Positions 1 to 64,000 of a stretch of DNA of 64,000 nucleotides are shown in pieces (position 1 is the stretch's first letter; each line of letters begins with the position of its first letter). Origin of the DNA: Hirudinaria manillensis (Eukaryota; Annelida; Clitellata; Hirudinida; Hirudinidae); NCBI GenBank assembly GCA_034509925.1, contig CM067535.1, positions 8,022,201 through 8,086,200 on the forward strand, read 5' to 3'. The notes beneath the pieces were generated by a model, which searched no databases, was not told where the DNA came from, and saw only the letters and a program-made list of their open reading frames with translations. The position numbers and the translations under genes were made by a program.

Positions 1-76
1 ATTATATTTATAATAAGAAATGCGTGAAAGTAAATTATAATCACAAAGACAAAATTATGATTCAATGAAATTATGA

Positions 77-265
77 TCAGATGTACTATTGAACATCATG
101 TACGTGTCTGAGGATCGCTATCATGACCACCAGCAGCTCCACAACAATCAGCTCTTAAAAAGTCCAAATGTTGCCGGTGAAATGTCAATAAATCATTTGA
201 GTTACGAAAATATTTTCTTAAAAATCAAGCCACGCCCACAAATCCCTTTTTCTAAGCTTACGTAA
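77..265 (+). CDS. candidate coding exon (weak)
   Basis: An open frame runs from just after a possible AG acceptor (about 74) to TAA at 263-265, with an internal ATG at 98 giving 55 residues. The central part is richer in C and G than its surroundings and reads as a His/Gln/Asn-containing stretch (YHDHQQLHNNQLL). It could be the last exon of a gene entering from the left, or end at the donor-like GGTGAA near 178. I recognise no family. Chance remains a realistic explanation. Confidence 0.22.
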   Translation, partial: SDVLLNIMYVSEDRYHDHQQLHNNQLLKSPNVAGEMSINHLSYENIFLKIKPRPQIPFSKLT

Positions 266-490
266 TTAATTAATCGACTGCCCATTAACCTCCGACCTCA
301 ATTTGCATATTCATTTGCATGTTTATTAGGTCATTCATGAATATACAAGCATTCACGATGTGTTTGCTTCTGTACATTCATGATGATGATAATGATGATG
401 ATGATTGTGATGATGAAGACGACGACGATGATGAAGATAATGAAGAAGATGAATAGCCAACTTTCAATCGGATTTATATTTATTATGATT

Positions 491-498
491 TATAAAAA
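491..498 (+). promoter_or_regulatory. TATA box of the cysteine-rich protein gene
   Basis: TATAAAAA lies about 135 bases upstream of the ATG at 632. A start site about 30 bases downstream (near 520) would give a roughly 110-base leader that crosses the (GAT)n run. Confidence 0.5.
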
Positions 499-584
499 TA
501 AACTAATTAGTATCGTTTGAAACAGTAACTTTGATATTAATAAACACCGATATTGGTTCAAGATTTGTATCGGCCATCGCTACC

Positions 585-640
585 TGGTGATTGTGATGAT
601 GATGATGGTGATGACGATGATGATGATTATGATGAACAAA
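585..640 (+). repeat. (GAT)n-type imperfect trinucleotide run
   Basis: An imperfect GAT/GAC array immediately 5' of the cysteine-rich gene. It supplies many in-frame ATGs and creates spurious Asp-, Met- and His-rich frames on both strands. Confidence 0.85.
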
Positions 641-859
641 CATCACGTGGTGTTTTGCATCGTTGCAATGTTGCTGGTGATGGTGTGCTCTCACGCGATT
701 GGTTGGGAGAAAGAAAACAACGAGTTGTTTGTAAACATTTGGGACGCGTGTTTGTATCCCTGTAGGTTGTATTCCGTGGCAAACAGCATTTGTTCCGTTT
801 CCCATGATAAGGGATGCTCATGGAGACCCCCATGTTGCTCGTCACCATGGAAACTGTAA
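632..859 (+). CDS. small cysteine-rich secreted protein (single exon)
   Basis: A 75-residue open frame encoded without introns. Residues 1-22 form a classical signal peptide (MNKHHVVFCIVAMLLVMVCS, then HA at the likely cleavage site). The predicted mature part is about 53 residues with six cysteines spaced C-x3-C-x9-C-x7-C-x5-CC, the last two adjacent. A TATA box lies at 491-498 and an AATAAA signal at 896-901, 37 bases past the stop, so the locus has a complete minimal transcription unit. The frame stays open upstream through the (GAT)n run, which would add a Met-rich head from 587; I prefer the ATG at 632 because the signal peptide starts there. The cysteine layout resembles disulfide-bonded secreted mini-proteins (antimicrobial, hormone-like or venom-like), but I match no named family and the function is unknown. 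Confidence 0.55.
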   Translation: MNKHHVVFCIVAMLLVMVCSHAIGWEKENNELFVNIWDACLYPCRLYSVANSICSVSHDKGCSWRPPCCSSPWKL

Positions 860-895
860 ATTAGAAATCCCATTAAATAATGCGGTCTTTCACGA

Positions 896-901
896 AATAA
901 A
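896..901 (+). terminator. poly(A) signal AATAAA
   Basis: Canonical hexamer 37 bases after the stop codon of the cysteine-rich secreted protein gene. Confidence 0.5.
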
Positions 902-1454
902 AATCGATGTTAATGCACTGTTCTTGTAATAAAAGATCCATAATCTGTAAATTAAATTAATTCCCCCAAAAAAAAAATGCTTAAAAATAATATTTATTGA
1001 TTAAATTAAATAATTAAATAAATAAATGAATGAATGAAAATATAGCAGACACCTCAACAACAAACCACAAAGACCTGCAACTAGAACAACAACAACAACA
1101 ACGACAACAACGACAACAACAACGAAACAACAACAACAACAATGAAACAACAATCCCAAATGAATTGAAACAATCAATCAACATCAGCCACAAATGTTTC
1201 TCGGATTCAAGCAGATATCGTGATGTGGCATCAATCAAGCGGAACGAAATCGTCGAGGCGTGACGGGGTCATCGTGGTCACTGGAACGAGGTCGACCGGT
1301 GCATGAAATCCAGTCCAGGTTAATTGGAAATGAAAAGGAATTAATTTTTCCAAATGGCAGGCATTTTTGTTGCTTCTTATTGAAAAGTTAATGGTACGTT
1401 GTTAATCAGTCGGTGGTGACTAATTGTGACTACAATAACAATAATTATGATGCT

Positions 1455-1462
1455 GATGAGGA

Positions 1463-1497
<35 letters not shown>

Positions 1498-1500
1498 TAC

Positions 1501-1550
<50 letters not shown>

Positions 1551-1617
1551 TACTAATAATAATAACAATACAAATATTATTATTGCATATTATTATTAAA
1601 AATATATAATAATAATG

Positions 1618-1693
<76 letters not shown>

Positions 1694-1720
1694 TAATAAT
1701 AATAATAATAATAATATCAT
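1455..1720. repeat. (TAA)n microsatellite cluster
   Basis: Long runs of TAA/AAT broken by a short AT-rich spacer at about 1560-1610. Confidence 0.95.
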
Positions 1721-2039
1721 GTTACTAATAAAATTATTACATAAGGATAGGACTTATATGCGGGGATTAACATTATAACGATAACGATGATGACGACTAC
1801 GACGATGATGATGGTGGTGACGACGACGATGATGATGACAACGATGATGATGAAGGTAGCCATGGTACACGACAATGAGATGCGACATGAAAAATATGAA
1901 ATAATTTATTGGTTAATTGTAGGCCTCATTGGAATGAGGATGAAAGTGATTTTTAGATTTTTATCTCTTTTGTGTATTTGTTCCATGAAAAACATCAAAA
2001 AGAATTTCAATTCATCCTCGGATGCATCGCATCACAAAT

Positions 2040-2212
2040 CATTATCAACCTCTTTGCCACCTTAGACGCCGCCATCGTCCTCTTCATCATCATCGTCGTC
2101 ACCATCATCACCACCGCCATGGTCGTCTTCATCATCACCACCACCATCATCATCATCATCATCATCACCATCATCGTCGTCATCATCATCATCGTCGTCA
2201 TCATCATCGCAT
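2040..2212. repeat. (CAT)n / (CGT) trinucleotide array
   Basis: Imperfect ATC/CAT/CGT array. It is open in several frames and yields false His-, Ile- and Met-rich frames. Confidence 0.9.
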
Positions 2213-2436
2213 ATTTTGCGCATACGAGTATAGAAAGGGGATAAATCAGGAAAGTTACAAATTAATTGTCAAAAACACTCGGCACAGCAAATAAACAGCG
2301 AAAAGGAGGAGAGAGCGTGTGATAAAAGTGAGAGGAAATCAATTCACGGATCGTGATGAATGGGTGGTGATTGGTTGGTTCGTGGTGGTGGTGGTTGTAT
2401 AACGAACAGTTGTTGGTTGTTTGGATAGCTGGCAGG

Positions 2437-2503
<67 letters not shown>
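2437..2503. repeat. (GATT)n tetranucleotide microsatellite
   Basis: About 16-17 perfect GATT units, followed by a GGTT-rich tail to about 2535. Confidence 0.95.
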
Positions 2504-2505
<2 letters not shown>

Positions 2506-3916
2506 CGGTTGGTTGGTTGGTTGGTCGGTTGGTTGACCGATTGAAAATCATTGAAGCTCGATAGACGCATTAACGTTGCTAATAATAATCGTGATTGTTA
2601 ATAATAGTAATATTTAAAACGTAAACAAACACGTGCCACAACCAACAACACAACATTTAAAATGATTCATTGATTAAATGGTGAGAGAAAAAAATAAATC
2701 ATTCGTCATCATACTCTCGCAATCGTCATCAACATGGCCGTCATTACCATCATCGTCGTCGTCCTCATCACCTTAGCATTATCGTCAACGTCACCATCGT
2801 CGTCGTCGTCTTCGTCGTCATCGTTCATCCACTGAGCAAACATTTAAAGAGCAATCTGGATAAGGGTTTAAGAGAGAAATGCATGTGGATGTTGTTTATT
2901 TCGTTTCTCTTATTTGCATTTCTTTCGAAATTATTTTTTAATTCACAGATATTTTACGTAAATTTATTTACAATTACTTTACAAGGTCTTCAAATTTTCT
3001 TCTGGCCTACATGAGCGATAATTCATATGATAGGCCATTTATTAATATATATAATTATTATTGCTTCATTATATTACATTAATTAGTTATAATTGGAATG
3101 TAATTACACTAATTTGGAGACGAAAATAATTAATTTCAATCAAATTAATTAATAATAATAATAATAATAATGATAATTATTATTATTATTTAATTAAATA
3201 TTACCTATTGCAGCTTACATGTTATTCGTTATTATAAATATCATGGAATCAAATAACTGATGCTCATTGAAATCACTTTATTATTTCAGAAAAAACACAA
3301 ACAAAGATTCTTTGGTCACTTCCCGCCAAACATGGATTCCTTTTGGTCATTAATTACTTCAAGAGGTTTGCTGAATGCTTCGTTGACGCCATGAGGTCTT
3401 TTTTATTTAACTTTTAAATAACAAAACTTAAATTAATAGAAATTAAGTAATAATATTATATAATAAGTTATTATAAATATTAATTATATATCTAAGTAAT
3501 TATAATTATTATTATATATCTAATACAATTGTTTTCTTATTTATTGTTTCGAAATCAATTTAATTCAAAAATAGTTTTACGATAATTTAATTACAATTAT
3601 GATAATAATAATAATTATTGTTATTGCTGATGTTATTAATATGCATATTGTTAAACATCATCAGAGGTCAGCAGGGATCAATAGCCCAAGGCTTACCACG
3701 TCTGGCACGAGTTGTGATTTTCAGAGGGCACGTGAAAAGCAACCAAACAATTATTAAACAATTATCACCCAATTATTAAACATTTATTACACAATTCGAT
3801 GAAAAAAATATCCACAATGAAGATAAAAATAGCTCAGGTTGTCCTAAGATTTTTCAATTATTTTCTCATTCTTAATTTTGATTACTTAGTAGGTAAAAGT
3901 AAAGATAAATAATGAT

Positions 3917-4113
3917 ATAGTTATTATATTATAATATGGTTATTATATTATAATATGGTTATTATATTATAATATGGTTATTATATTGTAATAAGGTTAT
4001 TATATTGTAATAAGGTTATTATATTATAATATGGTTATCATATTATAATATGGCTATTATATTATACTATGGTTATTATATTATAACAAGGTTATTATAT
4101 TATAATAAGGTTA
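3917..4113. repeat. 19-bp tandem repeat
   Basis: About ten copies of a 19-bp unit (GGTTATTATATTATAATAT) with scattered substitutions. AT-rich minisatellite. Confidence 0.9.
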
Positions 4114-4741
4114 TTCTTGGTTTTTATATGATTTTTTAAATAAAAGAAAATAACGGGCTATTAATAAGTTCGAATAATTGAAAAATACATTAAAATCCCA
4201 TAAGGTTACCTATACCTAATCTATATTAATAATAATAATAATAATAACAATAACAATAACAATAACAATAACAATAATAATAATAATAATAATAAACATA
4301 TATCTAATCCATGCAATAAACAATATATGTTTTAGTAGAGAGCTTGTCAATGTATTTGTTTTTAGTTAATTGGTTAACAATTAATGAATATTAATGAATG
4401 TTAATGAATATTAATGAGTAATAATGAATATTAATGAGCTCATCCAATGGAGTTGTTTATTTATAGATACAACTGAGCACCAATTGCTGACATGTACTGA
4501 CGAGACGTTGGGCAAACAACATCAACTTTGCTACTTAATCATCATCATAAATAATAATAATAATAATAATAATCATAATAATCATAATCATCATCATCAT
4601 CATCATCATCATTATCATCATCCAAATTACGAGAAAGAGTTTATCATAATGCATTACACACCAGTAGGTGATTACAACATGACATCATCGCAACATCGTT
4701 CAGTTGCTATTGTCGCCATTTTTAATGCATTGTTTGTTGTC

Positions 4742-4935
4742 CCAATTAATTAGCTTTTATTCCTCCAATTAATTAGCTTTTATTCCTTCAATTCTCTTTC
4801 ATTCCTTCAATTGTCTTTCATTCCTTTAATTGTCTTTCATTCCTCCAATTAATTAGCTTTAATTCCTTCAATTCTCTTTCATTCCTGCAATTGTCTTTCA
4901 TTCCTCCAATTGTCTTTCATTCCTTTAATTGTCCC
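4742..4935. repeat. interspersed short tandem repeat (TTCATTCCTNCAATT family)
   Basis: Two related subunits alternate: one ending AATTAATTAGCTTTTATTCC and one reading AATTGTCTTTCATTCC. Together they make a higher-order minisatellite about 190 bases long. Confidence 0.85.
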
Positions 4936-5124
4936 TCGTAATTGGATGATGATGACGATGACGACGATGATGATTAATATGACGAACAGTGTACAAAACA
5001 CATGATTGTAAAATTAACAAAGCCGTTAACCAAAATAAATTAGCAGAACAATTACTCCTACGTAAAGACGTCCATAAGTTGCCATTGCTTCGGCCTAAAA
5101 TGGTGTAATTATGAATAATTATTA

Positions 5125-5275
5125 AATAAATAAATGAATAACTAAATAAATAAATAAATGAATGAATGAATAAATAACTAAATAAATAAATGAAAGAATG
5201 AATGAATGAATAAATAAATAAATAAATGAATGAATGAACGAACGAACAAACAAACAAATAAATAAATAAATGAAC
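5125..5275. repeat. (AAAT)n/(GAAT)n compound microsatellite
   Basis: Mixed AAAT, GAAT and GAAC tetranucleotides; the reverse strand translates as a repetitive Phe/Ile/Tyr/Leu string. Confidence 0.9.
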
Positions 5276-6157
5276 AGAACAGGTCCCAAGGAGTTGATGA
5301 AGCAAAGATCACCTTCCATTAATTCTTTCAGTCCACAAGTCCTCGTCGTCGTCTTCTTCCTCTTCGGAAGGTTCTATAACTTTTTTTTTTTATTTTGACC
5401 TGTCACGCATCAACGGCTTTTGTTCACGCTTGTGTGACATTCGTGGGACGTCATGACGTCATCCGTACGATTCAAGGCTTAATTGATTTCATTTTACCAA
5501 TTAATCAAAAACTTCTAAACTGCCAAATTTTGATTTGTTTTTAAACGAGCTTTTAAACAAACTTAATCGATCCATTAGCGCCAAATGTTGTGAATTAATA
5601 CGTGGTCGTCTGCTGCTTATCAGTTGACTAATTAAATTATTATTGTTATTATTATTATTATTATTGGAAGTGTCAATTCGTGACTAATCGTTTGCCAAGT
5701 TTGATAATTTCCAGTTGAGGAGCACTTTGAGATTTTAAAAACATTTGCAAGATTTCCATGAAGTCCCACCTTACCTGAGCAGAGTAATACAAATGTTGTA
5801 TAAATTGTATATGTTGCATGTATTGCATATATTGCATTTACTCTATATATTGCTTACATGAATTGTATATTAAGCAACAAAATCAAAACACATCTCATCA
5901 ATAAAAGCTCAGAAATCAGAAAAATATTCAACTGTTTTTGATTAAATGCCGTTTGATGGGTTAAACACTTATCAATGTTAGTTAATGCGCAAACATGATA
6001 AGCAAACGTGTTTTGAATGGGACAGGTTAGAATCTCCAAGCATAGAAATAAATTCCATCTGCAAAACTACGAAACCAAATGTTTTTAAAAACAAAACAAA
6101 ACAAAACAATACAAAACAATACAAAACAAAACAATACAAAACAATACAAAATCTCCC

Positions 6158-6163
6158 TTTATT
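6158..6163 (-). terminator. poly(A) signal of pirin
   Basis: AATAAA on the minus strand, only about 10 bases past the pirin stop codon. Confidence 0.55.
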
Positions 6164-6172
6164 TTTCTTCCA

Positions 6173-8404
6173 TCATTTGCTCCTCCAAGATAGTTTCTTT
6201 TCAAATCCGTTCGTTGCCGTTTGGAAATCCACGAAAGTCTGATGCAACTCATCTTCTGTGTTCATCACGAACGGACCTTCGCGAGTGTAAACAAATGATA
6301 ACAAATGATATTAAATCCTTGGTATCCGATACCAGTCACATCACGAGCAGTAATGAACACGTGGTATCCAGTATCAATTATATCACATGACTTTATGAAG
6401 GATTATCAAGGTTTTATTTACAAATAAAAATAAAAACAACTTATCAGCTCTGCCTAATATTTCTTGCTATTATAATAAATAATAAGTAATTATAATTAAA
6501 AAAAGATTAGTAATATTTATTCTTACACTTAATTACCAAATACTGATTATCATACATGATATAACAATGATAAAACAATGATAAAACAATGATATCAATC
6601 TATTTTGAAGCATTGTTTGATTTCAAACCTCTTCTTGCTATTGGTTCATTCAACGGTTGACCTGCTACCAGAACAAAATGGCACGGTTCACTGCTCTGGA
6701 ACAGTTTAAGTTCATGAAATAATCAATGAAACTCATTTAATATTCCACTCAAAGGTCAAATATTCCAATGAATATTCAATGAGGTCACATCTAAACCTGG
6801 CAGTACCTTATTTTCAATGCAAACATCATTTTCCTCAGTTGAAAGGATGCACGTGTGATGGGCTCCCACTTCGTCGCATCCTGAAAACACACACAACAAC
6901 ACTTTCAAATGGAAAACATAAGCAACATTTTCAATATAGTGATTAAAAAATTATTTTAAATATATAATCTTTATTTTATTTTAAATTAAATTATTTTATA
7001 TATAAATTATTTTTATAAAGAAATCTTCAAAAAGTTTAAATCTTCATTTGCCTTCTAACCGATGGTTGTTTTTCCCTGGAGAGTGTAAACAAAGGCGGTC
7101 CATCCGGCAGTTACGGGTTGGTTAAAAGTGGAGGACGGTTCCAAGTATACGTCGACATACAAAACAGGAGTCCTGGTGTAAACAGGGGACTGAAACAAAA
7201 ACAATGAGTCTTATCATCACTTTCAACAAAACTTACATTAAAATCTTACATATGTTCCTCATCAATTCCTTATCGGTTCTTATCATTCCTTAACGAATAC
7301 AATCCCTTAGTTAGCATTTCCAACAAAACATTCATATGCATTATGACAATATTTATACTGATAATAATAATAATAATAAAATAATAATAATAATAATAAT
7401 AATTTATTAGCTGCAACAGCTCCTAGGAATGGAATGCCATACTGACCGAGACGCCCATGCTTTTCCCAGCAATGACCTTCACCTTTGTGCCATCTTTCGA
7501 AGCACAAGGAATGTCTTTGGCCAGCAGCTCTTGATAAGCAGGATCAATCATCTTGTACTGCTTCGACAAGTTGACCCACAACTGAAGGCCGTGGCTTCCC
7601 CCGTCTCCGTGGAACATTTCAGAGTGAAGGACTCCTTTGCCGGCCGTCATCCACTACAAAAAAGTAGCAAGAGCTGGGAAAACTTGTCGAAAACATGTTT
7701 TAATCTATTTTCCTTTTAAAATAACTTTTATTCCTTTCTAAAAGGAATTCTAAAAATTTCAACTTTGATGCTTTATGAAATCTTTGGTGCTGTCAATATT
7801 ATTCGCAATATTATATGTCAATATTATTCACAATATTATATGTCAATATTATTCGCAATATTATATGTCAATATTATTATTTATTCGTTAGTCCATTTCA
7901 CCTGGACATCTCCTGTTTCAATTACGCCGGAGTTTCCAAGGAAGTCTTCGTGTTTTATGGCTCCCGTCAAAAGATACGTAACCTGATGGTTAAATCTCAA
8001 TAATAAAATATATTGAAATATTTACAATTATAACTGTCAATTAGATTACATCAGATTAATACTCGATGTACGTCTAACTAAACATTTAAGGCATAATTAT
8101 TTGCCATTAACTCATAAATTGATTTAAAACTCACAGTTTCAAATCCTCTGTGAGGATGATCTGGAAATCCTACAGGAGGTTTACCCTTAAATTCATCAAG
8201 TAGCAAAAATGGATCCAATTGAGGAAACTGAAATTGAATGGTTATCAACTTCATTTCAATGCCTGCAACAAATCCATTAAAGAATGAAACAATGCGTGAA
8301 ACAATTATCTTCACCTCCGATCGTCCAATACTTCTCATTACTTTTGCACCTACTCCTTCACTTTGCCAATGGCTTTCCACCTTTTGCACAACTTTCTTTG
8401 GCAT
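6173..8404 (-). CDS. PIR: pirin (iron-binding cupin)
   Basis: Eight exons join in phase to give 281 residues (human about 290): 8404-8315, 8227-8135, 7982-7902, 7653-7447, 7189-7060, 6880-6807, 6695-6629, 6276-6173. The N-terminal cupin carries the metal ligands in HPHRGFE (His54, His56) and GVLHSEMF (His98, Glu100), all four conserved. Other family signatures are [26 protein letters not shown] and GPFVMN. Pirins are mainly nuclear non-haem iron proteins; in animals they act as redox-dependent co-regulators of NF-kappaB, and some family members have quercetinase activity. The ATG at 8404 is the only start consistent with the family N-terminus. All introns are GT-AG; intron 3 contains a 25-bp tandem repeat. 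The gene looks complete and functional. Confidence 0.96.
7790..7880. repeat. 25-bp tandem repeat in pirin intron 3
   Basis: About 3.5 copies of a unit like TGTCAATATTATTCGCAATA plus five bases, between exons 3 and 4 of pirin. Confidence 0.85.
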
Positions 8405-9456
8405 TGTCTAATGGAGAATCAAGATTTAAATTGTGATTCTTACCTATGTATGGTACCTATGTATCGCTAGTTCGTTCGATAATTATAAGTGCAGGTATCT
8501 TTAGCTGTGCAAGACATAACATAACAATCACAACAAACAGGTAAATAAACCTTTACAGTAAAGATCTTTTTAGCGCACAAAAACGAACTAAGTTTGCCGA
8601 ATGTATGATGATAGAGTCTCATCGAAACAAGGTCCGAATTTTATTAATCAATGCATTAACAACATTAAATAGCAAGCTACCTATCTTGGCAACAAAAGGT
8701 TCGACCCAGCATTGCTATTATAGCGCTTAACAAGTAGACAATCAACTTCGTTAAGCTCGGTCCCATTCTTTCAAACTGTACTTTAAATGTCACTGGGCAA
8801 CAATTACAACTACTTAAAAACTTGGCGCACTGACCCGTGAGGTGTTTCTTATAGCAGACTCAAAAGTTGAGACTTAACTTAATTCACTAACCCCAAAGGC
8901 GTATCAAACAATCTAATCAGTAAAACTAAATGAAGGTAACTTTCGGCCTAAAATAAATTATAGGCACTCAACTTTAAACATTAGGTCGAGACCAAATTGA
9001 GGATTTCACAATAAGTTAATTAAAGCAACAGCAATTGCCCCATTAATTGGTATCAAATTTCTATTTAAAAAAATGATGATTGACTAAAAATGTGGGATGC
9101 TTTTATAAATAAATGTTTTATATAAACTGGAGATTTATCCTGTGAATAAATGTATTTATAGTTCGTTGTATTTTGATTCAGTCGAGAATTGTATTTGATC
9201 CCGTGGAGCACGTAGGTCGTTAGTGATTTAACGTTTGTGTTTTATTTATTTATTCGCTGGAAATTTTTTAAATGATTCTTAGAAAATTTTATTAGCTATA
9301 ACTGACATAAATGTGTTAAGGACTTGCTGGTGTCATTAGAGCCTTGTCAAAGCCCTTCAAATTTTTGGCCAAAGCCACCTTGTTTACGGACTTTGCTAGG
9401 CCTTTATTCTATTAAATGAAATGAACATTGTTTTGCAGTGTGGAATCTCATCCTAA
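8405..9456. other. intergenic region between divergent pirin and MRPL33
   Basis: About 1 kb separates the two start codons, which point away from each other. It must hold both promoters, but I see no convincing TATA box or RNA gene. The AT-rich sequence shows no sustained coding frame. Confidence 0.5.
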
Positions 9457-10105
9457 ATGGCAAAGATAAAGTCGAAGTGAGTAATTTTGCAAAGTTGGAA
9501 AAATAAGATGTTGTAAACTAAATTTTAATTTAGCTTCGAATCAAATTTTAAATCAAGCACGGCGTTGTATTAATCATTATACCTAAACGGTTTTTATGCA
9601 TTTTAAGTAAAGTGTTTTCGTAATAGGCTTGTGTTGGTGATCATAGAGAGCCTTGCAGGTACTGGTCACTATAGAGCCATGCCTAGACCAAGGCTTGGAG
9701 ATAAATTAGAATGCTACTTGTTTGATCCAATTGGTAAGTTGTTCCCTGCTTATTCTAATTTAAATGTTTTGTTCAACTCACTTTGCACCTATTTTTGACA
9801 ATTACAATGTTTATATTGGTAATCTTTGTGGGAGGATAAAATTTTATGATAATATGAAAATTTATTATAGGAAGATTTATGTATGATTGTTGTTTACATG
9901 AAGCAGCTCCATAGTTGGAAATTTCTTCAGCTTAAATTACATATGAGTTTTGTTAGAATCTATTTGTTTAAAAAAAACTGATAATGCATTGACTATGATA
10001 TAGTTAGGTTACATAACTTTTGTAGATTAATCAAAGTTGTTTATATTTTTAGTCCGGCAATGGGTCATTTACAGAGAAACGAGGAAACTTCGAAGCATAA
10101 AATAA
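9457..10105 (+). CDS. MRPL33: mitochondrial ribosomal protein L33
   Basis: Three short exons (9457-9476, 9627-9733, 10053-10105) join in phase to give a 59-residue basic protein, close to the usual ~65 residues of animal mitochondrial bL33. The N-terminus MAKIKSK matches the family start, followed by a strand reading LVLVIIESLAGTGHY (the SLAGTG turn is diagnostic) and the C-terminal Arg/Lys tail ending RETRKLRSIK with TAA. bL33m is a structural protein of the large mitoribosomal subunit. Donors (AAGTGAGT, GGTAAGT) and acceptors are consensus. Each exon is too short to stand out as an open frame. The gene is convergent with the CCDC169-like gene, only 185 bases between stops. Confidence 0.93.
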
Positions 10106-10290
10106 GATCAGGCTTTGAAATGCCTTTGGATTACTGTTATATAACAGATCAATTTTGAAATTTTCTCAACTTATTATCAGTAAAATAGCTGAAGAGCTTT
10201 TTAGGTTTTTTTTTCCAAAAGTTATTGCACAAATCATTAAAAATTGTGATGCAAGTCATTGAAAAGTCCTAGAAAAAAATTTTATTTTCA

Positions 10291-12114
10291 TTATACTTTG
10301 CTTCCTCCTAATCTTTTATGCTGGGATCCCCTAAAATCTGTTGATCTGCATTTGGGTTTGATTTATTAAAAAAATTATATATAATATAAAATAATATAAT
10401 ATTATTATATAATAATATACAACAAGTTGACAAACAACTAACAGGTTAGTGCTAAAAATGGGTTTTTTCAGTAGCTCAGATGAATTTTTTGCGATGTTCA
10501 GTTCCAGTGTGAAATTCTTCTTCTCCTCATTTGATCTGTGATATGCCTGCAATAGCAGTGGCCTGACTGTTCATAGGAATCAAAAAAGGTTAAAGAGAAT
10601 CACTACTCTTCCCCAATTGAAATAGATGGCATGATTTAAATGTATTTATATAAGTAGATTTTAACATTTTTGTTAGTAGATAGCATTATGCAGTAAATGA
10701 ATTCCAAACAAGTATTTAAGAAATAAAAAATCGGACAAGTGAATATAAAAACTAACTTAAAACAACTTTAATTAATATAATTCAAATTTAATAATAACAC
10801 TCTTCATCTTGGAGAGAGCGAGAATTCGATGGAGTCTCACATTAGTTTATAGAGTTTAAATTATCTTTGAAACTGCTGACTTTTGAGTTTTTGTTCAAAT
10901 TCTATGTGTGCATATGTTGGCATTCTTCTTGTCCTTCTTTGACTAAACTCTCTGCTATGACGAAGCTTTACCCTAGTAGGGATTTAAGTTTTTATGAAGG
11001 CTGTGTTTCCGCCTTTTGAGCCAAAAATTATATAAAGTCCCTCTTTCTACATTTCTAATGACATTTTAGCTTAAATTTTCTGAGTTGTACTTGTAATAAA
11101 ATTATTTTATTACTGTGAACATGAAATGCCATTTATGTAGGATCTCATGACAAACCACTGATATGAAGCTTATATGCCATTCAAGTAACTCAATGGATGC
11201 ATCGACATACTTTTGATTCTTGATCAAGTCTCATTTCCAAGTTCTTCAATTGTTTTTGGAGAACCTTTCTGTTCCTCTCCATTCCTTTCAATGAATCTGG
11301 TCCAATCTGAGTATTGCCTCATTATGGGTTATTTATTATTATTATTTATTTTTGAGAATTAATGATGTTACCTTTGCAAAGGACTTTGAACTTCTACCGA
11401 CTCGAACTGAAGTATCAAATATGGCCATATGCAAACTCAGAATAGACTAGAAAAAGCCAAGAGGCTCACTCTCTTTGATTGCTTCCCTTGCTTCCTCAAT
11501 TTTCCGTGCCAAATTTTGAGACTGCAGCTGAAGGTATTCGTTAAGCTCCAGTTGATTTTCAAACCTGGTTCGCCATTCGTTATCTTAACAAATAAAAGTT
11601 TACTTCGTATTATAACTTATATGTAAACTATCTGATAGGGTACTTCGAAAACCACATCAATCACTGTCTATCGAGAGGGGAAATTTTTAAGATATAATAA
11701 GTTAGTTAATTACAAAGCGCGTGGTAAGTGGTTCCCACAATCCCATGCAATGTCATCAACATTGTACAACATTTAAAGTCCACGATAAATTGGCTTTATG
11801 CAAATTTAGTCCATCCTAAAGTCTCAGTGGACACATCGTAAACGTACTTTCACCCTCGGCCTGGTCAACTCTCTTCAATAACTCTTCAATTGAAATTTGA
11901 AGCTCAGATATTGAGTCTTCTAGCAGTAAACTGCAGAGAAATGAGAAACGAAATTGATTAATATTCGGCTAGCGATGTAATTCTGAAAAATGTTTAAAAT
12001 ATTATAATTGTGTTGCGAAAGTAACTTCTTTTGTCTTTCTGCAGAAATATTGGCCTTGAGATCATTAATTGGAATTGCATCTAAAACATGAGCTGCGCCC
12101 CCTAAGGAGGACAT
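10291..12114 (-). CDS. CCDC169: CCDC169-like coiled-coil protein
   Basis: Seven exons give a 191-residue, largely helical protein: 12114-12026, 11930-11848, 11583-11470, 11406-11372, 11306-11211, 10546-10443, 10345-10291. Family matches run in order: the NEWRTRFENQLELN segment in exon 3, a 35-base mini-exon 4 encoding IRVGRSS, and the coiled-coil stretch in exon 5 ending LEMRLDQESK, continued by AYHRSNEEKK in exon 6. Vertebrate CCDC169 is about 214 residues, uncharacterised and expressed mainly in testis or ciliated tissues; I infer no function here. Phase is kept at all six junctions, including the mini-exon. A minus-strand AATAAA lies at 10281-10286. Exons 6-7, after the conserved coil, are the least certain. 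Confidence 0.87.
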
Positions 12115-12866
12115 TTCTAAAATTCGTGGAATTGTTTGTACATAGCAACTATTGGCAACGTGATTTTAGATCCAAAGACAGCGGATTCAACTGACTAGAG
12201 CCAATTTTAGCTGGCAAATAAATACATCAAATATTACTTTGCGCTTGAAAAACAGTAATTTGCAAACAATAATTAATTTTGGTGTAATAATTTAAAGCAA
12301 ATCTTGCGTCAATTCTTATTGGGGTAACGTGAAACTGATGTACCCTGAGAAGGCCCTTCTTGGACTAGATGAGCACTCCTACTCCAAACATAAGTCTCAT
12401 CATATAAACCACACAGATCATTTGGCCGCTTTAATCCGTTTCATATGAAACTCCTCAACAACAACAACCAAGTTACGACTGACCCTAACAGCGTTCAATG
12501 ATATATAAATCTTATTATTTTGAATTCGTGCCCATTGCTACCAGCACTCGTGAAATTTCACTTCATTCCAACAAAACCATCTTCCGACCGCTAGACCAAC
12601 AGGAATGGAAATGCTACACAATTGTTTTACTCTTGAAATTTGATGTCCTAAGTCAAATAAAAATTGATTCAGCACCCATGATTCCAAATTACATCAGTAA
12701 TAGCGCAAACTCATTCAAAAGATCTTTGTCATTCTCATAATAATTCACGTTGCTTCAACATGTCAATGATTCTAACCACAACGCAAATGATGAGAAAACA
12801 TTTTAAACAATTAACCTCCACCACATTTATCTTTTAATGAATATAAAGCATTTTTTATAAATAGCA
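12115..12866. other. intergenic, nothing recognised
   Basis: Lies between the start of the CCDC169-like gene and the 3' end of the PHRF1-like gene (both minus strand). A plus-strand frame at 12498-12740 has no recognisable motif and no splice support. A minus-strand AATAAA for the PHRF1-like gene is at 12867-12872. Confidence 0.5.
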
Positions 12867-12881
12867 TTTATTTGTCCTATC

Positions 12882-15648
12882 TTATTTTAGTTTGTGCAAA
12901 GTGACAGCATCCTGCACAAACTGAGCATGGCCCAATTTGATTTCATTGAGGTCATTTGAACGAGACTCAAATAAAAAAAAACAAACAAATAATTAATGCC
13001 AAATTGTTTATTTAATTGTGGCTTAATTGGTAAAAATGTAACTGAATAAATATTTCATTTGCATACAATAAACTGAGTAGTACCAGCTGCTTAACAATCT
13101 CTTTCAGTTTACAAAATATCCAACCATACTAAGACTTTTTCCTGCACCAATTGATTCAACACCTGATGGTCAGTTGATGAATCAGTCTCTTTGCATATCT
13201 GAAAGTCCAATTAATCATTATTATTATTTAATTTATTATTTAATATAAATCTTATTATTTAATTCATTAATATTTAATATAAATCTTATTATTTAATTTA
13301 TTATTAATTAATATAAATATATTACTTCTCTACAAACCACTTGGAAGTCAATAAGACTGAAATAAATTCCTTTATTATAAGTAAATAATATACCTTTGGA
13401 ACAACTATTTTTAATATTTGTTTGGCTTTCTCCTTGTTTACAGATTTATTCATAAAATACGGTTTCAAGATGTTCTTTGCCATTCTTTCAACAACGGCCA
13501 ATCTGGAACTTCCTTCCTAAGTACAAGTTAAAAGTATAAATTAAAAGTACAAGTTAAAAGTACATGTGTTTTAATTTAAGGGGATTCCATGCATTTCCTC
13601 AAAGATGGCTTTCAAGTCATTTTTTTTAAATTATTATATTATTAAAAATATTAAAATCTCACAGAAATTGAACTTACTGCATTCGATGGTGGAGCAGACG
13701 TTTTTGGAATGGAGGCTGGAATGGTTTTAATAAAATCATACTAAGTAAGATTTATGAAAATGATGTTAATTATAATTAATTATGATAATTATCATCAGAA
13801 ATAAATACAAAAAACTTTAAATTAAAAACAAATAAATAAATAATGCATTCAGAAACAAAAACTGAATAATTGTCAAAATACAGAAAAGCATGAATTAACT
13901 TCTAAGAATAAGAATAACTGACTTATCAAAGTTAGTCCACCAGGAATTTTACGATAATTCCAGTTTTTAAGATAAAAATCCATTTTCACAATAAAGTAAT
14001 GCAACAACTAAAACTACTCTTGACAACTGACATTGTTTTCTGGCCCTGACTTGAAACAGACTTTCTTGAGACCTCATGATTCGGAGGAGAATGTCCTGAG
14101 GTCCCGATGCGTCCGTGCGAGTTGCCTCCGGTTGGAGTTCAACTTCTTCAACTGTTTCTGTCTCAGGTTTAACAACTGGTTTGCTTCAAAATAAAAAAAT
14201 AATAAAAACAACAACAGCAATAAATAAATCATTCTGTTTTGTTTATAATCAGAAAGATGAATGTTAACAATAACTTTATTTTTTAATGATACTGATAACC
14301 ATAACCCTAACTACATCCTAATACATTCATAGACATTTACCAAGCAGTTGAGTTCCCAAATCATATCATTTAAAACTCAATGACTCTTTATTTTTAAGAT
14401 AAAAAATTATATTTGCAATCCTTGGATAAAATGAAATTATTACCATTTATTCGCAAAATGAAATTATTATTCCATTTATTCTGAAATTAAAAAAAAGTTA
14501 CCGATTAGAAACTCTGCTTTTGTCCATGGTCAGTGCACGGAGGTGAATCTTGTACCTTTGAAGTGCAAGACTCCTCGCTTCACCGTTAAATTTGCAGACG
14601 TTTTTGTTCAGTTCTCTCTGAGGAAAACCTTCTGAAATAACATTTGTAAAATGACTGCACATCAATGGAGGTTTCAAAACGTGCCGAACGTGTCCGTTAT
14701 TAACTTTAAATTTTAAAAATAAATTAATTAATTAACTATTTAATTGATTAGCTTGAAATTAAACCAAGCAATCTTTTTGCAACTCACCACATGTCGTGCA
14801 AAACCACAACGAAACGGTAACACTATCAGGATTTTGAAGACAACCAACATGAAATCTAAAATAAGAAATTATTATTCTTATCAATCTTATTATTATTATT
14901 AATTATTATTGATCAATCCAAATTAAATTGCTATTAAGTAAGTTCAAATACAAAATCATATCTCTTACTTATCATCACACCCGTCACAGGTTATCATCAA
15001 TTTTGGATTTTCGGAAGAGCAACACATAAAACAAGCTGGATCTGTATGGATTTTTTCAAGTGTTTTTCCATCCTTGTCTATCTTTGCTACCAAATTACCA
15101 CTAACCACATCCAGGATGTTTATCCAAGTAAACGTTTGTCTATCGAGAGGGCAAGTGGAATTTTTCTGAAAATCAAAACGTTTTAAAGCAAGGCATTATA
15201 ATCACTTTTAGCTGAGGATATTAAAAAAAATTTTAAATGCCATTTAAAATGAAATTATAATGACAAAGTAATATCATTTAATGTCATCACCTTGGCCCAT
15301 TTTTTGATGCAAACAACGCAAAAGTTGTGCTTACAACCAGATGGATTCCCCATCCTCTTAGCTTTTATTTTACCAAGACATATAGAACACTCGTGAGTAT
15401 TTTCAGTTTTAGCTTTTTTCGATGGTGAATTTCCAGTTTTTCCTTTTCTTGTTCTTTTTTTAGATGTTGTATTCTCAAATGAGCTCTGAGTTGGATTGGC
15501 AACATCGAAATCCTCGGGTTCGCTGTCACTCAAATTAATAACCCGAGGTGAATTTTGCGGGGAAATTGCAATACTTTCTGAAAAGTAATCCTAGAATCTT
15601 GTAAATGCTTTAAATTGCAATTACAAATCTATAACACCCACCTGCCAT
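12882..15648 (-). CDS. PHRF1: compact PHRF1-like protein: RING + PHD + C-terminal helical domain
   Basis: Ten exons join in phase to give about 373 residues: 15648-15642 (ATG plus 4 bases), 15577-15291, 15165-14969, 14855-14788, 14631-14502, 14183-14032, 13715-13678, 13516-13394, 13198-13163, 12965-12882. The RING reads C-x2-C-x14-C-x-H-x2-C-x2-C-x10-C-x2-D, including the CPLD ending typical of PHRF1, and is followed after about 40 residues by a C4HC3 PHD finger (CFMCC, then CDGCDDKFHVGC, then WFCTTC). The C-terminal part (VVERMAKNILKPYF, AKQILKIVVPKIC, LNEIKLGHAQFV) matches the conserved helical end of PHRF1, which resembles RNA-polymerase-II-CTD-binding SRI modules. PHRF1 is a nuclear ubiquitin ligase and histone reader. 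The protein is about a quarter of the human length (about 1,650), lacking the long SR/low-complexity middle. The exon 9 donor (13163) is a choice between two in-phase sites. Confidence 0.88.
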
Positions 15649-16083
15649 AACTACTGAGATTCTGAACGCATATGTTCCCGATGACTCTCAAAAGCATCAA
15701 AATAGAAGTTGCTGATTTAAAATGATGTTTAATCTACTCTAACTCCCAGAAATAGTTTGATTTTAAATAAAAAGAACATCAATCAATGAACAAAACGTAA
15801 CACGGAATACGGAATTCCAAAGAATCTTAATAAAACATTTAAGGCATTTAGGCAAAATTGTTACTACTTTATTGTTTATTAATGATTTTTTGAATAACTG
15901 ATTGTAAAATTGAATTTTCGATCCCTTTGTATAACATACATATTTTCGACTTCTATCATTAATCTTATCTAATAGCCTTATTAAAATGTACATTAAATAT
16001 ATGAAAAAGAATTTAACTATATCGCTATGGGTAATTATAGTGATTCTGCTAATGGGGAGCGGGGTTCTAAGTCTTGGTTCGAT

Positions 16084-16275
16084 TAGAATAAACCTGTGGA
16101 TAACAGGGCATGATGAAAGTAATATAAAATTGTGGTTCATCAGCTCCCGAATATCATTCGACAATCAATTAAAAGCCAAAAGTACAGCCAGTTACGTAGC
16201 TAACGTTAAGGTGCAAAATATTTGCAACTCTTAATTCTGATCAACAATTAAACATTATTCGATCTCCAGATGTCA
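16084..16275 (+). pseudogene. decayed duplicate of ASCC3 exon 6, intron 6 and start of exon 7
   Basis: The stretch TTCGACAATCAATTAAAAGC followed by CAAAAGTACAGCCAGTTA closely matches ASCC3 exon 6 (about 18950-19014), keeping the reading LKAK-ASYVA-VK and the GTG donor. After a shortened copy of the intron it reaches ATCTCCAGATGTC, matching the exon 7 acceptor at 19102-19114. Upstream, GGGCATG and the GGTTCATCAGCTCC patch match the 5' part of exon 6, with an internal deletion. It lies on the same strand, about 0.6 kb upstream of the ASCC3 start codon and 2.8 kb from the parent exon. No other helicase exons accompany it, so it is a partial segmental duplication and not a gene. Confidence 0.78.
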
Positions 16276-16836
16276 TTGCTTGCTAAAAGTTGTACTATTC
16301 TAGGTCAATGATAATGATAATTACTGTAATTCTCTAAATATCATCTTTGCATTAATGCCCATGTCGTCAGAATTTCATGTATTGCAATCTCGAGAGTGAT
16401 GATGGAACTCTGCTTCCTTATTGCAGTCTTCAGTTTAATTGATTCTAAGGTCATCATTGATTCATTGTCGACATCTTTGAAGTCTCCTCTTCCTGAGAGA
16501 ATCTCGAGCTGATTGGACATCTTAGTGGCATTCAGGCATGGGCCACTTTAAATTCTTCTCCGTATTTAACGTCAAAGATAATAAAATTCGAATTATTTGA
16601 ATTGTTTAGTGTTTAATTACTAAACTTATTAGTGTTTTATTAATAATAAAGTGTATAAAATTTAAAAATTTTAAATTGTAATAAAAAGACTAATCTACTT
16701 TTAAATTTTGGTTTTATCGCTTTCCATTTGGTTATGAAATTTCCGAGTTGGGGAGTCGTTGACGTTGCCTTCAACTGCAAATCGTAATCTAGAGAAAGAA
16801 AATACACATTCTGATTTGACCCTTACATCTTTTAAA

Positions 16837-19800
16837 ATGGAATCTGAGTTTTATAGGTTTTCGGCAAAACTTGCAGCATGTTTGTCTCCTAAGAATGAAT
16901 GTATTGATGACCTGTATTCTGAAATCCTGGAAAAGAGGAAAACTGTTGGGCGCAGGGGATTATCAACTTGGTCCGATATTATAAATGAAATCAAAATTCA
17001 TTCCAAATCCCCAAATGCTGATAGAGAAATTGCAACATTTGTTTCATTGGTACAAGATCTTGGTTAGTACATTCATAACTATTTTACTTATAAAATAAAG
17101 AACTTTATTTGATTTTTAATTTTTTAGTTGGCTTTGAATGTTCAAGTGAATACTTGGAAAGGAGTTGTTTGCTTGTTATGAAAATGACCCACCAACAAAA
17201 AAAGTTTCAAGACTTTTCAAGTGCTGATTTAGAAGAAATTAGGGCTCACTTTGATTCAGCCTCCATGTCTCTGATTGAACAAACTCTTCACTGTGCTTTA
17301 AATTTACTGGCATCCATTCCAAAAGATAAAGCCAATTTCAAATTTTATTACGAGGCACGAGGAAAGGAGTTCGGATCATCCATCAGATTTGAAACTTTTA
17401 AGTATAAGAAAATCGATCCATCATTGATGTGGTTGAGGCCTCCACAAGCAAAAGAAAATGGATTCAGCATGAACTTTAACCCAAAGTCTCTGCAGAAGGG
17501 GGTTTCTGAGGGACCCTCTAAGATGTTGGACAAGATCCCCACAACAAAGATTCAGGAACAACCAGATTTTCTTGACAAGTACTTAAGAAATCTAAAGAAT
17601 TTACAGCCAAACATTGTCAGGCAATCATTATCAGGAATTCTTTATTCTGCAAAAAATGACGATGAATTGCAAGAACAGGTTGTTATTCATTTTAACATAT
17701 TATGTTAATAATAAGCAAACAATTGTTTTCTGCCACATTATTACATTTTTTTGTAAATTCTGATTTTACGATGAAATTGGAAGAATTTTATGGAAGTAAC
17801 AAAAAAAATCATTAGAATCCATCTTGACTTCCAACGGCCATAAATAGTTCCACTTGACATGCAACTAATAATAAATATTTACTTATTCTAACTTATTAAA
17901 AATATTATCTTATTATAACTTATTGTTATTCAACTCGTACTTTTCAGCTAATCGGATTCCTTGGATTTGATAACATTGAACTGATAACAGACATCATGTC
18001 CAACAAGAAGCATTTCCTTCAAGAACTTCAAAAATCAAATGTCAACGGGAAGAGTGAGTCATCGGTTTTCTAATTGTTTTAATTGTTTTGGATTTTGTTT
18101 TTGTTTTGTTTTTGTTTTGTTTTTGTTTTGTTTTTGTTTTTTGTGAGGAGTTCAACGTGTTAAACATATTTGTTTGTGTTTTTGTTTGTAGGAGTTAATG
18201 CAACAACTCCATCTTATGGGATGCAAGTCAGTATTCAGGTCAGTGTTTGATAGCTATTACTAATTAATTGATCAATTATTTATAATAAGTATAATAATAA
18301 GTAGCAATTGATTGTTATTAATTGGTTATTATTTATTATTATTATTATTTATTATTATTATTATTAAGTAATCAATTGGTTAATTAATAAAATATTGATT
18401 TAATAAAGTTAGTGACTTTTAGCAGTTACTGCTGCTGGTGTTAATTTTAAAATTTAACTTTGTTTTTACTTTGTTATTCATCGTAGAATGAGAACCAGAA
18501 GAAGCTCCAAAAGGCATTAATGAAGGAAGAGAAGAAGATGAAAAGAAGGAATGATGCCACACAAGAAGAACAGCAGTTGAACTTCAAAGAATTTAAGATC
18601 AAAAGGTTTTTGTGAATTTATTCGTAATTTGCATTAAGTCACTAAAATCTAGTAAAAAAATAATAATATGATAAAATGTACGATTTCTGGAAAAAGTTAA
18701 CTAATCCCTTATTATGTAGTCATGTGATATCAATTCAGCTCGAGGACTTATAACTTAACGATACAAATTATATTAATTTATTTATAAATTAATTAATTAT
18801 ATCAATTGTTTATTGAAGTATATTATTTCAATTAGTTTCTTATATTTTTTATATTTTTTTCTTACACAGAGAGGGCATGCTTCAGATGTCCAGGAAGCAA
18901 CCTCTTTACTCCAAGGGCAGTTCCAAACTCGGTCCAACAGCTCCAGATTATCCTTACGTCTTCGACAGTCACTTGAAAGCCAAAAACTCTGCCAGTTATG
19001 TGGCCAAAGTCAAGGTGAGCAAAACATTTTGCTTTTCTTTTAATTACAATTAAATTAAATTTTTAAATTTAATTTAATTTTAATTAAACATTAATCATTT
19101 GATCGCCAGATGTCTCTTCCTGAAAACATAATCAGGAAGGAGGATAACACTATGGAACAGGTGGATGTGCCACCAAGCAGCAAACCACCGATGGATATGC
19201 TCAACAAACATATTTTAATCAGTGAAATGGATGAGGTACTAATTTGTCTTGTTTTGTTTTTGTTTTGTTTTATTTTTTGTATCAATTTCACCTTTAAAAA
19301 TCAAATTAATTACTTAAAATTGCAACATTCTTGAATTTGATCAGTTAAAATAATGATTTATTAAAACTAGTAATGTTCAGTTATTGCTGAAAATCTTGAA
19401 ATTTATCTTGGTCTTGTTTGACATTTGTTTTATTTAATTTCGCAAATGTAACAAATTGATCATTCAAATTGCAACGCCGTTGATCAGTAATCGTGGTTGT
19501 TAAGATAACGATTTATTAAAACTAATTAGCTACTAATACTAATAAGTGTTAATGAGCTTGAAATTTATTCCGGTTTTATTTAACGCTAACCCAATTTAAT
19601 TTAATTTATCCTTAATTAACGAATTAATCAATAAAATCACAACGTAATTGAATCGTAATGCTCCGTGCAGATCGGTCAAGTTGCTTTCCAAAACACGAAG
19701 AAGTTGAACCTCATCCAATCCGTCGTGTATCCCGTCGCTTACACCACCAACGAGAACCTCCTGATCTGCGCTCCGACAGGAGCCGGAAAAACCAACATCG

Positions 19801-20860
19801 CGATGTTGACGGTCGTCAGTGAAATAAAAAATCATCTGATGAACGGAGTGATTGATAAAGATCAGTTCAAGGTTTGACTTATATTGCTTGCTTGGATGTT
19901 CTCTCATAGATTAAATGCGTTTATTTCCTGCATTTATTTTAATGTTGATTGAGAATTTAATATTATCAATTACTATTTATATTATTATATATTATTTATT
20001 GCTATAATTTATACAATTACTCTGTGATATATTTACTTAAATCAATTATATGATAATATATTATAACATATTTAGTTTATTTTTAATATAAACTTAATAT
20101 AAACAATCCTCTTTTAGATTGTTTACATTGCACCCATGAAGGCTTTGGCAGCAGAAATGGTCGAGAATTTTGGAAAGAGATTGAAACCACTCGACATTTC
20201 AGTCAAGGAATACACGGGTGACATGCAACTCACAAAGACTGAAATATTAAACACACAGGTCTGTAGAGTTGAGACTTTAATTAGCAAAATTATTATTATT
20301 ATTATTATTATTATTGTAAATTAAGTTAATTTGGTTGGTTATTCTAGGTCTGCAGAGTTAAGATATCATAATAGACTTTAATTATTAAAATTAATTTAAA
20401 TAGATGATAAATTTATTAAAGCATATATATATACATATATGTAATAAAGCATATATGATTTAGAGTCATTAGTAATTACTATTGGAGGATTAAACGATTA
20501 TTATTTATTGGATTGAATTTATTGACTTGTAAATCTCAAAAATTGATCGAAATTAATCGAAATCAATTCTCAGATGATCATCACGACTCCCGAGAAGTGG
20601 GACGTCGTGACGCGGAAACCTTCGGACGAGTCGTTGACGAAACTCGTTCGATTGTTGATCATCGACGAGGTTCATTTGTTGCACGACGACAGAGGATCCG
20701 TCATCGAAAGTATCGTCGCAAGGACTTTGAGACAGGTTTGTTTTGTTTGTTTGTTTGTTTGTTTTGTTTGTTTTTGTTTTGTTTTGAGGGGAGGGAAAGG
20801 GGAGGTTGTGACTTATTATTATTATTATTATTGTTGTTATTATTATTGTTATTATTATTA

Positions 20861-20891
<31 letters not shown>

Positions 20892-23800
20892 AACAACACT
20901 CTACAATACTTAATAAAGCTTATTATAATACCATTATATTATAATTAATAATCACAAAACTATCACAACAACGCAGGTCGAAAGCACTCAAACGATGATA
21001 AGAATCGTCGGACTATCTGCAACTCTACCAAACTACCTGGACGTGGCCAAATTCCTGCACGTTAATCCTTACGCGGGTCTTTTCTTCTTCGACTCCCGAT
21101 TCAGACCCGTCCCTCTGACGCAGACCTTCGTTGGAATCAAGGAGACGAACTTCAGATTCCAGTCCCTGACCATGAACAACATCACTTATGACAAGGTGGT
21201 GGAGCAAGTCAAGCAGGGATACCAGGCGAGTGTTTTGTTGTTATTGTTGTTGTTGTTTTAACATGAGTTGATGGATTAGCACTTAATTTGATTGATTAAT
21301 ATTAAATTAATCTCTTTTTAGTTAAAATTTAGTTAATTTGGTAGTGTTTTGTCATTGTTGTTGTCGTCATCATCAATTAATTTTGAACTTAAGTTAATTT
21401 AATCTGTTTTTAATTAAAATTTAATTAATTAAAAAAAATTTTTTTATCCTCAGGTGATGGTCTTCGTACACTCCCGAAATGACACGGTGAAGACCGCAGA
21501 CCTGCTCTTGGAAATGGCAAAGTCCAAAGGACAGAATCAACTCTTCTTTCCACCGGACACCGTTCAAATATCGTCGAAGCTTAAACAGGTAATTAATTTT
21601 TTGACTTGTTATCAAGTAACCATTATTAATACATTATCAATTATTATTAATTTATTATCAAGTAACTATTATTAATATATTATTAATTTATTATCAAGTA
21701 ACTATTATTAATATATTATTAATTTATTATCAAGTAACTATTATTAATACATTATTAATTTATTATCACAAGTAACTATTATTAATACGGGAGATAGAAG
21801 TTAATTAATAACTCGTACAGTGAATCAAAGCCAAACGCTTTAAATCGGTCCACCCTCATTCCTCTATTATTTACATTATTTCAGGCTGAAAGAAGCTCAA
21901 ACAAAAAACTGAGAGACCTGATTCCAGGTGGTTTTGCCACCCACCATGCTGGAATGTTGAGACAAGACAGGAATTTGGTTGAGAGGTTGTTTTCAGAAGG
22001 TGCCATCAAGGTCATCGTCTGCACTGCCACCCTGGCCTGGGGTGTGAACCTGCCAGCACACGCAGTCATAATAAAGGTGAGGCCTATGATGATTATGATG
22101 ATAATGATGATGTTATTGATAGTAAATTATTGACCGTAATCAATAGTACTGGTAATTCAATAACTGATTCGTTTAAGTTGTGTGATAATAGTTTGGTTTT
22201 TTAAAGAATTGATTATGAATGTTATTATGAATATGAATAGTTTTATGACTTAAAATTATAGCTGATTATGCTTTAATTAAAATTTAATAATTTAATTAAA
22301 ATTATAGCAGATTATGCTTTAATTAAAATTTAATAATTTAATTAAAATTATAGCAGATTATGCTTTAATTAAAATTTAATAATTTAATTAAAATTATAGC
22401 TGATTATGCTTTAATTAAAATTTAATAATTTAATTAAAATTATAGCAGATTATGCTTTAATTAAAATTTAATAATTTAATTAAAATTATAGCAGATTATG
22501 CTTTAATTAAAATTTAATAATTTAATTAAAATTATAGCTGATTATGCTTTAATTAAAATTTAATAATTTAATTAAAATTATAGCAGATTATGCTATCATT
22601 TGCCCTCATGATCCTAATCCTTCCAACCTCCCATTCCCCTATTAACGCCCAAAATCGAACGAATTTCAGGGAACTCAAATCTATGACGCCAAGAAGGGAA
22701 GCTTCGTGGATCTGAGCATCTTGGACGTGACTCAGATCTTCGGAAGAGCAGGTAGACCTCAGTTTGACACCTTCGGACATGGAACCATCATAACAACTCA
22801 GGACAAGCTTCCGCATTACCTGACGCTCCTCGTATCATCAACGCCCATCGAGTCGCAGTTTATTAACGGCTTGGAGGACCATCTGAATGCAGAGGTACGC
22901 TTTGTTTTGTTTAAGCTTTGTTTTGTCTATGCTTTGTTTTGTTTGCATTCGTTTTGCAATTATAATTAATCATAATTAATTAATTAATTAATCTTATTGT
23001 CAACATCGCTCATGCTTCTGTCTGATGTTGTCAATTTTAAATTCGTGTACATTTTAAAATTATTATTGCCATAATTTACTGTCAACATTATTTGTGATTT
23101 TAATCAAATAAACATAAATATGGCAGAATGATGTTTAAGTAGTTTATTTAGTATCCTCTGATCAATTTTGCTGCTCTGCCTAAATTCTAGAAGTAGAATA
23201 TCTATTAATTAAGAGTTTAATTGTTAATATTTTTATTATTAATCTTAACTACTTTAAATATTATTATTATTATATACTATTTTTGTTATTATTATTATAT
23301 ATTATTATTATTTTTTTGAAGATTTCTCTGGGAACTGTGACAAATGTTGATGAAGCAATCAGATGGTTGAGTTACACCTATCTGTACGTTCGGATGAGGT
23401 TGAACCCACAGGCCTATGGAGTTTCATACGATCAACTTGCTGTAAGGACAACTTTAAAACAAATTATTATGTCTATAATTTCTTAAAATTTGTAGGATTT
23501 ATGTATAATAATATAGGATATTTATGATAATGTTTGATGATATATATATTTGTTGAATATTATAAAGTAATTCCTTAAAATTGTAGAATTTATGTATAAT
23601 AATATATGATATTTATGATAACATATGGCGGTGTATAAAAATATACATATATATGATAACATATGGCGGTGTATAAAAATATACATATATATGAATATTA
23701 TAATATGTTTAATATCTCATACAAGTTTAATGCAATTAATTAATAATTATTTATAATTATTAAAATAATTAATTAATAAATTAATCCATCCTATTCACAG

Positions 23801-25756
23801 AACGATCCTCTGCTGGAGAAGAGAAGGAGGGAGTTGATCGTTGCCAGCTGCCGAAGTTTGGACAAGGCAAGGATGGTGAGGTTCGATGAGAAGAGTGAAT
23901 CACTGCACAGTACGAGTCTCGGGAGGACTGCCAGTCACTTCTACATCAAGTACACCACCATCGAGGTATGTCGTCGTACAACGTAGTATGCCGTAGTACA
24001 ATGTAGTATGCCGTAGTACAATGTAGTACGCTGTAGTACAATCTAGTGTGCCGACTTTGGATTGTCGTCCTTTTAGTTTTTTATCATTTAGTTAATTATT
24101 AAATTAATTCTTACGAGACGCTGATGTTGGGATTGTCGGTTAAAATTTGTTTTTTTTTATTTTGTGAATATTTGATTTAATTATGAATTAATGAATTAAT
24201 TAATTATTTGTTACTTGATAATCAGATCTTCAATGAATTCTTCACGCAATTCCTGTCTCGAGAGGACATTTTTACGTTGATCTCAAAAGCCGAGGAGTTT
24301 CAACAAGTCAAGGTGGGTTGAAAGTTCGATCATCAATCAACTTCAGTGTCCAAATGTTTCATTACTTTCAACTGATTAGACATTTTCAATGTTGTATTGT
24401 ATTGTGTTGTACTTGTGATTGACAACACATCTGGGCCTTAATGATGATAATCCTTCCAGTATCAACATCCATCAATGTTTAGATATTCCATGGATGTTTA
24501 GATATTCACATTTTAAATATAATTCTAATATTTAAATATTATGTTATAAATAATATAAATATTGTTATATATAAATAGCATATATATTGTATATATATAA
24601 CACAATATATTGTATAATATAAATATTGTTAAATCATTCAATATCACCTTGTAATTCACCTTTTAATTCACTGTTTTTTATTCTTTTCAATAGGTGAGAG
24701 ATGAGGAGCACGACGAGTTGATCGAACACCTGAACGACTGCAGCGTCGAGGTGACCTCGGGAATCGAAAACTCTCACGGAAAGGTCAACGTTCTCCTCCA
24801 GTCGTACATCTCTCGCTTTCCGATCCAAAGCTTCTCGCTCAACTCGGACCAGGCGTACGTCGTTCAGAACGCTTCCAGGATTTCCAGGTCCTTGTTCGAG
24901 ATTGCCATGAACAACGGGTGGCCACTGATGGCAGACAGGGTGCTCACGGTCAGCAAGTTCATCGAGAAGAGACTGTGGTGGTGGCAGAGTCCCATGAGGC
25001 AGTTTGGCATCCTGTCGCACGAGATCCTCAACAAGATCGAAAGCAAGGGTCTTTCTGTCGACAAACTGAAAGAGATGGACATTAAGGAAATAGGTTGAGA
25101 TTATGGATTATATTATATTATATTATATTATATTATATTATATTATATTATATTATATTATATTATATTATATTATATTATATTATATTATATTATATTA
25201 TAAGAATTGCTGTAATGTTTTAAGATTTTAATATTATAAAACTCTAGTGTGGTTTTATCTTTTTAATTTAATTTAATTTGGTTTAATGGTTATTTATATC
25301 TTTTAAATTTAATTTAATGTTTTTTTTTATATTTTTAAGTACTTAAATTCTTTATTTATTATTTATTATACAAAAACAAATTTAATCCCTGACAGGTCAA
25401 ATGATTCACCACATGAAAATGGGATCAGTGGTCAAGGATTTGGCCCATCAGATTCCATCGTTGAACGTGGAGTGGAACCTCCAGCCGGTCACCAGAACCG
25501 TCCTGAAGGTCACCTTGACAGTCAGAGCCACCTTCAAGTGGCACGACAAGGTCCACGGAAAGATCGGAGAATCGTTCTGGATCTGGATCGAGGATCCGGT
25601 CAACAACCACATCTACCATCACGAATACGTCCTCATGCACAAGAAGAATGTTAGTTTTTTTTTCTTCTTTCTTTTCCATTGTGAATGCATTCTTTCTGTC
25701 TATCTGAGACTTATCTTCAAAAGAAGATAATTGTTGTAATAACAATAATAATGATG

Positions 25757-25791
<35 letters not shown>

Positions 25792-28700
25792 GAAGATATA
25801 ATATGGATGATAATAATGGGAGCTGTTAAAATATTAAAAATCATATTTTCTACAAAAAAAAACTTGCATTAAAATTTGCATATAAACATTTTAGATATTC
25901 TGGCTATCAGACTTACTTAATTTCTCCTTAAATTAAACAACAGGTCATCACGGACACCCCTCTGATAATCTCCTTCACGATCCCGATATTTGAACCTCTC
26001 CCGTCGCAATATTACATCCGCGTCACGTCCGACACTTGGATCGGATTCGAGGACACGGTCCCGATAACCTTCCAGCACCTCATCCTGCCAGAGAGGCATC
26101 CGCCCCACACAGGTACTTGACATACTTTCAAATGTTTACTAATTGGTCACTTGGATACTTGACATTAATTATGCTAATTTTTTCATGAAAATGTTTACTA
26201 ATTGGTTACTTGGATACTTGACATTAATTATGCTAATTTTTGCATGCAAATGCTTACTAATCGGTTACCTATTCGCCATCTATTTTTAGAGTTGCTCGAC
26301 CTTCGACCTCTGCCGAAGCACGCCCTGAGGGATCCCAAGCTCGAAGACTTGTACAAGTTCTCCCACTTCAACCCGATCCAGACCCAGGTCTTCCACACTC
26401 TTTACCACCAGGACGGTAATGTTCTCATCGGTGCTCCCACCGGATCTGGAAAAACGATCATGGCGGAGCTCGCCATTTTCAGGATCTTTAGGGAATATCC
26501 TAATGCCAAGGTGCGTACCTCGTTGTTTGTTTGTGAAATTCCAGCAATTCTTGCTTGGAAATAATTTGAGGAATTGCCATTAAAATGATGATTGCATTTC
26601 GATTGATTCGTGTTTCGTCATCCATTTTGCAGGCTGTTTACATTGCACCTTTGAAGGCTCTCGTCAGGGAAAGAATTGAGGATTGGAAAGTCAGGATCGA
26701 ACAGAAGCTTGGAAAGAAGTAAATTATTAATTTAATTATTTTAATTAAATTATTTTAATTTTAAACATTTAATTCCTAATTCTGTGGCTTCTGAGTTTCA
26801 CTTTTTAAATATTTTTTAAAACATTAATTCTATTGTTGTTATTATTATAATAATGTTAATTATTATTAAATTAAATAATATAATAATTATTATTAAATTA
26901 AATAATATAATAATTATTATTATTTTTATAATTATTATATTAATGTTTCCCTTTTTTAATAATTTTTTTTAAAAACCCATTAATTCCAAATTCCCCTTAA
27001 ACTCTTCACAGAGTCGTTGAATTGACGGGCGACGTGCTTCCCGACATGAAGTCCGTGTCACAGGCCGACTTGATTGTCACGACTCCCGAGAAGTGGGACG
27101 GAGTGAGTAGAAGTTGGCAGAACAGGTCCTATGTCAAGGCCGTGGCTTTGCTGGTCATCGATGAAATACATTTACTGGGTTTGTTTAACAATTCAATATT
27201 ATATTATTCAATATTATATTATATTATATTATTGGAGTTTTTTTCTCTCTTTCTTTTCTTTCTCTTTCAATCGTCTGATGCATTTTATAACTCAATTCAA
27301 TCAGATCCTTTTAATAATGTGATTCTATAAATTATGTTTAATAATAATAACAACAATAATAATAATAATAATAATAATAGTTATTCAAATCAATAAGTAT
27401 TCACTAACTCATTCATTTTTGACGTCTGCTGACTTTCCCTCATTTTTTCCTTCACTTTCTGCTCAGGCGACGACAGAGGACCGGTTCTGGAGGTCATCGT
27501 GTCAAGGACGAACTTCATTTCGAGTCACACGGACAGGAAGGTCAGGGTCGTTGGTCTGTCGACTGCCCTTGCAAATGCAAGGGACCTTGCTGATTGGCTG
27601 GGCATAAAACAGGTGCTTGATTATGTATTTTAACATGTATATTATGTATATTAATGTTAATGTGTATTGCCATACCTTTATGTGTGTGTATATATATATA
27701 TAGCAATTTATATATAAAATATATAACAATTCCATGTTAATGTATATTGCAATTTACTGCAATATTGTGATATATTTACGTATAAAATATTTATTAATAA
27801 TTAATTAATTAATTAATTGTTCATAACTTGCAGGCTGGTTTGTACAACTTCAGACCATCTGTGAGACCAGTTCCCCTTGAGGTGCACATAGCAGGATTTC
27901 CAGGCAAACACTACTGCCCTCGCATGGCCACCATGAACAAGCCAACGTTCCAAGGTTCTGAAACTTTCTAATTTATTTGCTAATCTTTTAAGTAATTGTT
28001 TATTAATTAATTAATTAATTAATTTATTTATTAATTTATTATTATTATTACTCTTGCTAAGTAATTTCTTTATGAGTGATTATTTATAGACATTCTATAA
28101 TGTTATGTATCTGCTAGCTGCTCTGATGATGCAAAATAATTGACAAACAGCTCAAATTGAAATTGCATCATCATCATCACCACCATCATCATCATAATCA
28201 TCATCATAACCATTATCATAATCATCATCATGTATTACTTAACTTAACAGCCATCCAAGTCCATTCCCCGTTCAAACCCGTCCTGGTCTTCGTGTCGAGC
28301 AGACGCCAAACCAGGTTGACGGCCCTCGACCTCATCGCCTTCCTCGCAGCCGTTGACAACCCGAAGCAGTGGCTCCACCTTCCAGAGAACGAGGTATTTT
28401 CTTCATTTCATTTTATTTTTTTAAATATATTTTATCAATTTATAATTAATTATTTATTTATTTTTTTATTATTAACGTAATTTTCCATTTTATTATTTTT
28501 ATTTATATATTTTTAAAATATTCTTTACGGTTATTTGTTTAATTAAAATTCTCCATCATTCTCGATAAAATAATTAATAAAATAAATTTTTTTCCTCGTG
28601 TTTTTCCAGATGGAGGACATAATTTTGACAATCAAGGACAGCAACTTGAAACTGACGCTCGCATTTGGCATCGGACTTCACCACGCGGGTCTCCACGAAC

Positions 28701-31700
28701 ACGACAGGAAGATTGTCGAGGAGTTGTTTGTCAATCAGAAGATCCAGGTGAGTCTGATCGAGAGATGAAAGACACACATTAACAAAAATATATATATATA
28801 TTTCATTTAAATTTCAATTAAATATATATATAATGTATAACAATTATATATAAAAGTATATTTCAATATGCTGTAATATATATTGTGATATATTTATGTA
28901 TAAAATATATATATTATATATTATTAAAAGCCATTAAATAATTAATTAAATATTTAAGTAATTAAATTGAATATTTATTAATTCCTTCATTACAGGTTCT
29001 CATTGCCACCAGTACTTTGGCCTGGGGTGTCAACTTCCCTGCCCATCTCGTTGTCATCAAAGGAACGGAATATTTTGATGGAAAACTCAAGAAATATGTG
29101 GACTTCCCCATCACAGGTTTTTTTATTTATTTTTTATTTATTTTTTTGCTTTTAAATCTTTGTGATTCTTCGTGCTTCTTTGAATGTTCTTAGTCAAACT
29201 TTTTAACACGTTTAATGGAATTTATCATTTTAATCTCGTTTTAATCCGACATAATTATCAAGTAATGTTTATGCAATTATGTTAATGACATGGCATGACT
29301 AATCATTTGCATTTCATCGTATATTATCATAATATATTTATAACAATAATTTTGTTCATTCCTAATTGTTATGCAATTATGCTAATGACATTTGCATTTC
29401 ACCATCCAATCAGACGTCCTGCAGATGATGGGCAGAGCAGGAAGGCCTCAGTTCGATGACCAAGGAAAAGCCGTGGTCCTCGTTCACGACGTCAAGAAAC
29501 CTTTTTACAAGAAGTTCCTTTACGAGCCGTTCCCAGTTGAGTCGAGGTGAGTCATGGATCCGTCGTGGATTCCGTCAACTTTGGAGTTGTCCGGGCAACT
29601 GTAGCATTCTTCTAGGAACAATATCATTATTATTATTATATTACTATTATAATAATATTATTACCATATTATTGTTATTGTTATTATTATGATTTCCATA
29701 GCATGTATATTATATCAAGAGTTTATTTATCCTGTAATTTTTTTTTAACAAACATGTCTTTCTCTGCTGCTTGAAAATTAGATGCACATTCAAGTCATTC
29801 ATTTAATTTAGAATTTCCATCATCAGAATCACATCCCTAATATTTTTCTGTATTTTATAATCATAATCATAATCATAATCTTTTTGTTTCCAGCCTGTTG
29901 GGTGTTTTGTCGGACCATCTGAACGCAGAAATAGTTGCTGGAACGATTTGCACGAAGCAGGATGCGGTCGATTATTTGACTTGGACGTACTTCTTCAGGA
30001 GGCTCGTCAATAATCCGAGGTTATTTTAAATTTAATTTCGATTAAATTTCAATTAAATTTCATTTAAATTAAAATTAAATTTCATTAAAATTAAAATTAA
30101 ATTTCATTTAATCTCTACTTCATTCCTTCTTTATTATTCACTTTATTCCTCCCGTGCATTTCAATGGCATCATTATCATAACTGAGAATGAATTTAGAAA
30201 TATCAAAAAGCTTGAAATTCATTTCTTAGTTTCTCTGTCATGCTTCTAGAAGTCTCAAGATCACGTGATCAAATAAATAAAATAAATTATTTAAAATAAT
30301 TAATTTAATTAAAAAATAATTCTTTCAGTTATTACAACCTCGAAGATTTATCGCACGAGGTCATCAACAAGTACCTGTCATCACTCATCCAAAGGTCATT
30401 CGTTGACCTCATGCTCTCAAACTGCATCCAGGAAGAGGTTATTAATTAATTAATTTATTTATTTATTTATTATTATTTAAATAATAATCTTATAATCTCA
30501 TTGATGATAACTATAGATAACATTGTTATCTTGTTAGCACATTCAGAAACTTCTACATGTCTAATGTAGCTAATTGTAATGTAATAGTGATGCATTACGT
30601 TTAAGCACATATTACTAATGGTGTAATTTTAATTAAATAATAAATGGTTAACAAATTAATTAATTTATTTATTTATTTATTTATTTATTAAACAGGAGGA
30701 CAACTTCAACATCGTTCCAACTATCGGTGGCAAAATAGCTTCTTATTACTACCTGAGTCACTTAACAATCAGACACTTCAAAGAGTCAATGAAACCAGAA
30801 TCTTCCATCGTGGATCTCCTGAAAATCTTATCGGTTGGCATCGAGATTTTTTGCTTTTTGGGGATTTTAAATTAGGATTTAATTAGTAAATGTTTAACAA
30901 TTAATTAACTTTAATGAGCATTTAATTGAAATTTTATAATCCAACTCGTGAATTACATTCTCCACATCTAATTTTCAATTATTTTCATTTATTTTCTATT
31001 TCAAACAATTCTAAACAATTCTTTTCCAAACCATCCAACCTCCACCAGAATGCCCACGAATTCAGCATGCTCCCCGTGAGACACAACGAAGATCAGTTGA
31101 ACGAAGAACTTTCAAGAAAGCTTCCCATCAAAGTGGATGCCCACACCTACGACAGGTCGAGCACCAAGACACACCTGCTTTTCCAGGCGCACTTCTCCAG
31201 GTGTCCCCTGCCGATCGCAGACTACTTCACGGACACCAAGTCCGTCATGGATCAGGCGATTAGGGTCCTCCAGGTTCGTGATGGAAATGCTGTTATTTTT
31301 ATATGGCTTCATTGCTTTTTGCTGCAGGCTTGTTAAACAATGTCATAGCTAAGTCTGTGGTCATGGTGGACACTGTTATCAATCATTATCTTATTTATTC
31401 GACCTTTTTATATTTATAATTCCAGTTCTACTCGATTAAATTTATTTTTTTTTATTGAAACTTAATTTAAATTTCTTTTAAATTTCAGTCCATGATTGAC
31501 TTGAGTGCTGAAGAAGGATGGTTAGTGACCACTCTCCAGGTCATCCAATTGGTTCAGATGGTGGTCCAGGGATTGTGGATCCATCAAAATCCGCTTCTGT
31601 GTCTGCCGCACGTCAATGAAAACCTCCTCCGTTGCTTCAAGTGAGTTTCAAAACAAATTGTTTAACTTAATTAATTGTTGATGTTGTTTAACGAACTGCA

Positions 31701-32837
31701 AATGATTTCAATGGCAATGTCAAGGATATTCATGTGAAGGTTTACTCACCTATTCACAACATTTTCCACCCTCCTACCCATCCATTCATCTGCTTTTGTT
31801 TTTTGTTTACAAAATTGTAATAATCATTAATTAATTAATTAAATTTTAATTTAATTTTTGCATCAGGATCGGAGGGGAACAAATAACGTCTTTGCCAGAA
31901 TTGATGAATTTGGCAGGAAGAGAATCGCAGTCACTTGAAAACATGCTCAAAGGATCCTTGAACTCTCAACAAATCAATCAGGTATCAGTTTATTTTCAAA
32001 TCATTCTCATCATAGTGACTGTTGAGAAAGCCAATGCTTTGTAGTCCTAGTTGTTGTTGTTGACAACATCATCATCATCATCATCGTGTGTGCCATAACA
32101 AAACAAAAATAAAAATTTTCAGATTGCAGACGTTCTCAAAGCACTGCCCGTCATAAGAACGAGCATGTCCCTCTCCTGTGATTCATCAAACTGCAACACT
32201 GAAGAGGAAGAGCAAAACTCTAAACCATACTTTATTAAACTCGTCCATCAAGGCAAGTGTTTCATTAACTAATTTATTAATAATAATATTAATTAATTAA
32301 TCAACTAACTAATTTTTAAATCATAAAAAAGAGGATTTTTTCACTGAATTATTATTTAATTATGTTAATTTTGCATTTCATTCAGACATGAGTCGAAGGG
32401 TGGCCTGGACCAAAGTCTCTGCTGGAAGAGACTGCACCTTGTCTGTTGAGCTAAACAGGAACAACAGCATGAAGGTTATTCAAAACTACGCATTTTCAAA
32501 ATCAAAATCCATTATTTCCCACAAAACATCTTGAATCTCATGTAGACATTAACGTAAAATTTCAACTCTTGATTTTCAGAAGAAAGACAATTACGTCCAT
32601 CCCACGAAATTCCCGAAGCCGAAGGAGGAAGGATGGATTCTGGTGCTCGGCGAAGCAGAAACGAAGAACGTCTTGGCTCTGAAGAAGATCGGTTTCATCA
32701 GAAACAGGAGCAGAGTTCAGCTGCTGTTCACTTCTCCCGAAAGACCAGGGAGGGTCATTTACACCCTGTACGTCATGAGCGACTCCTACTTGAGTCTTGA
32801 TCAACAGTACGAGATTTTCCTGGAGGTGGACAAATGA
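16837..32837 (+). CDS. ASCC3: ASCC3 (activating signal cointegrator 1 complex subunit 3), Ski2-like double-cassette helicase
   Basis: A full-length gene: 38 exons join in phase to give 2,145 residues (human 2,202). Cassette 1 has Walker A APTGAGKT (exon 8), DEVH (exon 10), the SAT motif GLSATLPNY (exon 11) and QIFGRAGRP (exon 14), then a Sec63 unit with the winged helix. Cassette 2 has APTGSGKT (exon 21), DEIH (exon 23), GLSTALAN (exon 24) and QMMGRAGRP (exon 29), then Sec63-2 ending at TGA 32835-32837. ASCC3 is the 3'-5' helicase of the ASC-1 complex, acting in alkylation repair and in splitting collided ribosomes (RQT complex). I chose ATG 16837; the frame is open upstream to 16738 without another ATG, so an upstream exon could exist. 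Introns 11 and 36 use GC donors. AATAAA at 32898-32903. Key exons: 16837-17062, 17128-17678, 19671-19871, 20574-20735, 24694-25093, 26290-26510, 31049-31273, 32580-32837. Confidence 0.98.
22250..22595. repeat. 46-bp tandem repeat in ASCC3 intron 13
   Basis: About seven nearly identical 46-bp units starting GCTGATTATGCTTTAATTAA (or GCAGATTATG) and differing mainly at one T/A position. It fills most of the intron between exons ending 22076 and starting 22670. Confidence 0.95.
25100..25201. repeat. (TATTA)n pentanucleotide array
   Basis: About 20 perfect TATTA units starting a few bases after the exon 18 donor of ASCC3. Confidence 0.95.
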
Positions 32838-33843
32838 TTCCTCGTGGCCAGGATTTGGAAGAGTGGTTTTAATTTGGATGATGGGATGTTTAGGGTCAAT
32901 AAAGTAGTATTATACTCCAAATACGTGTTATTATCATCATCATCATTATTATTATGTTATGCTATTCTGGTGATCAGTCAATATTACTTAACTTTAGTAA
33001 CTAAATCCTGTTCATATTTGATGTATCCACTTAGGTTTTAAAAACTATTCTTAATTGAAGTGTTTTGAGGACACAATAAATTCGGAAGATAATCCTTTTG
33101 TTTTCATTTCCTTTAGGGTCAAGAGGTGCTCTAATACCTCGTTAAATATTTAGACATTAAGTAATTTTCTGTGACGGTGTGTTTATAGTTGAGAATTCAG
33201 CAGGAATTTATAACAAAATGGTTATTTTGCTAAGTGAAGTTGTGAAAAAAAGATGGTAAAATTTTGTAGCTGGAAAGTTATATCTCGCGCACAAACTATA
33301 TCCATAAATTATATGGCTATACAAATCTATTATTCTGAAAAAATCTGAATTGCACTGCAAGGAAAAATCTGATGACTTGATAAGAAGAATTATCATCGAT
33401 GAAAAGTTCATTCATAATGCATCCATTTTTAAACGAGACAACGTATGCAAATTGTAATTAATAAATACGCGTGTATCGGCTGTACCGGAAAGTTGTCTAC
33501 TGAGAAAGAAATTAGTTTCTCGATTTTCTTTTAGAATTCTTGACCTTGGGGTTGTTTTTTGTCTTTGGACTTTGTTTTTGCTTGCTCGGCGTTATTGGAC
33601 TCTTTGTTGTTTTCTTTGCCGAGCGTTTTTTTGCTGTTCTCTCAAATTTCATTTTGATGCCTGCAACGTTTATTTAATAAGTTGTTTTGAATCAGAATAC
33701 ATTTTCGGTAGTTTAGGTTGCGGCTTAGAATCATTTCGAAATATACTTTAGTAAATTAACGAGCTAATTTTAAGCTTTAATGACAATAACTTCAAATCAC
33801 ATGTAACAAAATAAGAAGTTTAGAATCACGTAATGAAATTCTA
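32838..33843. other. 3' UTR of ASCC3 and convergent intergenic DNA
   Basis: The ASCC3 poly(A) signal is at 32898-32903. The rest separates ASCC3 (+) from the convergent astacin/CUB gene (-). A potential hairpin with arms GCTCGGC and GCCGAGC lies at about 33583-33627, in a T/G-rich patch. No coding exon recognised. Confidence 0.5.
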
Positions 33844-35996
33844 TTAACTTGTTTCATAAGAAGCTGAAAATCCTTGGAAGTTGGTGGAAGTAAACGACTT
33901 AAAAACCACGAGCAGAGCATTCGTGGTTGATGTGAAATTCTTGTTCTGCTGTTTTCCACAGAATTTTCCCAAAGACTTTGCATCGTCGTATTCTCCATCT
34001 CTGACATCTATGTACTCCTCTTCGCACAATTCATCTTCTCCAATCTTAATAGAATTAATAAATAGCATTAAATGGCAATCCCTCACTAATGTCAACGTTC
34101 GGAATTTTTTTTAGACACATCTGTAATAGGTTTATAAGTTGTTGGTTAATAACGATTACCTCCACGATGTGGAAAGTCAGTTTGATGACAGTTGAATTTG
34201 GACTTCTGATGAGATAGTGACACAGTTTGAGGAAGGGATAAAAATTCGGGAAACCGGGAGATGTGAAGTTTCCAGCCATTCCGTCCAGTGTTTTGAGGGA
34301 AATTGCTGCATTAATTTAGCATTTAAATGTTCTTTTAAGTTTTCGCTCGAATTCGGTTATAATAAATTTAATTAAAATTGATTAAATCGTTTAATACATT
34401 AACTTCGTTACTTCGATATTGAGCTGACAATCCTGGCGTCCATGATCTAGCTCCGGGAGCCAAATTAAAGTTAATAAGCATCCGCGAACCCGTGGATCTA
34501 ATTATTTTCGGCATTTTTATCGAAGCTCCGCATATTTTTTCTGCAGAATAAAATTAATTTAGCCAATTTTCCTTTATGTAATTGCCAAAAAATGTCGGTC
34601 TAACTTAAAATAGGTGAATTAAAATATCCATCTTTAATCTCCAAGTAACTGGTGCAATTCTTGTTTTTCGGAATTCTGGCTCGAGTTATTCTCATCTCGA
34701 CGATGTCGTTAGAACTGGCCAAAATCCTCCATTGACATGATTGTTTTTCAAAAAATTTCTTCGTTTTGTGCTTCGTAACGAGGCCGTCTCCATTGTAATC
34801 CAAACTTCCTGTGCTTTTGGTCAGCGTCTTTCCACATCCTACAAAATAGGATCAAGAGATTCAAATATCGAATCAAGTATGGAAACATAAATAAATAAAT
34901 ATAACCATAATAATAAGGGAAATAGTAAAATAAAGATCACCCAAATCAATTATTGGTTGATATTAGTTAATACTTGACACTTACCAGGACATTTGTAGAG
35001 CTTATTTGTCTGCCTAATGTCCCCTGGACTTAGGATCGAGCGCTGCCCTACTTTGGCGTAAGAATGCTTGTATTTGTCGTTATTATTATTGTTGTTGTTG
35101 TTGTGGTTGATGCTGCTGTAGTTGTGGTTGTTGTTGATGACGCTCATGAACGCCTTACCACCCTTTGCTGGGTAATAAAGTGGGTAGTGCATGATGCTGT
35201 CAAAGTCATATGGCTCCCCCAATGAATCCAAGTCTTTGTACATTTTGAAGTTGTGTTGCAAATCTTTAAAACATTTTGGTCGAGAATTATTATTATTAAG
35301 TGTTTAAATAATTATTAATAAGTATTATTCTACTTTTTATTTATTTCATATTTTAATATTTTAAATTAACATCATGACTTGAGAAATGATCTGAACAAGT
35401 CGGTGAATTCGTGCAAAATTACAAAAAAAAAAACAAAAAACATCATGGAAGCGAACGTTTGTCGATATTTTCAAAGTGGATGCGAACGTATTTGTCCCTG
35501 TCAGGTCTCGACTGTTCGTGATAGAAGCCAATCGTATGGCCAAGTTCGTGCATTATGTTCCCCATTTGACTGCAGTTCGGTGAAATTGAGAAGAATTGGG
35601 ATCCATTCCTCTTATTACCAACGGGAGTGCAACATCTGAAATCGATTGAATCGATTGATCCGCTTTCAGCTGGAGTAAGATGGAGTGGTTTGTCATTTGA
35701 AATGGGCTAAAGTTTCGATGGGTTGAAAGTTCTGATTATTTACCGTGTAAGTCTTAATGCGAATTAATTTAATGTTATTTAAATTAATGTTATTTAAATT
35801 AATTAATGTAATTTATTTAATAAATTTAAATTACATCGCTACATTTAAATTCTATTCTGTAACGTTAAAGATTGCGCTACATCATCCAGCGTTTCGAAAG
35901 AATTATGGAAATAGTATTTCAAGCGGCAGAGAGACATGTTTGGTAGAAGGAAATTCCAAAATAAATAATCTCTCGACATAATATACACGCTACGGA

Positions 35997-36028
<32 letters not shown>

Positions 36029-38076
36029 TAATATGGACAACACTGGCTATAATATAAATATCTATGACGGCAATAACATGCATTTAGTAAATATCAATAA
36101 TAATTCATCATTAATCATTAATCTACAAAATAATATATATTGTAATATTGTTAATTTAATATTATTATTATTACTATTGTAAATATTACTACGTAATAAT
36201 TAGTATTAATAATAAATATAATAATTATGAATTAGTAAATATTATTATTCCAATTTTAACGACAAATTCAGTCAAAAATAAATTAACGGGGAAATAAATA
36301 AATAATATAAGTAAATAAATAAGATGAACAGACAAACAAGGGGATAAAAAGATTCTATTGAGAAAGGGTGGCCTGGAAAAGGTGAAGATTGAAAACATGA
36401 GTTGCGGGTGCAAAAATTATGAGATGTCGAACGATGGAGTTGAAATATTTATGAGACTCTGAAACACGCCAAATCAGATCAGATCATCTGAAATGAAATC
36501 CATTAAAAATAATTTCGAAGTTTTTTAGTTTTATTATTATTTAGTTTTGACTAACGAATAATTTACTTTTTTAAATGCAAATTCTGAATTGAATAGCTTC
36601 TCTGAGTTACCAATCTTGTAAAAGGTTACGAATAGAAACCGTATCTTACGATTTTCAATAAATGCCATTCAATAAGTCGTAAATCATACCTTCTTCACGA
36701 TTTATGTCAGTACATTCGAGATGTCGAATTGGCGAACAAGTTTAAAAGTGAAATCTGATATTAAGGAGGGAACTCATCGATCGAAGTTCAAACTTTTTTA
36801 TATATAATATTCCACCTTGCGATAACCTTAAAACACTTTATAAGTTAATGATAAATTTCTATTCAGCATTTTACTTACGTGTACGTATTTTTTTAGGCGT
36901 GTTCCTACGCCAAAACATCCAGAGCAGCGCAACAAATACTTGAAAGCGAATTTAAAAAGCATGCACTGCCTCTTTTAGAAGTTTTTTTAGACAGTTTCGT
37001 GACAATATAACAATTATCTTGCAAATATTTCTAGTCAATAAAATGTAAAAGAAAAATTAAAATTAAACTCTTTGAAATAAATAATTATTTAGAACTTAAT
37101 TATTAGAAAATAAAGTTAAATTTAATCTTTGAAAATTTAAACTGTATAGCTTTAAACTTGAAACCAACCCGCAATCAGTCCTCGTAAAATGGACGAAGTT
37201 GACCTCCGAAGGTGATTTCTTGACAAAACTCAGACAAGTTGCTTTCTCCCATTCTCTCATGCTCAGTTTCAGAATTGTAACTGAATATTCTGATTTGTAT
37301 CGAATACATTTAAAACGATATATAATGTATTTTTCACAACGAAAAGTTATTATTATAACGAAATATATTCTAAGAATATATATTATATATTATAAAAATA
37401 ATGCATAAATTGAAATACATCTCATACAAAATGTGAGCCAACTAAAAACAAACTCAACTCTGCAAATTAATCATTTCAAAGTCAACTTTTAAAATGATTA
37501 ATTTCTAATTCAGAAAATCGTGAAATTTAAAATCCAACGAATAAAAAAAAAAGATCAATATCAGGTAAGATACCCGGAAGGATGGGGTCAATATCATAGG
37601 GTATGGTGGCATAATCCCACAAGCGATTGGGGTCAGCGAGTGCAGCTCTCTTGTGTCTGAGCGACGGCGATGCATTGTTTCTGTTCAAAACAAATCCAAC
37701 GTGGTACGAAAAATGATTAATTACATTCAAATGCCTTGTTTTTCAGACTGCCATCAGTTTTTCACGTCTGGCATCGGAGGAATTTATGAAGCATTTTATG
37801 AAGCATTTTATGAAGCATTTTCAAAAAACTTACTTATATTATATAATACCATATGATAACTTTTATTCTTTTATTTCGAAAAGAAAATGATAGTAAAAGA
37901 AAGGATTATGAAAACTTATTGTTAATAAGTTAATATCAATAAGTAATATCAATATGTGTTAATATTAATAATATTATTATTATTATGTTATATATTTATA
38001 TAATATTTTATGTATATGTATTATTATTTATGAAAATAATAATATTATGATATAATTAATATGGTAATGAATGTGA

Positions 38077-38144
<68 letters not shown>

Positions 38145-39422
38145 GGATGGCTTGCATAATTAATTACTGATCATGAAAAGCCAGATGTTCAAAACCAACC
38201 TTAACGAGGAAGGCAGAACTGATTCTTCATTTTTCTGTTTCTGAATTCCTTTGTTTTCAATTAAAACTTTACTCGGCACGATTAATAAATTATATTAACA
38301 CAGCAATATAATAATTAATAATAATTATAGTAATTATAATAATAATAATTAATAATAATTATAGTAATTATTATAATATAATTATTAATAATTATAGTAA
38401 TTATTATAATAATAATTATTATTAATAATAATTATAGTAATTATTATATTCCTAAATCGAGACTGAAACTCCAAATGACATGTCCAAACTTTCATTTATG
38501 TAGTTTATACATGCATAATAGTATGTTTGTTTACGAATTTAATACTAATTTGAATGAAGTCGCTCTTCAAAGTTTTGTCTCTGCTCAAATTAGAGTCGGA
38601 TTATTTAATTATGCAATTAGCGCCTTTCATGATTTTACTTTTTGAACGAACGTCAACAAATATCTCCTGCCCTCCGAAATAAAAACATTGAATTTCACTA
38701 CAAAATACTTTTTTTTCAAGACGACGTTGGAATAAATTTAAAGTGATGGAGGAATTTTGACGAATGAATGAGTTGGGATTTTTTGAGTTTTTTTTTTTAC
38801 TAATCATTAATTAACATATTTATTATTCAACATTAACGTGACAAATGGAATTGAATAAATAATAAATTAATTAATTAATTAATTAATTAAATTATATACA
38901 AATGTAGCGTGTTGCTAAATAAATTTCAATCAGTCGTATTTAAATTGATGGCTGAGGTCTAAAATGGCTGGGAAGAAATTCTTCGGCAACATTTATACTT
39001 TGGTCATAAACAATTCTTTCTCTTCGCCACACGCTGGGATCATTTTTTGGAAATGGAATGCTAAGGTTGTATCCCTTTCTCATTTCGTTCATTTGTTTGC
39101 GATTTATTTGTATCAATTTTTCATTGAATCGTATGCGTAATATTACAGCGATTATAATTTTAAAATTATGACTTTCTTCTTAGACATATTTTAACTCTCA
39201 AAGTCTCAATTTGCTGAAAAAACAAAACAAAAAAGAACATGCAAAAAAGGACTAGCAAGAAAAGCGAGTGCAAACATCTCAAAGCCAAATAGTTTTGTAT
39301 TGTATACGCACATTTATTCGCTTCAATAGGCATCAACAACTGGAACATGACGTACCAAAACTGAATCCAACGTACAAATGCAAGAGCAGATTGACAACCA
39401 GAAATCCCGCAAGCACTTTCAT
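33844..39422 (-). CDS. tolloid-type astacin metalloprotease with two CUB domains
   Basis: Exon 1 (39422-39356) encodes a signal peptide (MKVLAGFLVVNLLLHLYVGF). The mature protein starts after a furin site RHKR, then AALADPNRLW (exon 37680-37574). Astacin exons follow: 37280-37169, 35635-35457 and 35263-34985, carrying the zinc site HELGHTIGFYHEQSRPDRD and the Met-turn SIMHY. CUB1 is encoded by 34838-34605 and 34540-34412, CUB2 by 34305-34160 and 34044-33844 (TAA). The RxKR-AA junction, LSPGDIRQTNKLYKCP ending and DCGCC cysteines point to the BMP1/tolloid branch, whose members cleave procollagens and chordin-like antagonists. It stops after two CUBs with no EGF domain, much shorter than tolloid. 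The prodomain exons between 39356 and 37680 are unresolved; one likely lies near 38970-39075. An Asn-rich insertion sits inside the astacin domain. Confidence 0.88.
37975..38455. repeat. (TTA)n and AATAATTATAGTAATTATTA repeats
   Basis: A perfect (ATT)n run at about 38080-38144 and a second cluster of palindromic AT-rich 20-30-bp units at 38310-38450, inside the presumed prodomain intron of the astacin gene. Confidence 0.85.
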
Positions 39423-39459
39423 TTCCTCTTTTAATGGCAATCACGATGGCTGACGGTGC

Positions 39460-39468
39460 TTTATAAAT
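39460..39468 (-). promoter_or_regulatory. TATA box of the astacin/CUB gene
   Basis: Minus-strand TATTTATAAAG lies about 40 bases upstream of the ATG at 39422, which implies a very short 5' leader. Confidence 0.6.
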
Positions 39469-39474
39469 ACTTCG

Positions 39475-40718
39475 TCAGTGCATGGATCCAACAACTTTTT
39501 GGTTTTGAGGAGGAGGATGGCATAATATTTTTAAGACAATCGATCGTAATGTAATTAGATGTTGACGATCGAAAGTTTCTATTTCATTCCCTTCAGTCAG
39601 TTTGCATTGAAATAATCTTTTGCATTGAAAACATTGTGAGGGTACAAAACAGACGATGGTAACATCACGTTTGTCCCACATTGACACCGCTATCATTGTT
39701 CAGCTGAGAAATGCTTTGACAATAAACTTCCGATGTAATAAATTATCGGCCAGTGAAGAAAGTCTTTATTCACAAGTACGTGGATTCTCAGAAGCGAATC
39801 CACTTGATAACTTCCGTTAATTGAACCTTCGAGTATTCACTGATTAACGAGGCCATTCATCCATCCGATTGGGAAAACTCCCTCAGAGCGGTGTGACCTA
39901 TAGTCTCTCGCAGTTTTTAACTTAATGCTTGTCGTTTCCCTATACATTTCTATACTTATTTTCATTGGAAATCGTAAATTAAAGAGTTTTTTAAACACAT
40001 GTTTAGTCGGAGGATGCTTTGGATCATGGGTGAGGAAGAAACGGTTCAAATGGTATGAATCACAAACTGATTCATTCGATGATTGGTTTCCAATATTCAT
40101 GGAATTACAATCAGATCTTCAAAATCAGATGCGGTGGATGCAAGCGAAGCAACAAATTAGAAAAACTTGATACAATAAATCATTTATTATTCTGCGACCG
40201 GTGAACTAAGTTGCTAAGTTTTCTTTAAACAAAAAGCGAAACCACAAAGCCCTGTTAGTAACTGTTTCTGGCGTGAGAATCAAAGCGACGAAATCCTAAC
40301 TCTTCCATAAATATATGAAATTAATATTCAGCTCCAAAAATAATTCAAATGCATGATATCACCAGATCTTTGAATGTTTAAATCATCTTTGTTCCATTAG
40401 CATCACTCCTTTCAAAATTCGTTTTTGTTAGGTTCTGGGGAGGCAGATGGCCCTCCGTTACTAAAAGAGGCCTCAGCTAAAGCAGTTCAGTTTTCTAACT
40501 TTTGAAAAAAATGGTTTTTGAAACAGTACTTTTCTATTAAAAGTAAATCAATTATGAAATTATCTCATGTTTCACTTTTAAACATTTGCTCTCGAATAGT
40601 TCTGCTTTGTTGTGCTTTCAATTTGGATTCCGTATCCAGGTTTTGGGTAAAAGCGGATTCTGGCACCACTTATTCAATAGTAGACGGACTTTATAAATCG
40701 TATGTGTAACAGTCAATT
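39475..40718. other. intergenic between divergent astacin and PHF20-like genes
   Basis: Apart from the possible decayed Tudor exon (39995-40115) I see no supported gene. Short frames at 39925-40170 and 40518-40709 have no recognisable motif. Confidence 0.45.
39995..40115 (+). pseudogene. possible decayed copy of the Tudor exon 2 of the PHF20-like gene
   Basis: The stretch GATGCTTTGGATCATGGGTG and, slightly downstream, TTCGATGATTGGTTTCC line up with GATGCAATTTTGGTGCAT and TTTGATGAGTGGTTTCC of exon 2 (41005-41060). In one frame it reads SFDDWFP, beside RFDEWFP in the real exon; the upstream half matches only in another frame. It lies about 1 kb upstream of the real exon, on the same strand. 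The similarity is short, so this is tentative. Confidence 0.4.
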
Positions 40719-43700
40719 ATGGACTATTTGCGCTGGAAAGTCGGAGACAGAGTTGAAGCCAAAGATTTCATGAATGTTTGGTGGGTTTGTACTCTGCTAT
40801 TTCATTTCCATTTAATGTAATTTTTGGAAGATAGTTGCCAGAAAAGTATTAATTTCAATTAAGGAACATTTGTGGTGTAATGAGGTTGATTTGATTTGGT
40901 GTGTCGTATTGGAACTGATTTTAAAAGGACTTGCAAGAATAACCTACTACGAAACTTAAACTTGAAGGTACCCTTCCAAAGTGGTTGCCTATGATGACAA
41001 AGAAGATGCAATTTTGGTGCATTTTGAGGGATGGAATCAAAGATTTGATGAGTGGTTTCCATCAAATAGTGATAAACTTCGCCCTTTACGTAAATCCTTC
41101 AGAGAAAGTTTAAAATCATCAACTCAGGTATTTTCTTGTTTTAAATTATTTCATTTCAAATATGTTATAAAATTATTGGAAACATTTTACTGTAAAAATA
41201 TTCTCTATAAAATTGTGATAAAAAATCTTTTATCACAATAGCTTCTTAAAGTGGGTCAGCATGTATCAGCCCCCTGGAAAGATGGAGAAAGTTACCCTGG
41301 AAGAATTAAGAATGTCAATTTTAAACGTCAGTTTCTTTAAATCAGTCTATTAAAATGAAAAAGGTTTAGTAATGAACACTTAAATTGCTCAGAATTGCAT
41401 TAAAATCAACAGAAAGAAAATATGAAGTTTCCTTTCTTGACGGAGCTACGAGACACGTGTCATTCAAGAACGTCCGAGTCATGACGGACGAAGAAATTAA
41501 GGAGGTGATCGTTTTCTCCTCAAATTTTAATTAAATTCTTCATTAATATTTTTCTTGGAATATTTAATAATTAACCCCTTAATTAATAAATAAATTAATC
41601 CCATTTTTTTCTAAAGCTGAACTACAACCTTGGAACTTCAGATATTATGTCCATCTCAACAGACTCAAACAGTATTCAAGATGGTTAATTTACTAAGTTT
41701 ATGTGATAATATATAGTAAATTAGTTATTATGTGGTAAATTAGTTTTAATGATTTAATAAACAGTATGTATTGGCTATTGGAAAGGAATGTTTATTGAAA
41801 GTGTTGCTCTCAAATATTTTCACAATTGTGATTTTAAAAGCTTTTATAATTTCAGAGTTCGATGCTGGAACATATTTTAAGCTAATATTTTATTTTGTCA
41901 CTGGCTAGAATGTGTTTTCTGGGCACCGACACAGTTCAGATTTAATTTCTATTTTAATAAAACTCCATTAATAAACTAATTATTTTTAATTTTCAGGTGA
42001 AATGCTTGGATGGTTGGACAAGCATTCCAATAACTTTGACAGAAGTAATCCAATTATCTCAGAACTAACAATCAAAGCTCCTCAGCTGCACACCACGAGT
42101 ACTCGTTAATATTAAGTTGTCATTAATATTAACATTATAATTAATATTATATATATTTATTTATATTGATGAGGATTATATTTTGTCAGGCTCGATTGAA
42201 TCCTCTGCATTGGTTGATAGGCTCGATGATAAAGTTCAATCGTGTCCTTCTTCAAATTTTTGTTTAATTTGTGGCAAAGATGTATCTCAAAATAAGGTAT
42301 TGCAATGGGGTCCTGTTTTTGTTTTGTATTTAAAACATGTTTGAGTCTGTTGTTGTTGTTGTTGTTGTTGCGATTATCATTGTTTTTGTTCATTATCGAT
42401 AAACCATTTGCTTTTGTATTGACTTCTGAATTGTTTGCAATTGTTTGTTTCTGTCTTGAATGCATTGTGAATTGATGCCCCTGTTTGTTTGGTCAAACAT
42501 GATAATTATTTCAGAAGTAATTGTATTATTATTATTATTACACTGTGCAACATTTCTGACAGAATCAACAAAATCCAACAGAGCCACAGGTTCATCAGTC
42601 TGGAGTTCTTCCATGTTTTAACAATGGTCAGTAATTTCAATCAAAACATTTCATTTTAATATTGAATTGAATTGAAAAAAAAAAAATCAAATAAAAATAT
42701 TGAAAATTATTATTTCTTGGTTGAGAACATCAGTTAACAAAATTGTTTTCTGGTATTTGTTTCAACAAAGAAACTTTATCAGTTTTAACAGATGATATCA
42801 GTTATAATATTACTTTTAATTTTTAAAAACTCAGAAATTTCATTTAAAGTTTATCAAATACACAACTTATTATCCATAATAATAATTATTAATTTCGCAT
42901 AATAATTTTGTAAAATTAAATTTTAATAATTTAATTTAATCATAATTGAGCGAGCTAACGAGTGATCGATGCATTGTGTTGAGCAATTTTTGTTTTGTTT
43001 TTTTTCAAATTTAATAAAGAAAACATTCTTTTATTGTCACTTCAGAACACCTCTTGACTCCAAAATGGCTTCAATTCATGAATTCATTGAACAGCTTACA
43101 GAAAATGCTCAAGAACAACGAACAGAAAGTGAAACTTGTCAAAAAGTAGTCTCTTTTTTTTCTCCCCCCTGTTTTCCGAATTTTCATTTTAAACCGTAAA
43201 ATGTTTCAAATAATTTTGCAATTCCTTTTATTTAGGAAAATATTTAATTTAATTTTTTAATGACTCAAATACAGTAATTCAAAACCAATTTTAACTTTTG
43301 TAGCAAGCTCGGTGATGAGGGAGGACAGGCTGATGTATGGTTCACTTTCAAGAATTTCGTATAAATAAATAAATTAATTAATCCACTTATGATAAAAATA
43401 AATTAATCAATTAATTAATTAAAAAATAAATCAATCAATTAATTAAAAATAAATTGATCAATTAATTAATTAAAAATAAATAAATTAATTTAAAAAATTA
43501 ACCAATTAATTTATTTATTATCTAATATTTACAGGTCCACTTTGACTGCAAAATCATCAAAAATGACCAAAAATTTATGGAAGACACAATAAATAAGATT
43601 GAGAAACTTGTAGATGGTGGGTGCACATGGTCTGACCATGTCTATGTTACAATGAGAAAGAATAACACTTAGTGCAGATGCACGTAATTTGTGTTACAGA

Positions 43701-43734
43701 TTTAGCAGAAACCTCTGGAGAGTCTGATCAATAG
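40719..43734 (+). CDS. PHF20-like tandem-Tudor protein, short form
   Basis: Twelve exons join in phase to give 330 residues: 40719-40780, 40968-41127, 41242-41326, 41413-41504, 41617-41683, 41997-42104, 42190-42296, 42563-42626, 43046-43145, 43304-43334, 43535-43616, 43700-43734 (TAG). The N-terminus has two Tudor units like those of PHF20/PHF20L1: VGDRVEAKDFMNVWYPSKVV through GWNQRFDEWFPSNSDKLRPL (about residues 4-65), and VGQHVSAPWKDGESYPGRI through SFLDGATRHV (about 77-125). In PHF20 the Tudor pair binds methyl-lysine and the protein belongs to the NSL/MOF acetyltransferase complex. Exon 7 holds a small cysteine cluster (CPSSNFCLICGK). Exons 9-12 encode a Lys-rich helical tail. There is no PHD finger or AT-hook, and the protein is a third of vertebrate length. 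Everything after exon 5 rests only on splice consensus and phase. Confidence 0.78.
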
Positions 43735-44689
43735 GTTACTTGGAAACAAGAATTTCAAATCTTCGACGATGACAATTGACAGAATTCGTTCTTGTTTAGA
43801 AATGGCCAGCTATATACACGTGTGATGATAATATTATCATTCACAATAAGAATAGTGGTGCTACGGCACTATGATCGCACAAGCATTTCTGAACTAAGGC
43901 TTAATTAATAAATGAACTAAAGCTATCCTGGACAGGATGTTCCTTTTTATTTGCTTAGAAAAGTTAATGCCTCTGCGTTTGGGAACAGTTGGAAGTAGGC
44001 ATGTTTGTGGGAAAACTCAATTGTTGAATCCGCTCAATTTTGTGGTTGTTGGCTTTTAAATTGTTGAGTGGGGATTATCGGGTGTTGGGTCAGTCGCGAA
44101 TGCAAGATCGGCGATTTTGTAGAAGGAAAGAAGGAACGTGACATAGGGAAGGGTTTTTCAGTCTTAGGAGAACCATAGTGCGAGAGTGTTACAAAGAAAG
44201 GAATGGAGTAATATGTCGAATCGCCCAGGTGATATGACTGCAAGATTTTGTTAGAGTTAGGTATGTTCTTTAAAATTAAGGTGATCATTTGTGTTTTCCC
44301 CGAGAGGACTTTTACTGTAAACTATAATTTTGTGAAATGCCTCTTGATTTTCTAGAATGATTGATCTTGGCAGCGTCTTCGGCTAATTAATAAATAAGCG
44401 TAATTTAAACAGAAGGTTGTTTTGCATTTTCTATTCTTTGCCTTTATCTGTCTTGGATTGCTTCATTATTTTTGCAAATGTTTTAGAAAGTTTGGCTTGG
44501 TTGTACATTTCAAATGATTTTATTTTGTCAATTCATTAACTTTTCTTGAGAGCTTTTGAAAAATATTGTCATCTTTAAGGATTTATAATGTTTTATTTTT
44601 GAAATTTTGCGCAGCGCGAAACCAAATTTTGTTTACAATTGGCTGAAGAGATAACCTGGTGATCGTCGTTAAAGATATTGGTAGCAGTT
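43735..44689. other. intergenic between PHF20-like and ERI2 genes
   Basis: No supportable gene. A minus-strand frame at 44034-44288 (Ser/Pro/Gln-rich) lacks motifs and splice support. Confidence 0.5.
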
Positions 44690-47216
44690 ATGAAGTCCAC
44701 GAAAGAATTGGCAAAGTATGACAAAATTGTTTGATTAACAATAATCGTGCAAACTTATTGGTGTGCAGCATATTTGTCAATTTGGTCACTTTTTGCTCAA
44801 GTTTATGATAGAAAATATAAACTATTAATATAATTTAGGGAACTTGGCATTTTGAAAACAAAGCCAAAGGTGACGAACTACGACAAAGAAGGCTTTAGTA
44901 AGTTTCTAAGTGACATTGCTATATAATTGTGAAAGAAATCAAATCATCTAAATTTACAGCACAGCTTTTTAGCTACCTTATTGTATTGGATTTCGAATCG
45001 ACATGTTGGCAAAATGACAAATTCAGATCCCAGGAAATTAGTGAGTACATTAATTAAAACCAATTAGAGCTTTTGATTCCATTACTATCATCACCGTCGC
45101 TCCACTTTACGTATTTCAGTGCTTGACTATTCAGTTTGAGTTAATTCTTATAATAATTCTAATAAATAAAAAAACTATTTTAATCAAACAATGTTTTTTC
45201 TTTAGTTGAATTCCCAGCAGTGTTACTAAACTTGAGGACTGGGGAGGTGGAAGCTGAGTTTCATTCTTATGTTCAACCACAGGAAAACCCCATTCTCAGT
45301 CAGTTCTGTACTCAACTGACAGGCATCTCACAGGTTCTTGAATAATTTATTTCTTTAATTTTCAGGCTTCAATTTTGTTTTTGTTCATAGAAAGTTGTGC
45401 CACATTAGTTGTACATTCACAGTGAATGATTCGATGAATTTCACTGTTTGAAGTAATTTTAAGAATGCTAAAGTTTAACCATGTGCATGCTTTTCATTAT
45501 ATTGTTGTTGCACTATATTTACATGTATATCTGATCTTTTGAGTGCCTTATATATATATTTTCCAAGGATACAAAGGCAATTCTTCGTCAATCTATTTCT
45601 AAAATGACCTTCTTGAAAGCATTAGCCAATGGTTCAGGCTATCAAATATCGATAGGTCATATGATGCATTACAACCGCTGCTACTGCGACCTGCAGAAAT
45701 TTAGCAACACGCATGCCATTACTTTACCATTGGTCCTCAACTCAATGTGAATCTGTTTTTAGGAACAAGTGGATGAAGGCATTCCCCTGTTCATTTGCCT
45801 GAAAAAATTTTCTGCTTGGCTGAATCAGCAGTCAAAACTAAGAAAGTTTACATTTCCTCCCAACGTCACAAATACCAATGCCTGCTTTCTCACTTGGTCA
45901 GGTTCGTCATCCTTAAAGTACATTGTTATGATAATTATTATTATGTTATTATTTATATTATGCTATTATTTATGGCAATGATGATGAGTTGAATTGGTTA
46001 ATACCAATTGATTTGATATTGATTAAAATTTCAATCTTTAGATTGGGATTTAAGCGTCTGCTTGCATTACGAATGCCAGAGGAAGCAGTTGAGGAGACCA
46101 CCAGAAATGGATTATTGGATTGACTTGAGGGCTACATACAGGGTCTGTTGAATTGTTTGCCACTATTACTTTTTGTAGGATTTATAAAATTGTATCTAAA
46201 GAATCAATTTCATTTAAATCTTTCAAATTTTTTTTTATTATGATGAAATAAACCCTTAATTTACTGCTTATTTATTTTTAAAAGAAGTTTTATAACAGAA
46301 GACCGAATGGCTTGAAAGGGGCTCTGCAAGAAGTTGGAATAATGTTTGAGGGAAGGGAACACTCAGGTTGTTTCTTGAGGTAGAATTCCATGATGGACTA
46401 TTTTTTTTTCTAGCAACTATTCAAAATTCCTGCAGGACTCCACGATTCTCGCAACACTGCGATGCTCGTGAAGAAAATCATGCTTGATGGATGCAAACTT
46501 CAAGTCACAAAATCCATTCATCCTGTTAGTAATGTTTCTTTTAATAAAGGAAGCTTTGGTATAATTCAATTGGTCTTTTTATTATTTTATTTATTTCAAT
46601 TAATCTTTTTTTTTCTTTTAGAATGTGAACTTAGCAAGCCTAAATGGTAATCTATGGAAATGTAGAGCGTCACTTGGAAGTTCTATCAAATCTGACCCAA
46701 AACAAACCAGCGAAGAATCTCAAGAAAATACTAAACACGAGGAACAATGTTCATCTGATCGACAAGCTGTAGTACCCTGTACTGAAATGAGGAATGATGT
46801 TGAGATGTGGTTAAATGACAGTATTGATGATTCAGACATTCTCTGTGCTTCTCTAAGTGAAGGACAAAGCAAAGGTGAGGAATTGCAGCCAATCTCTGAA
46901 GTTAGAGTTCAGAACCTTTCAGACAAAGTCCAACAAAGTCGGAGCAAAGCTATTGAATCCTCTTCATCAAGTATTGCTCTGGATGATTCAGACGTGCTTG
47001 TGACTCATCATGGCGATGCTGGAACAGACAGTGTGAGTCTTGATCCATTAATTAACAAAAGAATCACAGCTCAGGAAAATTCAAAATTCACTTCTAGTGT
47101 CAAGTACAAAGAAGTTAACAAAGAGAATTTAACATTTGTTGGCAACAGGGCATTTGCTAAATCAAGTGGTGAAACTCCGAGAACTCCCCTAACTAACATA
47201 AACAAGGACTTGCCAT

Positions 47217-47266
<50 letters not shown>

Positions 47267-47761
47267 CATTTATTGATGAATATAAATAAGGGATTTTTAA
47301 GCCCAAGTGAATGCTCAACAGCATTTAGAAAAGATTTACATGAAGCTTTTACTGGATCAGGTTCAAAGAATGTTGGACAGAATCATAATCTATTCAAACG
47401 AATGTCCGCTAATAATTCCTTTGCATCACCCGTTGCGAAATCAATGGTATCTCCCGATTCTTTTAGGCTCAGCAATACATCTTGCTCGTCCAGGATGATG
47501 AGGTCTATGAGTTCATTGAATTCTGAAGCAATCTGTCGAACCCCTCCCCTTTGTGGGTGTGGCTGTAGGACAAAACGAAAGCTTGTAAGAAATGGTGGTC
47601 CGAACCAAGGCAGGACTTTCTTTTCTTGCCCCCAAAAAGCTGGCTGCAAATTTTTCCAGTGGGAGTTCAAAGAGAACCGACCATCTGCTAATGTCTCCTT
47701 AGGAGCCATGCAAACGTCATCACTGTTTGACATTACTTCCTCTTATGTTAACAGCAGGTGA
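44690..47761 (+). CDS. ERI2: ERI2, DEDDh 3'-5' exoribonuclease with GRF zinc finger
   Basis: Nine exons give 614 residues (human long isoform about 690): 44690-44715, 44839-44897, 44960-45040, 45206-45333, 45763-45901, 46042-46142, 46285-46366, 46436-46524, 46622-47761. The DEDDh fold is intact: YLIVLDFESTCW (Exo I, D-x-E), IEFPAVLLN, QLTGIS, WSDWDLSVCL (Exo II Asp), WIDLRATYRKFYNRRP, and HSGLHDSRNTAML (Exo III His and Asp). The large last exon encodes a disordered Ser-rich region and, near the C-terminus, a GRF-type zinc finger (CGCGCRTKRKLVRNGGPNQG, then FFSCPQKAGCKFFQWE). ERI2 belongs to the ERI1/3'hExo family that trims structured small RNAs; its own substrates are poorly known. An (AAT)n run at 47219-47264 encodes poly-Asn in frame. 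AATAAA at 47799-47804. Confidence 0.96.
47219..47264. repeat. (AAT)n microsatellite coding poly-Asn in ERI2
   Basis: About 15 AAT codons plus flanking AAC inside the last exon of ERI2, in the disordered linker before the G-R-F zinc finger. Confidence 0.95.
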
Positions 47762-47804
47762 TAACAATTAGTTAACATGTTTTTGAGTAATTTGAGTTAA
47801 TAAA

Positions 47805-48271
47805 GTATTTTGAAAAAAGCAATTTCTGATCTTAAGTTGAAGTTTTCAAATATTTAGCTTTGATGTTATCTTTATGGTTTTCGACTAGCGATGGCTTTGC
47901 TTACAGACCCAATGGTTGGGTAATTTACTAATTTCTTAATGTCTTTGGAAACCTCTATTGCGCCTTAGCTACGAAAACGTTTCCATGCAAGTACTAAGAA
48001 CGATATGAAACGATAATTTCAGGAATTTCACTATTTCCAAGTATCTTCGATTAAATTAGATAATGGAATGAAGCTTAGAATTTCTGACAAAGTGAAGCGT
48101 TGAAGTCGACGATTGAATTGTTATGGATTACAAAATTACCGAATGCCATTATGAATCGAACTCAAATCAACGATCTGCAATTCTTAAAAAGCACGTAGAT
48201 ACGAAAGGGTCAATAATGAAATCATCTCAGGAATTTCACTAAATAAGAAGGAGTTCTGGAACTGCATCAAA
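47805..48271. other. convergent intergenic region
   Basis: Separates the 3' ends of ERI2 (+) and the repeat peptide precursor (-). No gene recognised. Minus-strand AATAAA for the precursor is at 48272-48277. Confidence 0.55.
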
Positions 48272-48370
48272 TTTATTTTATTATCCAAAATTGTTATTGC
48301 AAAATATTGCATTAAATCATAGTTATTAAAATTTCAAAGGTTAGCTTTCAGAAAAATTTTAGATGGTCCA

Positions 48371-49906
48371 TCATTTGCCCAGAGTCAAGACCCTTTTACC
48401 GGCAACGTCCAAATCGGCCAGGTCCTGTGTTCCATCGAGGAGACCGCTCAGCAAATCTCTTTTACCCAGAGACAAGACCCTTTTACCAGTAACGTCCAAA
48501 TCGGCAAGATCCTGTGTACCATCGAGGAGACCGCTCAGCAAATCTCTTTTACCCAGAGACAAGACCCTTTTACCGGTAACGTCCAAATCGGCCAAGTTCT
48601 CTGTACCATCGAGGAGACCGCTCAGCAAATCTCTTTTACCCAGAGACAAGACCCTTTTACCGGTAACGTCCAAATCGGCCAAGTTCTCTGTACCATCGAG
48701 GAGACCGCTCAGCAAATCTCTTTTACCCAGAGACAAGACCCTTTTACCAGAAACGTCCAAATCGGCAAGATCCTGTTTACCATCGAGGAGACCGCTCAGC
48801 AAATCTCTTTTACCCAGAGACAAGACCCTTTTACCGGTAACGTCCAAATCGGCCAAGTTCTCTGTACCATCGAGGAGACCGCTCAGCAAATCTCTTTTAC
48901 CCAGAGACAAGACCCTTTTACCGGCAACGTCCAAATCGGCCAGGTCCTGTGTTCCATCGAGGAGACCGCTCAGCAAATCTCTTTTACCCAGAGACAAGAC
49001 CCTTTTACCGGTAACGTCCAAATCGGCCAAGTTCTCTGTACCATCGAGGAGACCGCTCAGCAAATCTCTTTTACCCAGAGATAAGACCCTTTTACCAGTA
49101 ACGTCCAAATCGGCAAGATCCTGTGTACCATCGAGGAGACCGCTCAGCAAATCTCTTTTACCCAGAGACAAGACCCTTTTACCGGTAACGTCCAAATCGG
49201 CCAAGTTCTCTGTACCATCGAGGAGACCGCTCAGCAAATCTCTTTTACCCAGAGACAAGACCCTTTTACCGGCAACGTCCAAATCGGCCAGGTCCTGTGT
49301 TCCATCGAGGAGACCGCTCAGCAAATCTCTTTTACCCAGAGACAAGACCCTTTTACCGGTAACGTCCAAATCGGCCAAGTTCTCTGTACCATCGAGGAGA
49401 CCGCTCAGCAAATCTCTTTTACCCAGAGATAAGACCCTTTTACCGGCAACGTCCAAATCGGCCAGGTCCTGTGTTCCATCGAGGAGACCGCTCAGCAAAT
49501 CTCTTTTACCCAGAGACAAGACCCTTTTACCGGTAACGTCCAAATCGGCCAAGTTCTCTGTACCATCGAGGAGACCGCTCAGCAAATCTCTTTTACCCAG
49601 AGATAAGACCCTTTTACCGGCAACGTCCAAATCGGCCAGGTCCTGTGTTCCATCGAGGAGACCGCTCAGCAAATCTCTTTTACCCAGAGACAAGACCCTT
49701 TTACCAGTAACGTCCAAATCGGCAAGATCCTGTGTACCATCGAGGAGACCGCTCAGCAAATCTCTTTTACCCAGAGACAAGACCCTTTTACCGGTAACGT
49801 CCAAATCGGCCAGGTCCTGTGTTCCATCGAGGAGACCGCTCAGCAAATCTCTTTTACCCAGAGACAAGACCCTATTACCGGCAACGTCCAAATCGGCTAA
49901 ATTTTC
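48371..49906. repeat. 87-bp coding tandem repeat array (about 17.7 copies)
   Basis: Units of 87 bp are almost identical. Three main sequence types exist, marked on the plus strand by GGCCAGGTCCTGTGTTCC, GGCCAAGTTCTCTGTACC and GGCAAGATCCTGTGTACC. Because 87 is a multiple of three and the unit has no stop in certain frames, the plus strand is also open for more than 500 codons. Confidence 0.97.
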
Positions 49907-50094
49907 CAATCCTTCTAGAGTATCTTCGAGTAATGCTCTTGTTTCTAACTCACCGTCTGCGTTTCGAGAAAATTGTTAATTTATGGATATAAAATATTGA
50001 AAACATTAATGTTAAAATTACTTGTTGGGGCGCTTCGGCACACTGCACCGCTGAGAACAAGGCACAAAATCAGAGAAAACAGATAATTCTTCAT
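48371..50094 (-). CDS. secreted tandem-repeat precursor with amidation/dibasic sites (candidate neuropeptide-like prohormone)
   Basis: Two exons, 50094-50022 and 49956-48371, join in phase (ACA A / AC GGT) to give 552 residues. Residues 1-20 are a signal peptide (MKNYLFSLILCLVLSGAVC). After a ~35-residue spacer come 17 full 29-residue repeats plus a partial 18th, ending VLTLGK and TGA. Each repeat reads VLSLGKR, then DLLSGLLDGTQ (or TE), then DLADLDVTGKR (or NLADLDV, with T, A or S). GKR is the classic amidation-plus-prohormone-convertase signal, so predicted products are VLSL-amide and an acidic Leu-rich 19-mer amide, about 17 copies each. The first repeat has GNR instead of GKR. The copies are nearly identical at DNA level. 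TATA at 50131-50137, AATAAA at 48272-48277. An in-frame upstream ATG (50118) is probably too close to the start site to be used. I recognise no named peptide family; a structural secreted protein is the alternative. Confidence 0.82.
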
Positions 50095-50130
50095 CTTTAT
50101 CCGTTGCTGTTGTACCATCGAATATTCTGA

Positions 50131-50137
50131 GCTTATA
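50131..50137 (-). promoter_or_regulatory. TATA box of the repeat precursor gene
   Basis: Minus-strand TATAAGC, 37 bases upstream of the ATG at 50094. Confidence 0.5.
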
Positions 50138-50758
50138 TTAGTTGTTGGCTATTGTTTTTCTCTAATCATGCGGAACTAATCAACGTCAAAGGCAACAGTT
50201 TTCGATTGACACCTTTCCTGACAATCGACATTGGCTCGATTATGTCAATTTTGAGACTTCACGACGTTAAAGTTCGTCATAAAATTGATTTATTTTATGA
50301 TAAAGAAGGAAATCTAACAAAGTTCCTGTCTAGTTGAATACTGACGAATTTTATTTTTTTTTACACTAAGTTGATGAAATTTTTCATACTAAGCATTGGT
50401 ATCCTCTGGAAAAAGCATGTTTTCGCTCAATTTTAATTGGTTAGTTATTCAGTCATTTAATTAAAATTGTTTGTACACGATAAATTATTAGTAAACATTA
50501 TATTTAAATTAATATTGAAATTAAACACGCCAATGGAACATTTCCCAAAAATCAATTATTAAAATACACTCAGACCTAAAGAAATTTCCCTTTAATGCTC
50601 AAGAACTGAATAGTTTCTTTCGTTAAACTTTCCAATATTTTATTTAGATGTTCCCGGTTTTGCTCATGATTTAAGTTGAAGATTTCATAAGAAATCTCAC
50701 ATGCCATTATAGCTAAAGAACTAATAAGGTAAGAAAATAATTTGCAGTTTGAGATGAA
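50138..50758. other. intergenic between repeat precursor and macroglobulin-like gene
   Basis: Upstream of the repeat precursor and downstream of the macroglobulin-like gene. It holds the latter's minus-strand AATAAA at 50759-50764 at its edge. No other gene seen. Confidence 0.5.
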
Positions 50759-50838
50759 TTTATTCAGAGATTTTAACTCAATGTCATGTCATTGATTTAG
50801 GGCAAAATTCCAGGAAGGATGTCGTTCGATTCGTGTCT

Positions 50839-53800
50839 TCAGTTCGATTCTTCTTTGCCACCATCTTTGTAGGGCTTGTAGACGGGTTTGCCTGGAAGAC
50901 AAAAAAATCAAAATTTAAGTTTACAATTATTAATAATTTGGACACTCTTGATGCCAAATGACACATAAGTTCATAGGTTTGCCAAAACCTGGTTCAGTGC
51001 TCGGGTACAGTTTGACGAATCTGGGTTGAAGGTTTCCAACGCGGTAGAGCTTGTCCAAACTCAGATCGACGCAGGATGGCTCAGTCGGTTTCACCTGAAA
51101 ATAGAAATAAATCGAAATTATTTCATATTTATGACGTCTGAGTGACATAACATGGGAGTGATATAATATGATATACTTCGTGGTAGACCAAGTACACTTC
51201 ATCGTCCTGTTTGAGAACTTGTGGGTTGGAATTGCGTTGGCGATTCTCCAGGTTGAGTTCGTAGCCGGACAAGAGAGGAACTTCAGCGACGAGGAAACCG
51301 CTCGGTTCCTTTTCCAAGTTTCTGGTGAGTAGAAAATGAAGACGTTAAAAATAATTTAAATGGTTGTAATACTGCGATGCGATATAGAAATGATAAAATG
51401 AGTACGACGAGTGTGCACATACACTGCGCAGACTGTCAATGTCAGATGTTCAGGATCCTTCTGTTTCACTTCAACTTTCAGATCGACTGACGTCGGTCTA
51501 CTGGATGGGACGGCTTCATTGAACTCCGGTACGTTCTGCAAAAAGAAATTTAATATAATAAAATCTGATAAATGGACTTAATTGATAGCTAAACAAACCT
51601 GAACAAGAAGGACACCTGCTCCAGACGATTCCAATTTCAGAGGCTTGCTGAGACTGAGGTTGGAGTGCTGAAATAATGAATAAAATGATTATAATATCTC
51701 AAAATGAACTTAAACATTTATATAAAATAATGTCATACGTCAAAGTACAGGCTCGCGACAAACAGTGGACTGAGGACTTTCAAGGAAAGTTGTTTCTTGT
51801 CCGACAAAGTGACGTTGACATCGACGTTGACGTGTTCATGTTCGTGGTAGACGTTGTAGAGACGGAAGTACTGCGATAAGGCCTTCAATGCGACATGTGA
51901 ATCCTGGGACGTGACAAACGCTCCATTGGGTTTCATTGAACTCAGAACAAAGTTGACGAAGGGCCTTGCACCGTCCAAATCGCTCATGGCCAGAGAGGTC
52001 AAGATGGCGTAGGATGTTGCTTGGACGGACAGTGAACAATCTTCTACGTTTTCTCTTTCTCCAACTCTCCAATATTCTTCATCGTCTGAAAAAATAATTT
52101 GATAATTATAAATTTATTTTGTGTCCAACATCCCTGCCACGGTAACTGGGGTACCTTCAAGAACCATCAAGGGGTCTCTTCGTTTCAGAACTTCAAAGAC
52201 TTTGTCACTCTTGGCCAGGGTCAGGGCATAAGCAGCAAGATTGAGTGAATAAGAATCCTTGTCGAGGTCTCCCTTCGTGACGACCTTTTCAATGTACGCC
52301 ACTGCTTTCTTGGTCACTGACTCCACCAGTTTGACTTCTTCCTCAGGAAGCTGTTAAATGATTGAAACAAAATGTACGTCTTATATTTTAAAATCATTGT
52401 AGCAAAGCCGTGACAATTACATCAAGATTGTTAGAAGCTTCGAGAAGTGAGGCAAGCACTTGTGATGTCAAAGGCATGTGATGAGATTCTTCGTCCTGTA
52501 CAAGATAATGAATTTTAGAATTTAATTTCAATTTAATGATAATCTAACGACAGAGCGTTTGTACCAGATCCTTCCTAAGGACAATGACATCCTTATTCTC
52601 AACAAAAGACCCGTCTTCCTTCTGCTGTTTGACCAACCACTTCACAGTTTCAACAACGTGTTCTTCGTTCCAGGAGACCACGTTTCTCAACAAAACTGTT
52701 GAGTCCAACATCAGTGAGGTGAGCCTGCAAATAAATAACTCGAATATTTAGTGAAATAACTAATGGAAATAATGAAATTAATATGAAATAATAAAAATAA
52801 AAAGCGTTTTCCTACCAAAGGTAACCAGGTTGTTTCGGGTAGAATGAAAATGACCCATCTTCATTCTTTTTGTTCAGCAGATACTGCAGAGCTGCAATAA
52901 ACATGATTTTCATTAGAATCAGATATTCTGATTAATAATGAGTAATAATATTACTACTATTAATAATAATAATAATAAGTAAACTTACAATACTGAAGGG
53001 TCTCGATGCATTCGTCTTTGCCTACTGGAACTTCCAATGAAACATTGACTGGCAGTTTTGTCTCGTCGTAGTCCACGAGAACTGAATTGTAGAAGAGCGT
53101 GTTGTTGGCGATGTGCTCGAGTACGTTGACAGCGAGGACGAAATCCAATTTCGTTCTTTCCTCCAAAACACTCGACTCGTTCAAATGCTGGCAGACGTGT
53201 TCAATGGCGGGACCCAAAGGATGACCTGTGTCAATAAAAATGCACCATTTATGAAATAACACATTTCCAGTAGTGGTATCGATTATAATATTATAATTCA
53301 AACCACTTACCGTAGAGCTTGACATGGGCTCTTTCAGACTTTTCTATGGGGTTTGTGATGTTCTTTGGAACGTCGACGACGAGGACTTGTTCTCCGTTGA
53401 AATTGTCGAGCAACAAACTTTCTGATGGCACCACTTCGTATCCTTGGTACTGCAATTTAATGAATAATTTAGTAAAATGAAACAAAGTAACTCTACAAAG
53501 TATCAAACGTTTACTTTAAGTTCAATAGACGAATTGAGTTTGTGATGAACACCATCTGAGACCACTTCAACTTCCAAATCGAGTGGCTCCTGAGCTGTTG
53601 CTGATGTCTTGACAGGGAACGGAACAACGGTCAATTGTTTGGGCTTCAACTGAAATTATTTGAAAATTTTTATTAATTATTTTAATATTCATGAAATACT
53701 CATGAAACTCACGACGACTTCAGAATGCTTGCTTTCCTTGTCATTTTCTCGATGCTCGCTGGGCCAGTCATGACTTTCTCTCACAGTCACTTGAACCTGC

Positions 53801-56800
53801 GAATGATTTCATTATTATTACTATTTATGGACGACATAAGCACAGGCTTTGTTTTAAACCTTAGCTTCTTTCTCCTGGTTGTTGAACAAGTGAACTTCCA
53901 CAACAACCTCTTCGCCGCGCACCACGGATTCAGGATGTTCCAGAGTAGTCAAAACCTTAGACGTTGACATCAGCTGCAAAATAAATAAAAAGAAACGCAT
54001 TTCATTAAAAGTAGAATTCGAACGATGCCAAATAAAAAACAATTATCGTCATTTGCTGTGCTCGCAAGCCAATCCAAAGAATGTTCACCTTAATATAAAA
54101 AGATTTAATTATACCTGCAAAGGTCCATCAACAACCACGAGACCCTTTCCGGGCGTGAGACCAAAAGCAGCGAGGGTGTAAAGTCTCGCTTCCTCGGGGA
54201 GAACCAACAGAAGTTTTTCTTCACCAGATGGCCTGAAAAAAAACATTTTCATTTATGAATATCTACACAATTGTAACAAAGCAAGCTATTAAAGCGATGA
54301 ACGTACCCAACGGTGACGTTGAGCTTCCAAAGATTCGAATCGAATTCTTCGACGGTGTACAGGCTCGAAGGTTCAAGATCATCCAGAGTTCCATTTTTAA
54401 GAGGAGGAGTTGGCCATTGTCTGCCTGAAATAAATAAATAAATTCTTCGTGCAAGAAGAAGAATCAATCACAGCCAAAATATAAATGTACTTGGGTCGAT
54501 GAACAGGAGCCCGTCAGTAAGAAGGAGACTTTCTGATTCCTGCGAAATACAATGAAATTCTTAATGTCTAATTGGTAATATTTAAAAGTAACATTCAGTC
54601 CACAATGAGGCGACATCAACTAACGTTGTGCACTCTTTGAGAATCAGGAACCAACGAGGGAATAGTCGAAAGCAATTCTCCCAACTCATCGATGGTTCTC
54701 GAGAACATGGTTGTATTCAAGTTGTGAAGGTATCTCAGCATCTTCTCGTTGGCCTTTATAAATAAAATATTTAATTAGTCTGATATAATTTAAATGTTAA
54801 TTTACAATTTTCCAACTAACCATCAGTTTACGGACTTCCTGCTCTTTTGGATCGAAGGCCAGAAGATTGGAAACAGACATCAGATACACGTTGGTGAAGG
54901 GTTCTGCTTTCACAAGCAATTCAACGACATCTCCCGGTTCGGCAACTTCTGGTTTCACAGACACTTCCAGCTAAATAGAATAGAATGTAAAAAAATTGCA
55001 TTGAATAACCAATTGAACATTTAAAAAAACTAATAATGTTTACCGGATATTCGTTTTTCTGTTGAACAACAACTCTGAGACTGTCAGAAAGAATCTCGTG
55101 ACTGGGACTGAGGACTTCCACAACAAGACGAGGATTTGAAAGAAGATGGCTGACATTTTGCGGGAGGAGGACAGACAGATCGTGTTTTGTAGCCGGAGAC
55201 AGAGCCACCAGTTTTCCCGCGAGAACCAATCCCGATTGGCAGACGACCTGATAAATGACTTCATTGGTGGGGAACGTTGTCTCGACCTTGGCCTTCAGTG
55301 TTTCGCCGACCTGAATGTAAAAATTATCATTAGGTTATTGGTTTTACTAATATATGAGAATAAAGAAAATAATTTCTAAATTCACTAAGTTCACTCACAA
55401 CAAATTTTGGTGGTTTCTGCTCTGTCAAGATTTGCACAAGGTGTCCATCTTTGTTTTTGGTGACAAATGGCAGAACTTCTTTCATAGTAGCTGTCACGAC
55501 CTTGCCAGATTCCTTGTCTTCAAATTGCGCCTGGAATAATTAAAAAACAACAACTTATGTTAAAAAATATTCAGAAAACGTTCAACTTGTATCTTGTAAA
55601 GTTATTACCTCGAGTTCAAGTTTGTTGGTTTCCTTGGGAACCCTGAGTGAAAACTCGCCGAGTGAGTTTGGTTTCAGTTTCAGAGTGATTTTCTCGTCTT
55701 TAGGACTTCCAGGGTTCGAAGTGTGGTGTCTCACATTAACTGTCACCTCTTTTTCCTCTGAATTGGCTGGAAGCAATTCCTCGACTGGTTTCAACAGAAC
55801 CTGAAATTCAAGGATACCGTTAAAAGAATGTTGTGGAATAGGAGTAAGGAGTTTAATCTCTAACCTGTCCTACGTATGTCAAACCAGGCTTGTAGAACTG
55901 AGGGGTGAATTCACTGAAGAACAGGACATGAGACTGATCGACAAATTGGACGTGGACTTCTTTGACGACGACGGGCACCTTTGACTTCGGTTCTTCGTTA
56001 CTATCCCTCTTGTCTTTTTCCTCCATTCCTTCGTTTTTTTCTTCTTTTTTCTTCTTGCCATCCTCATCTTCCTTCTCTATTTGACTGCTTCCTTGTCTGG
56101 GCAGAGGTCGCTCTTCTTCGACCGTAACTTGAACTCTGACTTCGTGACCCACCAGAGGCTCCTCAGTTTTCAGTCCTAGGGCTTTTTTGATTTCATCTGG
56201 TTTCAGAGAGAAGACTTTCAGACCAGCATCGAGCTGTTGAAATCAATGTCAGTAGTTAGTTAGTGAATCATGATGCATTCTTATAGAGCTAAAACTAGTT
56301 TTTTCTATTAATAATAGTAATAATAATAAAAGGAATGCAAATTTAACCTCAGCTGGCGGCAGTGACCCCGATTTCGTCGAGTTTACAAGAGAAACTTGAA
56401 GTTCGACCTTTCCTTTCAACGGAGCACCAGAATGATGGCTGCATAACAATGAAAAAAGTCATTATTATTATTATTGCATATTATATCATTTAAATAAAAG
56501 AATGGTAACAATTACCTCGCTAGCACACTGAGATCTAGGCTGGGACTTTTGCCTTCATCGCTCGAACGAAGGGTGTGATACTTTGGAGATCTGACATCAA
56601 CCAAGAAGCAGTCGTGATCTGAAAATATTGAAGTTAAATTTTAAGTTAGAACTCATTGAAGTGAATGATATCTCTAAAATAATAATAAAGTAAAGATAAA
56701 TTATCACAAAACTACTTCTGGTCTTCTGAAATCATTTCCCTACCGTATGGTCCAACGGGTTGTTCGACGTGGAAGGTATGGTTGACCTCTTGGTTCTAAA

Positions 56801-57288
56801 ATGAAAAATGAAAAATATCAAATAAATATCTAATACGTCCGTCATAATAAATTAATAATAATAGTATATCTTATTTCTTACGTGGCTTTCCAAGGTGAGA
56901 ACGAATTCTTCCGATTGAAGCAGAAGTGGAAGCAAGTATTCTTTTCTGATGAGACCTGAATTGAAATAAAGAAAGATTTAATTATTAATATAACTGAAGA
57001 AATATGATTCACGATATTAATTTACGACATTTTGAAATGTTACGTAAAATGCAAACCTTCTTCAGCGGTGACGTTCAACCATTCGACCAGCAGGACATCT
57101 TTGGAATTCTAGAAAAATAAGTGACGATTAATTTAAAAATAAATAAATAAAACAATAATAATAATGATAAATTAAGATAAAAATACTAACATGGATGGAC
57201 AGGTTGACAGGCTTCCAGTGTGGTTGAAGCTCCTCTGTGAGGACGAGTGACTCAATCAACACTGAAATATAAAAAAAATATTTAACAA

Positions 57289-57320
<32 letters not shown>

Positions 57321-58061
57321 ATTATATAAATATATTATTTCACTGTTGACAGACCAAGATCTCCAGGGCGATATTTCAGTTTGTCAGTGCGCAGTGAAAC
57401 CAGCAACTCCTTCCATGCTGTTGGAACTTCGACAGAACGGCTGAACTTGAAGCATGAACTAGACTCGATCTTCAGGTCTGAAACTAGTGGCCATTCTTCG
57501 GGCGACACCTGTCGGGCAAAAAAAGAATTAATTAATTAATTAATTATTAGGGCTTGTGAGAGCACGAGCAGTTGAAAATTGTTTCGTAACCAAGAGTCTG
57601 AGGGTTTTCGAGAAACCTGCAAATAAAAAAATTTCGAGTCGGTTATATAATTTGACATGGAGTCCAAATAAAATAAGTTATAAAATAATTTACTTTTCGG
57701 TGTCTTGTCCAGGTCGAGTTTCCAAACAGATCGATGCCACAGATGGTCGTCAGCAGATACACTGAGATCGAGAAGGCATTCATCATCAGCGGGTTTCTTG
57801 CCGTCTTCTTCCTTGGGGTCAGATCGGACGAGGTCGAGCAGGTGCAGGTCAATCAGAAGTTCAGAGCCGGGTACGAGAACATCGCTTGTGACGACGACGT
57901 AGGACCTGGAAAATAATTTTTAAGGAATATTTAATCAACACCTCGTACATCGACATACACCCCTAACGTACGTACGTGTTGCTTGTCGGAACAGCACGGA
58001 TGGCCAAACTGGAAGCGACGAACGCCGACAACAGGAGTAGGAACAACGGATGTCTCTCCAT
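50839..58061 (-). CDS. alpha-2-macroglobulin/complement-type (TEP/CD109 superfamily) protein lacking the thioester
   Basis: Thirty-four coding exons, all joined in phase, give 1,505 residues, the normal family length. A signal peptide (MERHPLFLLLLSAFVASSLA) is encoded in 58061-57976, behind a 5' UTR exon ending at 58128 and a TATA box. Macroglobulin domains follow (e.g. KYRPGDLVL, FYKPGLTYVG), then the helical thioester-domain region and the receptor-binding domain (SGFLVAEVPLLSGYEL; the tail has a final cysteine). The family thioester GCGEQ, expected shortly after the AHVKLYGHPLGPAIEHV segment (exons 23-24, 53449-53311 and 53225-52989), is absent: LNESSVLEERTK occupies the site. It therefore cannot form a covalent bond through that route, as in insect Mcr/TEP6 or C5. 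Exon 11 (56233-55865) carries a Lys/Glu-rich insertion of about 35 residues. It is probably secreted; its function (protease binding, septate junction or immune role) is open. Confidence 0.93.
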
Positions 58062-58195
58062 CTGAAAATAAAAACAAAATATAATTTATTTAAAATATAA
58101 TATATACCTTTAAATATAACGCTTCACCTCGAATGTAACAAGAAATCGCAAGAAGCAATTTTTGTTACTGAGTGCCAATGGTCTGATCTGAGTCT

Positions 58196-58203
58196 CTTTT
58201 ATA
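58196..58203 (-). promoter_or_regulatory. TATA box of the macroglobulin-like gene
   Basis: Minus-strand TATAAAAG. A start site about 30 bases downstream (near 58168) gives a short 5' UTR exon whose donor (GAG/GTGAAG) is at 58128/58127, spliced to the acceptor immediately before the ATG at 58061. Confidence 0.65.
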
Positions 58204-58490
58204 CACTATAAGATCGATAAATGATTGATTCTCTAATTTCTTAATTAAAACTTGCCTCGGAGTTAGCGATCAATAGCCTACCAGTGAAACGTAATTTAAA
58301 ATAATTTAAAGTAATTATAATAGAAATTATTATTATATTTATTTTTAATATAATTATTTTATATAATGTTAGAATAGTGTTTATTTATGGTCTGGATAAT
58401 CTCTGATTCTAATGACATTAAAATTCCACAACTGAATGGTTATTTGAATCATATTTACTTCTGCATTAAATTAAATATATGATTATAGGC

Positions 58491-58585
<95 letters not shown>

Positions 58586-59812
58586 TTCTATAGAGATTTT
58601 TTATATGTATTTGTAATTATAATAATAATAATCAGTACAATTATAATATCTAAAAAAATAAGCTATAATAAGATTGAACTAAATATTCTACGGGTAATGT
58701 ACATGGATATTTCTTCCGTTCTTCTCAGATATTTCTTCTGAGTATCTTAAATTGAACAATGTTCCAATAATAAAAACTGATCGAATTCAAACAAGATTAT
58801 CTTTTTTTGGGTCTTTATTGAAAGCTTTCCAATTTTAAAATTTGCCATCAGGTATGATGATGATGATGCTGATGATGCTGATGGTAATAATGATGATGAT
58901 GATGATCGCGACGACGACGATGATGATGATGATGACTGGCCTAAATCAATACATTGTAATTTCCACGTGGAATATCGATATCAAACACCGGTTACCAGTT
59001 TTCAACAATTTCATCAACTTAACCCCAAATGTGGGAATACTGATTTATTTTTATTTTTAAACTTAAATGCCTCATATTTCTTGTCACTCATTTTCAAATT
59101 TGTTATTTTAATTGAGTTATTGAATTAATTAATTAATTAATTAATTTAATGATCATAAATTATGCTAATGATTGTCTGAAAGGGGTAACTGTAACTACTT
59201 GATATGATGTTTTAGCCAGCAATAACCACTATCGAAACATCGTCATTATAATAAACTCTTAGGAATAATAAACTAATAGACACTTAATAAATAAAGTGTG
59301 AATATTAATTTATAGAAATTATAAAAGCTTATTTATTGGGACTGTTTTAAACGTTTTTTTAAATTAATTTTTGCTTGGCTTTCTCTTTCATTTGAATAAA
59401 ATAAAAAATAAATTCTTAGGCGTGGAATGGCTGGCTAACTTCGATTGCATTTGCGGTCATCAAATTAATAATGGTTATTTATTAATAATAAACATTTATT
59501 TAACTAGATGTCCAAAAATTAAGAAAAATTTAACAAAATCTAATAAATCTTGCAAACGAATTCTTTCTTCTTAATTCTCGCTTAGGATTCCAGATGGCGG
59601 TGTCTCCAGAATAAAAAACTTAAAAACTTTATGGAGGCTCAATCGTGTGACACAACTCCCATGGAAATCAGGTGATGCATATCTCCCAGGGATGCTTTAG
59701 CGGGTTAACGATTCGTTTTGTGCCAAGGTTTTACAATTATTTATTATATTTAGCACTCAGGGACAATTAATTTTGTGATGTGATCAAGATTTCGATAGGT
59801 CATAATCTTCGA
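58204..59812. other. AT-rich intergenic DNA with (AAT)n array
   Basis: Contains a long (AAT)n run at about 58494-58582 and an imperfect GAT/ATG run at 58853-58935. No supported gene; short frames at 58842-59060 and 59371-59574 are low-complexity or motif-free. Confidence 0.6.
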
Positions 59813-59958
59813 ATGAGTCTAAAATTTTCACTCGACTTCTTATTCGCATTTCTGGCAATTTCTTGGTCTGCCTCTGACTCCTTTTACAGCCAACGTTTGA
59901 ATTTTAATTATTTCATCGAAGATGCTGTTACTCCTGCCTGTCAGGCACCAAAATATTG
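59813..59958 (+). CDS. candidate first exon of a small secreted protein
   Basis: ATG 59813 opens a frame whose first ~22 residues resemble a signal peptide (MSLKFSLDFLFAFLAISWSA), followed by a neutral region ending VTPACQAPKYW at a GTTAGT donor (59959). If spliced to the AG at about 60161 it would end after about 17 more residues, but other acceptors downstream are possible, so the gene model is incomplete. No family recognised and no clear TATA box. Chance signal-like hydrophobicity is possible. Confidence 0.33.
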
Positions 59959-60671
59959 GTTAGTGTAAAAGGTAAACTTCGGTTTTTCATTGGATACATT
60001 TCATAAAAACAAAATGGAGTTCGACTTCTAACGTGTTTATTATTAAAATGGTCACTGTTGGAATCAATCATGACGGAATTGAAGGGAAAGGTCAAATCCC
60101 CTTACGATTTTAAATAATAACTGAACTAGACTAGAGTATCGCCACCAATTTCTTGGATAGGGGTGGTATTGTCTACTCCAGACTCCCCATACATGTTGAT
60201 TCGGTATTGCGGTAAAATCGGTAGCGGTTTTAGAATCGACCATGCAGACCAATCCGAATAATCTGGTTATTTGATGGACGTTAATTTATCTATTAAGCTA
60301 ATGCAATTATGAGTAGACAAAATGCTGATACGCATATGTAACGCAGATGATTACGCGAGAAACGTGATTAAGCAAACTGTGCCAGTTAATCACATAGCAC
60401 TGACATTTGTCCTGATGACACAATGATTCACCACAATGTTGCAGTTGCGAAAAAAACGATCAAAGAGGAAAACTTTTCTTGTAAGGGACGTAATATAAAT
60501 AATCCAAAGGTGCTATAAACAAATCCAATTACTGCACAGGGCACCAGAAATGTCGAACTGTAATTACCAGACCTTCAATTTAAGGATAATTACTTAATTA
60601 CTGTTCTGTATTTAGTGGTTACATCATGTGCACCATGTGCAATGATATAGAGGATAACACGTGACAATCAG

Positions 60672-60767
60672 ACTGGTCCCGACTGCTTCAGACAATTGTG
60701 TCATAAATGCAAGACAGGCGATTCTCAGCGTCGCCACTCAACACCGACTTGCCAGAATAAAATATAA
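60672..60767 (+). CDS. candidate cysteine-patterned terminal exon
   Basis: After a consensus-like acceptor (ACAATCAG at 60671) an open frame of 31 codons runs to TAA, with cysteines spaced C-x4-C-x2-C-x11-C, Lys/Arg-rich between, ending in TPTCQNKI. The codon composition is less AT-rich than the flanks. A second frame is also open here, so coding potential is ambiguous. It could be the 3' exon of the gene starting at 59813; the phases in between are unresolved. Confidence 0.28.
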   Translation, partial: TGPDCFRQLCHKCKTGDSQRRHSTPTCQNKI

Positions 60768-61629
60768 AAATAAACAATTGTTATAATAATAATAATAACA
60801 ATAATAATAATAATAAATATAATAAAAATGAGCAAAAAAATCATATAAATAAGTGTCTACAATGCTTCCGTAAAATCTAAGTGTCAAAAACTGAATACCC
60901 CTTAGACATTGCTTTCTGATTTCTAAAATATAAACAGAATAATAATAAGAATAATCACTTTTAATAATTTCATCCAAAGTTTCTAGTGCATCTGTCGGCT
61001 CCTGCAAAAATTCTACCTATCAGACGACCGCTAGGCTAGTGGCTAGTTCCAACGCGTCCCTCGTGACTAAAGTCTGCCACTTGGGCCTCACAAAGTCTCA
61101 GGGGCCACTCCTCTCTCGGCCCACTCCTATCCTGTACAATCAGGAAATATATTTGGTTTCATAAAGCCAGAATCTTTAGACTTCCTGACCCCATTGCCAT
61201 GGTGGCCAAAAATGGACTCAAGTTATCTTTCTTATGATAGTAATCTTTAACTCTTTAATTCTTAAAATATTTAACTCGAAATTATGATAATAATCTTTAA
61301 TTTGAAATGTTGAAATGTCAAAAGTTATAGTAAACAGCATACTGTACAACTCCCCATTATTGATCTGCTGTAATGCTGATAGCATAAGAAGAACAAGTGC
61401 ATAGCAAGGGCCCGAATAATAATAACAACCACAATAACGATGGTGGTACCATCACAATAAGTGACATGAAAACAGACAAATAAAGCCTGATAAATAAAGC
61501 CTAATAAATCAAGTATGGTACAAATACAGTGCACTTGCAAAATCAGAATTAACGATTTCTCAATGGCCGTGGCTATAAATATTCTTGTGGAAATATCCTC
61601 ACGACGTGCCTATACACGCCTGTCCACAG

Positions 61630-61701
61630 AACCATTGCATTTACCAGTACATGGACTTTTGCATGAATGTGGAAAGTACATTTTGTGACAGCCAGTGTTA
61701 G
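61630..61701 (+). CDS. candidate cysteine-patterned terminal exon
   Basis: After a pyrimidine-rich acceptor (CCTGTCCACAG at 61629) a 23-codon frame ends in TAG with cysteines spaced C-x7-C-x8-C-x3-C at the very C-terminus. The frame also runs open upstream from 61576 with one more cysteine. A TATA-like TATAAATA lies at about 61571-61578. Too short to be sure, and no family recognised. Confidence 0.25.
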   Translation, partial: NHCIYQYMDFCMNVESTFCDSQC

Positions 61702-62146
61702 CTAACGTTGATTAACACTTAGTGGCTTATGATAATGTTTACAAACTTAATTACATAATTATTAACTAATCCATCAAACCTGTTTGCCCGTAAACCTGTT
61801 GATGTTTCTTGTTCCAACCACTCAGACATAAGAAATCCAGGAAGAAAATTTCCATCGCAAGGTCAGCTCTGCCTAGCTCAGTAATTTTTTAATAGCGGCG
61901 ATATAATATTATCAATAAATAAAGATAATATATAACTAGAGTGATTAAACAGAAATAACAGAATACCTTAAGCCCTAATACTATGAGAAGCTAAGACAGT
62001 GCATAATAAAAAACACTGCCAGACCCTTCAAAATCAGGAAAGAAAATTGAGAGAGACACAGAACTTCAATCGAAACTCCAGGCATTAATAACAACTTCAA
62101 CGAGCCAATCAAAAAGAAGAAAAAAGGAAGGAGGAGCAAATCAAAA

Positions 62147-62364
62147 TCAGGAATGTTTCCTCTTCAAGTGGTCCAAAAATTGTAAGTCGACATCCACCCC
62201 TCTCATTATTGGCTGAATCTGGGCGACCCTGGCGTGCTGGTATCTCTGGGGCAGTCGGAAGGGAGACGTGGCTCGGAGCACCGGGGTCTCGTTCCGGTCT
62301 TCGGGGCACCCGTTGGGCACCCTGCGGTTCGACTTTTCGGGGAAGTCGTTCCGAAGGGTGATGC
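62147..62364 (-). CDS. 3' terminal coding exon of a gene extending beyond the right edge
   Basis: A minus-strand exon begins after a good acceptor (TCTTCTTTCAG at 62365-62375) and reads 71 residues to TGA at 62149-62147. It is strikingly GC-rich for this window, with strong codon bias toward C/G third positions, as in the highly expressed-looking exons of ASCC3 and the macroglobulin gene. The peptide is basic and Arg/Pro-rich, with RVPNGCPEDRNETPVLRATS and ending FLDHLKRKHS. I do not recognise it. Its upstream exons are not visible in the remaining 1.6 kb, so the intron must be long. Confidence 0.55.
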
Positions 62365-62375
62365 CTGAAAGAAGA

Positions 62376-64000
62376 AGATTTCGATGACTTGCAGATGTTA
62401 TGGCGTCTCATAATAATGGATGGATGTTATTATTAATATTATTATTATTATTGTTGTTGTTAACACAAATGTTTTTGTTTTATTAATTAAAAATCAAGTT
62501 TCTGCTCCACAATAACACCATGATAAATTGCAATTTATCGTAAAATGTGGAAATCTTATGATGCTCAGTGAAATATCCTACAATTAGTCATGGTGTAAAA
62601 TTACACAGGACTCATTTTGATAAGATACATTCAATAAGATATCAGTCTGATAGAACTGTGACCTTTAAATTGACTAATTCAATGTGAAATGTCACAATGC
62701 AAGGTGTTTATTTGCCTGCCCAAAACAAAATGTCTCTTCCCAAAATGAATGAATGAATGAATGAATGAATGAATGAATGAATGAATGAATGAATGAATGA
62801 ATGAATAAATGACTGAATGACTGGATGGGCGATGGTTGACATCACTCGAGCATTGATGCATACTTAAGTTTACAGAATAAATAAACATAATAGACAAAAC
62901 AGGGCGTTGTTTGGACTCCAAAGTTCTCAATCAAAATTTTTATCTCTCCTCTCTCCCTATCTCTCTCTGGGCATTTCACTTGTGAAATTTGTGTTTCTCA
63001 AAAGAGAAGGAACAGATATTATATAATATGAAGCAAGTGAATTCTTTAGAATTAGAGAGACGAATTCTCAATGAATTAATCTATAATCAGGTCATTCCTA
63101 TGATTACTTTTTGACCTTAAATGGTTACTTTTTATTTAAAATAATGTTGCCTACATTTGCCAAAGCACGTTAAGAGACATACATTCATTCATTCATTCAC
63201 ACATTCATCCATTCACACATTCATACATTCACACAAATGCACATTCATTTCCTGAGACACATTACAAAAGAGACGATGAAATGGCAAAAAAAATATATGA
63301 CCACTAAAAACTTCACAAATCTACAAAACCATCTGAATATTCATCAGATGAATAACTTCCCATCAACGGACAGAGAATGTATGAATTATTATTATTATTA
63401 AAATTATTATTAAAATTATTGTTATTATTAATTATAATTAATATTGAATAAAAACTCTTAACTCATTACTGCCTCTTGCATCCTATTAAAATGCAACCAC
63501 AAAGTCAGTCATAACTTACAAATAACAATATTTATCTTATTTACTAAAATTTTTTGTTAATGTTTAGTCTTTACATTAAACCATTTCTTTCATTTATATT
63601 TGTGGATCTCAACATTTTGAAATTGTTTTTGACAATTTTCCGAGCAAAATCATGAAATGTTGCCAGCAAAATTTGGCCGTTAATAGGTTTTCAAGTCCTG
63701 TATAGGGGTCCCGTAATTGAATTACCCAATAGAGTTTTCTGAATGGCTATTGCTAGGTGTCTTTCTTTAGAATTAATTACAGTCTGTTTTCAGCAAGTAA
63801 TTACTAAATAGTTCATAGCAACTACTCATCAAAAAGGATGTCGTAATTATTATTATTATTATTATTCCTACTATTACAATCGTCATCATCATCACTTTTA
63901 TTGTCACCCTTATCATCACCAACATTGCCATTATTATTATGGTTTTTATTATTATTATTATTATTATTTTGTTGTCACTATTGTAATTATTATTACAAAT
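62376..64000. other. AT-rich DNA, presumably intron of the minus-strand gene
   Basis: No coding exon seen. It contains microsatellites ((GAAT)n, (ATTC)n, (TTA)n near 63850 and 63940). If the exon at 62147-62364 is real, this stretch is its upstream intron. Confidence 0.5.
62743..62806. repeat. (GAAT)n tetranucleotide microsatellite
   Basis: About 15 perfect GAAT units followed by degenerate copies; a related (ATTC)n patch lies at 63182-63240. Confidence 0.95.

Follow-up and report, generated by a model that had tools for sequence, protein, structure and literature searches.

The multicopy prohormones of amidated neuropeptides in protostomes are exemplified by those of FMRFamide and APGWamide. 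Several known leech neuropeptides are amidated, a likeness to the leech family described here; we know of none that resembles this family in sequence, and to our knowledge its predicted mature sequences match no known protostome amidated peptide. The leech neuropeptides named in titles cited by one paper include RFamides, myomodulin-like peptides, leech excitatory peptide/GGNG and an egg-laying-like hormone (PMC3890597). The C terminus of orexin/hypocretin reads LTL-Gly-Lys-Arg, and an LTLGKR substrate was used in assays of PCSK1 and PCSK2 (PMC9005711). Kinship of the leech family with orexin was considered and rejected: only the last residues agree, a search of solved structures with a single unit returned no orexin, and the agreement is taken as coincidence.

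The leech gene lies on the reverse strand of the window (the whole 64-kb stretch of Hirudinaria manillensis DNA that was analysed). It is a two-exon gene with a signal peptide-like start and a long array of near-identical units, each with two potential processing sites (site 1 and site 2), and its features are, in the direction of the gene:

50224..50247, reverse strand: upstream block TGACATAATCGAGCCAATGTCGAT, 24 bases, with one mismatch in C7 alone of the five family genes (5' flank alignment)
50133..50140, reverse strand: TATA-like box TAATATAA, in five of five genes (5' flank alignment of the five genes)
50022..50094, reverse strand: coding part of exon 1, MKNYLFSLILCLVLSGAVCRSAPT and the following codon's first base; signal peptide-like stretch, then the beginning of the pro-region
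49957..50021, reverse strand: intron GTAATT...ACGCAG, GT-AG, 65 nt, phase 1; same place and phase as the C7 intron
48371..49956, reverse strand: exon 2, 1586 nt, with the head unit, the repeat array and a TGA stop
49850..49956, reverse strand: pro-region and divergent head unit NGELETRALLEDTLEGLENLADLDVAGNRVLSLGKR, with GNR instead of GKR at site 1
48371..49849, reverse strand: 17 full units, mostly DLLSGLLDGT(E/Q)(N/D)LADLDV(T/A)-GKR-VLSL-GKR
48272..48277, reverse strand: AATAAA poly(A) signal, at the matching place in five of five genes

The coding part of exon 1 measures 73 nt, and the spliced frame encodes 552 aa plus the stop. The exon 1 start is 78% identical to the start of C10a across 27 residues, and an N-terminal stretch resembling a signal peptide, judged by eye, is conserved in all five genes. 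The block at 50224-50247 is a candidate regulatory element common to the family genes. Tandem Repeats Finder (TRF) describes the array as 17.5 copies of 87 bp with 93% matches (score 2677). The final unit has 28 residues and ends in VLTL-Gly-Lys-stop, the other full units have 29, and one of the 17 carries K for T together with DVS. The protein contains 34 GKR motifs: one in the head unit, two in each of 16 units and one in the last. A prior sequence-only reading had placed the signal peptide-like start, the intron and its phase, the repeats, the GKR sites, the TATA-like box and the AATAAA signal where they are found here. Its estimate of 17-18 repeats resolves into 17 full units and one divergent head unit, and its two GKR sites per repeat hold for 16 units but not for the head unit, with GNR at site 1, or for the last, which ends GK-stop.

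The neighbours of the gene in the window are: (i) exons of an alpha-2-macroglobulin/complement-type thioester protein (51733-56242, reverse strand), with TED_complement over the cut-off and the bait-region and MG4 matches below it, (ii) exons that carry a Sec63 domain and match a DEAD helicase (24694-26564, forward strand), which we take to resemble the splicing helicase Brr2, (iii) a GRF zinc-finger protein that contains a long run of Asn (46625-47761, forward strand), and (iv) an astacin peptidase exon (34950-35303, reverse strand). Rfam and tRNA scans of the 64-kb window returned nothing.

At least five intact family genes are present in the 148.4-Mb genome (23 contigs), where only the best candidates were scored and gene counts are thus a lower bound: the window gene, C10a, C10b, C10c and C7. 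Contig C4 of this genome has a hirudin-family match over the cut-off (33.9 bits; a single exon-sized match in which a stop is flagged; none in 14 control genomes), as fits a leech. C10a (461 aa, 15 units), C10b (258 aa, 8 units) and C10c (751 aa, 25 units) form a tandem near 6.43 Mb on the same contig as the window gene. They have no intron, and SAPTS-KR is joined straight to the first unit. Gene and intergenic stretches of this cluster align at about 97-98%, and on that alignment the three are recent tandem copies. C7 (464 aa) has 14 units plus a head unit, in which site 1 is GKR rather than the GNR of the window head unit, and a 72-nt intron that matches the window intron in place and phase. 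Together the genes, with 8 to 25 units each, contain 79 units (head units uncounted) and 2,486 residues, or 2,491 codons once their stops are counted, and no frame is broken.

The five genes are also what searches with the 5' part of the gene recover. One such query listed five matches in the genome, all of them the family genes, and a second listed six, the sixth being a fragment of 36 bases immediately ahead of C7. A DNA pattern for GKR-VL[S/T]LG matched the genome 82 times, of which 80 fall in the five genes and two in a remnant, and the reversed pattern, used as a control, matched once. The remnant lies after C10c and consists of two units, with an in-frame TAG (C10:6438905-6439078; L010 5906-6079), and a second, broken piece lies on C3 (L012 2911-3033, reverse strand). 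Upstream of C10a is a DDE_3 transposase-like frame, presumably of Tc1/mariner type (L009 1133-2140, reverse strand; the Pfam match covers 1133-1747).

The repeat is conserved as protein. In the proposed frame, the 79 units, of which 32 are distinct over 81 nt, have a pN/pS of 0.134. The unit pairs behind this value are non-independent, as repeats within an array undergo mutual homogenisation. A frame control on 74 of the 78 tested 87-nt units, those ending in KR (29 distinct), gave 0.13 in the proposed frame, the lowest value by a wide margin; the two remaining sense frames gave 0.65 and 28, and the frames of the opposite strand 0.46, 38 and 0.40. The cleanest single contrast is that of the C7 and C10 consensus sequences (pS 0.52, pN 0.017); weaker are those of the window with C10 (pS 0.23, pN 0.067) and with C7 (pS 0.43, pN 0.084). 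The first Gly-Lys-Arg shows no amino-acid change in any of the 79 units (Arg codon AGG or AGA, pS 0.26). The tetrapeptide that follows is VLTL in 58 and VLSL in 21; at site 2, 74 units have GKR, four have GK-stop and one has G-stop. These values indicate selection on the peptide and its cleavage sites. The four further intact genes, the confinement of the pattern to the family and the lowest pN/pS in the proposed frame take the observation beyond chance.

The gene ends are conserved as well. Four genes end in VLTL-Gly-Lys-stop and C7 in VLTL-Gly-stop (GGC TAA); if stops fell at random, 4 of the 29 positions in a unit would leave a terminal Gly or Gly-Lys of the GKR type. Few of these endings are independent, the C10 genes being recent copies, so the ends are support rather than proof.

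Outside this genome, at least three relatives were found by protein searches, in which the best 7,999 and 8,000 candidates were scored, and by a further search: P0001, P0002 and P0003, possibly from one species. P0001 has 201 aa and a frame that is broken in places. Units of the relatives that stay in frame read DLLSGVLGGVD(D/N)LA(A/D/S)LDVAG(N/K)R(V/L)L(T/S)LGKR; site 1 alternates between GNR and GKR, and site 2 is GKR. The P0002 and P0003 protein records end in ...GNRLLTLG, from which we infer a stop directly after the terminal Gly. Site 1 thus seems less well conserved than site 2 and the Leu-amide end. Pattern matches on viral contigs (142) and in prokaryote genomes (80) yielded no confirmed relatives.

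No Pfam family is over the cut-off for the array proteins. The matches to TM_PetC and Latarcin (and three others for P0001) were set aside as below cut-off, as were NCBIfam matches to flavodoxin, MazE and others, for which no single stretch passes and whole-protein E-values are made smaller by the repetition. Of 12 sequence strings of the family searched in the literature, none was found in print except LTLGKR in two orexin papers. Topic searches, mostly of papers open without subscription and in part of their text, did not find the present peptides, and in the main text, as available, of a study of leech central nervous system (CNS) peptidomics, six mass strings are absent or occur only in the reference list (PMC3081291). 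The sequence-only reading knew of no named family with these peptides; its description of the precursor as undescribed-looking is unproven.

The gene is probably a multicopy amidated-peptide prohormone of the classical secretory pathway. We infer that the family genes are transcribed and spliced and that their products are cleaved, amidated and active. The signal peptide would be removed first, a prohormone convertase would cleave behind Lys-Arg, a carboxypeptidase would trim the basic residues, and an amidating enzyme would convert the exposed Gly to an amide. Two products are predicted per unit: (i) 19-mers of the form DLLSGLLDGT(E/Q)(N/D)LADLDV(T/A/S)-amide and (ii) VLSL-amide, replaced by VLTL-amide in the last unit and in most units of the paralogues. 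A GNR at site 1 would instead leave a longer peptide with AGNRVL(S/T)L-amide at its end; thus, with GNR in alternate units of the relatives, a 26-mer ending in VLTL-amide is also predicted. The VLSL-amide and 19-mer amide proposed earlier fit most window units, while VLTL is the commoner tetrapeptide family-wide and GNR at site 1 would give the longer form. Computed MH+ values are 430.302 for VLSL-amide and 444.318 for VLTL-amide. Computed masses are 1942.997 for the common 19-mer amide ending in ...DVA and 1973.007 for that ending in ...DVT (the E-N and Q-D forms being isobaric), and 2565.425 for the 26-mer amide of the relative. The products would most likely be secreted regulatory peptides acting on receptors, their dosage increased through amplification of units and genes. 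As no known family was matched, they are candidates for new hormones or gland peptides.

An enzyme domain suited to the last step is encoded in the genome. The domain of the amidating enzyme PHM was found on C1, with a best E-value of 1.8e-32 to a solved PHM structure. Three matches lie at C1:8127822-8129525 (L015, L031, L034), two of them to Cu2_monooxygen and one to Cu2_monoox_C. All three report an open frame of 1139 aa, and together they look like one single-exon PHM gene with a duplicated domain.

The prohormone is the best reading because of the paralogues, the strict GKR sites in the full units of this genome, the Gly and Gly-Lys gene ends and the PHM domain. It is further backed by the layout of signal peptide-like exon, intron and array, by the lowest pN/pS in frame and by the promoter and poly(A) elements that the genes share (upstream block, TATA-like box, AATAAA), by SAPTS-KR before the first C10 unit and the relatives that end in LLTLG, and by the finding of neither a confident AlphaFold fold nor a Pfam family over cut-off. 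Tandem copies flanked by Gly and a dibasic pair, as is expected of a prohormone, are what the genes contain. Against this reading, Val, which follows site 1, is disfavoured at P1' by convertases, and GNR stands at site 1 in the window head unit and in every second unit of the relatives; a tetrapeptide such as VLSL-amide would be an unusual ligand; and a pattern of ribonuclease inhibitor (RI)-type leucine-rich repeats (LRRs) gives a second possible explanation for the conserved Gly and Leu. The amidated-peptide prohormone of the sequence-only reading is partly supported and stands as the best account, while the exact products are uncertain and neuropeptide and gland peptide are undistinguished.

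The same processing could also yield exocrine peptides of skin mucus, cocoon or saliva, anionic and amphipathic and released in bulk, for example for defence or as host-directed secretion, which we consider rather unlikely. Leeches secrete many peptides, and five genes with a very high copy number suggest bulk output. The computed 19-mers of this genome are Leu-rich, with a net charge of -3 to -4 and a hydrophobic moment of 0.26-0.32, but they are without cationic antimicrobial character, and we know of no exocrine type of amidated hydrophobic tetrapeptide. Neural, endocrine and exocrine origin cannot be told apart from the sequence.

It is unlikely, and slightly more so, that the protein stays uncut as a secreted LRR-like or other polymer of 29-residue units in which GKR is part of the repeat. 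The sequence-only reading had named an intact repeat polymer in general terms, without mention of the RI-type LRR pattern. In the register that we assume, the Gly-Lys of site 1 falls on LRR positions 8 and 9, position 9 being the place of the Asn ladder, and the Gly of site 2 on RI-type position 15. Nine units searched against solved structures matched ribonuclease inhibitor (E 6.5e-6), and the 17 structure matches listed include five ribonuclease inhibitors, two named leucine-rich-repeat proteins and five entries for NLRP1, 12 in all. Smith-Waterman scores of 119 and 118 with two RI stretches exceed those of all 1000 controls with permuted units, whose maxima were 110 and 106, and were not reached by any of 1000 permutations that keep the places of GKR. 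When two of three permuted sequences were run against the same structure library, no LRR came up; their best E-values were 0.083 and 5.4e-4. P0001 as the query likewise had RI first, though at an E-value of only 0.031. A genome search with an RI stretch placed the array fifth among the 10 matches listed (E 0.0047), and also sixth and ninth. The best listed match in that search is a 504-aa frame with RI-type LRRs (C11:448825-449601; L041, L043).

The likeness falls short at the ladder. The Asn-ladder position is Lys in all 79 units, Asn there being confined to the head unit of the window gene and to every second unit of the relatives. In favour of the likeness, the RI consensus fits the GNR unit of the relative, a fit also reached by 32 of 200,000 permutations. 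For the window unit a fit needs Lys to be allowed at the Asn place (56 of 200,000 permutations then fit), and the window head unit is not fitted in full. The score of the array against the leech's own RI-type LRR frame was reached by 111 of 1000 permutations. Among Pfam matches to E 10 for four proteins there is no LRR family, in a search whose filters drop most matches above 0.1. AlphaFold without an alignment gave an all-beta model of low confidence for the window repeats (best mean pLDDT 66.7, the other four 41-54), with no LRR fold, and no fold for P0001 (mean pLDDT 37.0). No caps are seen, the unit number varies from 8 to 25, and all five genes stop at an amide-donor Gly or Gly-Lys, none of which favours an uncut LRR protein. 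The similarity to RI-type LRRs, partly supported as it is, most likely marks a trace of origin or convergence, not present function. One form of the former, which we regard as distinctly improbable, is that the precursor arose from a secreted LRR array in which a change of the ladder Asn, retained in the window head unit and the GNR units of the relatives, to Lys made GNR into a GKR cleavage and amidation site, carving a structural repeat into amidated peptides.

That the array is a non-functional satellite-like expansion or an artefact, recent and open by chance, is very improbable: tandem arrays can be open in several frames by chance, and a 538-aa frame does run on the opposite strand (48363-49979, forward strand; rejected as a gene and taken as a repeat artefact), but the proposed reverse-strand frame has the lowest pN/pS, the promoter and poly(A) flanks are conserved and five genes are intact.

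If the peptides of the prohormone are made, leeches, which are long-used animals in neurobiology and medicine, would have an abundant peptide system with at least five genes and defined masses, for which no description was found. Variation between GNR and GKR is a rare chance to observe how a repeat may acquire a site for cleavage and amidation, and the LRR-like pattern leads to a testable question on the origin of new peptide hormones.

Compared with RI-type LRRs, the leech family has a similar period and holds LxxLxVxG(N/K)xV, a Gly and two later Leu in register; unlike them, it has Lys at the Asn ladder and neither a Pfam LRR match, a predicted LRR fold nor caps. With the protostome amidated prohormones it shares a signal peptide-like start, tandem near-identical units and Gly-Lys-Arg after each predicted peptide. 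By contrast to the FMRFamide and APGWamide type, the leech family is predicted to give, from each unit, a pair of amides that differ greatly in size, and it has up to 25 units and five paralogues.
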